Notes under the pieces: model-generated | What the model was told of the DNA's origin: nothing | Seen by the model: only the letters and a program-made list of their open reading frames with translations | The model's database searches: none | Shown: positions 1-64,000 of the stretch, piece by piece | How the letters are laid out: each line of letters begins with the position of its first letter | How positions within the stretch are numbered: position 1 is the stretch's first letter | Made by a program: the position numbers and the translations under genes | Assembly: GCA_033220425.1 (NCBI GenBank) | Contig: CM065652.1 | Location: 2,914,001-2,978,000, forward strand | Origin: Lepraria neglecta | Taxonomy: Eukaryota; Ascomycota; Lecanoromycetes; Lecanorales; Stereocaulaceae | DNA length: 64,000 bases | Direction: 5' to 3'

Positions 1-1302
1 AGCAGTGCTCAGGCACTTCAGACTGCCGAGGAGTATCATGAAGTCGAAGCAGCGGAGCTGCATGGCGAAGAAGCTCTTCTGCGACATTTCGATGATGGCG
101 AACTCACCAAATTCCATGATGAAATGGAGGAGCCAGAGCCAGAGCAGGTCGACGGAGAGGAACATGATAACGACTTCATTGGGCAGCCTACAACACTGCT
201 AGCTGAATTACAGATGCGCAAGCAACAACAAAAGCAGCGCAATCGGACAGCGGCAACAGCGTTCCCTGACGGCATGCATTCGACTCTCCTCCAGCTAGAT
301 GCCGTAGCACAAGTCCAAAAGCAGGCAAGAAGGCAAAAACGTACACAGCTTGCTTGGGAAGACCCCGATGTACAACACCCTGGGGCCGAGAACGAGGACG
401 ATGAGGATGTCCCGCTTGGCATGCTCTTCCCAAAGCGCAACACGGATAACATGGGGAATTCACGCCGTCTCCGCGAAGATCGGCCATTAGGGTTGATAGC
501 AAGGCGCGACATCGAAGATAATGAACCCCTCAGCCATCGCCGTGCCCGGCTACGAGGCGGAGATCCACTTGCACGCACTGCAAGCCCTGATAAGAGAAAC
601 AGCATGTATACGCTCGACCCACTCAACTTCGAAGACACCAACATCGATCCTCAGAACAATGACGAAGAAGAAAACGAGACCCTCGGCCAACGCATCCGCC
701 GCCTGAAAGCAACCCAAATACCGTATCAGCCCCGCCCCGTCAGCGGTGACTTCGCCAGCGAAATGATGTCGCAACTCGGCGTCACGTCCCCCGCCGAACA
801 ACCTCCTCAGCGACCCCAACCTCAACGCACCACGACCAAAACACCCGACCTTCTCGAGGAAGAAACCCTGGGTCAGCTCCGCAAACGCCTACAAGCTGAA
901 GCCAACCGCAATGCCAGCGGCGAGAGCAACGGCGCCTCAGCTCGCCCGCCCATAACCACACGCCGCAGTATGGCCGACCTACTGCAAGCACACCCAGCAG
1001 CAGGTGCTGGTGCTGCTGCTCCCGTACGGGCGTTTTCGAATGAGATCAAATTTGCTCCGGCGCCGAAGACGAGGAGTACGGCGTGGGCAATGAACCAGAC
1101 GATGCAAGCCTCGATGGGGCACTTACCGATGGCGAGTGGATTCGGTGCAGCTAATAGCGTGTACCCAAATGGCACTGCAGGCTTGAATGCGTATGCGAAT
1201 GGAGAAAGTTACTACCCTCATCCGATAATGCAGCAGCCTGTGGAGCCGGATCTAAGACAGAGGGATATGATTGATCGGTGGAGGCAGAGTGTGATGCAAT
1301 GA
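1..1302 (+). CDS. Hypothetical acidic, low-complexity protein (5' partial)
   Basis: Frame 1 is open from the first base, so the gene begins left of the window; 433 residues are visible, ending in TGA at 1300-1302. I do not recognise a named family. The visible part starts Glu/His/Asp-rich, then becomes rich in Arg, Pro, Gln and Ala, with no membrane segment. A short motif recurs: VPLGMLF, RPLGLIARR, EPLSHRRARL, ETLGQRIRRL and ETLGQLRKRL, about residues 137-300. Each is an acidic residue or proline, then Leu-Gly or Leu-Ser, then a basic stretch. Such spacing suggests repeated short linear docking motifs in a disordered scaffold (inference). The tail is Asn/Tyr/Met-rich and ends DRWRQSVMQ. An internal ATG at 124 is in frame but need not be the start. 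Confidence 0.7.
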   Translation, partial: SSAQALQTAEEYHEVEAAELHGEEALLRHFDDGELTKFHDEMEEPEPEQVDGEEHDNDFIGQPTTLLAELQMRKQQQKQRNRTAATAFPDGMHSTLLQLDAVAQVQKQARRQKRTQLAWEDPDVQHPGAENEDDEDVPLGMLFPKRNTDNMGNSRRLREDRPLGLIARRDIEDNEPLSHRRARLRGGDPLARTASPDKRNSMYTLDPLNFEDTNIDPQNNDEEENETLGQRIRRLKATQIPYQPRPVSGDFASEMMSQLGVTSPAEQPPQRPQPQRTTTKTPDLLEEETLGQLRKRLQAEANRNASGESNGASARPPITTRRSMADLLQAHPAAGAGAAAPVRAFSNEIKFAPAPKTRSTAWAMNQTMQASMGHLPMASGFGAANSVYPNGTAGLNAYANGESYYPHPIMQQPVEPDLRQRDMIDRWRQSVMQ

Positions 1303-3072
1303 AGGGCTTGCATTGATTTATAGACCCTTCTTCATTGGGAAGCCCATTTGCGACGCATGAAGGAATGGTGGAAATCAGTTCTCTGTATTCTTCTGCTGAT
1401 GGTAGCCTTCTGAGACATCTCGCTTTGGGACTCACTCTACACGTCGTTTAACCAGGTTTACGGCCGTATCATGACTTGATGAAAGCGTGACGCTTCCAGG
1501 ACGATACACTTGGAGGGATTCTGTGTATTACTCGTGTAAGAATATCCAGAACGGCCTTTGCTTCAGATACATAGCTTTTGACAATACAATTTTTATTATC
1601 TGTGGCCTTTTCTTTGCAGGAAATTTCTAACTACATCTATGGCGCCTGATCTTAAGTACTGTGTAACAGACTCCTGAACAGGATCGCTTTTTCCCACTGC
1701 ATTGTTGCTCCTTTTTCCTGCCACGACCCCCTTTCTGTATTTCTACGTCTCTTTCGGCAGGGTCATCAGGGGCACAGTCCTGAGTATGATCATCAAGACA
1801 CGGTAGCGAAGCATTCCGTATAATCAAGAGCTGAGTCATCGAGGTGCATTCGGCTCTGGGTCTCTGAGCCTGATGGTGCCATCACTGGTCCCTCTTGGAG
1901 AGATTTTCAAGGACGCCCCCTCATTTCGCTCTCCACCCCTCTTCGCATTTCCAGGTACCGCGTTGTCAGCCACCGGGCCTGGCCCCCTCTTCTCCGCCCC
2001 ATTTTGGCAAGATCAGCAGCGTTGGGAATATCCTGGAGGCTTCTCAGTGGAGTACAATCCTAGGTAAGGTCTTCAAGACACGGCAGCAGGGATTTTCGCA
2101 TGACCAAGACCTTGAGTCATCGCAGATTTTCCGCCCCAAAACTCCAGAGGAGGAACCCTCAGGGTCTCCAACGCTAAGGTGGATCTTCTCTGAGGCTATC
2201 ATGGAGGGAGGTCAATCGTTCCTTCATGTCAGAACAACACAACCCCAACCCTAGCCACTCCCGTCATCACCCTTCCCGGCATTTCTAGATACCGGCATAG
2301 AGGCGACTAGGCGAGGATAGGGCTGTGTAAACCGGATAGCATTGATGCAGCCGGATTAGAAAGGCATTCGTCATGGCCGTCTGGACAGCTTTGAGAGTCA
2401 TCGTAGTGGCGTCTCTGGTCACGGATGCCTGCCACAGCAACGGCCCTGATGATGCCTCGTAACCCCTCATTCCCTGGCTAGGTTTCTCCAGAGGAGTCGC
2501 AATACCGGGTTTGGTGATCTTTCGTGGCTTTTTTCAAGATACCGGTTCCTGATTCCCATGGCTAGTTCCTTGAGCTATCGAATAACGGTAGTGCATTGTC
2601 GCAAAGTTTTTGATTCGCAGGGTTCTAAAGCCTCAGTTACCCTGCTCCATCATGGTTCAATGGTTCAAAGTTGCGTATTCCTTTGATTCGTGGAGTGGGA
2701 GCGTCGGGGTCCTTATATGTTCAGAGCTTCTGGTCTGTGCTTCCCCATACTGCGGGGAGGACATTCCTCACTTTCCGGGCAAGAAAAAATCCCTCAAGCA
2801 GTTGGTTCTAGAGCTTCTACGAACCAGTTGTTGCCAGCTTCGAAGCTTGCTCGAAGGTAATATTGTGACCACTGATCACCCACTTCGGGCCTAGTAAAGG
2901 GGGGCTGCTGCAAGGATTGGCCGTTGGACTCCACATCCGCGATTTGATGCCGAAGGGTTCTTAGACTTTGATATGCTGATATTCATTTGAGGATCAATAA
3001 CAATACTGACAAGGGATACCGTTTCTCAAGTCTGCTGGCCCGGGATGACCTTCAGACCCTCCATCCGTCTGG
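1303..3072. other. Intergenic region without a convincing gene
   Basis: About 1.8 kb between two genes that converge on it. Open frames here are short, begin mostly at non-ATG codons and match nothing I know. It contains poorly conserved repeats (listed separately). No RNA gene or transposon end was recognised. Confidence 0.5.
1790..2580 (+). repeat. Three diverged copies of a ~50-bp core
   Basis: Cores at about 1790-1842, 2070-2122 and 2531-2580 share TCAAGAYACGG- or TCAAGATACCGG-like openings and a GAG(T/C)(C/A)ATCG ending about 50 bp later. The first two sit in a longer similarity with a spacing of 280 bp, both followed downstream by a TCTCTGAG(G/C)CT block. Identity is low, so these look like old, mutated tandem duplicates. 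A dot plot is needed to confirm them. Confidence 0.35.
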
Positions 3073-4287
3073 TTAGCGTTGGATTACTGTCTTCCTCTCA
3101 ACGCTAACCTGGATCTGGGTCTTCGGCCTGTTCTTGTTGAGACCCTCTAGCAGCATGCAAGCTTTGCAAATATCCTGGCTAGATAGATAGCCACACCGAG
3201 CACACTTGCCCATCTGCTGCTTGGGAAGCTTTCTAGGCATGCGGTTCAAATTCTTACAATTCCGGTCGTGCTTTTGGCCTTTTAGTGTGATCTCCATCTC
3301 ATTTCCCTGACTTTTCTCGTTCTCGAGCAACTGCTTCTCCATATCGGCCATCTCGCCTCCACTAGTTCGACCATTGGCGCTGCCGCAGCCGCCAGCTCCC
3401 TCTGCCTCCCCTTCAACGACAAGGATGTCTTTACCACTCTTGCCAACTCCGCTCACCTCTTCTGGTACCAGTCTTGCCATATCCTCTCCACTCCTCACGA
3501 CATCCAATATAGCACTTGGCCTAACCTTCTCCAAGTTCTTGATCAAAGTCCTAGCACTGCCTCTGAAAGCTTCAGGACTGTAGATGCACTCCGTAGTGAA
3601 GTAGTCCAGTCCTTTGTGGAGAGCATAATACACTATTTCCTTCTCGTATGCATATTTCAACGGCTTGCTCCTCTTGATATCACTTGCCGCACTTGCAGTC
3701 ACGATACTCGTAGCCCGGGCAAGTCGTGGTAGATCGCCCCTCAGTAGGTTCATCATGACGGTCTCCGCTATGTCATCGGCATTGTGACCTGTAACGACAT
3801 GCTTGATTCCGAGACGAGCAGCTCCACGGTCAAGCGCCTGACGACGAAACACGCCACAGTACGTGCAGTTGCCTTTTTTTCCAATCTGCTCCACCACTTG
3901 ATCCATTGTCCACCCATATAGTTCATCGTAGCCGACTATTTCCAGCGGCATATCATACTGGACAGCATTTCTCTTGACAGTTTCGAGGCTGTCATCGCGG
4001 TAGCCTTTGATGCCTTCGTCGATGGATAAGAGTACGAGGTTCAAGCCATAATGGTAGCGTTTGTTGAGGGTTTTGAGGACGGATGCAAGGACTGTTGAGT
4101 CTTTGCCACCAGACGCACCGATGGCTACTCGTTCACCTGAGAAGAAGAGAGAATTGGCGGTGATGGTGTTGTGGATTTCTGTTTCGAAGATATTGATGAA
4201 GCAAGTTTTGCAGAGTTTCTGGTGGTTCTTCGGGCGGACAACTAGGGCTCGTGTGGTCTTGCAAAGCTCACAGGGGGTAGGCGCCAT
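3073..4287 (-). CDS. ncs6: Cytoplasmic tRNA 2-thiolation protein 1 (NCS6/CTU1)
   Basis: Single exon, 404 residues, starting at the ATG at 4287; an upstream in-frame extension of ten codons begins with a non-ATG codon. The protein opens with the zinc-binding pair CELC and CKTC, followed by the PP-loop GASGGKDST that binds ATP, and then CTYCGVFRR with catalytic cysteines. The C-terminal zinc ribbon CARCGY...DICKAC closes it. This is the diagnostic layout of the TtcA/NCS6 family, which with NCS2 and the Urm1 sulfur carrier adds the 2-thio group of mcm5s2U34 in Lys, Glu and Gln tRNAs in the cytosol. An acidic, Gly-rich insert of about 60 residues separates the catalytic domain from the zinc ribbon and is probably lineage-specific. 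Confidence 0.96.
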
Positions 4288-7200
4288 GCTTGTCTGGTCT
4301 CTTTTGGACGAGCGCACCTATGAAGCTGCCATCTGAGAGCTTGAATATTCATGTTCGAAGATGTGACTCGATTGAGCACTTTGCCGCCGAGGTTTTACCG
4401 TTAGCCCGAAACTTAACCGCTAGCGGTCCTTTGCCCTTGCCCGATATCAAGTTTCAAGTTCTCCCTCCGCTCTACGACATCCGGCGGTCAACTCTTTGTC
4501 ATCTCGATGCTTCAGCAATTGTTCAGCTAAAGCTTTTGAGCTTGCTATTTTCGTATTTTCCATGAGTGCCACGGAGCTGCCTCCGGATGTACACGCCAAC
4601 GACGAGCCCGTTTGTTATGCGGCTAAGATTTCCTTATTAGAAGCGGCCCTTGCGGCGGTCTGCTTCAAGATTTCTCAAACGTAACGGTCCGTACTTTTTG
4701 TTTTGACAGCAATGCTCATGATGCTATCTACGAAACTTGGTCTCTCGTTGTCTGTCAGCCATGCCTCGTATTCATCGGCGTTTCCCAAATCTTGCTGAGA
4801 ACTTCTGATTTGCTGGGCGCGCGGATAGGGCTGAAATTAGCCTATTAGCGGGATCAGCAAATAGCGCCCCGCTAACAAGTTGATTTCAGCGCAGGAGCAG
4901 GATCAGCAGGATCAGCACAGCATTCAGCAAATCACGTGATTTCTGACTAAGCAAAAGGTTGATTTTCTATGATCGTCGCTATCGACAGCAGTGACCATTA
5001 ACACCAGCTGAAAACGGACCCCGGAATCGTGCGATTGGGCCCAAATTCTCGCGGGGTGACAACCGTAGCTACCCTGGGGTTTTGGTTATGGTGTCGCAGT
5101 GTCGCGATCATTGCGCGCGGTCGTACAACTTCGGGGGTAGGGCTTATAGTTGCCGATCCTGCTGATTTCTCGGCCCGCAATTGACATGGGATGTAGACCC
5201 TGATTTGGCTACGGCCTACCGATAGCGCCGAACTAGCTGTGACGCTAATGACAGAAACTTTTGGGAAAGCGCGATGTTGATCGCTGCACTAGTCTCCCCA
5301 AACACAGCAGGCTTGAGCGTCAGCGTCAGGTTAATGCAACCATTGCATGATCTGCTGCACAACGCCAGGACCTCAGAGGTTGGGCAGCTGCGCGTAGGGA
5401 GCAGTTGGGCGTCTACAAAGCAGCTCTTATAGCTGGCCAGAACCCTTCAATTTTTCAAACTTTCTCCGTCTTTTGATACTTGGCTCAAGCTCTGCATTGT
5501 GTAGACATTCCGTCGAATCCGTCGCGTCTGCGTCTGCGGGTCCGGGACCTGAAACGGCCTGTGCTGTTTAGTAAACATCCAACTATTCTGTCCTGTGACT
5601 CGTTTGGAGCTTTTGCACCGAGGCGACCGGACCGGTGCTCAACGTTTGAAAATGTCAGGCGCCCTGGTGGGCATGGGGAAAGTACGGCATTAGTTGTATG
5701 ATGGGCTGAAAACCGATCGGCTCATATCACGATCCCGGGTTGAACAGTTTCAAGCGAGCTGTTATCAACGATGGAGGCTCCGACGCCCGATTGTTGGGGG
5801 GAAACATTATTTGTTCGTCTGGAGAGAAGCCAAAGCGCCCCAACTCGCCCTTGAGTGAATATATCAAGAGACATAGGGTGGGCTGAGAATAGTCCGTACT
5901 AACAGCACTATTCGCAAGGCTTCACGAATGGCGTTGGCGCTCAGCTGATTCCGCTTAGAAGTTAGAAGTGTGTACACTTTTGCATGCCTTGGCCTTGGAC
6001 AGCCTGGGTCCGGCTAGTTGATGCAAGATTGCATTCCACTGTTGGATCGCCAGCCGGCTTTAGTACCGGGTAATAGAGCACAAACATCCAGGAGCGCAGC
6101 TTTACATCGTCGTAGTCTGATTAGAATCTTGGGATGATGTAGCAAGTGCCGTGCGGGTGACAGCCCACCTGCAGGTACGAAGGTCTCTAGTACCGAACTG
6201 TGGGGTAGCGTGTGCCTATCAAGTTTGAGATCTCGATTCGATTGTGTTGCCTGCACAGCACTGGCCATTCGGTCAGGATAGCAGCGGCGAGTAGTCCTGT
6301 TTTGATGGTGGTCTAGCTAAGCTTAGCTGCAGTTCTGGAAGTTGTTATTGGTACTCTTGAAAGGGTGCTAGCCTATCCGCACGAATTCACTAATCGAGAA
6401 GACTAACGTTGCGCTTGCACCCGAACCAATGGCGATATTTTCCGACACGACGCCACCAATCGCACCGATCTGGAAATCGAAGTTGCTAGCCTGGGTCTGG
6501 ATGATGCCACCATACAACAACATCGCCGGGCCATCGTATCCATGAATGGCTACATGAACGATCGCCCCCAAACTAAGATAAGGGAACACTAGAAACTTTT
6601 CCACCCCGGCCACCCTCCTTCATGAACTCCGAACATCAGGCTGGACATGCTGGTTATGGGGCCATTCTTCACACACACAGCCGAGACAGTGGTGCCCGTC
6701 GCGCCGTGGCTACCTGCCTCATCATTGTTTGACTGGTAGTTGAGTGCACGAACGTGGCATCATCCTGCTTTCGAGAAAGATATCGATCAACATTGCATAC
6801 ATGATGACGCTCCTTGCCAAAACTAAACGCTGACGGCTATCGTGCTTACCACTTTCGACGAGCGACGACGGTAGATCATCTAATGCATCCGTATCATGCG
6901 TACACTACCGATGCCAGATATCACGCTCGACAGATCCGGATGCACGCCTTTTTGCACTAAAACTGATGCGGAAAGGGTGGAAGTTGCCGAACTTGGTTTC
7001 GTGCTATGGATGACTACAGACTCTTCAGTGGTGGTTGTATTATTATTGACCAGTAGGTCACCGCTTATACTGAATTCGTCAAGTCTTCGAAATAATCCTT
7101 CGTTGCAAACCCAACGATTCCGCATAAGGCCTCCTGCGCCAACCGCAAAGGTCCTGACATGTTAATATGCGGCAAACCTGTGGTGCCAAAAAAAGCAAGC

Positions 7201-9075
7201 TTCTTGATACTGAAGTTTCAGAATGGTCACCACACTATCAACTGCAGCCGAGCTTTGATCTGAAGAGATGATGATATCGCGCCAAAAGCTAGTGAGTGCC
7301 TTGAGATCTGGCGATATCGCTTACGTATTTTCCATGTAGATACGATCTCAAGGTCTAGGTTTGACGTCTATAATATTGAACCAATAAATTCCTCGACAAA
7401 AAATCCGTATTGCCGCAACGATGCTTTCTAGCAGTGGAGCTCGCGTTCAACATCAAATCGAATCAAAAATCGAATTGTGCCCGTGGCTCCAATCCGCTAG
7501 GTGGAAATTTCTCCAGACGCCATTACGCCTTTTGCGTCCTGTTCACGGCAAACTTTACGGCACTCAAGCGGCCCCACTGCAAATGGTCCGATCCGAAAGA
7601 CGTTGGGCCATGCGGCAACGGTTATACAGCCAGATGTCAAGTAGCGCGAGAGGGATCAAATCGGAGATGGGTCGACAGCCAACGTTCGCATTTCTGTCGT
7701 AGCTCCCTCCGATGTCGGAGGTGCATAGCGGAAGAGTAAGGATATTCAGTCTCACCATGACACCGCGCATGAGAAAAGCTTCAGTAGCCATCAGATGCAC
7801 ATCAAAGTTGAAGAGGCGATTGGATGCAAGTTCACCTCATAGAAGGAGCCTCGATGGCCTCGGGGTAGCTGCAATCTCTGCAGATGGCAATATTACACAT
7901 GGATGCTGCAAATAATAATTCCGTAAAAATTGGATATATTAATTTTACCGTCCGCATCATGAATTCTGAGACTTCAAAAATTTGCATCGATTCTTTCACA
8001 GAGACGGTGTCTTACAATTTTGACAGTGTTCTCATAAATTCTTAGATGCCATTTGTCGAGTCCAATCGACGACTTGTTATTTGGAGACGGAACTTGCCAT
8101 CAGTTTTTCTGGGCGGCGACTCCTTACAAAGCACCATTCAGAAAGCCAACGGCATCTAGACTCGATCAGCGCGCGCCAGCTTGGGCGCGATACGCCACCA
8201 GAAGGAATACGGAAAGTGCAAAGCGCGCAGGCATCGACAAGCTAATCGAGGACTCCAGTCGCAACACCCAAGAACAGCTAAAACAACTTCAACCTATCTG
8301 TGAGATTGCCTGTGATAGTTGGAGACTGTGTATAAAACGGCTTCACGATTTCACAATTGGCGTGCGGCATTAAGGTCCATTCTGCACCACTGCTTTCCTC
8401 ATCACCAGCAAAATCAACTTCGCCATTACTACACTAGCCAAATTCGCTTCCCCAGTTCCAACGGCAAGCACTTTGCGGGGAAAACAACCCGGAGCCGTCA
8501 AATTTCCTCATTTGCGCTCTCCGCCTGTCAAAAACTGAATCCTACCAACGCCAACTAGCAAGCACTACTAATAGAATCTACTTGCAGCGAATGTATCACA
8601 ATAGTCTTCAGGAGGCATGTTCAACCCTCTCCTGTCGCGTGCGCTTACTGACCGGCATAATGTACAAGGTTCAAGCCGCAAGCTACTGCTCCTACTGAGC
8701 AAGTACGAGAGCTAACCTCGCTCCAAGCTGCTGTAGGCTTGTGCCTAGAATCCTGAACTCCTTCCACAGGCATCCTAGGAAGCCATCGCGAGCGAGCCTC
8801 CCGATTCCCTACTAATACTCCTGACTCTATTGTCTTTGGTGTCTTACACGTCACGAATCGATTGGCATATCTTCACCCTCGCCTTCCCGTCCACCCTCCC
8901 AAGGTTCACAAGAACGCCCTTGACCCTAACATACCAACACCCTACCACTTCACACTGCCCCAGAGTGCCTGGTGTGCCGCCCCCGCGATTTCGCCTTGGC
9001 CTAGCGCAGCACTTCTCCGTCCACCACACCAGACGCCGAGGGCCCTGACGTCGGCATTCTTCTGCGTCTGTCCCT
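4288..9075. other. Gene-poor 4.8-kb region
   Basis: No gene could be supported. Weak candidates: a 40-codon ATG frame at 4563-4685 (plus) that looks coding but matches nothing, and minus-strand frames at 6368-6613 and 6880-7125 with beta-rich, Ser/Thr/Gly-rich composition that could be pieces of a decayed gene. Around 4850-4945 the motif GGATCAGCA recurs several times next to a CACGTG palindrome. The last ~400 bp, rich in C and T runs, are probably the promoter and leader of the zinc-finger gene at 9076. Confidence 0.4.
4929..4942. promoter_or_regulatory. 14-bp perfect palindrome around CACGTG
   Basis: AAATCACGTGATTT reads identically on both strands. CACGTG is the core E-box bound by fungal bHLH factors. 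It lies about 640 bp upstream of the NCS6 start with no other obvious target, so a regulatory role is only possible. It could also be a relic of a mobile element end. Confidence 0.25.
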
Positions 9076-10795
9076 ATGTCGGACAGAGCGAATAAACAGA
9101 GCGCTGCTAAAGGCAGTGCCTCCGCTGCTGACATGGCTGCTCGTCCTTTTCAATGCGAATGGCATGAAGGTTGCTCAAAGGTAAGCGACCCTTCCCTACA
9201 CTCCGCATCCGGCCTCGAGGTTGCACACCACCATCAGCGCTGACCGTAGCCCTTTATTTGTAGAGCTTCAATCGAAAGTCCGATCTCCAACGGCATTATC
9301 GAATACATACGAATGAACGACCCTACGCTTGCGATTACAAGCCTTGCAACAAGACCTTCATTCAGCGCTCTGCTTTGACAGTTCACCGTCGAACCCATAC
9401 CGGTGACAAGCCACATAAATGTCCCTTCGTCGGTTGCGGCAAGTGTTTCTCGGATGTACGATATACCCAATTGCATTGCGGCGTAGCTGAATGACGCTTA
9501 CAATATCTACAGTCATCGAGTTTGGCTAGACATCGTCGGATACATACCAATGACAAACCCTACATCTGCAGGAATCAGCGTTGCAAGAAAGCGTGAGCAT
9601 CTGCAGCCATCACGTATCCGCGATGCATTTCGTTGACTGTCGACGTAGTTTCTGTCGCAAAACCACCATGACCAAGCACATCCGAAAGGAGCATCCCGCA
9701 GAGCCCATCCAAGACGACCAAGATGCTGAATACTCGGACGTCGAACCGTCAGACGATGAGGCATTAGAAGACGATACCGAGGATATCAAGGAAGAGGCGG
9801 ATAGTCCTTATCAAGACTCCGTTGACCTCAAGGACCCGCGGTTGTCTCGACCTTTGAGTGGCTATCACGCCAACCTTTGGCCCTTGCCAGGTCAGACAGC
9901 GCAACGCCCTAGTCCTCTCCAGGTACAGAAGTCGACTATCCCACGCTCTGAAGCCTCTACGCATGAGATCAAGCTTGAGCGAACCTCCTCTTCCACCCCA
10001 ATCCGGTCACTGACCGATCCATATCCTGATGGTTCCATGCGAACCGCTGGACCCGATAGCGTCCCAATGCACCCGACCCTCCCACATAGCATCACTACTA
10101 GCGCTGTAGCCCGACAGTATCAATTCAGGAATCATGACAACAGCGTCGGCCTCTGGAGCCCGTCGCACGACAGCCCAACAAACCTTAGAACCTCGTCTCC
10201 AAGCTCCGCGAGCACGCAAGGTCATCCTATGTATACATCGCAACCCTATCAACTCCAAGCTACCAGCCTACCCGCCCACGAACATATGCAATACCCTCAT
10301 GATAGCATGATAACAAATATCCAGCAACCAATGAATGACCTGGCAGTCCATGAGATACACGTCGACCAGCCTCAGCCGCACCAATATCGCGACATGGCGT
10401 CAACACCAGTCCAACAGCAACAGCAGTACGACGGTGTCCCACAGCGTGTCTCCCAACAAGACCAATATATCTCGATGTCCCGCGATCCCTCCCAGCACCA
10501 CTCGTATGCTGAAGCTCCACCACAAGCTGCCGTCCACTACCAGGGTAGTGTCCCTCCCACTCCCGCACCGCATCAAGCCATCCCACAGTACACAACCACT
10601 TTGGCCGAAGAGGCACCCTATCACCCGCCCCAATATCTGCCTGTGGAGAACTTCTCTGTCGGCAATCAATACTACTTACCTGCTAATGGGGTAAATCAGT
10701 TCACTCAGCCTAACCCGGATTGGCTTGAAGAGTTCAAGCCAGCGCATACTTGGTACCACCCGCTGCCAAACGACAGGATAGAAGGATGGCAATGA
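9076..10795 (+). CDS. Four-finger C2H2 zinc-finger transcription factor
   Basis: Exons 9076-9180, 9264-9455, 9513-9592 and 9649-10795 give 507 residues. All three introns have GT-AG ends, and joining them restores four consecutive C2H2 fingers: [20 protein letters not shown], then [40 protein letters not shown] and [20 protein letters not shown], each ending in HxxxxH or HxxxH and joined by TNERP/TGDKP/TNDKP linkers. The fingers lie within residues ~25-140. An acidic stretch rich in Asp/Glu follows, then a long Gln/Pro/Ser/His/Tyr-rich tail typical of an activation or disordered region. Proteins with this finger set in Aspergillus relatives are annotated as C2H2 (Egr2-like) regulators. The targets cannot be read from sequence. 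A nuclear location is inferred. Confidence 0.9.
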
Positions 10796-12089
10796 CGACT
10801 GTCGCGCAGCTACGAATAGGCTAGACCACGTTGTCAAATACAATCCAGATTATTGACTTCCATGCACCGATTACACCACCTTACACATGTCAAGGGACGT
10901 CACACGATTTCTATATCTCTACGAACTTCCTATATCATCAGCATTCCGCGCCCTGATTCCCAATCATTGTTCATTTCCACCATGACGACTTTAACGACAC
11001 GACAACCGCCACGAATCTTGCTAACTTCGCTTTCCAAAAGTTCAAAGATATCCCCTTCAGTTCTTCATTCATCTATATTCCTCGTTTCGACCTCGGGGTC
11101 AGTCAATATGGCATGGGTTGGGTGGTTCGCGTCACATCATATCATCATTTCAGTGCAAGTCAGCAAGTAAAGCAAGCAACGCGTCTTCGGGATTTGGTTT
11201 TTTTCCCTTCATTTTTTTTTGGGAGGTCAGCGTTTTTCTTCTTCCGTTTTATTTTTTTTGGTGCGGATGCGGTTATAGCATGAGGCGTTGTAGGATACCA
11301 AAAAGCACACGGGGTTTGGACTTTTGTATATACCCAGAAAAGGAAAAGGCTCAGAGCAAAGTGAGTTGGAGGCTCGGAAAAGAAAATTGGGGTGTATTTG
11401 GTATGCGTGTCTCGCTGAGGCGGATAGGACATAGCGGTTCTAGTATCTATATCTATATCTAGCAGTACCAATGAATTTACGCCTCACTTTGTATTTTGCT
11501 TGCTGCATCGGTCTGATTGCTTTTTGGATATATTTCTCGATATCTCGGCTCGTTTACCTCTGCGAGGACGGCCATATTGAGATGCGGGAGGTTAAAAGTG
11601 ACAGAACTCTACCTCGAGCTTGTAAGGCTTATGGTGTTTCAAGATGCGAAGGTAGCAGGAGTATGAAATTACGCCTTTTCCATCCTTGGCCGTCGTCTTT
11701 CGTGTATACGTCCCGAAGCGTTAGGATTGTTCGGAGAAAGGGTGGGCAGAATGAGGAGAGTGGAGTGGCACGATAGATCACGATCGCGTTCACTTGATAC
11801 TTTTTGAGGTAGGCAATGGTTTCCTCGCATAATATTGGGCTATCTCTGGACTATCTCGGGCCTCATTCCTCCATAAGCCTCGTCACATGGCGCAGGCAAC
11901 CCAATCAGGGATGATTTTTGCATTGCACCGTTGCTAATTGCCAGTTCCATGAAGTGGCTGTAGAATAACTTCGTTCCAGTAGAACATCCCTCTCGACCAC
12001 CCATCTCTATAACGGACGGCAGTTCCAACGGCGTCCTCTTGAATGTTACAGCCGTACCTGGATGACTCTCAACATGCGCCAGCAAATGG
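10796..12089. other. Intergenic region, probable 3' UTR and decayed DNA
   Basis: The first ~600 bp have T-rich runs (about 11190-11270) and AT-rich tails that suit the 3' UTR of the zinc-finger gene. An ATG frame at 11471-11776 (101 codons) opens with a hydrophobic stretch of about 25 residues, but has no recognisable homologue and is probably chance. A minus-strand open frame at 11840-12241 lacks an ATG and overlaps the end of the broken F-box-like copy. Confidence 0.4.
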
Positions 12090-12578
12090 TCAGAAAGCCT
12101 TTCGACATCGGAGCGGTGAGGACGGATCGTACGTAAGATCAACATTCCTGAGACATAGTAGCAACGAAAGGTGTCCCATGACCGACCAACTAAGGCAACC
12201 GGCGGTGAGATACCTAATCTCTTGCAATTTTCCTGGTCCAATGGCGGCTGCGAAAGAGTGGGGTAGGCCCTAGTAGGGAAGGATTTTAAAATGGTTTGCT
12301 GAGTAGTAGATGGGTGTTAGCTCGCGGTAGATTTGGCGGCAGGTGAAAGCTAGGGAGAGTTTGGAAGAGATGCGGGTTAGATCGTCTGAGAGATGAGTAG
12401 GCTTTCCGGAGCGGAGGAATGTTGGTGGTAGTGAATGGGCGAGTTCCTGCCGGTGATGATTGCGGACCCATACTGGCTCGTCCTCGACCACGACGAGCTT
12501 CCGGATGAGGATGCGAAGTTCTAGTGGGAGCGAGAGGAGAGGGAAAGGTATCTGTGTTGATTCCTTCTTTCTCGGCAT
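12090..12578 (-). pseudogene. F-box-like (2EXR-type) gene, copy 3, stopped by an in-frame TAG
   Basis: From the ATG at 12578 the frame encodes MPRKKESTQ, then LPLELRILIRKLVVVEDEP, LSLAFTCRQIYRELTPIYYS and stops at TAG 12270-12272 after 102 codons. The same frame continues without another stop to TGA at 12090-12092, and the continuation (FAAAIGPGK) still aligns with FAKAIGPVK of copy 2. So one nonsense codon truncates a protein of normal family length (~160-200 residues). No GT donor lies close before the stop, which argues against an intron. The LPxELR...LAFTCRQIxxEhxPhYY pattern is the fungal F-box-like family of small proteins, of unknown substrate. Confidence 0.7.
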
Positions 12579-13292
12579 GATGACTAGTTCCGGGAGAAGT
12601 GATCAGCTTCTCATCGTTGTGCACGGGTTTTAGTGTTGTGTTGGGGTTTCGTAGCTTTGCTTCTTGAATTGTGTTGGGCGATATTGTAAGGTATTTAATG
12701 AGGCTCTGGTTAAATGATAGATTAGACTGCTTTGAACTTCTAGAACTGAAATGAGACGGGAGGCAGAGTAGAAGGGTGTGGTGGTGTAATGCGCTGATAT
12801 TCATCGAGTTGGCGGCAAAATGGAAATTCACTCCTATATGAGACATTCCTTCAACATATCAGCCACCATATACTCCGTCAATTACGGGAGGTGTTGGGTT
12901 AAAATTTATTTCGGGTAGGGAAGTGTTGAAGGGATTTCGTCAAATTTGCGTTTTTGGAGTTGAGATCGACTTCTGAAGATTACATTGTTAGATATTTTCT
13001 CTGTTAAACTTATGATCTAGTATTGGTACACTGAGTGGCGGATGACCAGAGAAACTGCCGCACCTTTGGCACGCTCGAGACTCCCCCACCTTGCCTTTCA
13101 CAAAAAGCATTTGTCAGACGCAAGCGGTCAATGAAATCCTCTGAAATTCCGACCGACCAAGCTTCTATCTTCTAAATACTAGCTTGCAAAGAGCCCCATT
13201 CCAATACATTCTGTCGCCTGCGAGACTGTGTCTTCTCCAGCCCAAACACTCATTCCTGCATAGGACGAGCAAATTGCCGAAGCCCCATCAAG

Positions 13293-13904
13293 TCAACTTC
13301 GTAGGCTCATCATTATCATATGCGCCCTTTGTCGCAAGAACATCCGGCCTGCTTTGGCAAAATGCCATAAACTCCTGAGCCAACTCAGTTTGCGAGCTCC
13401 AGATCCTATCCCGCCCGCGCCTACATTTGAGAGCTGGCCTGGAAAAGCGGCAAGTGGTTCCAATATTGGGATATGAACAGGTCGGTCCAGTTTCAGAGAG
13501 ACAACACTGCTTGCTTTAACTGGGCCAATGGCCTTTGCGAATTCTATGGGTATGTGTGCATCGGGTTTGCTTCTGTACCCTAGGTAGAAACTGAACGTCT
13601 TCTCTGCGTAGTAGATTGGCGTCATTTCGAGATGGATTTGTCTACATGTGAGAGCTAATGCTAGGTTTGAAGCTGTTCGTCGCTTATTACATCGGTTATC
13701 GTCCGCGAGTTTCAGCCGCTGCCCAGACTGGAGGAGTGTTGGAGGGAGCTCTTCAGCGCGTTTCTGGCGTTGGTGGTTGACTACCTTGATGGGCGTATCC
13801 TCGACAAGAACGTGTCTCCAGACGCGAATCTGGAGCTCTGGGGGAAGATCGAGGAGAAGGGAAGGCCTCGTTGGCGCCTGCGTTGAGTTCTTTTTTCTCG
13901 GCTC
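13293..13904 (-). pseudogene. F-box-like (2EXR-type) gene, copy 2, start codon lost
   Basis: A continuous 203-codon frame runs from 13904 to the stop at 13293 and encodes LLLDLPPELQIRVWRHVLVE, LALALTCRQIHLEMTPIYYA and a longer tail. At the position where copy 3 has ATG before CCG-AGA-AAG-AAG, this copy has GAG (13902-13904), directly preceded by a TAA. The first in-frame ATG is far inside, after the F-box-like core. The copy therefore seems unable to make the full protein unless an upstream exon is spliced in, for which I see no signal. Copies 2 and 3 start 1326 bp apart in the same orientation. Confidence 0.65.
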
Positions 13905-14534
13905 TTAGCCTCTTGTTGCTTGCACACTCTCAACGGTCTGCTGGGAGTCGCCTCTGGGTACGAATCAGTGTTCAGTGAAGGCTTGACGGTGTCGGACTCA
14001 TTGACCCGAAATGAGATGGGGGAGAGAAGAAAAGAAATATGTTGTAAGGAAGATGGTTAGAAAAAAGGAAACACAAATGATGGATATTCATACCGAGGCC
14101 ATTAACACTTATCGTCGTGTGGGACAAGCGAATTGCGTCCGGACAACCTTCGCGGTGCGCTTCAACACATCAGCCAACACATGACTTGGTCAACTACAGG
14201 AGGTCTCCGCGGTGGGACTGCCACAATTTGAAGGGTGTTGAACCAAACCTATAGTCAATTCTGCGGTTTTGGAGTTGATGGTCTCATTGGTTGAAGGTAC
14301 TGGAAAGTATTACGTCGACTTGGTGTCGACCTTAGGTACACTAAATAACTTTCACCCCAAATTTGCCCTCTCAGCTGTAAAAAACACATCCTTCCAGAAC
14401 TGCTGAATAACTTCCATATCCTCCTAATTGATTACGCATATCCCTCTTAGACATCACCTTATTCTCTGTCAGTATCAAAGCCAGGGGATATCTCCAATGT
14501 AGACATTACCGAATCACCCTTCTATCGGCCCGCT

Positions 14535-15077
14535 TTACCACCTGAACAGCCTCGCATCATTATTTGCTCTAGCATGCGCTGCCATGGCAAAACTACCTTG
14601 GCGCTGGACGTAGTCCGTGAACTGGATCGTCAGGTTCGCGGAGCGCAGGAACCCGATTGGAAGCTCGAGATCCGGCTGGTCGAGGTTGGGGAGAGCATTG
14701 AGGGTTCGGATCATAGGAGCGTGGCGTACGTTGAGCCAGATATGGCCGAAGAACCAGACTGCGTTTGGCACAGCAGCGGCAACGACGACGAACTGGAGCG
14801 CAGGAGTCCAATTGAAGGAGAAAACGTTTTCGAAGTAATAGAATGGGGCCACCTCGGCGTGGATTTGACGACAAGTGAAAGTGAGGGCAAGGTTGGAGAC
14901 TGTCTTCTCGTACTCGTCAGAGCGCGAGCGGTGGCTTGATGCGGTATTCCCTCTTCGGAGGAGGTGGTGGAGTAGCTGGTGATGGTTGATGGTAATTATT
15001 TGGTCATGCACGACGCTGAGGTGGTAAATTTGGTTTCGAAGCTCCGCTGGGAGCTTGAGCAACAGGTTCGCAGCCAT
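14535..15077 (-). CDS. F-box-like (2EXR-type) small protein, copy 1 (intact)
   Basis: A 180-residue single-exon frame from the ATG at 15077 to the stop at 14535. It opens MAANLLLKLPAELRNQIYHL and has the family core NLALTFTCRQIHAEVAPFYY at about residues 62-81, followed by FENVFSF and a hydrophobic region. It is the only member of the trio with both start and stop intact. In Pezizomycotina such proteins occur in large lineage-specific families; the N-terminal LPxELRxxIY helix resembles an F-box, suggesting a link to SCF ubiquitin ligase, but the partner and target are unknown. Neighbouring copies 2 and 3 are damaged versions. Confidence 0.65.
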   Translation of the reverse strand: MAANLLLKLPAELRNQIYHLSVVHDQIITINHHQLLHHLLRRGNTASSHRSRSDEYEKTVSNLALTFTCRQIHAEVAPFYYFENVFSFNWTPALQFVVVAAAVPNAVWFFGHIWLNVRHAPMIRTLNALPNLDQPDLELPIGFLRSANLTIQFTDYVQRQGSFAMAAHARANNDARLFRW

Positions 15078-16168
15078 TATCGAAGCTCAGCGTGAGCAAT
15101 GAGGTAGGAGGAAAGATTGAATGCAAGACAGCCGTAAGAGCGAGTCAAGAGCCAATTGTGCGTATGGAAATATTGAGATACGCGGGGAGGATTTTGATAC
15201 CGTGTGTCAGGTAAACAGTGACACGTGCTTGGCTTGCGAGGCCCCGTGGCATGGCATGATGAAGTTTTTGAGTAATGAGAACTGACAAGACTTTGATACC
15301 CTGTGAGAAGATTTTTACCCAGCTGACAGAAATGTATTGCTCCAGCAGATGCAAAGGAGCAGCTGCGAAGCCTTCTGGGAGCAGTTCATCGCTTGCTGAA
15401 TGCCAACATGTAGCCATCTCAATATCAGTATCGTTAGCCATGTCTCCTGACTGCCGCCTTGATGATATGCCGGTGTCAGTAGTAGCAGCCGGTTGTAGTT
15501 GTGAGAGGGGCAGCCGGACAAAGTTTTGTCTTTGTGCGCGTATACGGCGCTAACCGGAAATGGATACTCTCGCCATGCAAGGCTCCTTGAGCACAATTAT
15601 GTACACTGTAAGAAGTACTTCGCCATCAGCTCCATGTTTCCAGCTCCCTACGATTCCAGAATAGCACATACCCAACTCGGATTTTTAGTATCTACGTACA
15701 CTACAAGAAGTCGCCTGGCTGACGAATGTCAAAACGAACTGGACTTGTGGCCAGTTCGAAAATCCATATGTAGAACGTAAAGGCCAATGAAAAGTTGTTG
15801 ATGCCGGCTCACTGATGACAAGGAAACACGTCCTGATGGGAGTCTGCAAGCTCATATTCGGTGATTAACAACTTCGCCAGTCAATACTCTGTGGCTATTC
15901 AAAATGTTATGATTTTCGATACGAGGCAGATAAATACATAGACCTCATTGCACTTGCCGAAATCGCGGCTCAATTCCGATGTTTACGCTAACCCAGAATG
16001 GACGTTCTTGGCGAGGAAGGCGGAAGTTTCTTGACCGTCACCATCTTCAAACAGCGCCAGACGCTCAGTCTCTGAGCATGATGCATCTTCCATTCTTTAC
16101 TGTGTGACGTTCTACATATTGATTTGTTGACTCTCCTTTCTGTATTTTAGCGGTCCCCCCTCGCCGGG
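15078..16168. other. Intergenic region between divergent genes
   Basis: Promoter space for the F-box-like copy 1 (minus) and YME1 (plus). A 98-codon minus-strand ATG frame at 15145-15441 has no recognisable domain and is probably chance. I see no repeat or RNA gene. Confidence 0.4.
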
Positions 16169-18850
16169 ATGGCGTTCCAGGTTCCTGCAGCAGTATGTAC
16201 ACGCCACAATTCCCCCCGGTCAATATAGTATCTAACTCAAGTCCTGGCTCAGAACATGGCCTCCCTCACATCCGACTTGTTGAAGTCTACTCTGGCTGCT
16301 CCATGGAGAACTCTGCGGAGGCCAGTTCACGCGGATACAGCGCCCCAAACAGTGGCACAACGGCCGTTTACATCAACCGCCCCGCAGAGGCTTGAGAATA
16401 CTGTTTGTCCTCCAGACATCGTCTTATTTGTACACGTACTGACTAGACTAGAATCTTCCATACACAGCATTACCAGAATGCCTGGCATCTGCGCCTATGG
16501 CCTCGTTAAGATCTATACACCGTGGACGTATATCAGCGGCCCAAGCTTCGTCCATGAGAACTATACGTATGTGCAGCCGGCCCGGTAGTCACCATCATGC
16601 TAATTACCATAGCATCTTCCAAGCTCCTCCTCTCCGCGAATCCCCTTTTTATTGCGAAACCAGCTGCTGCCGGGACTGCTCGACTCTACTCCACGCTCCC
16701 TCCTTTCCAACTTGCGCGCTACCACAAATCAATACAGTCTCATCTGCCAAACATATCGCAACGGAGAACGCTCTTTGGCGGAGCTTCTTCCCAGAACCTA
16801 CTTGCCCACATGGAACAAACAGCCAACAACAACCCTACAAGTGCAACCGCCCAAAACGCTTTCTATTCAGCGCTTCTGAGAGCCGATATGCCAGCCATCC
16901 TCGTTGAGAGATATCAGACGGGACGATATGCATCCAACTCTGCCTGCGAAACAACCTATCACAGAGCGCTTGAGAAGCTTGCACGGACCGAGGGAACCAC
17001 AGTGGCGGGTGCAGGTGCCCAAATGCAAGCGCGCAACAGCAACTTCTCAAACGAACAACTTCAGGCCATCGGTCAAGCTGTTGCAGCGCAATCAAAGGGC
17101 GGAAGCATTGCAGGAGCTAAACCTGGAACGTCTGGCTCCGGCGATAAAGCAAGTCCGCTATACGTTGTGGTGGAGGAATCAATGGGCTCGACGATATTCA
17201 AATGGGTCAAATTCATTGCTGGGCTTGGCCTGATGGGCTACGTTTTGATGGTGCTTGTCGCCCTGGCTGTCGAGACTTCCGGTGTACTGAAAAAGGTCGG
17301 GAGTTCTGCGGCCAACGAGGCTCAACCACAGAATCAAACTGTCCGCTTCACCGACGTACACGGTTGTGAGGAAGCCAAAGAAGAGCTGCAAGAACTCGTC
17401 GAGTTTTTGAAGAATCCCGACAAATTCTCAACCCTTGGTGGAAAGTTGCCCAAAGGTGTTCTGCTGGTTGGCCCCCCTGGTACCGGCAAGACCCTTCTCG
17501 CTCGGGCGGTAGCTGGAGAAGCAGGGGTACCATTCTTCTTCATGTCAGGTTCTGAATTCGACGAGATCTATGTTGGGGTCGGCGCAAAGCGAGTTCGCGA
17601 ATTATTCGCCAACGCTCGATCAAAGGCTCCAGCCATCATCTTCATCGACGAGCTGGACGCCATAGGAGGAAAGCGCAACGAGCGAGATCCCGCCTACGTC
17701 AAGCAGTCACTCAATCAGCTTCTTACCGAACTCGATGGATTCTCTCAAGACACGGGTGTCATCATTCTCGCCGCCACCAACTTCCCACAACTGCTGGACA
17801 AAGCTCTTACGCGACCGGGCCGATTCGATCGCCATGTCGTTGTCCCACTACCAGACGTTCGTGGCCGCGTGGCGATCCTCAAGCATCATATGAAGAATGT
17901 TCAAATCGCCACCGACGTCGACGAATCGATCATTGCTCGAGGCACAACCGGCTTCTCAGGAGCCGAACTCGAGAACCTCGTCAACCAAGCCGCTGTTCGT
18001 GCAAGCCGCAACAAAGCCCAAAAGGTCGGCATGATCGACTTCGAATGGGCTAAAGACAAGATTATGATGGGAGCTGAACGACGGAGTGCGGTCATACAGG
18101 AGAAAGACAAGATCATGACTGCCTACCACGAAGCCGGACATGCCTTAGTAGGCATGTACACCAACGGCGCAACACCTATCTACAAAGCCACCATCATGCC
18201 ACGAGGTCAAGCGTTAGGCGTGACGCACTTCATGCACGAAATGGACAAAGTGTCTATGGCGAGGAAGGAATATGCGGCCGCAATCGATGTGTCTATGGGT
18301 GGAAAAGTCGCTGAAGAACTCATCTACGGGGACGACAATGTCACAAGTGGATGTTCAAGTGTATGCTATGGTCTCACAGTGACTGTTAGAACATTTACTA
18401 ATACATCTACAGGACCTTTCCAGCGCAACCAAAACAGCCTACGACATGGTGACCCGCCTAGGCATGTCCGACAAACTCGGCAACGTTGACCTAGCAGACG
18501 GCTACGAACACCTCTCCTCCGAAACTAAACAGCAAATCGAATCCGAAGTCCGCCGCATGATCGAAGAGGGCCGCCAGCGAGCTACGACCCTACTGACAGA
18601 GCGTCGGAAAGAGCTGGATATCCTCGCCAAAGCACTGGTCGAATACGAGGTACTCAGCCTAGACGAGATGGAAAGGGTGCTCAAGGGGGAGAAGTTGCAG
18701 AAGATGGCCAGTATATCGAAGATGCCGATGAAATTACCGGAGATCGTGCTACCGCCTGGTATGGGTGGTGGTAGTGGTGGCGCAGGGGTGGGAGGAGCAA
18801 GTGCAGCAACTGGCGCTGGGGCTGGGAATGGGTCTGAGGAGAAATTGTGA
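16169..18850 (+). CDS. yme1: Mitochondrial i-AAA protease, YME1/IAP-1 type
   Basis: Proposed exons 16169-16192, 16253-16402, 16452-16566, 16613-18360 and 18413-18850 give 824 residues; the last two are firm, the first three tentative. The protein is an ATP-dependent zinc metalloprotease of the inner mitochondrial membrane, active in the intermembrane space. The N-terminus is Arg/Ser/Ala-rich like a mitochondrial presequence. One membrane span lies near residues 294-320 ([20 protein letters not shown]). The AAA module has Walker A GPPGTGKT (~383), Walker [12 protein letters not shown] (~437-447) and RPGRFDRHV in the second region of homology. The zinc site HEAGH is at ~602-606. The last intron splits GCSS from [13 protein letters not shown], a conserved stretch. 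The tail is Gly/Ala-rich. Yeast Yme1 is 747 residues, so the extra length sits at both ends. Confidence 0.92.
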
Positions 18851-20919
18851 GGTGATACTCCACTCGCCTTTTTTTTTCTGTGATGTGATGCAAAGCGAAG
18901 CGAAGCGAAATAGCGATTTTGCCCAGAGCATCATCTTTGGGCGTGGAATGGGAGTCATAGGCGCTTTCCATGCGAAGCAGCCTTCCATGTAGCATCAATA
19001 TTTTAGAAGGCAGAAGGTATCCATTAACAATTGAACTATGCATAGCATCATTCTGTACCAAGCAGGTACGTCCTCGATATATCACGCAAAGCGATCTGCT
19101 ATCTGTCTCATTCAGCTGCTGGAAATGCCCGAATTCCTTCTCTTAACCCTAACCATGTCGATCACATCAAGCCAGCCAGCTCTTCGCCGCACTACCTGTT
19201 CTAGCTCCAAGCCCTGAGTCATTTCGCTATTTGGCGCTCCTGGCCATTGAAATTAGTTGCTTTGTTCGCTCCACCTCACATTAGCCCATTATCCCCTTCG
19301 CTCCTCGCACTGCTTCCCAGAGCAGATACGTCTCAAAGTAGAGCAGCCACTCCAAGCTCCTACTCTACAGGATCCCTTGATCTCATCCAGTAAGCTTTCG
19401 CGCTCTCTAGCCAGCACGAGCAATGCGAATCCTGGATACGTCGATGCTCCGCAATTTAATGCAAAGTACAAGACCCACAACCATATTTCCTGATTTGATC
19501 AAATGAGCTTTTCTTGAGTTCCATACCACCACAAACAAGGGTGCGAATCGCCAGAAATATCACAAAACTTTGCTTCTCTATGGGCGGTGGCGACGCCTAA
19601 GGTGCTAAGGTAGCCCGCGCAGAATCCGCTCATTGTTGACCAAGAAGTGTGCCAGGCTCCAACATCTCAGTGCGGCGAAGAAAATTCCAAACCCCCATCT
19701 TCGCATTGCTGGCAACACCCACCGGATAGACCCCAAGCGTCCAATCAATCGGACGGACATCGCCGATATTCCCAAAGCATCCGATGCACGTTCCGAAAGA
19801 GTCGGCTATCCTCCCTGTAAATGCAGATGTAATCCTTCCTCCAGTCTCGACTATCTCTTCGTCCGGCAAGCTATACACGGTGTCAATATCCAGCTTAGCT
19901 TCTTCCATCGAGGAGCGATTGGGAAGCTTTAACCTTGATGCCATGTTCTAGACCGAGTTGCTGGGGCTTCTATAGGCCCTGCAGGATGCCGGGGAAGAAA
20001 CAGATGGCGCCTGTAGAACGTCCTGGACATGCTGCGAAGCTGGTGGCAAGGAGAATGGAAAGCTTTTCCAAGATAGGAAAACACCAGATTCGGGATCCTA
20101 TGAAATCTCTTCAGGGGTCTGAGTATTTGATGGTGTGCTGCAAGGGTATTACGTGCAGCTGGATTAGTAGCATCTGTCAGCGAAATTCATGTACGGTGCA
20201 AAAATGTGACTGCTAATACACGGGAAATAGTTTTGGGTGAGACACCTAGTAGGTAGTGATGTATCTTCCTTCCTAGTAGTGATTCATAATCCCAATTCCG
20301 CATAGAGAAAGCTCCGAGTACATTCATGCATTGATATGAAGGTGGACTTGCAATGGGGGTCCTTATCGTGATACCACGCTCCCTCATCTGTGTCTGACCC
20401 CTCCCGTTCCCCTACATGGCCCACAAAATAAGGATGTACTGTTAATCCCCAGCTGCAGGTTGAGACTATATCCTTCTAGGCCATCAGTTATTCGATGTGT
20501 AGCACGGATGTTCTGGAGTGGCGAGAGCTTTGGTACTCGGAGTGGCGATATTCAGACTTTGTGCGTCTGCGCTGGACATGCATGAGTCACGGTAGGTCGA
20601 ACAAATTCGGCGCTGAGGTGAGCGTGGCGAAAACGTTGCCACGCGAGACGCCTGATCGAAAAATCCAGGTGGTCAGAAGGGCGTCCATTCTTCAGGCAGA
20701 CTTGGTTCTCGTGCTCCTATTCGTAGGATTTCAGAGGCGGAGGTTCATTGGCTGCAGGCTTACTCGAAGGCGAGAGCTACTTTCAAAAATGGCGTTGCTG
20801 GCGGCGAGATTCATGCTGGCAGATTGGCTCAAGATTTGCGTGTAAACATAATGAAAAGGCTTTTCGTGTTTCAAATCGATAGTGAAAGGCTTTTGTCTAT
20901 GATAGTGTAGTTCCAGAGC
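18851..20919. other. Intergenic region of ~2 kb
   Basis: It follows the YME1 stop with a T-rich tract and the 3' UTR. The rest holds short open frames only; the best is listed separately at 19630-19944. No tRNA, repeat or mobile element end was recognised. Confidence 0.4.
19630..19944 (-). CDS. Possible small hypothetical protein
   Basis: An ATG-started frame of 104 codons on the minus strand, opening MASRLKLPNRSSMEEAKLDI. Composition is balanced and looks coding (acidic helix, then a Gly-rich segment with CIGCFGNIGD), but I recognise no family. It could also be one exon of a larger decayed gene. No conserved neighbour supports it. Confidence 0.25.
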   Translation of the reverse strand: MASRLKLPNRSSMEEAKLDIDTVYSLPDEEIVETGGRITSAFTGRIADSFGTCIGCFGNIGDVRPIDWTLGVYPVGVASNAKMGVWNFLRRTEMLEPGTLLGQQ

Positions 20920-21561
20920 TCATTTCTTCGAAGACGATGCTGTCTTACAATCCCCTAGATTGATTTGTCAGTCCACATGCTCTGAGTCACAATTCTGGTA
21001 CACTACGTCAGTTAAGTTGAAAGTCTTGTATATGTGCGTGGCAGTTTTCCTCCCCATGGCTGCAAAAACATTTAAGATGCAGGAAACATGGTTGGAAGGG
21101 CTAAACTAGCACAGGATTCAAGCGAAAGGATCGTCATGACCCACCACACTTCTCGTTCGGTTTCGTTTCTCTATTGTGACGTATCAGCCTGGACACTGCT
21201 AGCAGGTTTCAGTGAGGGGTTTGAGACATACACAGCGACGACATTCGGAGGACATCTCACGTGCCTGTAGAAACGATCAGCTGACGACGAAAAGCACCAC
21301 GTTGATAGGGTTACGTACGTCTCCTGATATCTAGTGCACCAAGCTTTGACGACATACCGAACTACACCGTTTGGGAGTTAGCGGTTGTCTTTCATGGGGA
21401 TCATCGTTGAGTCTCAAAATATGCCTTGGGAGCAGGAAAGGACTCCTTGCTCCCGAATCACGTCTCATAACTCCAATCGGGGTATGGAAGGGGAGATAAC
21501 AACTCAGAAACGGGTTCATACTGTGCCCACAAGCGTAGTTGACCTGAACGTAGTCGCACAT
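20920..21561 (-). CDS. Small Cys-rich fungal protein of the MCDY...CGH type (five exons)
   Basis: Five very short exons, 21522-21561, 21319-21361, 21232-21264, 21145-21170 and 20920-20954, join into a 58-residue protein. None is long enough to stand out as an open frame. The first exon encodes MCDYVQVNYACGH, the second IRYVVKAWCTRYQET, the third HVRCPPNVVAV, and the last two supply EKCGDC and a SSSKK end. All introns are GT-AG (160, 54, 60 and 190 bp), with donors GTATGA, GTACGT, GTATGT and GTGGGT. This pattern matches a widespread family of small Pezizomycotina proteins of unknown function that begin MCDYxQVxYxCGH. The invariant Cys/His residues suggest zinc binding (inference). The 190-bp last intron is unusually long and could hide a further exon. 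Confidence 0.7.
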
Positions 21562-22900
21562 GCCGTGCGGTAGAGAGAAAATGGATGTCAGGCCGTGAGG
21601 TGGTCTTAGGATCAGAGGATTTTGAGCTAGAGTTCCATCGACCTCGGTCCTTTTGAGGCTCTCGAGGCATTTTATTATCCGCAAGAGCGGCCGGCCATTG
21701 GTTATCCGTATGGCGTGAGTTGCGCTTGGGGCGAGGGCTGACATGGATGACAGTAGATAATAGCTCATGGGTCAGAATCGGTAACGGGGGCAACAAGAGC
21801 GCATCCAGTGGTCCGAGCATGGCTCCAACGGTGTTGGGATGTGGAGATAGTTGTTGTGAGGAGAAGGAGGGCTGGGTTCGGCTGGAGAGACCGAAAAGGT
21901 CTGAAGGGTAGGCAGAGCGTTGGGCACTCGTGTCGGGTACTTCCGGTGTTCGATAAGATGCCTATGCCTGTGGCTCATGGGAAAAAAGTGGAGCCAGACG
22001 AGGATCCGGGGCACATGGGTTCTTGGGAAACAAGGGTGCCAATTCTTGCGAGTCAATGGGAATTGAGTCAGACATCGCGTCGTCAGCATCATCCTCAGCT
22101 TCGGAGAGCACTTCTACAAACAGTCGTCGCCCTTCTATATCTCCGCCTCAAGGACAACGAACCCTGTAACGGCCTTCTGAATGAGCACGGAATCACTGAC
22201 AGTTCCAGGCACAGCAAATCCTGCTTTCCCCTCTCTTGATGAAACCAGAGGCTCAGCCAACGGGTGCTAAGGATTTTCTCCGGCGTCATCGAGGTCATCT
22301 GCCAGCCACTCGTGGCTCTAGCGCTCTAGAGGTGCTAGTAGAGCTCTGATTGGAGACATCGTTCTTGTCTAGTGGCCCTTCAGCATGCGCAATGATCGAG
22401 ATCGGTTCCAAAGAAACGACATGGCAGTCTACAGGCCCAGTAGAGGCGTCTGGTGTGTATACGTCCCGAATATCCTTTCCCTTTTATGCATCATGGCTTG
22501 CATATGGCTGACTGGACCGTAGATTGGTGGAGTAATTCGCGGCGATGGCGAGAAGATTCAGCTCATCTCATTCGTGTTTCTCTGGCTTCACGGAGGTCCT
22601 TTGAGTGTCGTTATGGATATGCTCTCCTTGTTTTGGTGCTGATGCTGGAGTAGTGATAAGCTCCTTAAGAGAAAACCAGGCAACCGCTCGCACTGACAAT
22701 GACAGTACGACGTGATCCCGTCAAGAACGACAAACGTGGCAGAATGTTGGGATGTTTGACGGCGATCTCCCCCAAAGAATGAAGACAGACACGAACACTT
22801 CAAGAGCATTGCAAAGGGTACTATATGTCCAATAATATACAGAAGATGCTAAGGATCTCTACTCGAGCAGGGAATCCGGGGACAGCTACTATCATATCAA
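21562..22900. other. Intergenic region upstream of the Cys-rich gene
   Basis: It contains the promoter of the MCDY-type gene and the 3' flank of glycerol kinase, both on the minus strand. The open frames here (for example 21331-21768, 21772-22092, 21808-22239) overlap each other in several frames, lack conserved motifs and are treated as non-coding. Confidence 0.4.
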
Positions 22901-24661
22901 TCATGAGCTTAGGGGGTAATCATCGGAGTCGAGCCATCCTTTCGACATCTCGACAGCCCTTTCCCATCTCTTGTACAATTTGCTGCTGGCCTCTTTGGAG
23001 ATTTGCGGCTTAAATACCGTATGGTCCTCTTTGTTGATTTCTTTCAGCTCCTCGAATTCCTTCCAGACGTCTACAGCAAAACCAGCTGCAATGGCGGCGC
23101 CGAGCGATGTCGTCTCACGCATGACTGGTCGATCGACGGGTATACCTATGAGATCTGCTTGGGTCTACGGTGGTTGAGCTCGGTGTCTTGGTGGTAGAAT
23201 GGGCAGAGAGAAAGGACAAACATACCTGCATACAAAGCTCCGAGTTACTCATGCCTCCATCCACGGCTAGTTGGGCCAATTTGTGACCGCTGTCCTTCTC
23301 CATCGCATCGAGGATTGCCTTGGTCTGGAAGCAAGTTGCTTCCATTGTTGCCCTCGCGATGTGGCCTCTCTCCGTAAACTGGGTGATCCCGAATATCGTC
23401 CCGTTGGCATCGTCGATCCAGTATGGGGCAAATAAGCCACTGAAAGCAGTGACAAACACGCAGCCACCATTGTCTTTGACTGTTGCGGCTAGTTCGTTGA
23501 TGTCAGGAGATGCTTCGATGAACTTAAAGTTGTTCCTGAGGAACTGCACTGCGCTGCCAGCAACTGCTATGCTACCTTCCAGAGCATATACCGGCTTTCG
23601 CTTTCCACCAAAGTGATAACCCACAGTGGCTAACAAGCCATGATGAGACATCACTGGCTTTTCGCCGACATTGTAGAGCAGGAAGCATCCAGTGCCATAC
23701 GTATTCTTGGCCATACCGGGCGAGAATCCCTTTTGTCCTACAAGAGCAGCAGATTGGTCACCTAGACAGCCGGTGATCTTCACACCTTTCAGTGGTCCTG
23801 AAGCCATCGAGCCGAAAGCATTGGGGTCTGAGCATGGTACGATCTTGGGTAGCTTAATCTTCTTAGGATCAAGTTCAAAGAAGTCCAACACTGTCGAGTC
23901 GTACTCCAAATTGTGAAGATTGACAAACATGGTTCTTGAAGCATTGGTCACATCAGTGATGTGTAGTTTCTTGTCCTTGCCGTTCAAGTTGAACAGCAGC
24001 CAGGTATCGATTGTGCCAAACGCCAGCCGACCTTCATCATAAGCCTTTCGTACTTTATCCACATTACGCAGCATCCATATCAGCTTGACCGAAGATGGAT
24101 AGGTTGACAGTGGCAGTCCACAGATATCCTGGAGCTTGTCGGCCCCTTTGCGTTCCTTGAGCTCTCGAACGATGTGTTGTGTCCTTGTGTCTGGCCAAGC
24201 GATGGCACTGTGAAGCAACTCTCCCGTCTCACTGTCCCAAAGCACCGTAGTCTCTCGTTGGGTGGAGAGGCCGATGGCCTTGATGTCGGATACTGAGTAT
24301 CCTTTCTTAGTGAATTCTTTCGTAGCTTCCTCAATGCACGTTTCTACGGTCTGAACGATCTCGACAGGGTCGTGGTCTATCCATCTGCGTCGACGTCAAT
24401 GCTTGCCCTGGTCTTGCTGGAGCTGACTCGCAGGTGAACCAACCCTGAATGCAGGTAGATTTGCTTAAACTCCATCTGGTGTGAAGCTATGGGCGTTCCT
24501 GTGCCATCGAAGATGAGGAAGCGCGTGGTCGTTGTGCCCTGATCGATCGAACCGATGAACCATTTTTTGAGCCGCTCTTCATCTTGCTTAGGGACTTGCG
24601 TGTCTTTGCCTCCGTGTGAGACCTGCTCAGGCTTAGGAGCGTCGAGGGGGAGCTCAGCCAT
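22901..24661 (-). CDS. gut1: Glycerol kinase (GUT1/GlpK family)
   Basis: Exons 24444-24661, 23226-24384 and 22901-23164 give 546 residues. The splices restore conserved text: [17 protein letters not shown] and [21 protein letters not shown]. The enzyme phosphorylates glycerol to glycerol-3-phosphate with ATP, the entry step of glycerol catabolism. The FGGY-kinase hallmarks are [15 protein letters not shown] near the N-terminus, [11 protein letters not shown], the [11 protein letters not shown] segment, [20 protein letters not shown], and the C-terminal [12 protein letters not shown]. Length is close to the family norm (500-560). The N-terminal 35 residues before the kinase fold are hydrophilic. 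The promoter carries three sites matching the CreA consensus (separate entry). The assignment is firm. Confidence 0.96.
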
Positions 24662-24868
24662 TCTAGCTTTGTTTTAAGAGAAGCTAGACAATAGATCGAC
24701 GCCTTGCTCGGTTGGTACTGCTCAGTGTAAGGACTGTAGTCAAGGAGAAAACGGGAGCAGGGAGTAAAGTAGGAGGTGAGAAGAGCGTGGTTCAGGGTGG
24801 CAGAAAGTGTATGAGAGTAGAAAATAGCACGAAGAGGTAAAAGATAAACATTTGGCAAGAGTGGCCCC

Positions 24869-24939
24869 GCGGAGCGGGATGACATAGCAGGTGTGAAGAT
24901 GGCAGCTTCCTTCAGCGCGATGCGGGGTGCTTACTCCGC
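24869..24939. promoter_or_regulatory. Cluster of CreA-type (SYGGRG) sites upstream of glycerol kinase
   Basis: GCGGAG at 24869, GCGGGG at 24922 and GCGGAG on the minus strand at 24934-24939 fit the SYGGRG consensus of the carbon catabolite repressor CreA/Mig1. They lie 208-278 bp upstream of the glycerol kinase ATG. Glycerol use is commonly glucose-repressed in fungi, so the placement makes sense, but the consensus is degenerate and occurs often by chance. Confidence 0.3.
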
Positions 24940-25263
24940 CACCAAGAAGCGGACCGTTCAGATTCCCCACACTCAAAGCAACCCTGTCAGCAGTTTGGGA
25001 AGGAGCTCACCTAGGATAGCATTACGTGAAGCTAGACGTTGATAAAGTAATGATAGTTTACCATATGCTATTTCGCCAGTCTATGCTACTTAGCCAACCG
25101 CTCATGCATCGTAGTACATACCCGCTATAAAGCACACTCAGTCGACCCCACTGAATCTAGAGGTACCTTATCTTTACACACAAAACCATGCAACGCTTTA
25201 TTCCGTACCAATGGGTATGCCGCAATGCGACAAAAGAATGCCCAATCACAAAAGGCCGTCCGT

Positions 25264-28200
25264 CTATGCAAAATAGCTCTTCCACAGTACGCCGTCCAGG
25301 TCTTCTGCTTGCTCCTGCGAGAATGCCTAAACTCTGTTAGTGGATTGTGGATGAGGTTTGGGAGCATTGATGATAGCATACTTTTAAATCTATCTGCCAC
25401 GTATCCTGCCTCGTCTTCTTGAAATCACTCAAGACGCTCTTCACGCTCTTACCAACCATTCCTGGGTCATTGTTGGCTCTGTTGGCCAATGTCGTTAAAA
25501 CACTTGGAATCCATGAGGGTGGGGGCGACTTGTAAGGGAACGCTTGGACAAGGGCTCCGAGTCCAAGAACAGCCGCGTGGCGGGTGAGAACAAGCTTGTT
25601 GTGCTCTGGGGTTGGCGTGCTAGTGCCTGTATTGGGAGTTGAGACACCTGAGACGCCATTCCTAAGCCTCTTAGGTAGTGGAGAGTCGAGGAGCATCTTT
25701 GTGAATTTCTTGTTGAAGTCCTGCACCATCTTCGACCGCAGCGCCGCAGGCGAGCAGCGAACCATCCCTGACAAAGTAGTTGAAGCGCCGAGACGAACTT
25801 CAAGCTGTGTATCTTCCAGCATAGTCGCCACGCACTCGAGAAGCTTCATTTGATGGTCGCGAGAGACCATAAAGAGACGTCGGAAGTAGATGACCTGCAT
25901 GTTGATCAAGACTCGAAGGCGCTGGTGCCAAAGCGGTGACGTTGTGCCAATGCGAATCAAAGCAGCAATTAGCTCCGCATCCTCTCCAATTCGGTGTGGT
26001 ATATTTGGAATGTGTCTAAAAACGTGGTAAGCAAGACCTTGCAATTCTTGGTCTTCTCTGATGTCCATCATGTAAAGCAGCTGCTCCATGAACACGTTCG
26101 GGAAGAATTGCAAGAGCTGAGTGCACTCGAAAGATGAGAGCGTTGTATCAAGCCATAACAGCACTGTCTTGCTGCCAGAGGTGTAGGATGACGGGGTTTG
26201 TTGACCTGGTGTACGCTCCTGTCGCCATTTCTCCAGTCGTTCGAACGTCTCATGAATTGTGTCAACGAATTCTTTCGTAGGCTGGTAGGGTCGCGTGCCC
26301 AGCGAAGAGGCCTCCTTCTGACTCCGGATCAGGGCGGGGACGTCCTTGTACGATTCGTGATATTGTGTGCGGTACAAACTGGATAGTGAAGAGCCAATGG
26401 CTTCACGCACGCCTTTGTATGGATGGTCTATGTGTTGGAGGAAGTCTTCGATAATTGGCTTTTCGAGTTGAAAGTGCCAGCCCAAGTCAGTCACGCACTG
26501 CTGCAATAGACGTATCTTTGAGCTTTCCTTGAATGCCGCGTTCGACTCCATGTCTAGCCTGAAGGACGCAAGCCAATCAACCATAGGCCAGCAACGCCTC
26601 GGATCTTTCCCTTGCGTAACCAAATGTAGGAACGTGTTCCAGTACGTGAGATTCTCTGGTGTCAGACCATCGGAAAACACCTGTTGGACCATAGGGAAGA
26701 CATACTCCCAGATCATGGTACGGTATTCAAGAGGCTTGTCGACCGTTGAAGTAAGTAGAGCGCCTATAATCTCAGCAGTAGCACGGTGCTGGTGCTTGTC
26801 CGACCCACCAGCCCAGATCTCCTTGACTAGGTCCTTGATATCAGAGAAGTTTGCCGTTGTAAGGCCGGCATTCATGAGGTCGAATGTGTAGGCAAGCATC
26901 ATGGCGTTTGAGACGCGGAATCGGTCGGCTACAGAGTCACGTGGTTCCTGCTTCAGAAAACCAAAGAAAGTAGAGAACCATGCTCGGTCGAGCAATTTGC
27001 CAATTTGTGTACGCGCTTTCGTCTCGGCCTCGTCGTACTCTATATCAACGGTTGGGTTTGACTTGTAGGCGGGCATAGTTTTGTCCCATACCAACCAGCC
27101 TGGATGGTCGTGGTCGACATAATACTCAGCTTCCGGTTTAGCAAAGCTCGAAAGGTAGTCTGAAGTCCAGTGCGGATCATCTTGGCGAGTTGCAACCTCA
27201 ATCTTCGCCTGAAGGTTCTGTTTGTCAAGGAGATAGTTCTCGTAGCTGTGGCTTGCAGAGGCTCGTGAGTCTATCAGTGAGAGTAACGCAACGAAAGCTC
27301 CAGCATACAATCCTCTGAGGCCAGGGTGTGAGTCAATAGTCCCTCTAGAAACGAGGTCGATCATGTTCTCAGAGGCAATCCCGTCGAATCTCATGCCCAA
27401 TGTGATAACAATCGCAGCAGTGCGGCTAGCCTGTTTCCAATGTGACTCCCTGGCCAGATCCACAAGCTCATCCGATAGCGCGGCCTTCTTGCTTTCAATC
27501 CTAACACGTTTCTTAGAGAGCTTCTCCTTTTTCATGTCGATAGTTGACTGGACATCCTCGCTCGGGGCGATTGCTTGGACAATCTCTTTATCCAGAATAA
27601 CCATTCGCTCAAGCGGTCTCCCCATTTCCATGATGTAGATCGTGGCGCTGGCACAAAGCTTCTGAATGGATGGCTTGTCTGCTGTGCTGGCTTTGATGTA
27701 AGTCTTGACCAAGGTCGGAGCAAATCGCCAATCTCGGCCAATCGTCTTGTTGAGGCTCCCAAACAGCAAGGAGTACATGGCACCTTTGATGCGAGAGAAA
27801 TCGTTATCTTTAACTCCGGCTTCCATTGCTGAGAGTAACGGAGGTATGACTATTGTTCGAGATCCAATAATGGCTTTCAAGGCTGCTTCGCCGGCGCTCT
27901 GTGCGTGTCGGCGAACATCTCGGTAGGCAGATACGGACGATTGCGCTAGGTCAAGGAACAGCTGCTTTGTCAATTCTGTCTTGGGCCGTGGGTAGGAATT
28001 GTGACGCAGTCGCTGCAAATGATAGACATTCGCCCTCCGAAGTAGCAACGGCCTAGGGTATTCCTTGCGCAGACCGCTCACTTTGTAGGGATGTATGTCT
28101 GCCGAGAGAAGTCTCGTTACTCTATCCAAAACGTGGGCAGACCTCTCAATACCGACATCGACGAACCAAGATCGATAGGCATTGCATAGTGGTTCAAAGC

Positions 28201-31200
28201 ATGCCACATCATCTTCTTGCTTGTCGCTCAGGAATTGATGTACTTCATGTAATACAGTACCAGCGCGTTCCCTGAAAGCATGAAGCTCGTTGTGAAGATC
28301 ATCGCCCTCCTTGAGCGTATAACCTGCAGGATAGACAAAGCTAGGTTTGACCTCGTTTTCGTCTGTGCTCCCAAGGTAAGCATCGGAATCCTCAGGTTCG
28401 TGGTCTTCGGGTGTATCGGACGGTGCATCGACCATGTCAGTGTCAGCATCTTCGGGTGTAGCGACATTAGCAGGCTTCGAATCGATCTTGGCGTCGAACA
28501 GCACAGAGACCCCTGACAATAGTAGGCGAATAAGTACAAGATTGCGGGATACCTCGTCGGACCATTCCTTGCCAACGCCATCACGCTTGATGCTTGAAGT
28601 ACCAGCCGTAAGCGCTTGAAGCTGGCTCAAAGCACTCTCCCCTTGAGCCTTCAGAAGATCTACCGCAAATTGGACTTCTTCCTTATTGGGTACATGCCAT
28701 TTGATGTTTAGATTCTGAAGATCTGGTATCATGCCCCAGTCTTGGGGTTTGATTCCTCTGGCGAGGACGTCTTCTTCATAAAGCGAGTAGTCTACTGTGT
28801 AGATACCGGTAAGGTTGAGTAAAAGATGATGGATGAAGTTCGAGATATGTGTGGTGGGAAGACCGATGCACTTTTGCTGCATGTAAACGGCAATGTCGAA
28901 TAACTCGTCTCTATGTTGGAGTACAGCGTCGCCTACGTGCACGACGGACATGCTGAGCATACTGACGCTCCACACAAGCCCACGATCCCTGGGTAATACG
29001 TCCGTCCCGGTGTTTCGAGTTGATGCTGCTCCATTCTCGTCGATTTCGGTTCGTATTGACTGAATCAGCACCGGCACCAAGCGTTTCAGAGCCTTTACCG
29101 GGTCAACCTTGCAAAGGGCGCTGCATATGAAAGCCATTGCGTCCCGGGCTTGATGGATGACATGGTTACCCACGAAGTCGGCGATCTTGTTCAGCGCAAG
29201 CTCGTACAACTCAGGGGACAAGGAAGCAAGCAAGGGTGTGAACGCAGCTGGCAAGGTGTTTACGACGTTCTCTTCGGGCGAGCCCGATCTGGGCCGTGAG
29301 GCATCCGGTAGGTTCTCCAAGAGTGTAAACACTTTGCCAAGGAAAGAACTTAAGAATTCAGGAAATCCGGCTGTTGAAGAACGGAGGATCATCTCTTCGT
29401 CAATATCGCTGAGACCATGCTGGTAGTCAAGCTGAACATTGGCACCTTCCTCCTCCATTCGACCAACCTCGGAAGTAATCCACTCGACTGCAAGCATACT
29501 GCCACTGACGTCGTCTCGTCGCTTAGTGAGGTCATGGAATGGAATGCTATAACATACGGACTGAATGTATGACAAGGTATAGAGAGTCTTATCCAAGTCG
29601 TTCGCGTCTATTCCAGGAAGGGCAAGACCCAGCATTGTAGTGACATGGCATCGAAAGCCTTTGGTGCGTACCATCGTCTTCGCCAGCACCTGCAAAGATC
29701 TCAAGGACGACGTGGTACGGTGTACTTCAACCAGACCCTGCATAGAAGGGTAGATCCTCTGGAGAGCTCCCGGCAGTATCAAGTCCGGCTCCAGGTACGC
29801 CAGAGCTTGCAGACTTGACAACGAGAAGTTCATTGCGGTGCCACTCTTAGCGTAGATACCCATGAATATGACGTCTCTCAAACACAGCACGAATCGCCGC
29901 TTCAGTGGGTCATTGAGCTTACGCTCCTCTGGCATTTCCAACTCCCCGCTCTTCTCGCGATTCCACCGCATAACGAAGAAGTCTGTAAGGTAGTAAACGA
30001 GCTGAGACAAGGGTTTTGTCCACACGCCTGAGTTGGAGGGATGGAAGAACGTTTCGACTGCCTGCATGAGGCCTTCAAGGTTGGACATGATAGAGTCAGG
30101 CTGATCTAGGGCAGATGGGGAAAGTGACATCACAATCCATCGAGCAATATGATGCGCGATCGGATGCTTCTTGGGGTCTCGTTCCACCATTATTGCGAGT
30201 CCAGCGGCAACGTCAATTGCTGCAATGTAAGGCGAAGTTGCCTGCCCAACGGGTATCTCGAGGAGACGGAGGATAGCGGTGAAGATCGATGAAGACTGCT
30301 CTTTCGTAAAGATACCATACTCGGTAAAAGCAATATGCGGTACCACCAATGAATCTCGTGCCAGCCGTGATAAAAGATCTAGAAAAGTTGTATCGAAGAC
30401 CTTTGACCGGTTGACGAGTGACCATAGGTGGAAGAATGTCGGCAGGTAGTGCTGAGGTAGAAGCTCTTCTTCGCCTTCGGGCGGAGGGGCCGTTGGGAAA
30501 AGCAGGTTGAGCAACCCGGTCACCACATAAGCCCCTTCTGTGAAGGAAGTTGTGAAGTAAGGCAGGATCTCCTCAAAAATTGCTGGTATTTCCCTAGGGT
30601 CGAAATATAACTGTGCAAAGGTACACAACTTCGCGAGCGTTTTGTAGTTGCGCTTGACATTCTGGGTGTGGATCATGCCAGACTCTGAAGGTATCACAAA
30701 TATCTTCCATTCCCGGAATAATGGTCGCCAGTCCAGTGTGAGGTCAGTGCCAGGACGTAGATAGTGCTTTCGCCTGCAGGGTATAAGTAAATGGCCGTGA
30801 AAGCTGGGCGTCAAGATATAGGCTCACTTTGTCAAAACCATGAACATGCTCGAGAAGCGTTCTGCCGCTGTGATATCAACACCGGGAGCAAGGGCAAGCT
30901 CATAGTATAGTCTGACGAGTCTGATCCTCTCATCTTTCGTCGGATCGAACTTCAGGCCTAGCCAATTCCTGAGCTCCCTAGTCCAGTGGACAGCCCCTAC
31001 AGCAAAATCGCCTGCTTCCACCGCCACATAGAGATGCTTCAACATCTCATTAAAGTCCGCATGTCTTTTGGCCTCGCTCTCGACTTCATAAGGCAGGTAC
31101 CGAAAGTAAGGGTATGTTCTAGGTCTATTCCTCGTAACTTGTTTGTTATCCTCCCTAGACTCTCGTGGTCCTGGGCCAGGGGACGTAGCACGAGAATCGT

Positions 31201-31264
31201 TCGCTCCATCCTTTCCCTCTAGTGACGCCATGAGCTCAGCTAGCTGCGCTGCCTTTCCATCCAT
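25264..31264 (-). CDS. blm10: Proteasome activator BLM10/PA200
   Basis: Exons 30828-31264, 25382-30773 and 25264-25326 give 1963 residues, the expected giant size. The first splice restores VLTKRKHYLRPGTDLTLDWR; the last adds a 20-residue end, AFSQEQAEDLDGVLWKSYFA. The protein is a single HEAT-repeat solenoid that caps the 20S proteasome and opens its gate; it acts in nucleus and cytosol in DNA repair and degradation of unfolded proteins. The N-terminal exon has the conserved PYFRYLPYEVE, and the C-terminal half has GLAYHVFRHIPNIPHRIGED-like HEAT segments. A low-complexity acidic insert rich in Asp/Glu/Pro lies in the middle (near 28380-28500). The last three residues are Tyr-Phe-Ala, where the gate-opening HbYX motif of yeast and human homologues is Tyr-Tyr-Ala. 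Confidence 0.95.
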
Positions 31265-31939
31265 GATGTGAGATTGATCGAAGTGAGATGGATAGTATGG
31301 TTGAGGAAGGGTGGTTGGTGGGAAAGGTTTTTAGATAGAGCTGCAGCAGACGAACAGGTCAGCAAGGGACTCAAAAGACCGTATGGAAGGGCAGATAGTT
31401 GTACAATTTATAACATCCTTGATGCCCTTAGGAATTGAAATGGTGGTACACGAGGCACGAGACTTTGAGTCCTAATCGTTGCAGTTGGCTAAGAGATGCT
31501 TGTCTTCCGTCTTGCAGCTTCTCTAGGTGACCTTAAGTATGCTTGCAGTAAGTGATCAGCTACTGTACTGTAGAGCTCGGGCGGTCAAGGGTTGTGTTTA
31601 TTGACCAGCGAGCTCGGATCTCAAGCTTCGGAATGTATCGCGTGTCACGCTTAGTGGCGGTCACAGGACTTAAAGTGAGGTTGGGGGATTTTACCACAAA
31701 TTGTTGAATCCTTAGGTGTATTATCTACTGAAAAATGGTCTTTTATTTCAAGAGAATACATGATTGAACACTATCTGGTGGGTTCGAACGATATTTAATG
31801 TGTAGCCAATGATGCGGCTGACCAACACTTAAGGCACCAGGCTGAATACGCAAACCCGCCACCTAGCCTTGTGTCATCGCTATACCCGAATACGGCGTGA
31901 TTGGGGCAAGTTAAACTTTAAATATCTTATTCAATCACT
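31265..31939. other. Intergenic: BLM10 promoter and GPI18 3' flank
   Basis: No open frame of interest. AT-rich in its left half (31680-31930). I looked for the yeast PACE element GGTGGCAAA that drives proteasome genes and did not find it. Confidence 0.4.
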
Positions 31940-33446
31940 CTAAGCAGGCGGTAGGAAGCTTGCGAATAATCCTCCTTGCACGATAGCATACAAAACCATC
32001 CACCTCGTGATAATACTTGCAGAATGAAATTTCCTTCCCCAAATTGAAGTCTCGCGATTCTCCGCAATCAATGATGCCAGCCACCAGTACCATACAGGAT
32101 AGCCAGAAGATAGTCGGGTTATGATTTGGACGTGATAACTCGTCAACGCCAAAGCTGCGACGACGACCTGGGGCACGGCAATGCGACGGACAATAGTATT
32201 ATCGACGAGGAGACCAAATTTGGGTGGCAGAGGCTCAGCGGCACCCTTCTTGTTGTATTGACTTGGGCGAGTTTTCGCAGATGCTCCACCGTCAATAGCC
32301 CCGAGGCCTGAATGCAACATTATATAGAGCATTGGCGCGGCAAGGACGAACAATGGAAGGTTGGATAACGTCCAGTACTTTAGAAACCCAACACCCCTAC
32401 AGTATGTTAGCATTCATTTAAGACAGCACTTGTAAACTGAGCTTACCAGTATTCTCTCTGGACCCACGCATAGATGCTCGGAATCCAGTCTGAACACCAT
32501 GGCCTCATGAGCGTATCTGCGCTGCTTGAGCTGCAGTACACGTTATAAGCTATATACTGAGGCAGAACGGTGATCAAAGCCATCAGAATACCCGAAACGC
32601 ATACGACGAATAACCTCCGGATATGATGTCTGATCTCAGTGGACTGGAGGATCCTAGCCATGCAATCCATAGCGTCGTAGATGAGGACTAATCCACTAAA
32701 CAGGCCGTTACCGCGAAAGGTTGCAGCTAAGCCAAAGATGAGTCCTGAGAACAGAATGAAAACATCCCTCCCAACGGCTTGATTTTTATGATGAGTTCCG
32801 AGTGTCTTGGCATACACATAAAATCCAGTGAAGTTCAAGAACGAGAAACAACTCTCCGCGTAAGGCGCAGACAGGAACATGCCAGCAGGCGATGTAACAT
32901 GAAGGCTGGCAGCCAAGAGGGCTATCTTTGACCGCTTAGACGCTGATAATGTTGGATATACAACTAGCGTAAGTTCATGCAACATCAGGACAGAAAGGAG
33001 GTGAAAGGCATGGGAGACGAGGATCCCAGCAACTACTTCATTGCCGTCTGGATCCGAAAGACCAATGAGTGTGAGACCTAAAATGCTCAGTCAAAGTCTC
33101 TGACGCAATGGCAACAAGATTCACCTTTGCTGGCCAATGCCATGAATTTCGTAAAACCCCAGCCGAAGGCCCATTCTTGCTCCCAGGAGTAGCCGCGTCG
33201 CGCGATTTCGATGAAATATATGGCGTCCCATCTGACAAAACTACGCAACCTTGCTGATAGACCCCATCCAGACTCGGCTAAGGTTCTGGGAAGACTTGGC
33301 TCGGGATGCAATAGTTTCGTTGAAGTATCATATCCGGGTCCAGGGCTCAGAAGAGCTATGCAGAGTAGAAACAACTTCCAGAGGGTGAACAATATGACCA
33401 GTGAGATCTTTGGGCGATCCCGAGAGTGAATATCGAGAATTGACAT
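31940..33446 (-). CDS. gpi18: GPI mannosyltransferase 2 (GPI18/PIG-V)
   Basis: Exons 33125-33446, 32447-33077 and 31940-32396 give 469 residues, starting at the ATG at 33446. An open frame continues upstream to 33575 without ATG support. The enzyme adds the second mannose to the GPI anchor precursor in the ER lumen, using dolichol-phosphate mannose. The diagnostic segment FVRWDAIYFIEIARRGYSWE carries the catalytic Trp-Asp pair of the GT-C fold, followed by EWAFGWGFTKF. Many hydrophobic segments follow, for example ISLVILFTLWKLFLLCIALL near the N-terminus, and an RGNGLFSG loop. The first intron is 47 bp, the second 50 bp; both junctions restore conserved sequence (ALASKGLTLIG and REYWGVGFLKYW). 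It shares a short promoter with the divergent F-box gene. Confidence 0.93.
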
Positions 33447-33620
33447 AACGCATCGTTGTGGCAGGTGCAAATCTCGAAGGTTCTCTATGTTGTAAACATT
33501 GGGCGTCAGTCGCGCCAAACGCGCTAAGACTTCTACATATTGCGTCTGGTGTTCTTCCTCACTCGAACCTCTCACGTCAATCGGGCAAGATTACGGAGGC
33601 CTCAAACCAGGATCTAAGTC
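33447..33620. promoter_or_regulatory. Shared bidirectional promoter region
   Basis: Only 174 bp separate the GPI18 ATG (minus) from the F-box gene ATG (plus). Both transcription starts must lie here or in the opposite gene. No clear TATA box was seen. Co-regulation is possible but not shown. Confidence 0.4.
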
Positions 33621-35535
33621 ATGATGGCACCCGGAACAAGCAATACCGGTGCTACGTTGGCTACGCTGCCTCCAGAGATCTTGGCTCAAATTGTGACGCA
33701 TGTCGAGACAGCAAGAACATTACATCGTTTATCTTTGACTTGCAAAAGACTTCATGCCTTCGTTGAGAACGATGGCTTTCGAGTGTTTGCCCAGACACGG
33801 TTCCCCTACGCTCGGTTCCCATCTACACACAACTCATCGTTCTGGAGAGATGCTGCCCACGGATTGACAACCTTCTCAAGGAATTGGGACCGAAAAGCTC
33901 TCATTGCATGGAGGATAAACCCTCGTCCCGACACGAGCCGTGATCATAGAAGGCATCGAATGCGGACACAAACTATGGGCTTCGTCCCCGTCATTGATAG
34001 CCATGAAGCATGGTATGGGGGCGATTGGAGCTCGAGAAAAGAAACCGTGGCTTGGGCATCTGGTGCGGACTTGGTTGTTCGGGCTAGAACCATGGGGGAC
34101 AAAGCAAAAGATGTTTGGGAGACTACTACAAGCAAGAACCTGAGGGATTTCAATGTACACCAACATAGATACGAATGGGCCATTTACCATGGGGAAGGAG
34201 TAAGAGAGGGTAGAGATGACATCACTTCACTGAATTTGCTGCCACACAATAGCTTCGATGGCCCAGAACAGGTGATTGTTGGCCGAGCTAGCGGTGATCT
34301 TACCAAAGTTAGTCTATCCAAGAGAACGTCACGCAACCAAGTCCAGTCTTCGTTCGCCACTGAAGGGCGGCCTGTTAGGTCGGCTACCACGAACCAAGGT
34401 AGCCAAGGCCTGCTTGCAGCTTGTTTGTCTGACACTGTTGTTGCTCTCTATCCTATTTCTACCTCAAATAAGCGAGTGGCTCCGATTGCAGAGACCACTG
34501 CAATCCCGCCTGGCCTGTCAGGAAGGACCTGGACGTCTCGGTTCTTGAGTAATGACCGATTAGCAGTGGGACATGGAGTATCGCAGCAGCCTATCCGCAT
34601 TTATAACATCGGCCGTGGCGAATTGACAAGCGAATATGCAGATACACTGGGGTTCAATGATGCAGGTGCAGATCCAAGATTCCATACTCCCAGTGACAAC
34701 AACGGTGGCGCTACCTCGGTATACTCACTGGCGCCAATTGCGAAGTCTTCTTCGGCTGGAGGAGCGGAAGGAGATTTATTCCTGAGCGGGGCCTATGATG
34801 GGCTATGTCGGTAAGCGTCGGGCACTCCTCGCTCCATATCCAAAACACTGATCGTCGTACTCAAATCAAAGTCTTCATGATCTACGCTCCCCAACCCCCA
34901 CCGTCTCTCGCTTCCGAGACCTCGTCGACACCTTCTCACCAATATACTCCCTCCTTCCAATCGGTACCGAAAGATTCGTTGCTGGAGGCGCCCGTCACTC
35001 CATAATCAAAGTGTTCGACCTCCGCATGCCTGGGGGTAAGTTGTATCATTTTACGGACCTAGACCCGTGCTCTCATGCAAGGCACGATATTCCCAAACAT
35101 TGCGATCTCAAGGGACCTCGAAGTGGCTGTGCATACCACTACGAAGCTAAGCATGGTCGCCGTAATTGGAACATGTTCTTGGGCATGGGAGCCAAGCGCT
35201 ATGGAAGCCATCAATCTCCTGTCTATACACTTTCTAGACCATCGCAATGCTCGCCGAGCTTTTTCGCCGGCATTGAGAGCACTATCGTACAAATTGATAT
35301 GGTGTCCATCATGGACCCGCACCCTGATCCAGTGTTTAAAGACGGCCCAGCGATGACAGGTGATTGGCAAGATGTTCATCGAAAATGGGATCCACAAGGA
35401 AACGTTGCATGTTTGCCTATGTACGAGCATGACACAGGGCCTGTCAATTTGTTGAGACAAAGACCGGTTGAATATGCGGAAGGCACAATCGAGGGATGGG
35501 ATGAGAGGTGGGATTACGACCGCTCATATCGATAG
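33621..35535 (+). CDS. F-box protein with WD-repeat-like C-terminus
   Basis: Exons 33621-34810 and 34872-35535 give 617 residues. The N-terminal F-box is at about residues 14-60: LPPEILAQIVTHVETARTLH, then RLSLTCKRLHAFVENDGF. The remainder has beta-propeller-like segments, for example LFLSGAYDGLCRLHDLRSPT (restored by the splice) and IIKVFDLRMPGG, which resemble WD40 blades. The predicted role is substrate receptor of an SCF ubiquitin ligase, binding Skp1 through the F-box. The target is unknown. A GTAAGT at 35037 (after MPGG) could be the donor of a second intron, but the frame is open across it and the text after it reads well, so I left it unspliced. Confidence 0.82.
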
Positions 35536-37185
35536 AGGCCATCATATGTTTGACAATCATGGGTGAATTCCGTCATGGATGATGAATGTCTTGCGGAGAA
35601 CATCTTTCGTAACTCTTTCTTAATACTTGCTCTTCACAGTGACGCGAAGTGACTGTTGGGACTTCAATTCGGGCGACATTTAGGTGTCCCAGCTCTGAAT
35701 CGACTGCTAAGGGGGTTTCAAGAGTGGAGCTGAAGCGTAGAGCTTTAGAGACAGTCCTCAGGAGTGGTGAGAGGGGAACGAAAAAATATCTCGGAAGTGG
35801 CCCTTAGCCAAAACATCAAGCTTCAGAGCAGTGACTAAGAGCGAGGCTCGCAAAGTAATGAATAAGCATCTGATTATGGAGTTGAGGCTAAAATACGGGT
35901 CTTGAAGCATTGAGTGAGATGGAAGGTCAATGACACCGATTTTCGCCAAACACAATCGATGATCGATGCCAAAGTATACAACTCTCAATGTTATTCCACA
36001 TACTACGCATTGGAGGTTGATTTCAAGTCTTTATGATATGATTTCCCAGGCTTAGCCTACCCCTCAGAGCTTTTTTGAGAATGTCATCCTGCGACTTTGG
36101 TGTGGGAAAGTAGGGACCAGGTCTTGGTGGGGCGGAAGCTAATGTCATTGACCTTCGCATATTCAAGAATATCAGGGTGGTACTTAAGCTAAGATACAAG
36201 ATATAAGGGGCAGGCGACGATAGAACATTGAGAGTGGATTTTGCGGCCAGAGACAATTCCCAGAGGAACTGAGCAGGAGTGAAATAGTAATTTTGAGAGT
36301 CTCCGTGTCGCCAAATATAATTCAATGGCGGCCTGCGGAAAACACAAGTTCTGTACGCTGCGGACTTCTACAACTTCGCTTGATAATAAAATTTCCAGTA
36401 TGAAAATTGCTCAAATTGGCCAAGCGAGCAGCTCCTCAGCCACGAGACTCAGTGTAGCTCGAATCGTTGCTGAACTCTCAATTTTTTGAAGTTCGGCCTC
36501 ATTATATTTTATTTTGGTGATACCAAGACAGTTGACTTTGAACATAGTACGCGCCACAGAGGTGTCAGAATCTAAACGGGCTACGAAAGTACCGGGGAGT
36601 GGAGTTAGAGCGAAGAATGAATCTCAAAAGCAGTAGATAGGGGACAAAAGGGCCGATGAGAGCGGAGACCGATGAAAAAGACATGTTCCCGGAGCAGAAA
36701 GTGCGTACATTGGTACTCTAGAAACCTATCTTGCAGTTCACTTTCAGCTATATGCTGCTACCTTTATGTGTACCAAAGTCTCGGAAGCAGTGGGCGTAGG
36801 AATAAAAGAGCGTTAGGAGCAGAGCTCGCGTGAAGGACAAGTCTCAGCAGCAGCAAAAAGGTAATAAACAAGTAACGCGAATGGAGATCCAGGTCAAAGG
36901 CAGGTCTTGGGAGCGGTGGGTAGGGGATAAAAGGGCAATGGACAGTGGAGAATCACGCCAAAGACAAGTCTCGGGAGCACTGATTGCGCAGTTTGCTGCT
37001 CCGGGAATGCGGTTTGCGACCTACTTCCCGCTCCTTTATGCCTTCATGCGTATTGAAATAACACAGCTTCACTCCTAGTATAACATAATAGAAGCGCCGC
37101 GGCCTGTCATCTTGTCAACAACTTCAGTACTTTACCTCACTTTTAACCCTTTCAGCACAACCCTCAGCCACCAACCTGCAATATC
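35536..37185. other. Intergenic region of 1.65 kb with imperfect repeats
   Basis: No gene recognised. Minus-strand frames at 35758-35988 and 36023-36325 are short and unlike known proteins. The right half contains degenerate repeats, listed separately. Confidence 0.4.
36635..36995 (+). repeat. Three degenerate tandem-like copies
   Basis: The motif GGGGACAAAAGGG at ~36640 recurs as GGAATAAAAGAGC at ~36799 and GGGGATAAAAGGG at ~36928. Each is followed by a purine-rich stretch and then GACAWGTYYC(A/G)G(G/C)AGCA. Spacing is irregular (about 160 and 130 bp) and identity is low. The copies may be fragments of an old satellite or transposon end. Confidence 0.35.
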
Positions 37186-39426
37186 ATGCTCACCGCAGAG
37201 GCATACAAAGTGTTTAGGAAGTACAAAAAATCCACTAACAAGGTTATCCAATGGCTGGCAACAGCAGCAGGCGTCAACACCAACCTGTCTTTTGAACGAG
37301 CTAAGGCAGGCCGCTGAAATCACCAAATCGCGGAGAGTCGAGATCCCAACCGAGATTTTGTGGGCTTTTGAGCTAGCTATTGATGCTCGGACAGATATCT
37401 CTGAGTATTTCAAGCAGATGACTGGATTCAAGGATGAGAAAACACGCTATCACGAGCACTTCACCAAAACTTTGAAGCTCATTTACAAACTTTTGCGCGG
37501 CAAACAACAGTCGGCTGGCGGTAAGATGACCAGTGCGTCAAGCAAAGGGCAACAGCCTACGAAATCACAGAATCGATACGATCATCTTCCAAAAGTCTCA
37601 AACGAGCCAGAAGTGGAGATTTTTGCCGCTGCCGAGGATAACGCAGCAGTACTTGGTGAGGAGCCTACTTCGTCGGTCGAAGAGCCCCTAGAACCAGAGC
37701 TCAGTCTCAAGGACGATGATATGGTGAAAGATTTCGAACTCTACTATGTAATATCTGTCAATCTTATAGATCTTGTTGACCTATTACTTTTACTGATCCC
37801 ATGGCAGAACTTAGATTGCACCTGCAAAAAGATCAAGGACTGTTGGGCGAAGGCAGCCGAGGGGTCCATGTCCACACTGTTCGCCGCTTGGCTTACTACT
37901 GCTTAGAACGACACCTTTTGGTCCTTCAAGAACGGTCCCGCTTTGAGGACACTCAAAATCACAACTCGTGGACAGCTTTGCGAAGCCTGGCATGGCGCCG
38001 CTTTCCCCGCACAGCACGAAGGCACTGCACTCACGCTGCTCAGCTAGGGTGCCATATTCCTCTCGGGCCATGGGCTTGTGTCCCGGTGGAAAGCGTTTCT
38101 TGGGTCCTTACGCACAGCGCCTCCACTGCGACCTGGACTCGAGAAGTCTACAAACTACATCACCGTCCAATCTGATCCGGAGGACGAACCTAGACAATTT
38201 GCAGCTGAGCGGTCGGTGTTAGACCTGTTGCTCAACAGCATGCACAGGGTCATACTGTCCAATGAACCAAAAAAGAGCGACAAAATGTTGATAAACCCTG
38301 ACTTTCTCCGGGAAATGAATCCTCCTATAAGTGGCCTCATCGAATTCATACTTTCGGAAGAAAAGGCATGTCAAACTCACGCCATGTTCGGGTTGCAGCT
38401 TCTGGCCGAATCATATAAGAGCTTTACCATACCAAACCACGAACAGCTACACCCAACTGCCGCATCCAAATGCTTAGATTCGCTTAGGATGTTCGAAGTA
38501 GTCTTGGTCATCTACGAGAACGCTAGCCTCTCGAATGTATACGCGATTGTAAATGCGAAAGGTGCTTGGGAAATCCGCTCCCGAAAGCTCTTCCGGAGTT
38601 AGAACGACATCTGGCAGTCATTACTGGGGAGAAGTGCTTCGACCTATACCACCAGGCTCCATGGATCGCAGGCCACCAAATGCTAGTCATCTTGTCCCAT
38701 GCTACCGATCATGGAGTTCGGCTTTGCAGTAACGGTCATTGTGTCGCAACGGTCCTCCATATGTACAATTTGCCGCGTCAGTCAGGTGCTATGACCGAGG
38801 AGTCCGCTGTCTTGGAGAGCCTCTGCGATGCGCTACTGCAAACTGTCTTTAGCGGCTCACGACCAGAGCGCAAATTCTACTCTCAGTATGCGTCTTCCCT
38901 AGGCGGGAGACTCCAGTTCGACGGATCAAAGAGACACAAGAGTAACTCAGACAAGGACTCATGCAAGAAACCTAGCTGGCGGATAACGAGGCCTAAGAAG
39001 AATGTCAAGAGGGTCACGCCCCATGACATATCCCTCTTCCATGGCTTATACTCTTGCGAATTCAACCTCATCTGCCACAACTGGGCCAACGTGTGGTTTG
39101 GGCTTGACAGGGGAAAGCGGAGCACAGACAAACAAGCAGAGAGGGCCCAGAAGGAGCTCGAAGCCCACCCCTTCGCCATCGCGCTCGACCATCTTGAGAA
39201 TGCGGTCCGCTCAGAATGCGCAGGGGCTTTCCCTGTGGCCAAAGTCAACTGGATCACGGTCTATTTCTCTTGCACGGAGGTCTTAAGGAACATAGCACGA
39301 GCGAAGCGACTTGAACCATCTTGCCCTGGTTGCGATCCAGGTGCCGACGAGACGGAATGGTCGGATTGGGGGGTTTTCTTCGCGGAGGGGATGTTTGCTA
39401 GTGCGGACGAATATTTAGACACTTAG
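37186..39426 (+). pseudogene. DUF6604-like protein gene, broken
   Basis: The ATG at 37186 opens MLTAEAYKVFRKYKKSTNKV and IQWLATAAG, the typical start of fungal DUF6604 proteins. It then meets TGA near 37315 while the +1 frame continues with VEIPTEILWAFELAIDARTD. That frame is cut by TAG at ~37904 (after AAWLTTA) and again at ~38046 (TLLS), and carries on to 38602. The last part switches frame again near 38530 (ECIRDCKCERCLGNPL) and runs to TAG at 39426. One GT-AG pair (37747-37807) may be a true intron, but introns cannot explain all the breaks. Both internal stops could derive from CAG by C-to-T change in a CpA context, as RIP produces. The function of the family is unknown. Confidence 0.55.
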
Positions 39427-39898
39427 GCTGGAAGCTCCGCCTTTCGCTTCGAAAACCAGATGTTCATTGGATATGCGAGAGAGGCCATTCGCACCACATT
39501 TGAGGGTAGGACCACGGCCGATTATCTCTGGAATATTTGAAGATGCTGGCTGGTCGTGGGCTTCAACATGCAATTTTCTTGCCAGCTTGACGCTCCTATG
39601 TTGTTGATTGTACCACATTGGACGGATTATCAGCCGTTCTCTTGGATGGAACAATGCTCCACAAGAGGTTGAAACCGTGCCGTCTAGACTCAACGAGATA
39701 CCTATTTGCAGTCAGAATTTTGGGTATTGAGCAAGACTATCTAGGAAAAAATGGTTTCATGAGCTGAAAATGGCAAATTGTAATCTCGACGGACCTCCGA
39801 AAGGGACTGCCTTGACTCAAATCGAACTCTCATCTCTACCTAGACAATATAATCATCTCAAAAGCCTAACCTACAAGTCCCCTACCCCCAATCCACAC
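39427..39898. other. Intergenic gap between converging genes
   Basis: The 3' flank of the broken DUF6604-like gene meets the 3' end of carbonic anhydrase. Frames here are short, overlap on both strands and have no recognisable motif. Nothing else seen. Confidence 0.4.
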
Positions 39899-40744
39899 CT
39901 ACTTCAACTCAAAAGCCTCCTCCCGTCCCTCCACCGCCCTCTTCCCCTCCCTACACTCCAACTCCCTCAAATGCCCAGTCCCAACATCATAAACAAACCC
40001 ATGAACCTGCAGCCCCCACCCATGACTCCCCTCAATCACAATCGCATTCTCCCTCACCGTCCTAACCCCCGCAAGCACATTCGCCTCCACCAATCTCACC
40101 GCCCGCTCCTCCGGCTTCAAATGCTCCCAATGATGCCAATTCTCCTCCCTCAACTTCCTCACAGGCGCAAGCCACGTATCCAACAATCCAAGCTTCCCGT
40201 TTGCTAAGGCGGCAGCGACGCCACCGCAGCCGATATGCCCGCAGACGATTATATGCTTGACCTTAAGATGTTCCACCGCGTAGGCGAGGACGGATTGGGA
40301 GTTGATGTCTGTTGGGGGGAGGACGTTGGCGATGTTGCGGTGGCAGAAGACGTTGCCGGGATCGAGGTCTAGGAGGGTGTTTTCGGGGACTCGGCTATCT
40401 GAGCAGCCGAACCAGAGGATGCTGGGGGACTGGCCTTTGGCTAGGGTGGGGAAGAGTTCGGGTTTTTGGGAGGCGGTGCGGGCGACCCATTCTTTATTGC
40501 GTTCGAGGACCGTGGCGAGGGGGTCTGCTCGAGGGTAAGGCATGTTAGCATCGTGGTCTTGGTAGAATGCGCTAGTGGTAGGGACGGGGCTCAATGGCAA
40601 TTGGTGGGGGAGCATGGGCTGACCCTTCCGTGGGGCATGTGACAGAGAGAGGAATCTGGCTTTAGGGGTTGTAAAAATCGAATAACGAAGGGTCGAAGGC
40701 AGTCTGTAAGCAATGGAACGCAGGTACATACCATTGCTAGCCAT
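39899..40744 (-). CDS. Beta-class carbonic anhydrase, probably mitochondrial
   Basis: A 281-residue single-exon frame starting at the ATG at 40744; a 12-codon upstream extension begins with TTG and is not used. The enzyme interconverts CO2 and bicarbonate. The zinc ligands and catalytic dyad are clear: CSDSR at residues 114-118 (Cys114, Asp116, Arg118) and HIGCGG at 170-175 (His170, Cys173). The N-terminal ~45 residues are rich in Arg, Ser and Leu without acidic residues (YLRSIAYRLPSTLRYSIF), a good mitochondrial presequence, as in yeast Nce103-like fungal enzymes. The last exon-like third is Glu/Arg-rich. It is transcribed away from the ARMH3-type gene's 3' end. A 7-bp triple repeat sits directly before the start codon. 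Confidence 0.94.
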   Translation of the reverse strand: MASNGMYLRSIAYRLPSTLRYSIFTTPKARFLSLSHAPRKGQPMLPHQLPLSPVPTTSAFYQDHDANMPYPRADPLATVLERNKEWVARTASQKPELFPTLAKGQSPSILWFGCSDSRVPENTLLDLDPGNVFCHRNIANVLPPTDINSQSVLAYAVEHLKVKHIIVCGHIGCGGVAAALANGKLGLLDTWLAPVRKLREENWHHWEHLKPEERAVRLVEANVLAGVRTVRENAIVIEGSHGWGLQVHGFVYDVGTGHLRELECREGKRAVEGREEAFELK

Positions 40745-40746
40745 GG

Positions 40747-40767
40747 TGACGAGTGACGAGTGACGAG
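40747..40767. repeat. Three tandem copies of TGACGAG in the carbonic anhydrase leader
   Basis: Three perfect heptamers end 3 bp upstream of the start codon on the minus strand. Each contains TGACG, the half-site of bZIP factors, but the position in the 5' UTR makes a slippage-prone leader repeat at least as likely. Confidence 0.5.
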
Positions 40768-41415
40768 TATCAAGGTGCAAAATTTTTGGTCGGAAATCGG
40801 AGCTCGGATACTACGCAATTTGACGTGCAGCGGTGACGTGACGTTGAGCAGATAAAGAGACCACGTGCTTTTGGACCAAAAAAATTGCAACAACAGTGGA
40901 AACTTGGACAAGAAAAATATTAAATGAGGAATGTAGGGGCAACTGCGACTTTATGTATACAGGAAGGGGCCGAGGAGAAGTGGTGGAGAAGAGAAAGATA
41001 AAGCCGCCGGGTAGAGATAGGTTCGTTGGGACTGCAAACCCCGCGCGATCTGTGATCATAGTATTTAGTATTCGTGATGCACATCATACATGTCGATTGA
41101 AGGAGAAAGGGGCATGTAGAGGTTTGGGCGAGAAATTGTTTGGCTCGCCAATTGCTGCCCCCCCTAGGCGGACAACGACGCCTAGTGATGCTGGCACTGA
41201 GGCACCCCACATCTCAAGGCTCACTTGGTAACCTAATCGAATCTTGTTACGAGCATCTACGAGGACAGATTCCTCAAGAAATCAAGGAACGTGCAATAAC
41301 CTTTTGATATCATAGGCAGCTCGATCCGGGGAAAGAGTATGCGGGGACTCTACAATCTCAAGGCTCATTTGATATCCTAAGATCGGATTGCGCTTCAAAA
41401 GGAGAGACATGATGT
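40768..41415. other. Carbonic anhydrase promoter and ARMH3 3' flank
   Basis: The left part is the promoter of carbonic anhydrase (minus). An imperfect direct repeat beginning ATCTCAAGGCTCA(C/T)TTG is present near 41210 and again near 41350. No gene seen. Confidence 0.4.
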
Positions 41416-43696
41416 CTATCTTCGGCGTCCAGATGCACGAAGCAATCTCTTCGTGTCCTCTACGGCAACTCTTGCCACACGCTTCAACATGCCCCTTTCA
41501 TCCCCTTCTCTAAATCTGTCCCACCTGTCCAAACCATCCATAGCTGGCAGACTCAGAGTTTCGTACCCTTGTCTGATCACCTTACTCACTTCTCTTGGAC
41601 TCAGGTTACTGCTCATGCGGCCTTTTCCTTTCTCAGCTTCGACTAGGTCATGGTAATGAGCTGCGACCTGGATCAGGATATCGATTGGTGCGGTGGTAGG
41701 GCCGTTTGGGCTGGCGTTCAAGGCTTCGGGCGATGGCAGATGAGCTTGGAATGCCTTCTTGAAGCGATTCAGGTAATCGCCAGCCTCGACAAGCTTGTAG
41801 AAAAGGTCGTCGTAGGCTGCAGGATCGGGAAGAAAGGACTCTCCAGAGGTAACCGCGAGTGCCAATGTAGCAAGAAAGGGTTTAATAAGTAAGGGTAAGT
41901 CCGGATCCTGGACAGTCAGAGAGGGAGCGTAGGTAGTCATGAAGCGGAGGAAGGATAGAAGCGTCTGCCAAAGGAGAGACCAGTGGTATGTAAGACGTGT
42001 CCGACTAAATGTGAGGTATGATAATATGCGGTGTATCAGACCGATGGTAGATATGTAAAGAGGTATGTCGAGGTGGCGGCGAAGATTGTGATTTATGGTG
42101 TCGACTAGTATGTCCAGGATGGATGTTATTGTTGGGCGAGGCTTTGGAGTCGCGGGGAGAAATGGCTGCCGTTGGCGGCAAAGACGGACGGCGAGCAGGA
42201 CTTCTGGGTCGCACAGGATTTTGCATAGAACAAGGTCTTCGACAATGATACGGAGGATCAAGAGGTTGAGAAGACCGTAAAGTGTTGTCCTCGAGGAACG
42301 ATATCCATGGTGGAGGGTATAAGACGTAAAAGATAGAAAGGCACTGAAAGGCGCTTCGCCTGTCCTGGGATCAGGCGGACACGAGACAAAATTGGAGCAG
42401 AAGATCTTGTTGGCATTGGTAAAATCATAGACCCCGAGCAGAACCGCCGCATTGGGGTTCGGCCTAGTCTATAGTCAGCATGGGTTTTCTTTGTGAGTGA
42501 GTGTGGGACTTACAAGACGGCAAATCCTTCCTTCACATCATCAGCATTAGGTGGCGTGGGCTTTGCCCCTTTCGCTGGAGCAAGTAGGCCAAGGCTGATG
42601 TATGCTAACGTGTTACTGAGAGTCCAGCCTTCGGCGATGTCCTCTTGAATGGCAATATAGGAATCTCTGGATTGTGAACAGGCACTGCCTAATCCCCGTA
42701 TAATCTTCTGAATGATGCCCTCATTCACAAAGTCTTCAAGCCGTAATCGGTAAGGATTTCGAAACTCGAACTTGTTGTAGTTTGCCAGTAGGCCCAGTAG
42801 TAAGTATGGCTTGAATACCTGCTCCGGAATTTCCGAGTCCTGAATGAACTATGTACAAAGAGTAAGCAAATACTCACTATGTTCATCACGATCAAGGTTT
42901 GCCAGTAGAAGAGGGGCAACAGGACCATTTTGAATATTTGGCAACCGAAAGCAGGCGTTTTCAGAAGATCAAAGCGGTAATGCACGAGGTAGGCTGTCAT
43001 CTACAATCGACAGAAGAGAAATGGGGTCACACCTTCATCAAAGCAGGGAAAAGATCCCTATGTGTAAAATATGAGATTAGGCTTGTTTGATACGCTCCTG
43101 AAGTCAACGAGAGCGCAACATCGATAGCCTTGTTACGAACTTCGACTAGAAGTGATCAATAATCTGCCACGATGCCTGGAGTGGTCTGTAGCGCTTACGT
43201 GATCCGCTTGTTCGCACGATCCCCTCAATGGCATTTGCGAACTCGAAGAAAACTGCATCGACCTCGTCAAGGCCTGCAAGGACGGTGATGATATCCGCGC
43301 TCGGATTGGTGTACCGCTTCGCCAGGATTACACCTAAGAAGACTGTCAAAGTCTGAACCAGTAAGTGTCCAATATGGGCGCAAAGGGCGGTTTCGATCGA
43401 CGTACATCTAAGGCGTGTTCATCTGATGGGCCCTTTCCTGCTTTGACTTGGTAGACAGCTCGCATGAAGAGTTGCTGCGTCTCATGCTGAGTGTGTAATA
43501 GGTCGTCGGTGGTGATGGCCTCTAATCGTCGTTCCAAAGCGGATTTGTCTGGTTTGAGGAGAAAAAACTCTCCCCAAAAGCCATCCGAGTCTGCATAGTC
43601 TTCGTCGTCCTGCTTGAACAGATCTTCATAGAGGTGGTCGATTTTAGGCTGGAACGAAGTCGGCCTGGCGTCCTGGGTAAGAGGCGATTCTTCCAT
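41416..43696 (-). CDS. Armadillo-like helical protein, ARMH3/DUF1741 family
   Basis: Exons 43406-43696, 43199-43352, 43033-43145, 42514-42848 and 41416-42463 give 646 residues. The splices restore family text: HALD|TLTVFLGVILAKRYTNP, then VRNKAIDVALSLTSGAYQTS, LLGLLANYNKFEF and FAVLPNPNAAVLLGVYDFTN. The protein is an all-helical armadillo-like solenoid, the fungal counterpart of human ARMH3 (C10orf76), which works at the Golgi with GBF1 and phosphatidylinositol 4-kinase. The fungal function is not established. Other visible landmarks are GFWGEFFLLKPDK, FLPDPAAYDDLFYKLVEAGD and NLSPREVSKVIRQGYETLSL near the C-terminus. The third intron is long (184 bp) and holds a 41-codon open stretch in phase. 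The gene is divergent from ISA1 with a transposon between. Confidence 0.88.
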
Positions 43697-44021
43697 CCTT
43701 AGAACAGTATCGGCTTAGTCGGTAGAAGTTGTACTATCAAGGCTTCTGCCTTATCAAAGCCATCTCGGTCCAGTCCTCTTTCCAACCCAGCTGCAGCAAA
43801 TTGAAAGAGAGAGCGGAGGAAGCTAAACCTTGCCCTTAGCTGTGAAACACCCAATGGACGCCTTACTCAGATCATCCTAGATTGAAATCAGCGCTCTCAA
43901 GGAGAAAAGCTGGGAGCAGTCAGATACAGTGAAGCTGATATTTTCGTGGTCCTACACAGATAAGTTGAGCGCCAGAATTTCGTCCTGCATGAAGGTCGAA
44001 GGGGATTTTCGATGGGGAATA

Positions 44022-44078
44022 CTCGTATTGACCCCCTACTCGGCAGTACCCTCTACTCGGCAGACGCTAAGCCTAATT
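44022..44078 (+). repeat. Left terminal inverted repeat (57 bp)
   Basis: It begins CTCGTATTGACCCCCTACTC and is the exact reverse complement of 45298-45354. It contains the motif CTACTCGGCAG twice, 15 bp apart, which may be a doubled transposase-binding site. Confidence 0.92.
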
Positions 44079-44190
44079 AGGCCAACCATCTTAAAAAATA
44101 GCAATGTACTCATGCAATTGCCACTACTCAAGGGCATCACATAACCAGACGGCCTAATTGGAGCTCTACAACACTATCGGAGGCAGTGGA

Positions 44191-45228
44191 CTAGTAGTAG
44201 AAGAAGGGCTCGTATCCGGAATAACCATAGCCCATGTTGAGGATGATCTTATAAGCTTCACAGAATTCGATAGCTTCATTCGTAATATATGATTGATAGC
44301 CGTCGAATATGAGCATTCTGTATTTATCATTCAAGCCTTCTCGCTTCGTAAACTGGTGGAAGCACTCCCTTATCCATAGCAGGCCTAATTCGTTATCTAT
44401 CCAGCCATTCTCGCTGTATACAATATGGCCCCAGACCTTCTCTTTACTAAGTGCTTCCCAGTAGACTATTTATTGTTGCTTTCCTTTAAAGATAATCCAG
44501 GGCCGAAGAAGTCTTCTATCGAGCGAAATTAGCTTAAGGAGAGACACCTATTCCCGATTACCACAATGGGTTATATATAGTTGGATAGCATGTTTTGAGA
44601 TAACGCATTTGACCTTCTTCAGAACTCCAAGTATAAAGCCTTTTTCCTCCATATTGTATGTATCCTGGTCTTCTACTTTATACTTCTGCTTTGTTGTATA
44701 GTAGAGCTCGAACCAATAAGCTATCGTTCCAGGGTCGCTGGCAATGTTATTCCTGTCTTTATCCATAGGCGAGAGGAATTTCGATTTCAGATCAGGATGG
44801 CGACTCAAGAACTTATCGACCCAGTGATGCCCTAGATCCTTTGTATAGCCTCTTTTTCGAAGCATCTGCTGAGCTATTGACCGTAACTGTATGATGCTTG
44901 GTGGCCACCCCCATTTGCCGAGTTGAATTATCTATCTCACAATAGCAGCTTCTTCTGCTGGCGATAGCAATTGCTATTCTTGGCGAGCTTCCTGCCTTGA
45001 TTTCTTCCCCTTGATTCGATCTTGAAGAGTACTCCGACTGATCTGGAACCGAATAGCGATCTGGTAAATAGGTTCAGGTTGTGGTGTGCTAATGTTTTTG
45101 GAATAGAAGTCCAATGCCAGCTGTATTCTTTGCTCTTTCGGGAGTTCTGGAGGGCCTGTCTGGAGGTCTTCTGTATCCTGTAGGTCGGAAGGAGGGGAGG
45201 GAGGGCCGTGGAGCATTAATGAGGCCAT
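44191..45228 (-). pseudogene. Pogo-like transposase relic (CENP-B HTH and DDE parts)
   Basis: One reading frame of 346 codons runs from the ATG at 45228 to TAG at 44191-44193, broken by four nonsense codons at 44974-44976, 44932-44934, 44548-44550 (all TAG) and 44470-44472 (TAA), with no frameshift. Visible parts in order are an N-terminal psq-like HTH (IAIRFQISRSTLQDRIKGKK), a CENP-B-type HTH (LGHHWVDKFLSRHPDLKSKF), the DDE core start (NMEEKGFILGV) and LIFDGYQSYITNEAIEFCEA around the second catalytic Asp. The C-terminal catalytic residue and tail are missing. Two of the TAG codons replace an expected Trp (AIVR-W-I and NRE-W), fitting G-to-A change in TGG, a RIP-type outcome. Confidence 0.85.
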
Positions 45229-45297
45229 GTTGGTGGCATTGAGTGGGTGGAATGGAGGATTTGAATAGAAAAATCGGTGTTTTGGACTAGGTTACCA

Positions 45298-45354
45298 AAT
45301 TAGGCTTAGCGTCTGCCGAGTAGAGGGTACTGCCGAGTAGGGGGTCAATACGAG
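45298..45354 (-). repeat. Right terminal inverted repeat (57 bp)
   Basis: Perfect inverted copy of 44022-44078, with no mismatch across the 57 bp. Confidence 0.92.
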
Positions 45355-45565
45355 TAATCATATTGCTTCTGATTGGCTGGTCGGTGAGTTCGGTGAAAAT
45401 ACTCCGTGATAATGGCCTGACAAAGCGTGCACTTTCGACACTTACGACCACTCCCTCTAAAGACACACAAGAGACTTGCTTTTGCAATTTGAGATACTCA
45501 CCTATGCTGGCTGTTGCTAGATCCAACCTGCAATAATATTTCTGGACAGCCTCTCCGCCTCCACC

Positions 45566-46384
45566 ATGTCCCTACAACGACCTTTGACATCATCCTCCCA
45601 AAGCATCTTCAGATTTGCCTCGAGCCTTGCAACCACTACAGCGCGAACACGTCCCTCTAAAGCCTCTTCAATATGCTTTCGCTGTCAAGTACAACAGGCA
45701 AGCAGGCGAAAGCTTTCCACCGCAACAGAATACCGACCACATTCACTCGATCCCGCTCCTCCGCCACCCCGCAATACAAACATCCCCGACACCTCAATCG
45801 CAGGTATATCACCCGAGATCAACAATAGGAGACCGCCTAGGCAAACGGAGCAATATGAATCTGCTGCGACCTCCAATCAACCAGAGAAACAAAGCATGAG
45901 TATTTCTGAAAATGAAGCCCAGAAGCCAAAACCCGTCACCGAAGCCCCCTCACCCTCAACTTCAACCGAGAAGCCCAAACGTCCCACCAAACTCCGGCCC
46001 CGAAAGGCAGCGATGTCGCTCACACCAACTGCAACGACACAACTTCGCAACCTCCTCTCCCTGCCCGAGCCGAAATTCATACGAGTCGGAGTCAAAAACA
46101 GAGGATGTTCCGGTCTCGCATACCATCTGGAATACGTGGATAAAGCTGGCAAATTCGATGAAGCGGTAGAGCAAGACGGAGTCAAGGTGTTGATTGATAG
46201 TAAAGCGTTGTTTAGCATTATTGGGAGTGAGATGGATTGGGTAGAGGATAAATTGAACCAGAGGTTTGTCTTTAGGAATCCAAATATAAGTAGGTCTATC
46301 CCTACGATCTCCCTTCAGGAAATTCACTGTACTGACTGTTTGACAGAGGAGCAATGTGGGTGCGGAGAATCATTCATGGTTTAG
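45566..46384 (+). CDS. isa1: A-type iron-sulfur cluster assembly protein, ISA1 type
   Basis: Exons 45566-46289 and 46347-46384 give 253 residues. The 57-bp intron has no in-frame stop and would read as 19 extra residues; removing it restores FRNPNI|KEQCGCGESFMV, the invariant end of the HesB/IscA family. The A-type fold covers the last ~110 residues and carries the three cluster cysteines, one in NRGCSGLAYHLEY and two in CGCG. ISA1 acts with ISA2 and IBA57 in the mitochondrial matrix to make [4Fe-4S] clusters. The N-terminus (MSLQRPLTSSSQSIFRFASS) is a good presequence. A Pro/Ser/Lys-rich linker of ~90 residues, likely disordered, precedes the domain. Confidence 0.95.
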   Translation: MSLQRPLTSSSQSIFRFASSLATTTARTRPSKASSICFRCQVQQASRRKLSTATEYRPHSLDPAPPPPRNTNIPDTSIAGISPEINNRRPPRQTEQYESAATSNQPEKQSMSISENEAQKPKPVTEAPSPSTSTEKPKRPTKLRPRKAAMSLTPTATTQLRNLLSLPEPKFIRVGVKNRGCSGLAYHLEYVDKAGKFDEAVEQDGVKVLIDSKALFSIIGSEMDWVEDKLNQRFVFRNPNISRSIPTISLQEIHCTDCLTEEQCGCGESFMV

Positions 46385-46533
46385 CACCGCTTTTCTACAG
46401 CATACGTCCGACGTTTCAGCGGCATTAGAAGCAGGCGTTACGATAGTCATGCCATGGATCATGAAAATTGAAAGCAATCCATCCTCCATATCTCATCCCC
46501 AACGCCTGTCTAACGACCGCATGATATCCACGC

Positions 46534-47050
46534 CTAGAAGACACCCGGCGCATAATCCAAACACCCAACCTTCTCCACGAAACCCTTCAAACTGTTTTTG
46601 AATTCGAGATGCGCCGGATCCTTGTCCAGATAATAATCCCTATCCTCCACGGTCTCAAACTCCATCACAAAGCCATACTGGTACACGGCCTATTCCACCC
46701 ACCCTTTTGTCAGCCGGATCGAACTTTTCGCCGCACAAGGAGGGCGTAAGAGACGGAATAAGAGGGTCTCATACCGCAGGCTCGGGGTTATTCTGCTTCC
46801 CTCCCGAGGCTGATTTGACGTATGGTTTCTGGCTCGTTGGGTGGACGCATACTTTTTCGAGTGCGAGCATGCGGGTGCAGATCTGTGATGTTAAACGTCT
46901 TGTTGGAGCTCTCCTGATTTGGAAGATATACCTCGTCGACTTTGGCTTTCTCTATAGTCGGCTTGAACTGTGCAGCTTGTCAGGAAGCAAACCTAATGTA
47001 ACCTCGAGAGTGGGAATTACCTCGAACATGACGATGTGAATGATTGCCAT
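46534..47050 (-). CDS. Dabb-domain (stress-responsive A/B barrel) protein
   Basis: Exons 47021-47050, 46932-46967, 46775-46882 and 46534-46689 give 109 residues, the usual length of single-domain Dabb proteins. The exons are too small to be obvious on their own. The spliced product opens MAIIHIVMFEFKPTIEKAKV, continues with ICTRMLALEKVCVHPTSQKP and YVKSASGG, and ends with VYQYGFVMEFE, RDYYLDKDPAHLEF and DYAPGVF, a strong match to fungal stress-responsive A/B barrel proteins. All three introns have GT-AG ends and phase-0 junctions. Members form ferredoxin-like dimers; some catalyse small-molecule reactions, but the activity here is unknown. It converges on ISA1 with 149 bp between stops. Confidence 0.88.
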
Positions 47051-47397
47051 AATTGAGATGTGAGCTATTGAATTGCTAAGGAAAGCAGTGATTGTAAATA
47101 CCAGAGGAAAGTGCTGAGCTCGGAGAGCTTACCCCATGGGAGAAACTTATGACATCTTCATGCAAATGCATATATCGGGCTCCGACCGGTTGCTCCGATT
47201 GGATACGTTGTAGTAGTTCGAGATATTCTAGATGTCTGCGTGTAGTTCATCTTCAATATCTAAGTCGATGTCTAACTTTACTGCCTAATCTCTTAAGCGA
47301 TATGCATGCCATCATTTCGTTACTGATCCCCAATTCGTCCCAAACACCTTGCTAGACCCAAATCTTTGACAAAGTGCCCATACAATATCCATGGCTC
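47051..47397. other. Intergenic gap upstream of the Dabb gene
   Basis: Promoter of the Dabb gene and 3' flank of the WBP2-like gene, both on the minus strand. No reading frame or repeat of note. Confidence 0.4.
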
Positions 47398-48249
47398 CTA
47401 CCCTTCTTTCCTTACACTCCTCTCCAGCTGATCCGCCACACTGCTCTGCTGCACCTCTTCGTATCCTGGCGGTGGTTCGTCAGGGGGCGGTAGAGGCTCT
47501 TCTCTTGAGCTCCGGCCAGCTCTCGAACCGGTCTGGTCTTCCAATCCCACAACCCCATTATTGGCAGGCGGCGCAGGTCGCGGTCTTTGAGCCCCATTCG
47601 GCGCAATAGGCACCGGTCTCTGTATCTGCGTCTGCCCTCCCCCTCCACCACTCGCCTCCTCATAAGCAGGCAACTGCTCTAAATCCACATCCACCCCTCC
47701 AATCCCCACCGCCCTCCCACTCTCCCTCGCAACCTCAAGCGCCTGACTCAACGTCTCCTTAACCCTCTCATACGTAGAACTAAAATCGAACGCCCCGCCC
47801 TCTTTGAATGTAAGTTTTATCTGCACGAGGTTATGGTGCGCTGGTATGCCGCCGCCTGTGACAGGGATGAGGATGCCTTCCCAGATGTTGGGGCCGAAGA
47901 ACGGGGCGGAGACGTGGGTGTCTTGGAGGTTGAGGAGGGGGCCGGAGAGGGATTGGAGGGAGGGGGTCGGGGTGGTGGGTAGGTAGATTAGCTGTGAGAA
48001 AGGGGGGGTTGTTAGTCGTGGGTTGGTATGGGGGAGGGGGAGGGGAGGGGAGGGGTGGAGACTTACGCGCTGATTTGTGATTATTGCTTTGCCGTCGCTG
48101 CATTTTATTGAGAGAGGCTCTTTGCCTGGGTAGGAGTTTGGTGTTTGGAGAGTTAAGGCTGTACGGGGCGGGGAGGTGAAGAGGAGCTTTTCTCGAGGGA
48201 GGTGGACGAAGGATTGAGGGCCATCAAGCATGACCCAGTTTATGGACAT
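47398..48249 (-). CDS. WBP2-like GRAM-domain protein with PPxY motif
   Basis: Exons 48067-48249 and 47398-47991 give 258 residues. The 75-bp intron (GTAAGT...CTCACAG) keeps the frame open when unspliced; removing its Pro-rich read-through restores KAIITNQR|LIYLPTTPTPSLQ, the usual GRAM-domain text. The N-terminal ~130 residues form the GRAM/PH-like domain (MSINWVMLDG; APFFGPNIWEGILIPVTGGG; VQIKLTFKEGGAFDF). The C-terminus is Pro/Gly-rich and holds PPPGYEE, a PPxY ligand for WW domains, plus LPAYEEA. In animals WBP2 binds Nedd4-family ligases and YAP through this motif; in fungi a partner such as Rsp5 is plausible (inference). Confidence 0.88.
   Translation of the reverse strand: MSINWVMLDGPQSFVHLPREKLLFTSPPRTALTLQTPNSYPGKEPLSIKCSDGKAIITNQRVSLHPSPPLPLPHTNPRLTTPPFSQLIYLPTTPTPSLQSLSGPLLNLQDTHVSAPFFGPNIWEGILIPVTGGGIPAHHNLVQIKLTFKEGGAFDFSSTYERVKETLSQALEVARESGRAVGIGGVDVDLEQLPAYEEASGGGGGQTQIQRPVPIAPNGAQRPRPAPPANNGVVGLEDQTGSRAGRSSREEPLPPPDEPPPGYEEVQQSSVADQLERSVRKEG
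48030..48055 (+). repeat. G-quadruplex-capable tract in the WBP2-like intron
   Basis: Five runs of four or five G separated by single A on the plus strand, inside the 75-bp intron. The pattern meets the usual G4 rule (four or more runs of at least three G with loops of one). In the pre-mRNA it appears as a C-rich tract. Confidence 0.6.
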
Positions 48250-48647
48250 TTTGGGAGCTTTCTGTAGCTTGGTAGGTTGGTCGAAGGAAGATAGCTTGGG
48301 CAGAGCGGATGTTTAAAGGTCTGAGGCGCGGTTGTGCTTGGAGAAGATTCTTAGAGGTAGGCGCAGATGATCGGGTTGCTGCCTATGGAATCAAAAGCTT
48401 GTTGGGCATTATGGCTTGCTTGCAGACTGTCGAGGTTGTCAAAGGTGATATAGAAGATCACGCGGCTAGCTGATGACGACTCGGGTGGCGTTCTCGCTGG
48501 TGATTCGAGAACAATGATACGGCTACATAGTACTCTACCATATAGGTATATGGATAGATCTCAGTGCACTCCATAGATTAAAGTCCTATAGGATGCGAGT
48601 ATCTGAAAACGAATCTTCATTTCCATGACTCGGTCTGGCTCACTGCC
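48250..48647. other. Intergenic gap upstream of the WBP2-like gene
   Basis: Promoter of the WBP2-like gene and 3' flank of the hydrolase. Nothing else recognised. Confidence 0.4.
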
Positions 48648-49550
48648 TCAGCTTTTCTCCACAAACTCCAAGACCTTCTTTATAAAGCCCTCTGGATTCT
48701 CTTCGGCGAGATAATGTCCACACCCCTCAATAACTCCTTTCTCGATATTCTCATACATCTCACTGGCCATATCCAACGCCCTAGCCGTCATGAAGACATG
48801 CTCCCCACTCATGATCATCGCCCTCACGCCAACCTTGCCATTCTTCTTCCTCCATTCCCTATTATGCTTCGCATCCTCCTCAAACGTCCTGTAGGTAGTG
48901 AACGCAGCCCACAAAGCCCCAGCAGCAGAGTATTGCGTGGTGTAGAAGTCCACAACCTCGTTTGTAAATGCTGACTGGTTCTGCGTCAAGCGGTCGTAGA
49001 AGTGTTTGAGGTAGAGTTTCTCTTTGCCAGTTACAAGGGTAACAGCAATGTCTGTTTGGGCCTGGAAATCGAAATGCCAAAGCGGTCCCGTATGCTTCGT
49101 ATCGTCGTAGTATGTCGTTCCTGGGAGTGGGCACTCGCCCCAATTGATACTGGCAACGTGATCAGGGAACTGGGCGACGTATGCATGGGCTATCATTCCC
49201 CCGATATCATGTCCAACGAGATGAATCTTGTCCTTGATGCCAATATGCTCTGTGACCAGCTTGTATAAGTCTTGGGAGATTATGTCTTTCGTATAGCCGC
49301 TGGGAGGCTTGGAAGAGTAACCGTGGCCGCGATAGTCAGGCGCCAGGACATGATAGCCTGCTTGAGCAAGGGGGACGATGACATGACGGAATTGGTATGA
49401 TGTTTCAGGGAAGCCGTGGATAAGGAGAATCGTGCCCTTGGACTCGCCAGAAACGGGGAGGCATTCAGTGTAGAAGATGCGAATTTCAGGATCCGATTGC
49501 TGGACCCAAAACTGACGGTCGTGAGGTTTGGGGGTGGTTTGGGATGCCAT
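48648..49550 (-). CDS. Alpha/beta hydrolase (epoxide hydrolase / haloalkane dehalogenase-like)
   Basis: A 300-residue single-exon frame from the ATG at 49550. The fold signatures are HGFPETSYQFRH (oxyanion hole, residues 45-56), DYRGHGYSSKP, and the nucleophile elbow GHDIGG with Asp115, so the nucleophile is aspartate as in epoxide hydrolases and haloalkane dehalogenases rather than serine esterases. His279 in GCGHYLAEE is the catalytic histidine. There is no signal peptide, so a cytosolic enzyme is likely. The substrate cannot be told. A cap domain lies between ~residues 140 and 235. Length fits the family (290-330). Confidence 0.88.
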   Translation of the reverse strand: MASQTTPKPHDRQFWVQQSDPEIRIFYTECLPVSGESKGTILLIHGFPETSYQFRHVIVPLAQAGYHVLAPDYRGHGYSSKPPSGYTKDIISQDLYKLVTEHIGIKDKIHLVGHDIGGMIAHAYVAQFPDHVASINWGECPLPGTTYYDDTKHTGPLWHFDFQAQTDIAVTLVTGKEKLYLKHFYDRLTQNQSAFTNEVVDFYTTQYSAAGALWAAFTTYRTFEEDAKHNREWRKKNGKVGVRAMIMSGEHVFMTARALDMASEMYENIEKGVIEGCGHYLAEENPEGFIKKVLEFVEKS

Positions 49551-50603
49551 TGTAGAATATTGGGGTGGTCACTGGTCTATTAGCAATTGTACAGAATTTG
49601 TTACCCTGTTTGCTTCAGTATCCTTGCTTGAACCGTCAAGCAATGGCTGAATTTGTAAGACATGACGCTCTGCGAGCGTCACTTCAGCGTCATCTTGAGG
49701 AGGGGGTCAAGTGCTTGTTCACAGCACATCCGCAGCGGATCGAGCCACGCCATCGGTTTCGACCCTTCCTCTGTAAGCGTGGAGCTTGAAGAAGTATGCT
49801 GCGGAGAAGCTTCCTCGATCTAAATCCGCGATGCTCTGCGGAGTTGCTTTTGATGCTCAAGAATTTTGGCTGGCCTTTCCCGTCTTCACTTTCGAACCCC
49901 CCAACCAGCCAGCCTTGTAGGGCTGCCGCCCGGAATTATCGATATTTCTGCTCCGGTGTACAACGCTAGGGCTCTCCTAGGGGCGAAAATTTGCAGAGCT
50001 CTACAATTCACCAACCAGGCAAATTTCGACAAAAGATTCGGTATCAACCTTTTAGAGACGTACAAAATCCACAATTCTATACGCAAAAATATATTGTTAA
50101 ACTTGGTATCTGTAGAGTTAGAGCAAGGTGAACGGTTGGGGGGTTTGGCCGTTTGGGGGGGGGGGGGGGGGGGGGGGGTGAACCCTGTTTTGCCATCTGC
50201 ATTACCAGCAGCAAATCTCTCACACATCTCCATCTTTGTGGCTTCTGCAGCGTTTACCTCAATGCATGATTCGAAGAAGACGTTCTAAACATCAAAAGGT
50301 GAAAGGGCAAAGCGCCAAGAGCTTGTAGCCATGGAATCGGTTCGCCAGGATGACTTATGCGGCCGTACTCCGATCAGTGCAACTTTTCGTCCAATCCATA
50401 TGAATGAATGCCTTCAATACCCTGTACTCTCTTGAAAAAGACATTTGCCTCCAAAGCTCGTGTTGATTACTACATATTTCAGTTTATAATAAGCTGATGA
50501 GACCAGATCTCATCCCTAGCAACCTGATCAATCATCTTCCATTTCGTGCTAATCTCGTGCGCTCCTCGACTTAATTCACAGCAGACTAACCCACGGATCA
50601 ATC
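49551..50603. other. Intergenic region with poly(G) tract
   Basis: It holds the hydrolase promoter and about 1 kb without genes. The open frame at 49866-50288 starts at TTG, runs through the poly(G) tract and is not considered coding. Confidence 0.4.
50155..50178 (+). repeat. 24-base poly(G) homopolymer
   Basis: An uninterrupted run of 24 G. Homopolymers this long are unstable in replication and hard to sequence, so the exact length is uncertain. Confidence 0.9.
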
Positions 50604-51931
50604 ATGACATCAATGCAATTGGAATCAGGTTTAGCTCAGAGGAAATGCGCAGCGGTACAGAAACTTCAGAGTCTACCTTCCCACGTTGACATCTACACTG
50701 ACTGCAATCTTCCCATAGGATACCTCAAACGTTATACAATCCCCGGGTTCAGCGAGTCAGCGGTGGCTTCTCCGCAAGTCGTTGATGAACATAGAGCTCA
50801 TAGAGTTGTTGTGTCAAGATGTAAGAATCCTGGCGGCTATGGGGCCAGACATGAACGATAACGCCCCATTTTCTCTCTAGAACTCTGAAAACAATAAACC
50901 TGGCCACCCCAGTGGGGCTGAATTTAGCTGGCTTCACGACGAGTTCGACGCCTCAAGAGTTACCTGGAACAGAGAATGGCTCATTGTTGAAACATCAAAG
51001 CTCCCGAAACCGATTCCATTGATAATGGCTGGCCTACCTTGCATATTCAGACCTCTCAACGATCGGTGGGCGTGGTGTGGAGAAGCTAGTTTCGTTGGCA
51101 CAACCGTATATGTCAACCCTCGTGTGCAGGAGGATCCCAACCCTTCTCTTCAATGGCCCACTCATTATTCTAATCTGAAGAAGTCGCAAATGGCCTCGAT
51201 CTTGGAAGCTCTCATGCCGATTTGCAATGTCAGGAGACTCATTTTCGTTGCTGGATATACCGTTGTCGAGCTAGTATTTGGAGATGGCCGAGTCTATGGG
51301 CAACAGTCTTTACCTGGGAAGGTAGGCGGAAGATTTACTACTTATCACCACAGCGAGGAGTCATATCTGGATTGGACGCGAAACTCGGAAAGAGAGATGT
51401 TAGTTGATCCAAGCCAATATCTCTCACAAATTAACCTGAATTCGCTTCCGCACGACGACAGCGACTATCTTACAGATTGCGATACTCTAGGTCCTGGAAT
51501 GAGAGGCTGCAGTGGAAGATGTCCCGGGAGCGGATCAAATTGCAATCCAAGAACACTCGGCCTGCACATCTGGAATCGTGGTACGAAATGGACCTGAGAT
51601 AAGGATGACGATATCAAACAAGGCTTTCGACAATTACAATAGCGTTTCTCACCCTTTGAATGACAGAGCGCACCAATTTGGCATCATAGAGGAACGATAC
51701 CAGGATCTGAATGTTGCACTTGTTCGCCTTGCACCAGAAGTACAGGAGAAAGCCTCAAACACGTCCTACTTCCAAGCTGAAGTACCTAAGTATAATATCA
51801 CTGGGTTGCGTGGAAGTGGTGTGAAAACTATCATATGCCCCTCCCTTGGCACCCTCACGGCGGTAGTCAGCCCGGCTGCGTTTTCCCAATATTGGATCAT
51901 GGCTTGCATTGCATTTCAGCTATTGAAGTAG
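50604..51931 (+). pseudogene. Accessory fungal protein gene of unrecognised family, broken
   Basis: Coding-like sequence occurs in three frames in order: 50604-50861 (MTSMQLESGLAQRKCAAVQK...), then about 50881-51510 (WLIVETSKLPKPIPLIMAGL ... GYTVVELVFGDGRVYGQQ), then 51506-51931 (SACTSGIVVRNGPEIRMTIS ... FGIIEERYQDLNVALVRL). The second frame is preceded by an in-frame TAG at 50877-50879. The second and third overlap with a one-base shift near 51508, where GMRGC gives way to VEDVPGADQ. No intron with fungal-type borders explains both breaks. I have an impression of a family with a trypsin-like-fold C-terminal part in Pezizomycotina accessory regions, but cannot name it. It lies ~1.2 kb upstream of the NLR. 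Confidence 0.5.
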
Positions 51932-53148
51932 AACCCTTGTATTCGTCGATTAAACGCCAATAATTACCACACATTGCTCGCAAAATTTTCCTTGAATCCT
52001 CTGTAGAACGCTCAAAGCTCTTGGAACCCTGGTTCAACTCTAGGCTAGCCTCACCATATAATTGTCTCAAGTTATACAGAACACAGCATACGATGAAGAA
52101 TGTCGGTAGTTTCTAGGAGAGTGTATTTTGCTCATGAGATTGTGATATGTTTGTCGCAAAGGCAGCCATCAGTATTTTATGAAATGTATGTAAAAAGGCC
52201 TCCTAGGCGATCTTAGATGGGTAGTTTTAGGCGGAGCTTTAGGCTTCTAGGCGGCGATTAAGGCTGCTCTGGGGGCCGACTAAGGTTTTTTTGGTCCACC
52301 CTGTGCCTACCAAAACCCCTCCTGCTTGATACTGAACTGTCTACCTGCAGAAAAATCGCACATTCACCGGAACTTATCAGTTGATGGGCCTGCAGAAGCA
52401 TATCAGCCAATAGCTTCGAGTTATGCGAGGAAGAGCGGCAAGCACAGTCCTGAGCTTGGTTGATGCTATTGCCCCACTTTCCTCGCCAGATCAGCGATCC
52501 TGATGGAGATGTACAGTATGCGAATTGGCCACCTCTGATTTGATCTGCTCTTTGCCTGGGATTCTTTCTGGTGAACAAGCGTACGAGGCGGTAAGGGGAT
52601 ATATAAAAAGTCACCTGCATGCTCGATGTGGCTTGCAGAACGGAAGCGGACAACGCTTGAACCCAGCGCATCCAAGCTGCTTTTGGTCACAATGCCGAAG
52701 ATACTAATTGAATCCGATCTTCCAGGAGTAGCCAAGGAGGCCCAAATCATTCAAGAGACTGCAAAGATTCTTTGCGACTTCAAACAACGTGAGTTAGCTC
52801 CCGTGCAGGTGGTCCTGGACGATCTGCCACGTTTCAATACTATTATTAGCGTATCAGCATCAAAGGCAGGAGAAAGTTGCAGCTGCTGTACTACATAGTA
52901 GGCGCAAATACGCGGACAGCTTATGGCTTCTCTAGTCTACTACTGCTAGCTGCATCGTTCACCACACATGATTGGCTGTCGTTTACCGGGGATCTTTCAG
53001 CTGAGGGGCGCAATGCTCTAGCGTTTCTTCTGTACTGTAGTAATTGCACAAAATAACATGCGTGGATCTGCCTCTACCATTTCTCCTGATTCAGTACCAG
53101 ATAGTCAATCAGCATTTAAGGACATCGAAATCAGGATCAACATCCTCG
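51932..53148. other. Intergenic region upstream of the NLR
   Basis: About 1.2 kb with the NLR promoter. A stretch at 52198-52290 repeats TAGGCG/TTAGGC-like motifs irregularly. One possible tiny gene is listed at 52692-52898. A plus-strand in-frame stretch at about 52455-52540 looks coding (SDPDGDVQYANWPPLI) but is isolated, so it may be a fragment of another lost gene. Confidence 0.4.
52692..52898 (+). CDS. Possible 45-residue Cys-ended protein upstream of the NLR
   Basis: The ATG at 52692 opens MPKILIESDLPGVAKEAQII, an amphipathic helix-like segment, to a GTGAGT donor at 52789. Splicing to the CAG at 52855-52857 gives an end in SKAGESCSCCTT. The 69-bp intron keeps frame, so an unspliced 68-residue form is also open. 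No family is recognised, and the only support is coding-like composition and a good donor site. Confidence 0.22.
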   Translation: MPKILIESDLPGVAKEAQIIQETAKILCDFKQRELAPVQVVLDDLPRFNTIISVSASKAGESCSCCTT

Positions 53149-56100
53149 ATGATTGACCCACTTTCTGTCGCGGCAAGCGTAGCGGGGTTGATCTCGCTGG
53201 GAATCCAAGTTTCGCAATCCCTGGTCGACTTCTACAATTCGTATAAAGATCTCGACTCAGACGTCGATGGTACGATGAAAAGACTTGAATCCCTCTTAGA
53301 CATCTTCTGTTATCTTGACAAAACGATTTCAAATCGCAAGTTTCAAGCGGACGAACGAGACCTGATTAAGAATATCGAAGCATCTATCAAAGCATGCGAC
53401 GAGTTAGTTCAGGAACTGCAAGATGAGTGTAAGAAATTCAGCAAGACTTCTTCGAATGGAGTCAAAGCTACTATTAGAATTGCTGGACGCCGAGCCACGT
53501 ATCCGTTCCGAAAGAGCACTTTGCAGAAAATCGATGAAGATATCGACGAAATTCGTGCCAACTTGTCATCTGCGCTGGGAGTATTACAGCTTAAGGACAA
53601 CAAGAGGACTCAAACTGACGTTGCAGAGATCAAGACCCTCTTGGATTTGGTCAAAACCAATCAAATATCATCAAACCTCCGTAGCTGGCTGAAGGCACCG
53701 GACGCCACTGTTGACCACAATGCCGCGTGCTTAAAGAAACATCCTGGTACGGGATTATGGCTTATCGAGGATTCCCGTTTCACGACATGGTTGACCGAAG
53801 GGAGTTCTATTTTGTGGTTAAACGGATTTGCGGGGTCTGGGAAGTCAGTGTTGTGCTCGACAGTAATACAATTTGTCCTCCGCCACCGAAGATCGGACCC
53901 TAGAATTGGTATCGCATTCTTTTATTTCACGTTCAACGATGAGTCGAAACGAGATGAATCGGCCATGTTACGAGCGCTGCTGCTACAACTATCGACCCAG
54001 CTCCAGGACGGTCATGCAGACCTCGTTAGACTGTACGATTCATATCAGGCTAGCACACCTCCACCGCAAGTGTTGATCGAATATCTACGGCGCTTGATTG
54101 AGAGATTCCAGCATGTGTATATCATGTTGGACGCGTTAGACGAAAGTCCTCGAGACGGACTACGAGGGCACGTGCTCAATGCGTTAGAGACGATGCGAAA
54201 ATGGGTCCTACAAGGGCTGCATCTCTTTGTTGCGACCCGGGATGAGCCAGACATTCGTGATTCTCTAAGTCTTTCGACCGCCCATCAAATCAAGATGCAA
54301 AACATTGGGATAGATAAGGATATCGTGGATTTCATATCTGGTCGATTTGATACAGACCGAAAGCTGCGGAACTTATTGCCATATCGGAATAAGGTTCAAG
54401 AATCATTAGCAGGTCGTGCGAAGGGCGTGTCAGTAAACAATAACCGTCAGGTACTAGTATTAGGTGATGTGTACTGACGAGTCCCTAGGTTCCGATGGGT
54501 CGAATGCCAACTCACGGCTTTGCAGTCGTGTCCTAGTGAATATCACCTCGACCGCTTACTCAGTTCGTTGCCTAAATCTCTGGACGAGACGTACGAGCGG
54601 ATGCTATATAGTATCGACCATCATTTGATTGAAGATGCCCGACGGATCTTTACCTTGCTTTGTTTTGCCTCAAGGCCATTAACAGTGCAAGAACTTATCG
54701 ACGGGGTCGCCGTTGAAATCAATAACTCTCCAGGACTTAACCGTAAACGTCGATTACAGGATTCTAACGGCATCCGTATGATCTGTCCAGGATTTATTGA
54801 ATTCGGTCTCGAGGCAGACCATACGACCGAGACCTATGACGTAGAAAAGTCTAAACCGACCGTACGGATTGCTCACTTTTCCGTTCAAGAATACCTGGAG
54901 TCGGATCGTATCCGACACCAGAAAGCTGAGACCTTTAGCCTAACCAGCGTTATAGCGCATGCAGAAATTGCACAGATTTGTCTAGTATACTTGCTTGAGC
55001 ACAACCTTTCAAGCTCAGAGTTAGATCAGAGTATTCTCGAGGAATACCCACTGGCCCGCTTCGCGGCTATGTATTGGTACAGCCATTACAAAAGCACGGC
55101 AAATCCCGCTTCTAAATTAGACACCTGGATTTCAAGGCTATTCCAACAGAAGGAGTCATTTATGACATGGGTTAAGCTTTACGATATGGATCGCCCATGG
55201 GAAACATATGTTGTAACTGGCCGTATATTAGATAAGGTTGCAGGCCCTGTCTATTATGCATCGTTACTGGGACTTGATCAGGCGTTGCACGAATTGCTCA
55301 ATACTAAGCAACAAGAAGGTATACTAATACACTCCTTGTCGTGTACGTGAGTACTTAATGTGTTTATAGAAATCAACGCTCAAGGTGGAGAATATGGCAA
55401 TGCATTACAGGCAGCATCATATGGAGGCCATGAGAAAGTGGTACAGCAGCTGCTGGACAGAGGGGCAGAGGTCAACGCTCAAGGTGGATTATATGGCAAT
55501 ACATTATATGCAGCATCATATGGAGGCCACGAGAAAGTGGTACAGCAGCTGCTGGACAGAGGGGCAGAGGTCAACGCTCAAGGTGGAGAATATGGTAAGG
55601 CACTACAGGTAGCATCATATGGCGGCCATGAGAAAGTGGTGCAGCAGCTACTGGACAAGGAGGCGGATGTCAACGCTCAAGGTGGAGAATATGGTAATGC
55701 ATTATATCTGGCATCATCTCAAGGCCACGAGAAAGTGGTGCAGCAGCTACTGGACAAAGAGGCGGATGTCAACGCTCAAGGTAGACATTTTGGCAGTATA
55801 TTACAGGCAGCATCATATGGAGGCCATGAGAAAGTGGTACAGCAGCTGCTGGATAAGAAGGCGGATGTCAACGCTCAAGGTGGAGAATATGGCAATGCAC
55901 TACAGGCAGCATCATATAGAGGCCACGAGAAAGTGGTGCAGCAGCTGCTGGACAAGGAGGCAGAGGTCAATGCTCAAGGTGGAAAACATGGCAATGCACT
56001 ACAGGCAGCATCATCTCAAGGCTATGAGAAAGTGGTACAGCAGCTATTGGATAAGAAGGCAGATGTCAACGCTCAAGGTGGGTATTATAGCAATGCATTA

Positions 56101-59100
56101 TATGCAGCATCATATAAAGGCCACGAGAAAGTGGTGCAGCAGCTATTGGACAAGGAGGCGGATGTCAACGCTCAAGGTGGAGAATATGGTAATGCATTAT
56201 ATCTGGCATCATCTCAAGGCCACGAGAAAGTGGTGCAGCAGCTACTGGACAAAGAGGCGGATGTCAACGCTCAAGGTAGACATTTTGGCAGTATATTACA
56301 GGCAGCATCATATGGAGGCCATGAGAAAGTGGTACAGCAGCTGCTGGATAAGAAGGCGGATGTCAACGCTCAAGGTGGAAAATATGGCAATGCACTACAG
56401 GCAGCATCATATAGAGGCCACGAGAAAGTGGTGCAGCAGCTGCTGGACAAGGAGGCAGAGGTCAATGCTCAAGGTGGAAAACATGGCAATGCACTACAGG
56501 CAGCATCATCTCAAGGCTATGAGAAAGTGGTACAGCAGCTATTGGATAAGAAGGCAGATGTCAACGCTCAAGGTGGGTATTATAGCAATGCATTATATGC
56601 AGCATCATATAAAGGCCACGAGAAAGTGGTGCAGCAGCTGCTGGACAAAGAGGCGGATGTCAACTCTCAAGGTAGACATTTTGGCAGTACATTACAGGCA
56701 GCATCATATCGAGGCCATGAGAAAGTAGTACAGCAGCTGCTGGACAGAGGGGCGGATGTCAATGCTCAAAGTGGAGATTTTGGCAGTGCATTACAGGCAG
56801 CATCATATAGAGGCTATAAGAAAGTAGTGCAGCAGCTGCTGGACAAGGAGGCAGATGTCAACGCTCAAGGTGGAGAATATGGTAATGCATTATATCTGGC
56901 ATCATCTCAAGGCCACGAGAAAGTGGTGCAGCAGCTACTGGACAAAGAGGCGGATGTCAACGCTCAAGGTAGACATTTTGGCAGTATATTACAGGCAGCA
57001 TCATATGGAGGCCATGAGAAAGTGGTACAGCAGCTGCTGGACAGAGGGGCGGATGTCAATGCTCAAAGTGGATATTTTGGCAGTGCATTACAGGCAGGAT
57101 CATCTCAAGGCCACGAGAAAGTAGTGCAGCAGCTGCTGGACAAGGAGGCAGATGTCAACGCTCAAGGTGGAGAATATGGCAATGCATTATATGCAGCATC
57201 ATATAGAGGCCATGAGAAAGTGGTGCAGCAGCTGCTGGACAAGGAGGCAGATGTCAACGCTCAAGGTGGAAATTTTGGCAGTATATTACAGGCAGCATCA
57301 TATGGAGGCCATGAGAAAGTGGTACAGCAGCTGCTGGACAGAGGGGCAGAGGTCAACGCTCAAGGTAGATTATATGGCAATACATTATATGCAGCATCAT
57401 CTCAAGGCCACGAGAAAGTGGTGCAGCAGCTGCTGGACAAGGAGGCAGATGTTAACGCTCAAGGTGGAGAATGTGGTAATGCACTACAGGCAGCATCATA
57501 TGGAGGCTATGAGAAAGTGGTGCAGCAGCTGCTGGACAGAGGGGCAGAGGTTAATGCTCAAGGTGGAAAATATGGCAATGCACTACAGGCAGCATCATCT
57601 CAAGGCTATGAGAAAGTAGTGCAGCAGCTACTGGACAAGGAGGCGGATGTCAACGCTCAAGGTGGAGAATATGGCAATGCATTATATGCAGCATCATCTC
57701 AAGGCCACGAGAAAGTGGTGCAGCAGCTGCTGGACAAGGAGGCAGATGTCAACGCTCAAGGTGGGTATTATAGCAATGCACTACAGGCAGCATCATCTCA
57801 AGGCTATGAGAAAGTAGTGCAGCAGCTACTGGACAAGGAGGCGGATGTCAACGCTCAAGGTGGAGAATATGGCAATGCATTATATGCAGCATCATATCAA
57901 GGCTACGAGAAAGTGGTGCAGCAGCTGTTGGATAAGAAGGCGGATGTCAACGCTCAAGGTGGGTATTATAGCAATGCACTACAGGCAGCATCATCTCAAG
58001 GCTATGAGAAAGTAGTGCAGCAGCTACTGGACAAGGAGGCGGATGTCAACGCTCAAGGTGGAGAATATGGCAATGCATTATATGCAGCATCATCTCAAGG
58101 CCACGAGAAAGTGGTGCAGCAGCTGCTGGACAAGGAGGCAGATGTCAACGCTCAAGGTGGGTATTATAGCAATGCACTACAGGCAGCATCATCTCAAGGC
58201 TATGAGAAAGTAGTGCAGCAGCTACTGGACAAGGAGGCGGATGTCAACGCTCAAGGTGGAGAATATGGCAATGCATTATATGCAGCATCATATCAAGGCT
58301 ACGAGAAAGTGGTGCAGCAGCTGTTGGATAAGAAGGCGGATGTCAACGCTCAAGGTGGGTATTATAGCAATGCATTATATACAGCATCATCTCAAGGCTA
58401 CGAGAAAGTGGTGCAGCAGCTGCTGGACAGAGGGGCGGATGTCAATACTCAAAGTGGAAAATATGGCAATGCACTAGAGGCAGCATCATCTCAAGGCCAC
58501 GAGAAAGTGGTGCAGCAGCTGCTGGACAAGGAGGCAGATGTCAACGCTCAAGGTGGGTATTATAGCAATGCACTACAGGCAGCATCATCTCAAGGCTATG
58601 AGAAAGTAGTGCAGCAGCTACTGGACAAGGAGGCGGATGTCAACGCTCAAGGTGGAGAATATGGCAATGCATTATCTGCAGCATCATCTCAAGGCTACGA
58701 GAAAGTGGTGCAGCAGCTGCTGGACAGAGGGGCGGATGTCAATGCTCAAAGTGGAAAATATGGCAATGCACTACAGGCAGCATCATCTCAAGGCTATGAG
58801 AAAGTAGTGCAGCAGCTGCTGGACAAGGAGGCGGATGTCAACGCTCAAGGTGGGTATTATAGCAATGCATTATATGCAGCATCATATAAAGGCCACGAGA
58901 AAGTGGTGCAGCAGCTGCTAGACAAGGAGGCAGATGTCAACGCTCAAGGTGGAGAATATGGTAATGCACTACAGGCAGCATCATATAGAGGCCATGAGGA
59001 AGTGGTACAGCAGCTGCTAGACAAGGAGGCAGATGTCAACGCTCAAGGTGGACATTTTGGCAGTGCATTACAGGCAGCATCATATAGAGGCCATAAGAAA

Positions 59101-60360
59101 GTGGTGCAGCAGCTGCTGGACAGAGGGGCGGATGTCAATGCTCAAAGTGGAAAATATGGCAATGCACTACTGGCAGCATCATCTCAAGGCCACGAGAAAG
59201 TGGTGCAGCAGCTGCTGGACAAGGAGGCGGATGTCAACGCTCAAGGTGGGTATTATAGCAATGCATTATATGCAGCATCATCTCAAGGCCACGAGAAAGT
59301 GGTGCAGCAGCTGCTGGACAAGGAGGTAGATGTCAACGCTCAAGGTGGAGAATATGGTAATGCACTACAGGCAGCATTATATAGAGGCCATGAGAAAGTG
59401 GTGCAACAGCTGCTGGACAAGGAGGCAGATGTCAACGTTCAAGGTGGAAAATATGGTAATGTCTTACAGGCAGCATCATATGGAGGCCATGAGAAAGTGG
59501 TGCAACAGCTGCTGGACAAGGAGGCAGATGTCAACGCTCAAGGTGGAAAATATGGCAGTGCATTACAGGCAGCATCATATGGAGGCCATGAGGAAGTAGT
59601 GCAGCAGCTGCTGGACAAGGAGGCAGATATCAACGCTCAAGGTGGAAAATATGGTAATGCACTACAGGCAGCATCATATGGAGGCCATGAGGAAGTAGTG
59701 CAGCAGCTGCTGGACAAGGAGGCAGATGTCAACGCTCAAGGTGGAGAATATGGTAATGTACTACAGGCAGCATCATATGGAGGCCATGAGAAAGTAGTGC
59801 AGCAGCTGCTGGACAAGGAGGCGGATGTCAACGCTCAAGGTGGACATTTTGGCAGTGCATTACAGGCAGCATCATATGGAGGCCATGAGAAAGTGGTACA
59901 ACAGCTGCTGGACAAGGAGGCAGATGTCAACGCTCAAGGTGGAAAATATGGTAATGCACTACAGGCAGCATCATATGGAGGCCATGAGAAAGTAGTGCAG
60001 CAGCTGCTGGACAAGGAGGCAGATATCAACGCTCAAGGTGGAGAATGTGGTAATGCACTACAGGCAGCATCATATGGAGGCCATGAGGAAGTAGTACAGC
60101 AGCTGCTGGACAAGGAGGCAGATGTCAACGCTCAAGGTGGAGTATATGGCAGTGCATTACAGGCAGCATCATATGGAGGCCATGGGGAAGTGGTGCAACA
60201 GCTGCTGGACAAGGAGGCAGATGTCAACGCTCAAGGTGGAGAATATGGCAATGCACTACAGGCAGCAATATCTCAAGACCATGAGGAAGTGGTGCAGCAG
60301 CTGCTGGACAAGGGAGTAGCAATACTCAAGGTGGGAGACGTGGTTAAGAATAAAGATTGA
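53149..60360 (+). CDS. NLR (STAND) protein: HeLo-like - NACHT - 50 ankyrin repeats
   Basis: Proposed exons 53149-54428, 54489-55342 and 55385-60360 give 2369 residues. The N-terminus MIDPLSVAASVAGLISLGIQ is the fungal STAND N-terminal domain (HeLo-like), seen in regulated cell-death proteins. NACHT follows with Walker A GFAGSGKS (residues 226-233) and Walker B YIMLDALDES (~324-333), then LPKSLDETYERMLYSI and a winged-helix-like FTLLCFASRPLTVQELIDGV. From residue ~712 to the end are 50 ankyrin units of exactly 33 residues, consensus xGNALQAASxxGHEKVVQQL then LDKEADVNAQGG. The first intron (60 bp, TACTGAC branch) is good. The second junction is less sure: the strong GTGAGT donor with the near acceptor TTTATAG breaks the frame, while GTACGT to CTCAAG (42 bp) keeps it. 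Such proteins sense non-self or damage and oligomerise on nucleotide exchange. Confidence 0.88.
55384..60334 (+). repeat. 50-unit, 99-bp ankyrin tandem array
   Basis: The GGT of the first AQGG boundary is at 55384 and that of the last at 60235, exactly 49 x 99 bp apart, so no net insertion or deletion has accumulated. Units are nearly identical at the DNA level (for example GAGAAAGTGGTGCAGCAGCT). Changes are concentrated at a few codons: the three after GG (E/K/Y/H/R, Y/H/F, G/S), L-Q/Y, S-Y/S, G/R/Q/K and H/Y. Larger duplicated blocks are visible with periods of 495 bp (55666 and 56161) and 396 bp (57661 and 58057). Confidence 0.95.
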
Positions 60361-60404
60361 TTCGAGCTACAGCTCGCGGCGACCCATCAACAAGTAACCT
60401 GTCC

Positions 60405-60644
60405 ACGTTGGGCACAGTTAACGACCTGGGTCTTCTATACCAAGATCAGGGCAAGCTGAAGGAGGCCGAAGAGATGTACCAAAGAGCATTAAAGGGAAAT
60501 GAGAAGGCGTTGGGTCCGAAACACACATCTACGGTAAAAATAGCTGGAGATTTAAGGCGTCTACGTGAGGAAAGGACTCAACTGAAAAAAAGGTTCTTCG
60601 CAATTAACTTGAAAAGGATGCGAGCAGTTTTCTCTTCTGAATGA
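60405..60644 (+). pseudogene. Single TPR unit fragment after the NLR
   Basis: Just after the NLR stop, in another frame, the sequence encodes GTVNDLGLLYQDQGKLKEAE, EMYQRALKGNEKALGPKHTST and then a basic end, stopping at 60642-60644. This is one kinesin-light-chain-type TPR of the kind that forms the C-terminal arrays of other fungal NLRs. There is no ATG before it in frame. The GT and AG sites near the junction do not join it to the ankyrin frame in phase. It is best seen as the last piece of a former NACHT-TPR gene. Confidence 0.6.
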
Positions 60645-61277
60645 TTTGCATAATATGGTGTCCATATTGGTCCTGGGGCAATTCTGTAGCTTTAAAGTCT
60701 GTAGCTGTTCGAAGTTGAACGCGGATGCCATATCCTCAATCGGCCGGTGAAAGGATACGGCCGAGAGGGACAAGCGGCTGAGGCGTGGGAAGAGCACTCT
60801 CCGTTGGCCGGCCTCGAGTCTTAGGACTTCCCAAGCAAACAGGTTTCTCCGTTGCTTTGCACGGCCGTTACTCAGCTCTTATTAGCACTAAACTAGTCGA
60901 GTAGATCCAGCTCTAATTCCTCCAGATATTCCGAATTTCTTTAGAGGATCTTTATAAGTGCTTTGAAGTCTTCTATAGACTATAATACTTACTATGAGAG
61001 ATAACGGAGGTACGTAAGTAAGGCGAGAGAAAGGAGGGCCTCCTCTGACCTCAGCTAAAAGCAGGTATTATCGGTAACAAAATATAGAGAGACCAAGCGA
61101 TTTTACTTCGTGGACAGAAAAGCGAGCACTTTTTCAGGCAGGCACGTTCCTAGTCCCCAGCTATTATATAGTTTCTTAGCAAGGGAATTTCAAAAGGGCT
61201 TAGGGCCCTCAATCACCTGAAACTATAAAGACTATTATCGTCGAGTCGGTTAAACAGCGGTATTAGTTCCTCCTCGA

Positions 61278-61308
<31 letters not shown>

Positions 61309-62599
61309 AACGTCTAAGTCTCTGATAGAAATCAGCGGCGAGATAGAGGTACTTTACGTATTAGAGACAGCCATTAGTTGTTGAGCAAGTGCGCAAAAGT
61401 GGTCCAACATTAAAATCCTCCAATTCCCATTCTTTATCAGCGTGAATAGTGACCGCCTGATATAGTCTGGGAACGGTATAGTTATAGATGCTTTTAGAGA
61501 CTTCACAGAGCCTTTTAAGGTCTCTACTGTTATAGATCTACGTTATATAAGACAGCACTTGTCGTCGTTCAGGGACACACCTGTTCGAGGATCAGCTAGA
61601 TAATTTCGGGCGGCAATTTATCCAGCATCTTTATCGAATCCGCAGCCGACTATTAAACATCTATAGACTATATCCTCGTGCTCTCTCTAAGGTATATTAG
61701 GTCTACAGAGTCTTCCGTCTCTTTCAGGTTACCCTCCTGTCTAATATCACGTCTGGGGTTGTCGCATCCAATAGGTCATTGATAGGTATAGTAATGTGTT
61801 ACCCGTTGTAGAGGGGTATCACTTAGCGTAGGATCGATCAGAGAAGTAGGTATTTACGTTCACTTTGAATAATGATTAGTAAACCGATTGAAAGTCGTCG
61901 TGACGGTATGGATTATCGTATATATATATGCAGGCTTGGAACTAGAAGCGCATAACACAGTTAGCTATAGGACCCGAAAGTGATCCTGGTCAGTAGATAG
62001 ACCTCACTAGAAGTTGAAGGTGTAATATAGGTCAAGTTTAACTCTTGAAGCGCGCGGCTCTGCGAGAGATTTGCAAGATAGTTAGGGCGGACACGGTTCG
62101 CGGGAAATATGTATCCTAAGCACTGGCTATTGGCACCTTCGTATATAGCCCATATCTAGAGGTTAAGAAGCTTCTAGAATATAAATTCTAAGTTTGACGC
62201 TCGATTTGTTTCGGAGATCTATAATTACGCCCTGCGACTTGAAGAATATGAGTCATAGAGCCTTCATCCTATAAATCCCTATAGAACCTAGAGTAGCCAT
62301 AACCCCCTTCCCTAGGGGAGTAGAGGTAAAATATAATTAGAAAGCGGCTACTTTCTGCTGGTATACTATTACAATCCGCTCGCCAACAAAAGCCAACGAG
62401 GCGATAATGGGGTAAAAGCGTTATTGGCTTTATCAAGTGGCGGAAAAGGATGGGACCCTGCCCGTCCTTACTAAGAACTAGTCTTTGGGCTGATGAGTTA
62501 ATAAAGCTATAGCCTATATCTAAAATTAAATAGACCGAGAGACCGGACATTTAACTCCGGAACTCTTACCCCAGCGGTGGCCTATAGCTCCAGTTCTAG
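60645..62599. other. AT- and TpA-rich gene-free DNA
   Basis: About 2 kb rich in TATA, CTATAG and TTATAG words, with many stops in all six frames. The appearance is that of RIP-mutated repetitive DNA, but I recognise no transposon ends or domains. Base counts were not computed. Confidence 0.45.
61278..61304. repeat. (AT)n microsatellite
   Basis: Thirteen AT dinucleotides without interruption within the AT-rich region. Confidence 0.85.
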
Positions 62600-62899
62600 C
62601 GCTCCCCACCCGTTCAAGCAGCGGCTCCAATTCTGACAACCCCTCACATTCTAGCACCCACGCCTACTGCTCCTACCGGTACTGGTGGTCTCTTTGACAG
62701 CATTGGAAATCTTCCTCGTACCGAGACGTCTGGTGAGAATGTCAGCACATTGGCTAATACAGCTAGTACAGGGAACACCGACACTGACACCCAGAGCTCC
62801 AGTGGAAGCGACACCGTCTTTGGTGATGCTCCCAGCACTGGTAACACTCCTTCCAGCAGTCGTCTTGGTGGTGATCGTCCAGGAAATGGGAGTGGTTGA
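62600..62899 (+). pseudogene. 3' fragment of a Ser/Thr/Gly/Pro-rich protein gene
   Basis: An open frame of 99 codons without ATG, between TAG at 62597 and TGA at 62897-62899. It encodes a Pro/Ala/Thr-rich part (PTPTAPTGTGGLFDSIGNLP) and a Ser/Thr/Gly/Asp-rich end (NTDTDTQSSSGSDTVFGDAP). Composition resembles the C-terminal tails of secreted or cell-surface fungal proteins. The 5' part is missing, replaced by AT-rich DNA, so this is probably a truncated relic. It could instead be a final exon of an unseen gene. Confidence 0.35.
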
Positions 62900-63339
62900 A
62901 GCGTTCTACGGTATATTACGCGAGCACCAGAGGGGGAAAAGTCACCTGTACATATTAGCGATGAATGCCACCTTTCTTATAGGGCACTTTTCATGCACTG
63001 CGAAGGTAAATCAGAGAAGATTATGTTTTGTAATGAGAGAATAGTATGTAATTCTGAAACGAAATCATTAATGCAACGAGCTTTTCCTCTATGATACACA
63101 TAATACAGCGCCTTTGCCAAGATCAAAACGCTCAAAGAACTTTTGCTTCCCAAACATTCAAACGCCAGTACTGCGAATATCTCATATTTTGGGTTATGAA
63201 CCCTCACTTTCCCTCATAAACGCTTTCGCTTTTGCATCCACCAACCTCTAAACCAGCACCAGACACCTGACAGCAAAAGGACATGGGTAATGGGTATCGA
63301 AACTTTTGGCCCCTTCGCAAGAAAATCAAAAGACGAAAA
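62900..63339. other. Intergenic gap
   Basis: It holds the 3' flank of the LRR gene on the minus strand. Nothing else recognised. Confidence 0.4.
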
Positions 63340-64000
63340 TCACTTTTTGAACATGTAATGCCCATACAATCCCGCAACTTCGCCCCACGCAACAGGCACT
63401 TTCCTCATTCCGCGCCACATAGCGCCCATCTTCCACGCTCGCCTGCCACTACTCGAGCCACCATTCTCGCGCACATACCATCCCCGCCTGCCGAGCTCCT
63501 TGATGACCCATCCAAGGCGCTTGTTCGTGTTCTTAGTCTCTCGGAGGCTAGAGATAGCTTTGTCACCTAGTTCGATGACATCGAGAGGTAGAGTAGCGGG
63601 TGTAAGGAGGATGTTGGTAGGGGCGGGTGTGGTGAAGAGTGTAGTCCTCGTTACGGATGGGATGGAGGTCAAGTCAAGGTAGTAGAGGGTTGGAGGCTGC
63701 CACTGCTTCTGTTGCTCGGATGTGTCCTTGTCATTTTCGTTCTGGGGAGGACGGAAGAAGGAGTTGATGTCGGCGAGAGAAAGGTTGGCGGTAGCAAGAC
63801 CAAGCTCTTCCAAGTGCTTGGTAAGAGGAAGAAGTTGTTGGACATGGCGGGGTTGGATTCGGGCGCCGTTGAGGTTGAGTGAGCAGAGACTGGAGGGGAG
63901 GGCTGGGAGGAGGCGGTCTATGTCTGTGTCGTATAAGAGGCGGTAGTGGGAGATATCGCAGGCGAGGTTGAGATAGACGAGCTCCTTTACGCCCGGGTGT
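63340..64000 (-). CDS. Leucine-rich-repeat protein (5' partial)
   Basis: The minus-strand frame is open from the window edge to the stop at 63340; 219 residues are visible, and the N-terminus lies to the right of the window. Leucine-rich segments appear early: KELVYLNLACDISHYRLL, SSLCSLNLNGARI, HVQQLLPLTKHLEELGLA and LYYLDLTSI. A conserved-looking C-terminus follows, with ELGRRGWYVRENGG, a Trp/Gly/Met-rich GAMWRGMRKVPVA and GLYGHYMFKK. I know similar LRR proteins from Pezizomycotina without assigned function. A scaffold or recognition role is inferred from the LRRs. Confidence 0.75.
   Translation of the reverse strand, partial: HPGVKELVYLNLACDISHYRLLYDTDIDRLLPALPSSLCSLNLNGARIQPRHVQQLLPLTKHLEELGLATANLSLADINSFFRPPQNENDKDTSEQQKQWQPPTLYYLDLTSIPSVTRTTLFTTPAPTNILLTPATLPLDVIELGDKAISSLRETKNTNKRLGWVIKELGRRGWYVRENGGSSSGRRAWKMGAMWRGMRKVPVAWGEVAGLYGHYMFKK

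Follow-up and report, generated by a model that had tools for sequence, protein, structure and literature searches.

A 50-unit ankyrin array in the predicted last exon of a putative HeLo-like/NACHT/ANK receptor gene of Lepraria neglecta

INTRODUCTION

What is an array of 50 similar ankyrin units doing at the end of a putative fungal receptor gene, and how did its units come to vary where they do? Fungi have no adaptive immunity, and how they go on inventing recognition specificities is an unsolved question. A combination of mutation supply, repeat shuffling, and selection has been proposed (PMC1805685, PMC4986451), and this proposal becomes testable in the genome studied here, which offers nine homogenised ankyrin arrays (8 to 50 units), a mutation-context signal, and two body paralogues of one array by which its turnover can be dated. 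The principle is already published, and the evidence added here is at the sequence level. We analysed a 64,000-nucleotide stretch of contig CM065652.1 (the window; all features lie on its plus strand) and consider it likely that the locus encodes a fungal NLR (STAND) receptor with a 50-unit ankyrin sensor, the specificity of which is diversified by block exchange and RIP-like point changes.

RESULTS

Array and unit identity. A preliminary description of the window had reported an NLR with 50 consecutive 99-bp units free of net indels at 55384..60334. The unit count was confirmed by TRF, which found a single tandem array (period 99 bp, 49.9 copies, 0% indels, score 6749, at 55373-60313), and by the reading frame, which holds 50 whole ankyrin units of 33 codons, with neither stop nor indel, at 55372..60321 (consensus VNAQGGEYGNALQAASYQGHEKVVQQLLDKEAD; Pfam Ank_2 score 1217 bits, far above chance). 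It is the same array, but the earlier coordinates are about 12 bp out of phase with it. Because 99 bp is the ordinary ankyrin unit length, the absence of indels alone carries little weight; highly conserved ANK repeats in fungal NLRs are typically 33 to 34 amino acids long (PMC4986451). The units had also been called near-identical, which does not hold for the array as a whole: among 1,225 unit pairs, nucleotide identity averages 86.3% (75.8 to 100%) and amino acid identity 79.7%, 13 pairs are identical in DNA, and the 50 units comprise 41 distinct sequences by DNA and 39 by protein, near-identity being limited to blocks. The mean amino acid identity of the units to the array consensus is 86.5%, a consensus measure other than the T-reks score by which ANK NLRs have been classed as highly internally conserved (repeats >85% identical over at least 100 amino acids, PSIM 0.85; PMC4986451).

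Receptor domains and structure models. The Pfam matches support an NLR architecture. Predicted exon 1 (53149..54428, ATG at 53149) encodes at residues 3 to 166 PF17111 (PigL_N, named Helo_like_N in PMC9815663; E 9.8e-12, 45.1 bits versus a cut-off of 27.2), an N-terminal effector domain of a type seen before in fungal NLRs. NPHP3_N (residues 200 to 364, E 1e-33) and NACHT (residues 221 to 376, E 5.5e-7), both above cut-off, provide the NOD of a fungal NLR/STAND protein. By eye, the exon also contains GFAGSGKS and IMLDALDE, which we take to be the Walker A and Walker B-like motifs. The receptor body is under purifying selection, with a pN of 0.145 to 0.163 versus a pS of 0.52 to 0.57 to its paralogues L010 and L013. 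An AF2 model of units 26 to 37 reached a pLDDT of 71 in the best of five (41 to 47 in the other four) and matched ankyrin-1 in the PDB (E 5.8e-10). The single-sequence model of the N-terminal domain reached 63 (39 to 51 in the other four) and gave a best E of 0.17, with nothing at or below 0.001 among the best 50 of 626 PDB matches, so that this comparison neither confirms a HeLo fold nor speaks against one.

Gene model and boundaries. The array is predicted to be the last exon of this HeLo-like (PF17111)/NACHT/ANK receptor gene. Predicted intron 1 (54429..54488; 60 bp, GT...AG, phase 2) leaves a junction reading G-V-F-R-W-V, and the open frames of L010 and L013 likewise stop after AKGV and restart at FRWV. 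Exon 2 (54489..55318), from gene prediction, holds the end of the NOD region and the linker to the array, and shares 70 to 72% amino acid identity with L010 and L013 over 275 codons. The 50 units would be joined to the NOD by removal of predicted intron 2 (55319..55369; 51 bp, GTATAC...TATAG), which is weak by eye and spans an in-frame TGA at 55348-55350. Exon 3 (55370..60360) contains the array and a short tail; on sequence comparison, a degenerate, out-of-register 51st unit (60322..60360) closes the reading frame at TGA 60358-60360. The diverged C-terminal ankyrin repeats and tail that follow the array in L013 are absent here.

These boundaries raise the alternative that the receptor was recently broken, the TGA at 55348 splitting the effector-NACHT part from an array that is a relic and no longer a sensor. 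The intron 2 segment, which here carries the stop and weak splice signals (the 5' site among them), is open and codes for linker in both L010 and L013; the array ends in a degenerate unit in place of L013-type repeats, and the arrays of L009 and L010 also run into stops. However, a GT-AG intron of fungal size exists at this place and preserves the frame, and the 1,670 codons of 55351-60360, counting the stop, contain no methionine, so that a separate reading of the array is hardly possible. We regard a broken receptor as unlikely, and an intact NLR with intron 2 spliced as the better reading; the stop-prone codons bearing on this are described below.

Block copies and homogenisation within the locus. 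A 515-bp block (55630..56144) is repeated at 56125-56639 with a lag of exactly 5 units and 2 mismatches, and a 404-bp block (57575..57978) at 57971-58374 with a lag of exactly 4 units and none. Collinear neighbour unit pairs at 97% identity or above number 5 versus 0.16 expected (maximum 3 in 2,000 shuffles). The block copies suggest that several units were exchanged at once. Exact copies like the 404-bp one are also prone to duplication or loss during assembly, and the unit number could be inflated or collapsed, which would be compatible with a receptor. The 42.0-Mb assembly consists of 11 contigs, with the window inside one of 4.73 Mb, and since 41 of the 50 units are distinct in DNA, most are individually marked; we consider such an error highly improbable.

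The genome contains at least nine such arrays, and nine, of 8 to 50 units each, were analysed (weaker ones such as C1:3951194-3952603 were left out), using units that matched a profile built from the window units with a start at or before 4, an end at or beyond 30, and no stop; the counts exclude L017 (2 units), the L018 fossil unit, the L009 stop positions, and, in L009 and L011, positions that follow an irregular spacing. Of the 198 units, 196 find their closest match within their own array, versus a mean of 20 and a maximum of 34 in 200 label shuffles, and these include every one of the 50 in the window. Within the window array pS is 0.22, whereas the array consensus differs from those of L010 and L013 by a pS of 0.52 and 0.53, equal to that of the bodies, which indicates that array turnover postdates the gene duplication. 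Seven arrays differ from each other by a consensus pS of only 0.18 to 0.46, and in a search with the window's exon 1 several of the receptor bodies belonging to them are remote or go undetected. The "recent or ongoing homogenisation" proposed earlier thus stands as homogenisation within the locus, while "ongoing" rests on a few block duplications.

Variable positions and selection. The most variable unit positions are 7, 18, 13, 11, 31, and 17, corresponding to ankyrin positions 3, 14, 9, 7, 27, and 13; amino acid variation is concentrated at ankyrin positions 3, 13, and 14, and framework positions 8, 19-25, 31, and 33 are invariant. Designed ankyrin libraries vary surface positions 2, 3, 5, 10, 13, and 14 (PMC3308923). 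In the window array pN is 3.5 times as high at these positions as at the rest (permutation p 0.002), and enrichment is found in nine of nine arrays (p<0.02); all permutation p-values and bootstrap intervals here are optimistic because the units are related. When the top three sites were picked from the other eight arrays, they were 3, 13, and 14 every time, and pN at these sites over array-wide pS is 1.75 in the window (bootstrap 1.55 to 2.17, from 200 resamplings of the distinct units, with 25 drawn per resampling where an array had more than 25) versus 0.37 elsewhere. Diversification of the concave binding face, as described for ANK NLRs (PMC4986451), is therefore present in the sense of where variation lies, the ratio above 1 being relative to array-wide pS.

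Selection had been expected at the codons after GG (ankyrin 3) and around AAS(Y/S)x (13 and 14). Variation is indeed concentrated there, also in the hold-out, but whole-array pN/pS is 0.50, so positive selection is arguable for a few sites only. For the array as a whole it is not supported, the distinct nonsynonymous and synonymous variants (45:18) being close to the mutational expectation (44:17); pN/pS is 0.77 over seven DARPin positions in the window. An ordinary structural scaffold, with unit likeness due to fold constraint and neither rapid turnover nor a recognition role, would agree with the overall pN/pS and the invariant framework. It fits poorly with synonymous sites homogenised within the array, units clustering by locus, 404 bp without any difference between copies, and surface positions over-variable in all nine arrays, and is improbable beside a diversifying sensor.

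Mutation context. Variants favour CpA/TpG sites, a RIP-like pattern, in most arrays but not all: stratified counts give p<0.05 in five of nine, including the window, and 0.056, 0.09, 0.75, and 0.43 in L009, L013, L015, and L016. The unpolarised pairwise CpA odds ratio is small in the window array (1.26) and 1.4 to 11 in the others. In receptor bodies, a first control with a different measure gave odds ratios of 0.59 to 1.41 in six directions; a polarised control gave 1.32 (p 0.057) for three bodies together and, singly, 1.19 in the window, 0.54 in L013, and 3.02 (p 0.001) in L010, the last extending the CpA bias beyond arrays. RIP as a full explanation was not adopted, given this biased body, the arrays lacking the bias, and a window array with abundant CpA+TpG (index 2.26) and no erosion. 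Six DNA methylase matches occur at four places, none assigned as a RIP enzyme.

Despite this C-to-T-prone variation, the 4,950 bp of the array are without stop or frameshift: none of the 50 window units has a stop codon, though 206 codons are one C>T or G>A change from one. Nonsynonymous CpA/TpG cells are changed in 54 of 550 cases and stop-prone consensus-site cells in 16 of 250, and all 16 changed cells sit in amino acid codons (TAT, TCT), which argues against a broken receptor. Two apparent "stop" variants are single letters of codons that depart from the consensus at two or more positions (e.g., CAG to TAT).

DISCUSSION

In the likely receptor, the HeLo-like N-terminal domain would probably cause cell death through membrane damage after oligomerisation, with the NACHT ATPase as switch and the solenoid of 50 ankyrin units as sensor. 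The array would evolve as one unit inside its locus: multi-unit blocks may be gained and lost via in-register unequal crossing-over or conversion, homogenising the framework. Point changes, of which many show the CpA/TpG bias that RIP should leave, would supply variants to exposed positions (3, 13, and 14 among them) that presumably tolerate or favour change. Variants shuffled along the solenoid would rebuild the binding groove and hence ligand specificity; a role in non-self recognition and variation between strains would be expected. More tentatively, the genome may run a natural ankyrin-library machine, in which RIP-like CpA/TpG changes in a 4.95-kb array, block-wise unequal exchange, and selection keep a fixed framework with variation at the positions that engineers randomise, across at least nine arrays; related units would have moved between NLR families, with the 50-unit array outside that pool since about the time its gene arose.

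The receptor class is already known, and the array length is extreme. Pa_3_8560 and Pa_2_8180 of Podospora anserina (PNP_UDP/NACHT/ANK) and gi116208038 of Chaetomium globosum have highly internally conserved ANK repeats (PMC4986451), and share with this locus a NACHT domain, 33-amino-acid units, strong similarity within arrays, and variable sites on the concave face. They differ in their PNP_UDP N terminus (HeLo-like here) and in unit number, which ranges from 7 to >16 across isolates of P. anserina and reaches 21 in the longest highly conserved array of that study; repeat-number polymorphism among strains was shown there, whereas our array comes from one genome. A search of open-licence papers found no fungal ankyrin array of 50 units.

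The HNWD receptors HET-E, HET-D, and HET-R of P. anserina (PMC1805685, PMC2873952, PMC12222747) also display concerted evolution with few diversified surface codons, and RIP was proposed as their mutation supply too. They combine a HET domain with a WD40 propeller, where the present gene has a HeLo-like domain and an open solenoid of ankyrin units, and of the two only they have been shown to cause incompatibility. With neither HET nor WD40 among the Pfam matches, membership in HNWD was dismissed and HET-E/HET-D retained as an analogy. Designed ankyrin libraries (PMC3308923, PMC8683736) likewise have a fixed framework, with 3, 13, and 14 among the varied exposed-surface positions; being artificial, they are alike in layout, not in descent or function.

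Downstream of the gene lies a remnant of a TPR gene 3' end (60401..60666), which is read in a different frame (TPR_10 match at 60363-60644, E 3.2e-11); its stretch 60424-60666 shares 84% identity with the end of a TPR gene at another place in the genome (L018:2765-3011). The length of the array poses the question of how a receptor can act as a switch when its solenoid has 50 units. Wolbachia Oscar (PMC9663696), with 40 ankyrin repeats, is likewise a very long solenoid; it is bacterial and of different architecture, and length is the sole point of comparison.

Structure of the ankyrin array and its class

The predicted window receptor is an extremely long example of the described ANK NLR class, with a HeLo-like effector; the array is real and of a kind already described, and its length is unusual. 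Tandem Repeats Finder detects an indel-free tandem array of 99-bp units (49.9 copies) at positions 55373-60313, and the reading frame on the forward strand holds 50 whole in-frame units from 55372 to 60321, which bears out the preliminary description of 50 consecutive units with no net indel. Its wording of near-identical units was too strong: over 1225 pairs, mean identity is 86.3% for DNA (range 75.8-100%) and 79.7% for protein, 13 of the pairs share the same DNA sequence, and the 50 units comprise 41 DNA types and 39 protein types. The open frame holding the array spans 1666 codons and ends at 60360 with a degenerate, out-of-register 51st unit.

The unit consensus (VNAQGGEYGNALQAASYQGHEKVVQQLLDKEAD) is recognized by Pfam as an ankyrin repeat. 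In a sequence search of the PDB, the top match of units 26-35 is an extended DARPin (2e-73), and the AF2 single-sequence model of units 26-37 (best pLDDT 71, remaining four models 41-47) matches ankyrin-1 (E 5.8e-10).

Highly internally conserved repeats make up 10% of ANK repeats in fungal NLRs, and repeat number ranges from 7 to >16 across P. anserina isolates (PMC4986451). In that study, the largest count of highly conserved ANK units in one protein is 21, compared with 50 in the window array. No fungal ankyrin array longer than 50 units was found in the literature searched; a Wolbachia protein has 40 repeats (PMC9663696). Repeat gain, loss, and shuffling have been linked to specificity in a long-read study of HET-D/HET-E (PMC12222747) and in mutant collections (PMC2873952); comparison literature also includes a survey of Sordariales NLRs (PMC12258605) and PMC5120217 and PMC8683736. 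The locus lends itself well to testing fungal receptor diversification directly.

Gene model

Upstream of the array, Pfam identifies the HeLo-like domain PF17111 (Helo_like_N in PMC9815663; E 9.8e-12), NPHP3_N (1e-33), and NACHT (5.5e-7). A predicted 60-bp intron (54429-54488, forward strand) joins the two upstream open frames, and a predicted 51-bp GT-AG intron (55319-55369, same strand) joins the NOD part to the array, giving a spliced protein of 2366 residues. The second join is the weak point of the model: the quality of its splice sites was judged by eye, the corresponding segment is open coding sequence in both body paralogues, L010 and L013, and in the window it contains an in-frame TGA at 55348-55350. 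Two observations count for the join. Between 55351 and 60360, none of the 1670 codons (counting the stop) encodes methionine, so the array lacks an ordinary start codon. The array also carries no stop or frameshift although 206 codons lie one C>T or G>A change from a stop.

Related arrays in the genome

The 42.0-Mb assembly (11 contigs), assigned to a fungus on its gene families, contains both of these close paralogues of the body, with 73% identity over 426 residues; L010 has 20 units and L013 has 8. Further arrays of similar units are found at L009 (33 units), L011 (19), L012 (11), L014 (15), L015 (25), and L016 (17). In the pieces scanned with Pfam, a NACHT-type NOD or winged-helix domain is present at L009, L011, L012, L014, and L016, and L015 gave only ankyrin models plus matches taken as spurious. 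With window exon 1 as the query, the L014 body was 35% identical and the L011 body 31% over 140 residues; no body at L009, L012, L015, or L016 was among the matches listed. PF17111 has at least 49 matches in this genome and none in 14 control genomes, of which those named are prokaryotes and therefore uninformative about other fungi. Stops lie inside or at the end of the arrays at L009:7105-7107, L009:7627-7629, and L010:6302-6304; by eye, the changes at the first resemble C-to-T/G-to-A at CpA/TpG.

Homogenization and probable block exchange

The proposed homogenization is supported in the window array. Each of its 50 units has its closest relative in the same array, and across all nine arrays this holds for 196 of 198 units, compared with a mean of 20 and a maximum of 34 in 200 shuffles of the labels. 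Synonymous differences per site (pS) between the window and L010/L013 are 0.52-0.57 for the bodies and 0.52 and 0.53 for the array consensuses, compared with 0.22 from unit to unit within the window array; from this we infer that all of the array goes back to a pool of units that postdates duplication of the gene.

Copied blocks in the sequence point to exchange of several units at a time. At a lag of 5 units, a 515-bp stretch recurs with 2 mismatches; at a lag of 4, 404 bp recur exactly; and shorter copies occur at lags of 2, 4, 6, 7, 8, 10, and 12. Adjacent units are 86.1% alike, no more than average, and those at lags 4-5 slightly more so (88%).

Among the seven arrays other than the window and L016, consensus pS is 0.18-0.46. 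Because these consensuses are close while the exon 1 search found bodies distant or unlisted, transfer of arrays between NLR families is suggested, on the basis of short 33-codon consensuses and with L010 and L013 as the one pair of nonwindow bodies compared.

Variable positions within the unit

By alignment to the DARPin, unit positions 7, 17, and 18 correspond to ankyrin positions 3, 13, and 14. A published ankyrin library randomized positions 2, 3, 5, 10, 13, and 14, which point outward on one surface (PMC3308923), and variable ANK sites of fungal NLRs lie, with one exception, on the concave face (PMC4986451). Nonsynonymous differences per site (pN) at the library positions are 3.5 times those elsewhere in the window array (permutation P = 0.002), with an excess in all nine arrays (P < 0.02), the permutation taking sites as exchangeable. 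When each array was held out, the three most variable sites of the other eight were always 3, 13, and 14. Their pN over array-wide pS in the held-out arrays was 1.67-4.39, with 1.75 in the window (bootstrap 1.55-2.17, an interval too narrow since units are nonindependent), and 0.24-0.73 at the remaining sites. Measured against the pS of these three sites, pN is the higher in 8/9 arrays, L016 being the exception.

There are also counterresults: L013 is invariant at position 14, position 13 ranks only sixth in window variability, and the window array varies also at positions 9, 7, and 27. The array-wide pN/pS is 0.50, and a case for positive selection, which the preliminary description expected at particular codons, can be made at a few sites rather than for the array as a whole.

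Mutation context

Relative to the consensus, transition variants occur in the window array at 17/18 nonstop CpA/TpG sites and 12/27 other C/G sites (stratified odds ratio [OR] 22.5, P = 0.002). Over the nine arrays the OR is 6.3, with pooled P values that are optimistic given common ancestry; singly, P is <0.05 in five, 0.056 in L009, and not significant in L013, L015, and L016. Pairwise and unpolarized, the window OR is only 1.26. In the bodies, the polarized OR is 1.32 overall (P = 0.057): 1.19 for the window, 0.54 for L013, and 3.02 for L010 (P = 0.001). The bias is compatible with mild mutation of the repeats resembling repeat-induced point mutation (RIP), as proposed for HNWD genes (PMC1805685) and NLR repeats (PMC4986451).

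Separately, window positions 60001-64000 have a TA/AT ratio of 1.07-1.10 compared with 0.56-0.87 in the remaining 2-kb blocks, the direction expected for RIP-eroded repeats, and 61927-62211 is 82% identical to the opposite strand of L017:3348-3642, another locus.

Neighborhood of the gene

Downstream of the ANK gene, positions 60401-60666 carry the 3' terminal part of a TPR gene in another frame, and at locus L018 the sequence that follows a TPR gene (3586-3651) resembles a piece of an ANK-type NLR, namely linker plus first unit. Given this reciprocal debris, the two gene types were perhaps once side by side and then rearranged. The L018 TPR gene (385-2982; 14 TPR_10 matches, 126-bp period) is perhaps a candidate for another array of similar repeats.

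The window lists 29 ORFs of ≥150 amino acids. Among 10 neighboring ORFs scanned in positions 1-50000, three had no family match and seven matched ordinary families (PP-loop/zinc-ribbon protein, Yme1-like protease, FGGY kinase, proteasome activator PSME4, F-box, Fe-S assembly, and hydrolase). Two 17-bp tandem pairs 1.3 kb apart (44031-44063 and 45313-45345), by eye roughly reverse complementary, could be transposon ends.
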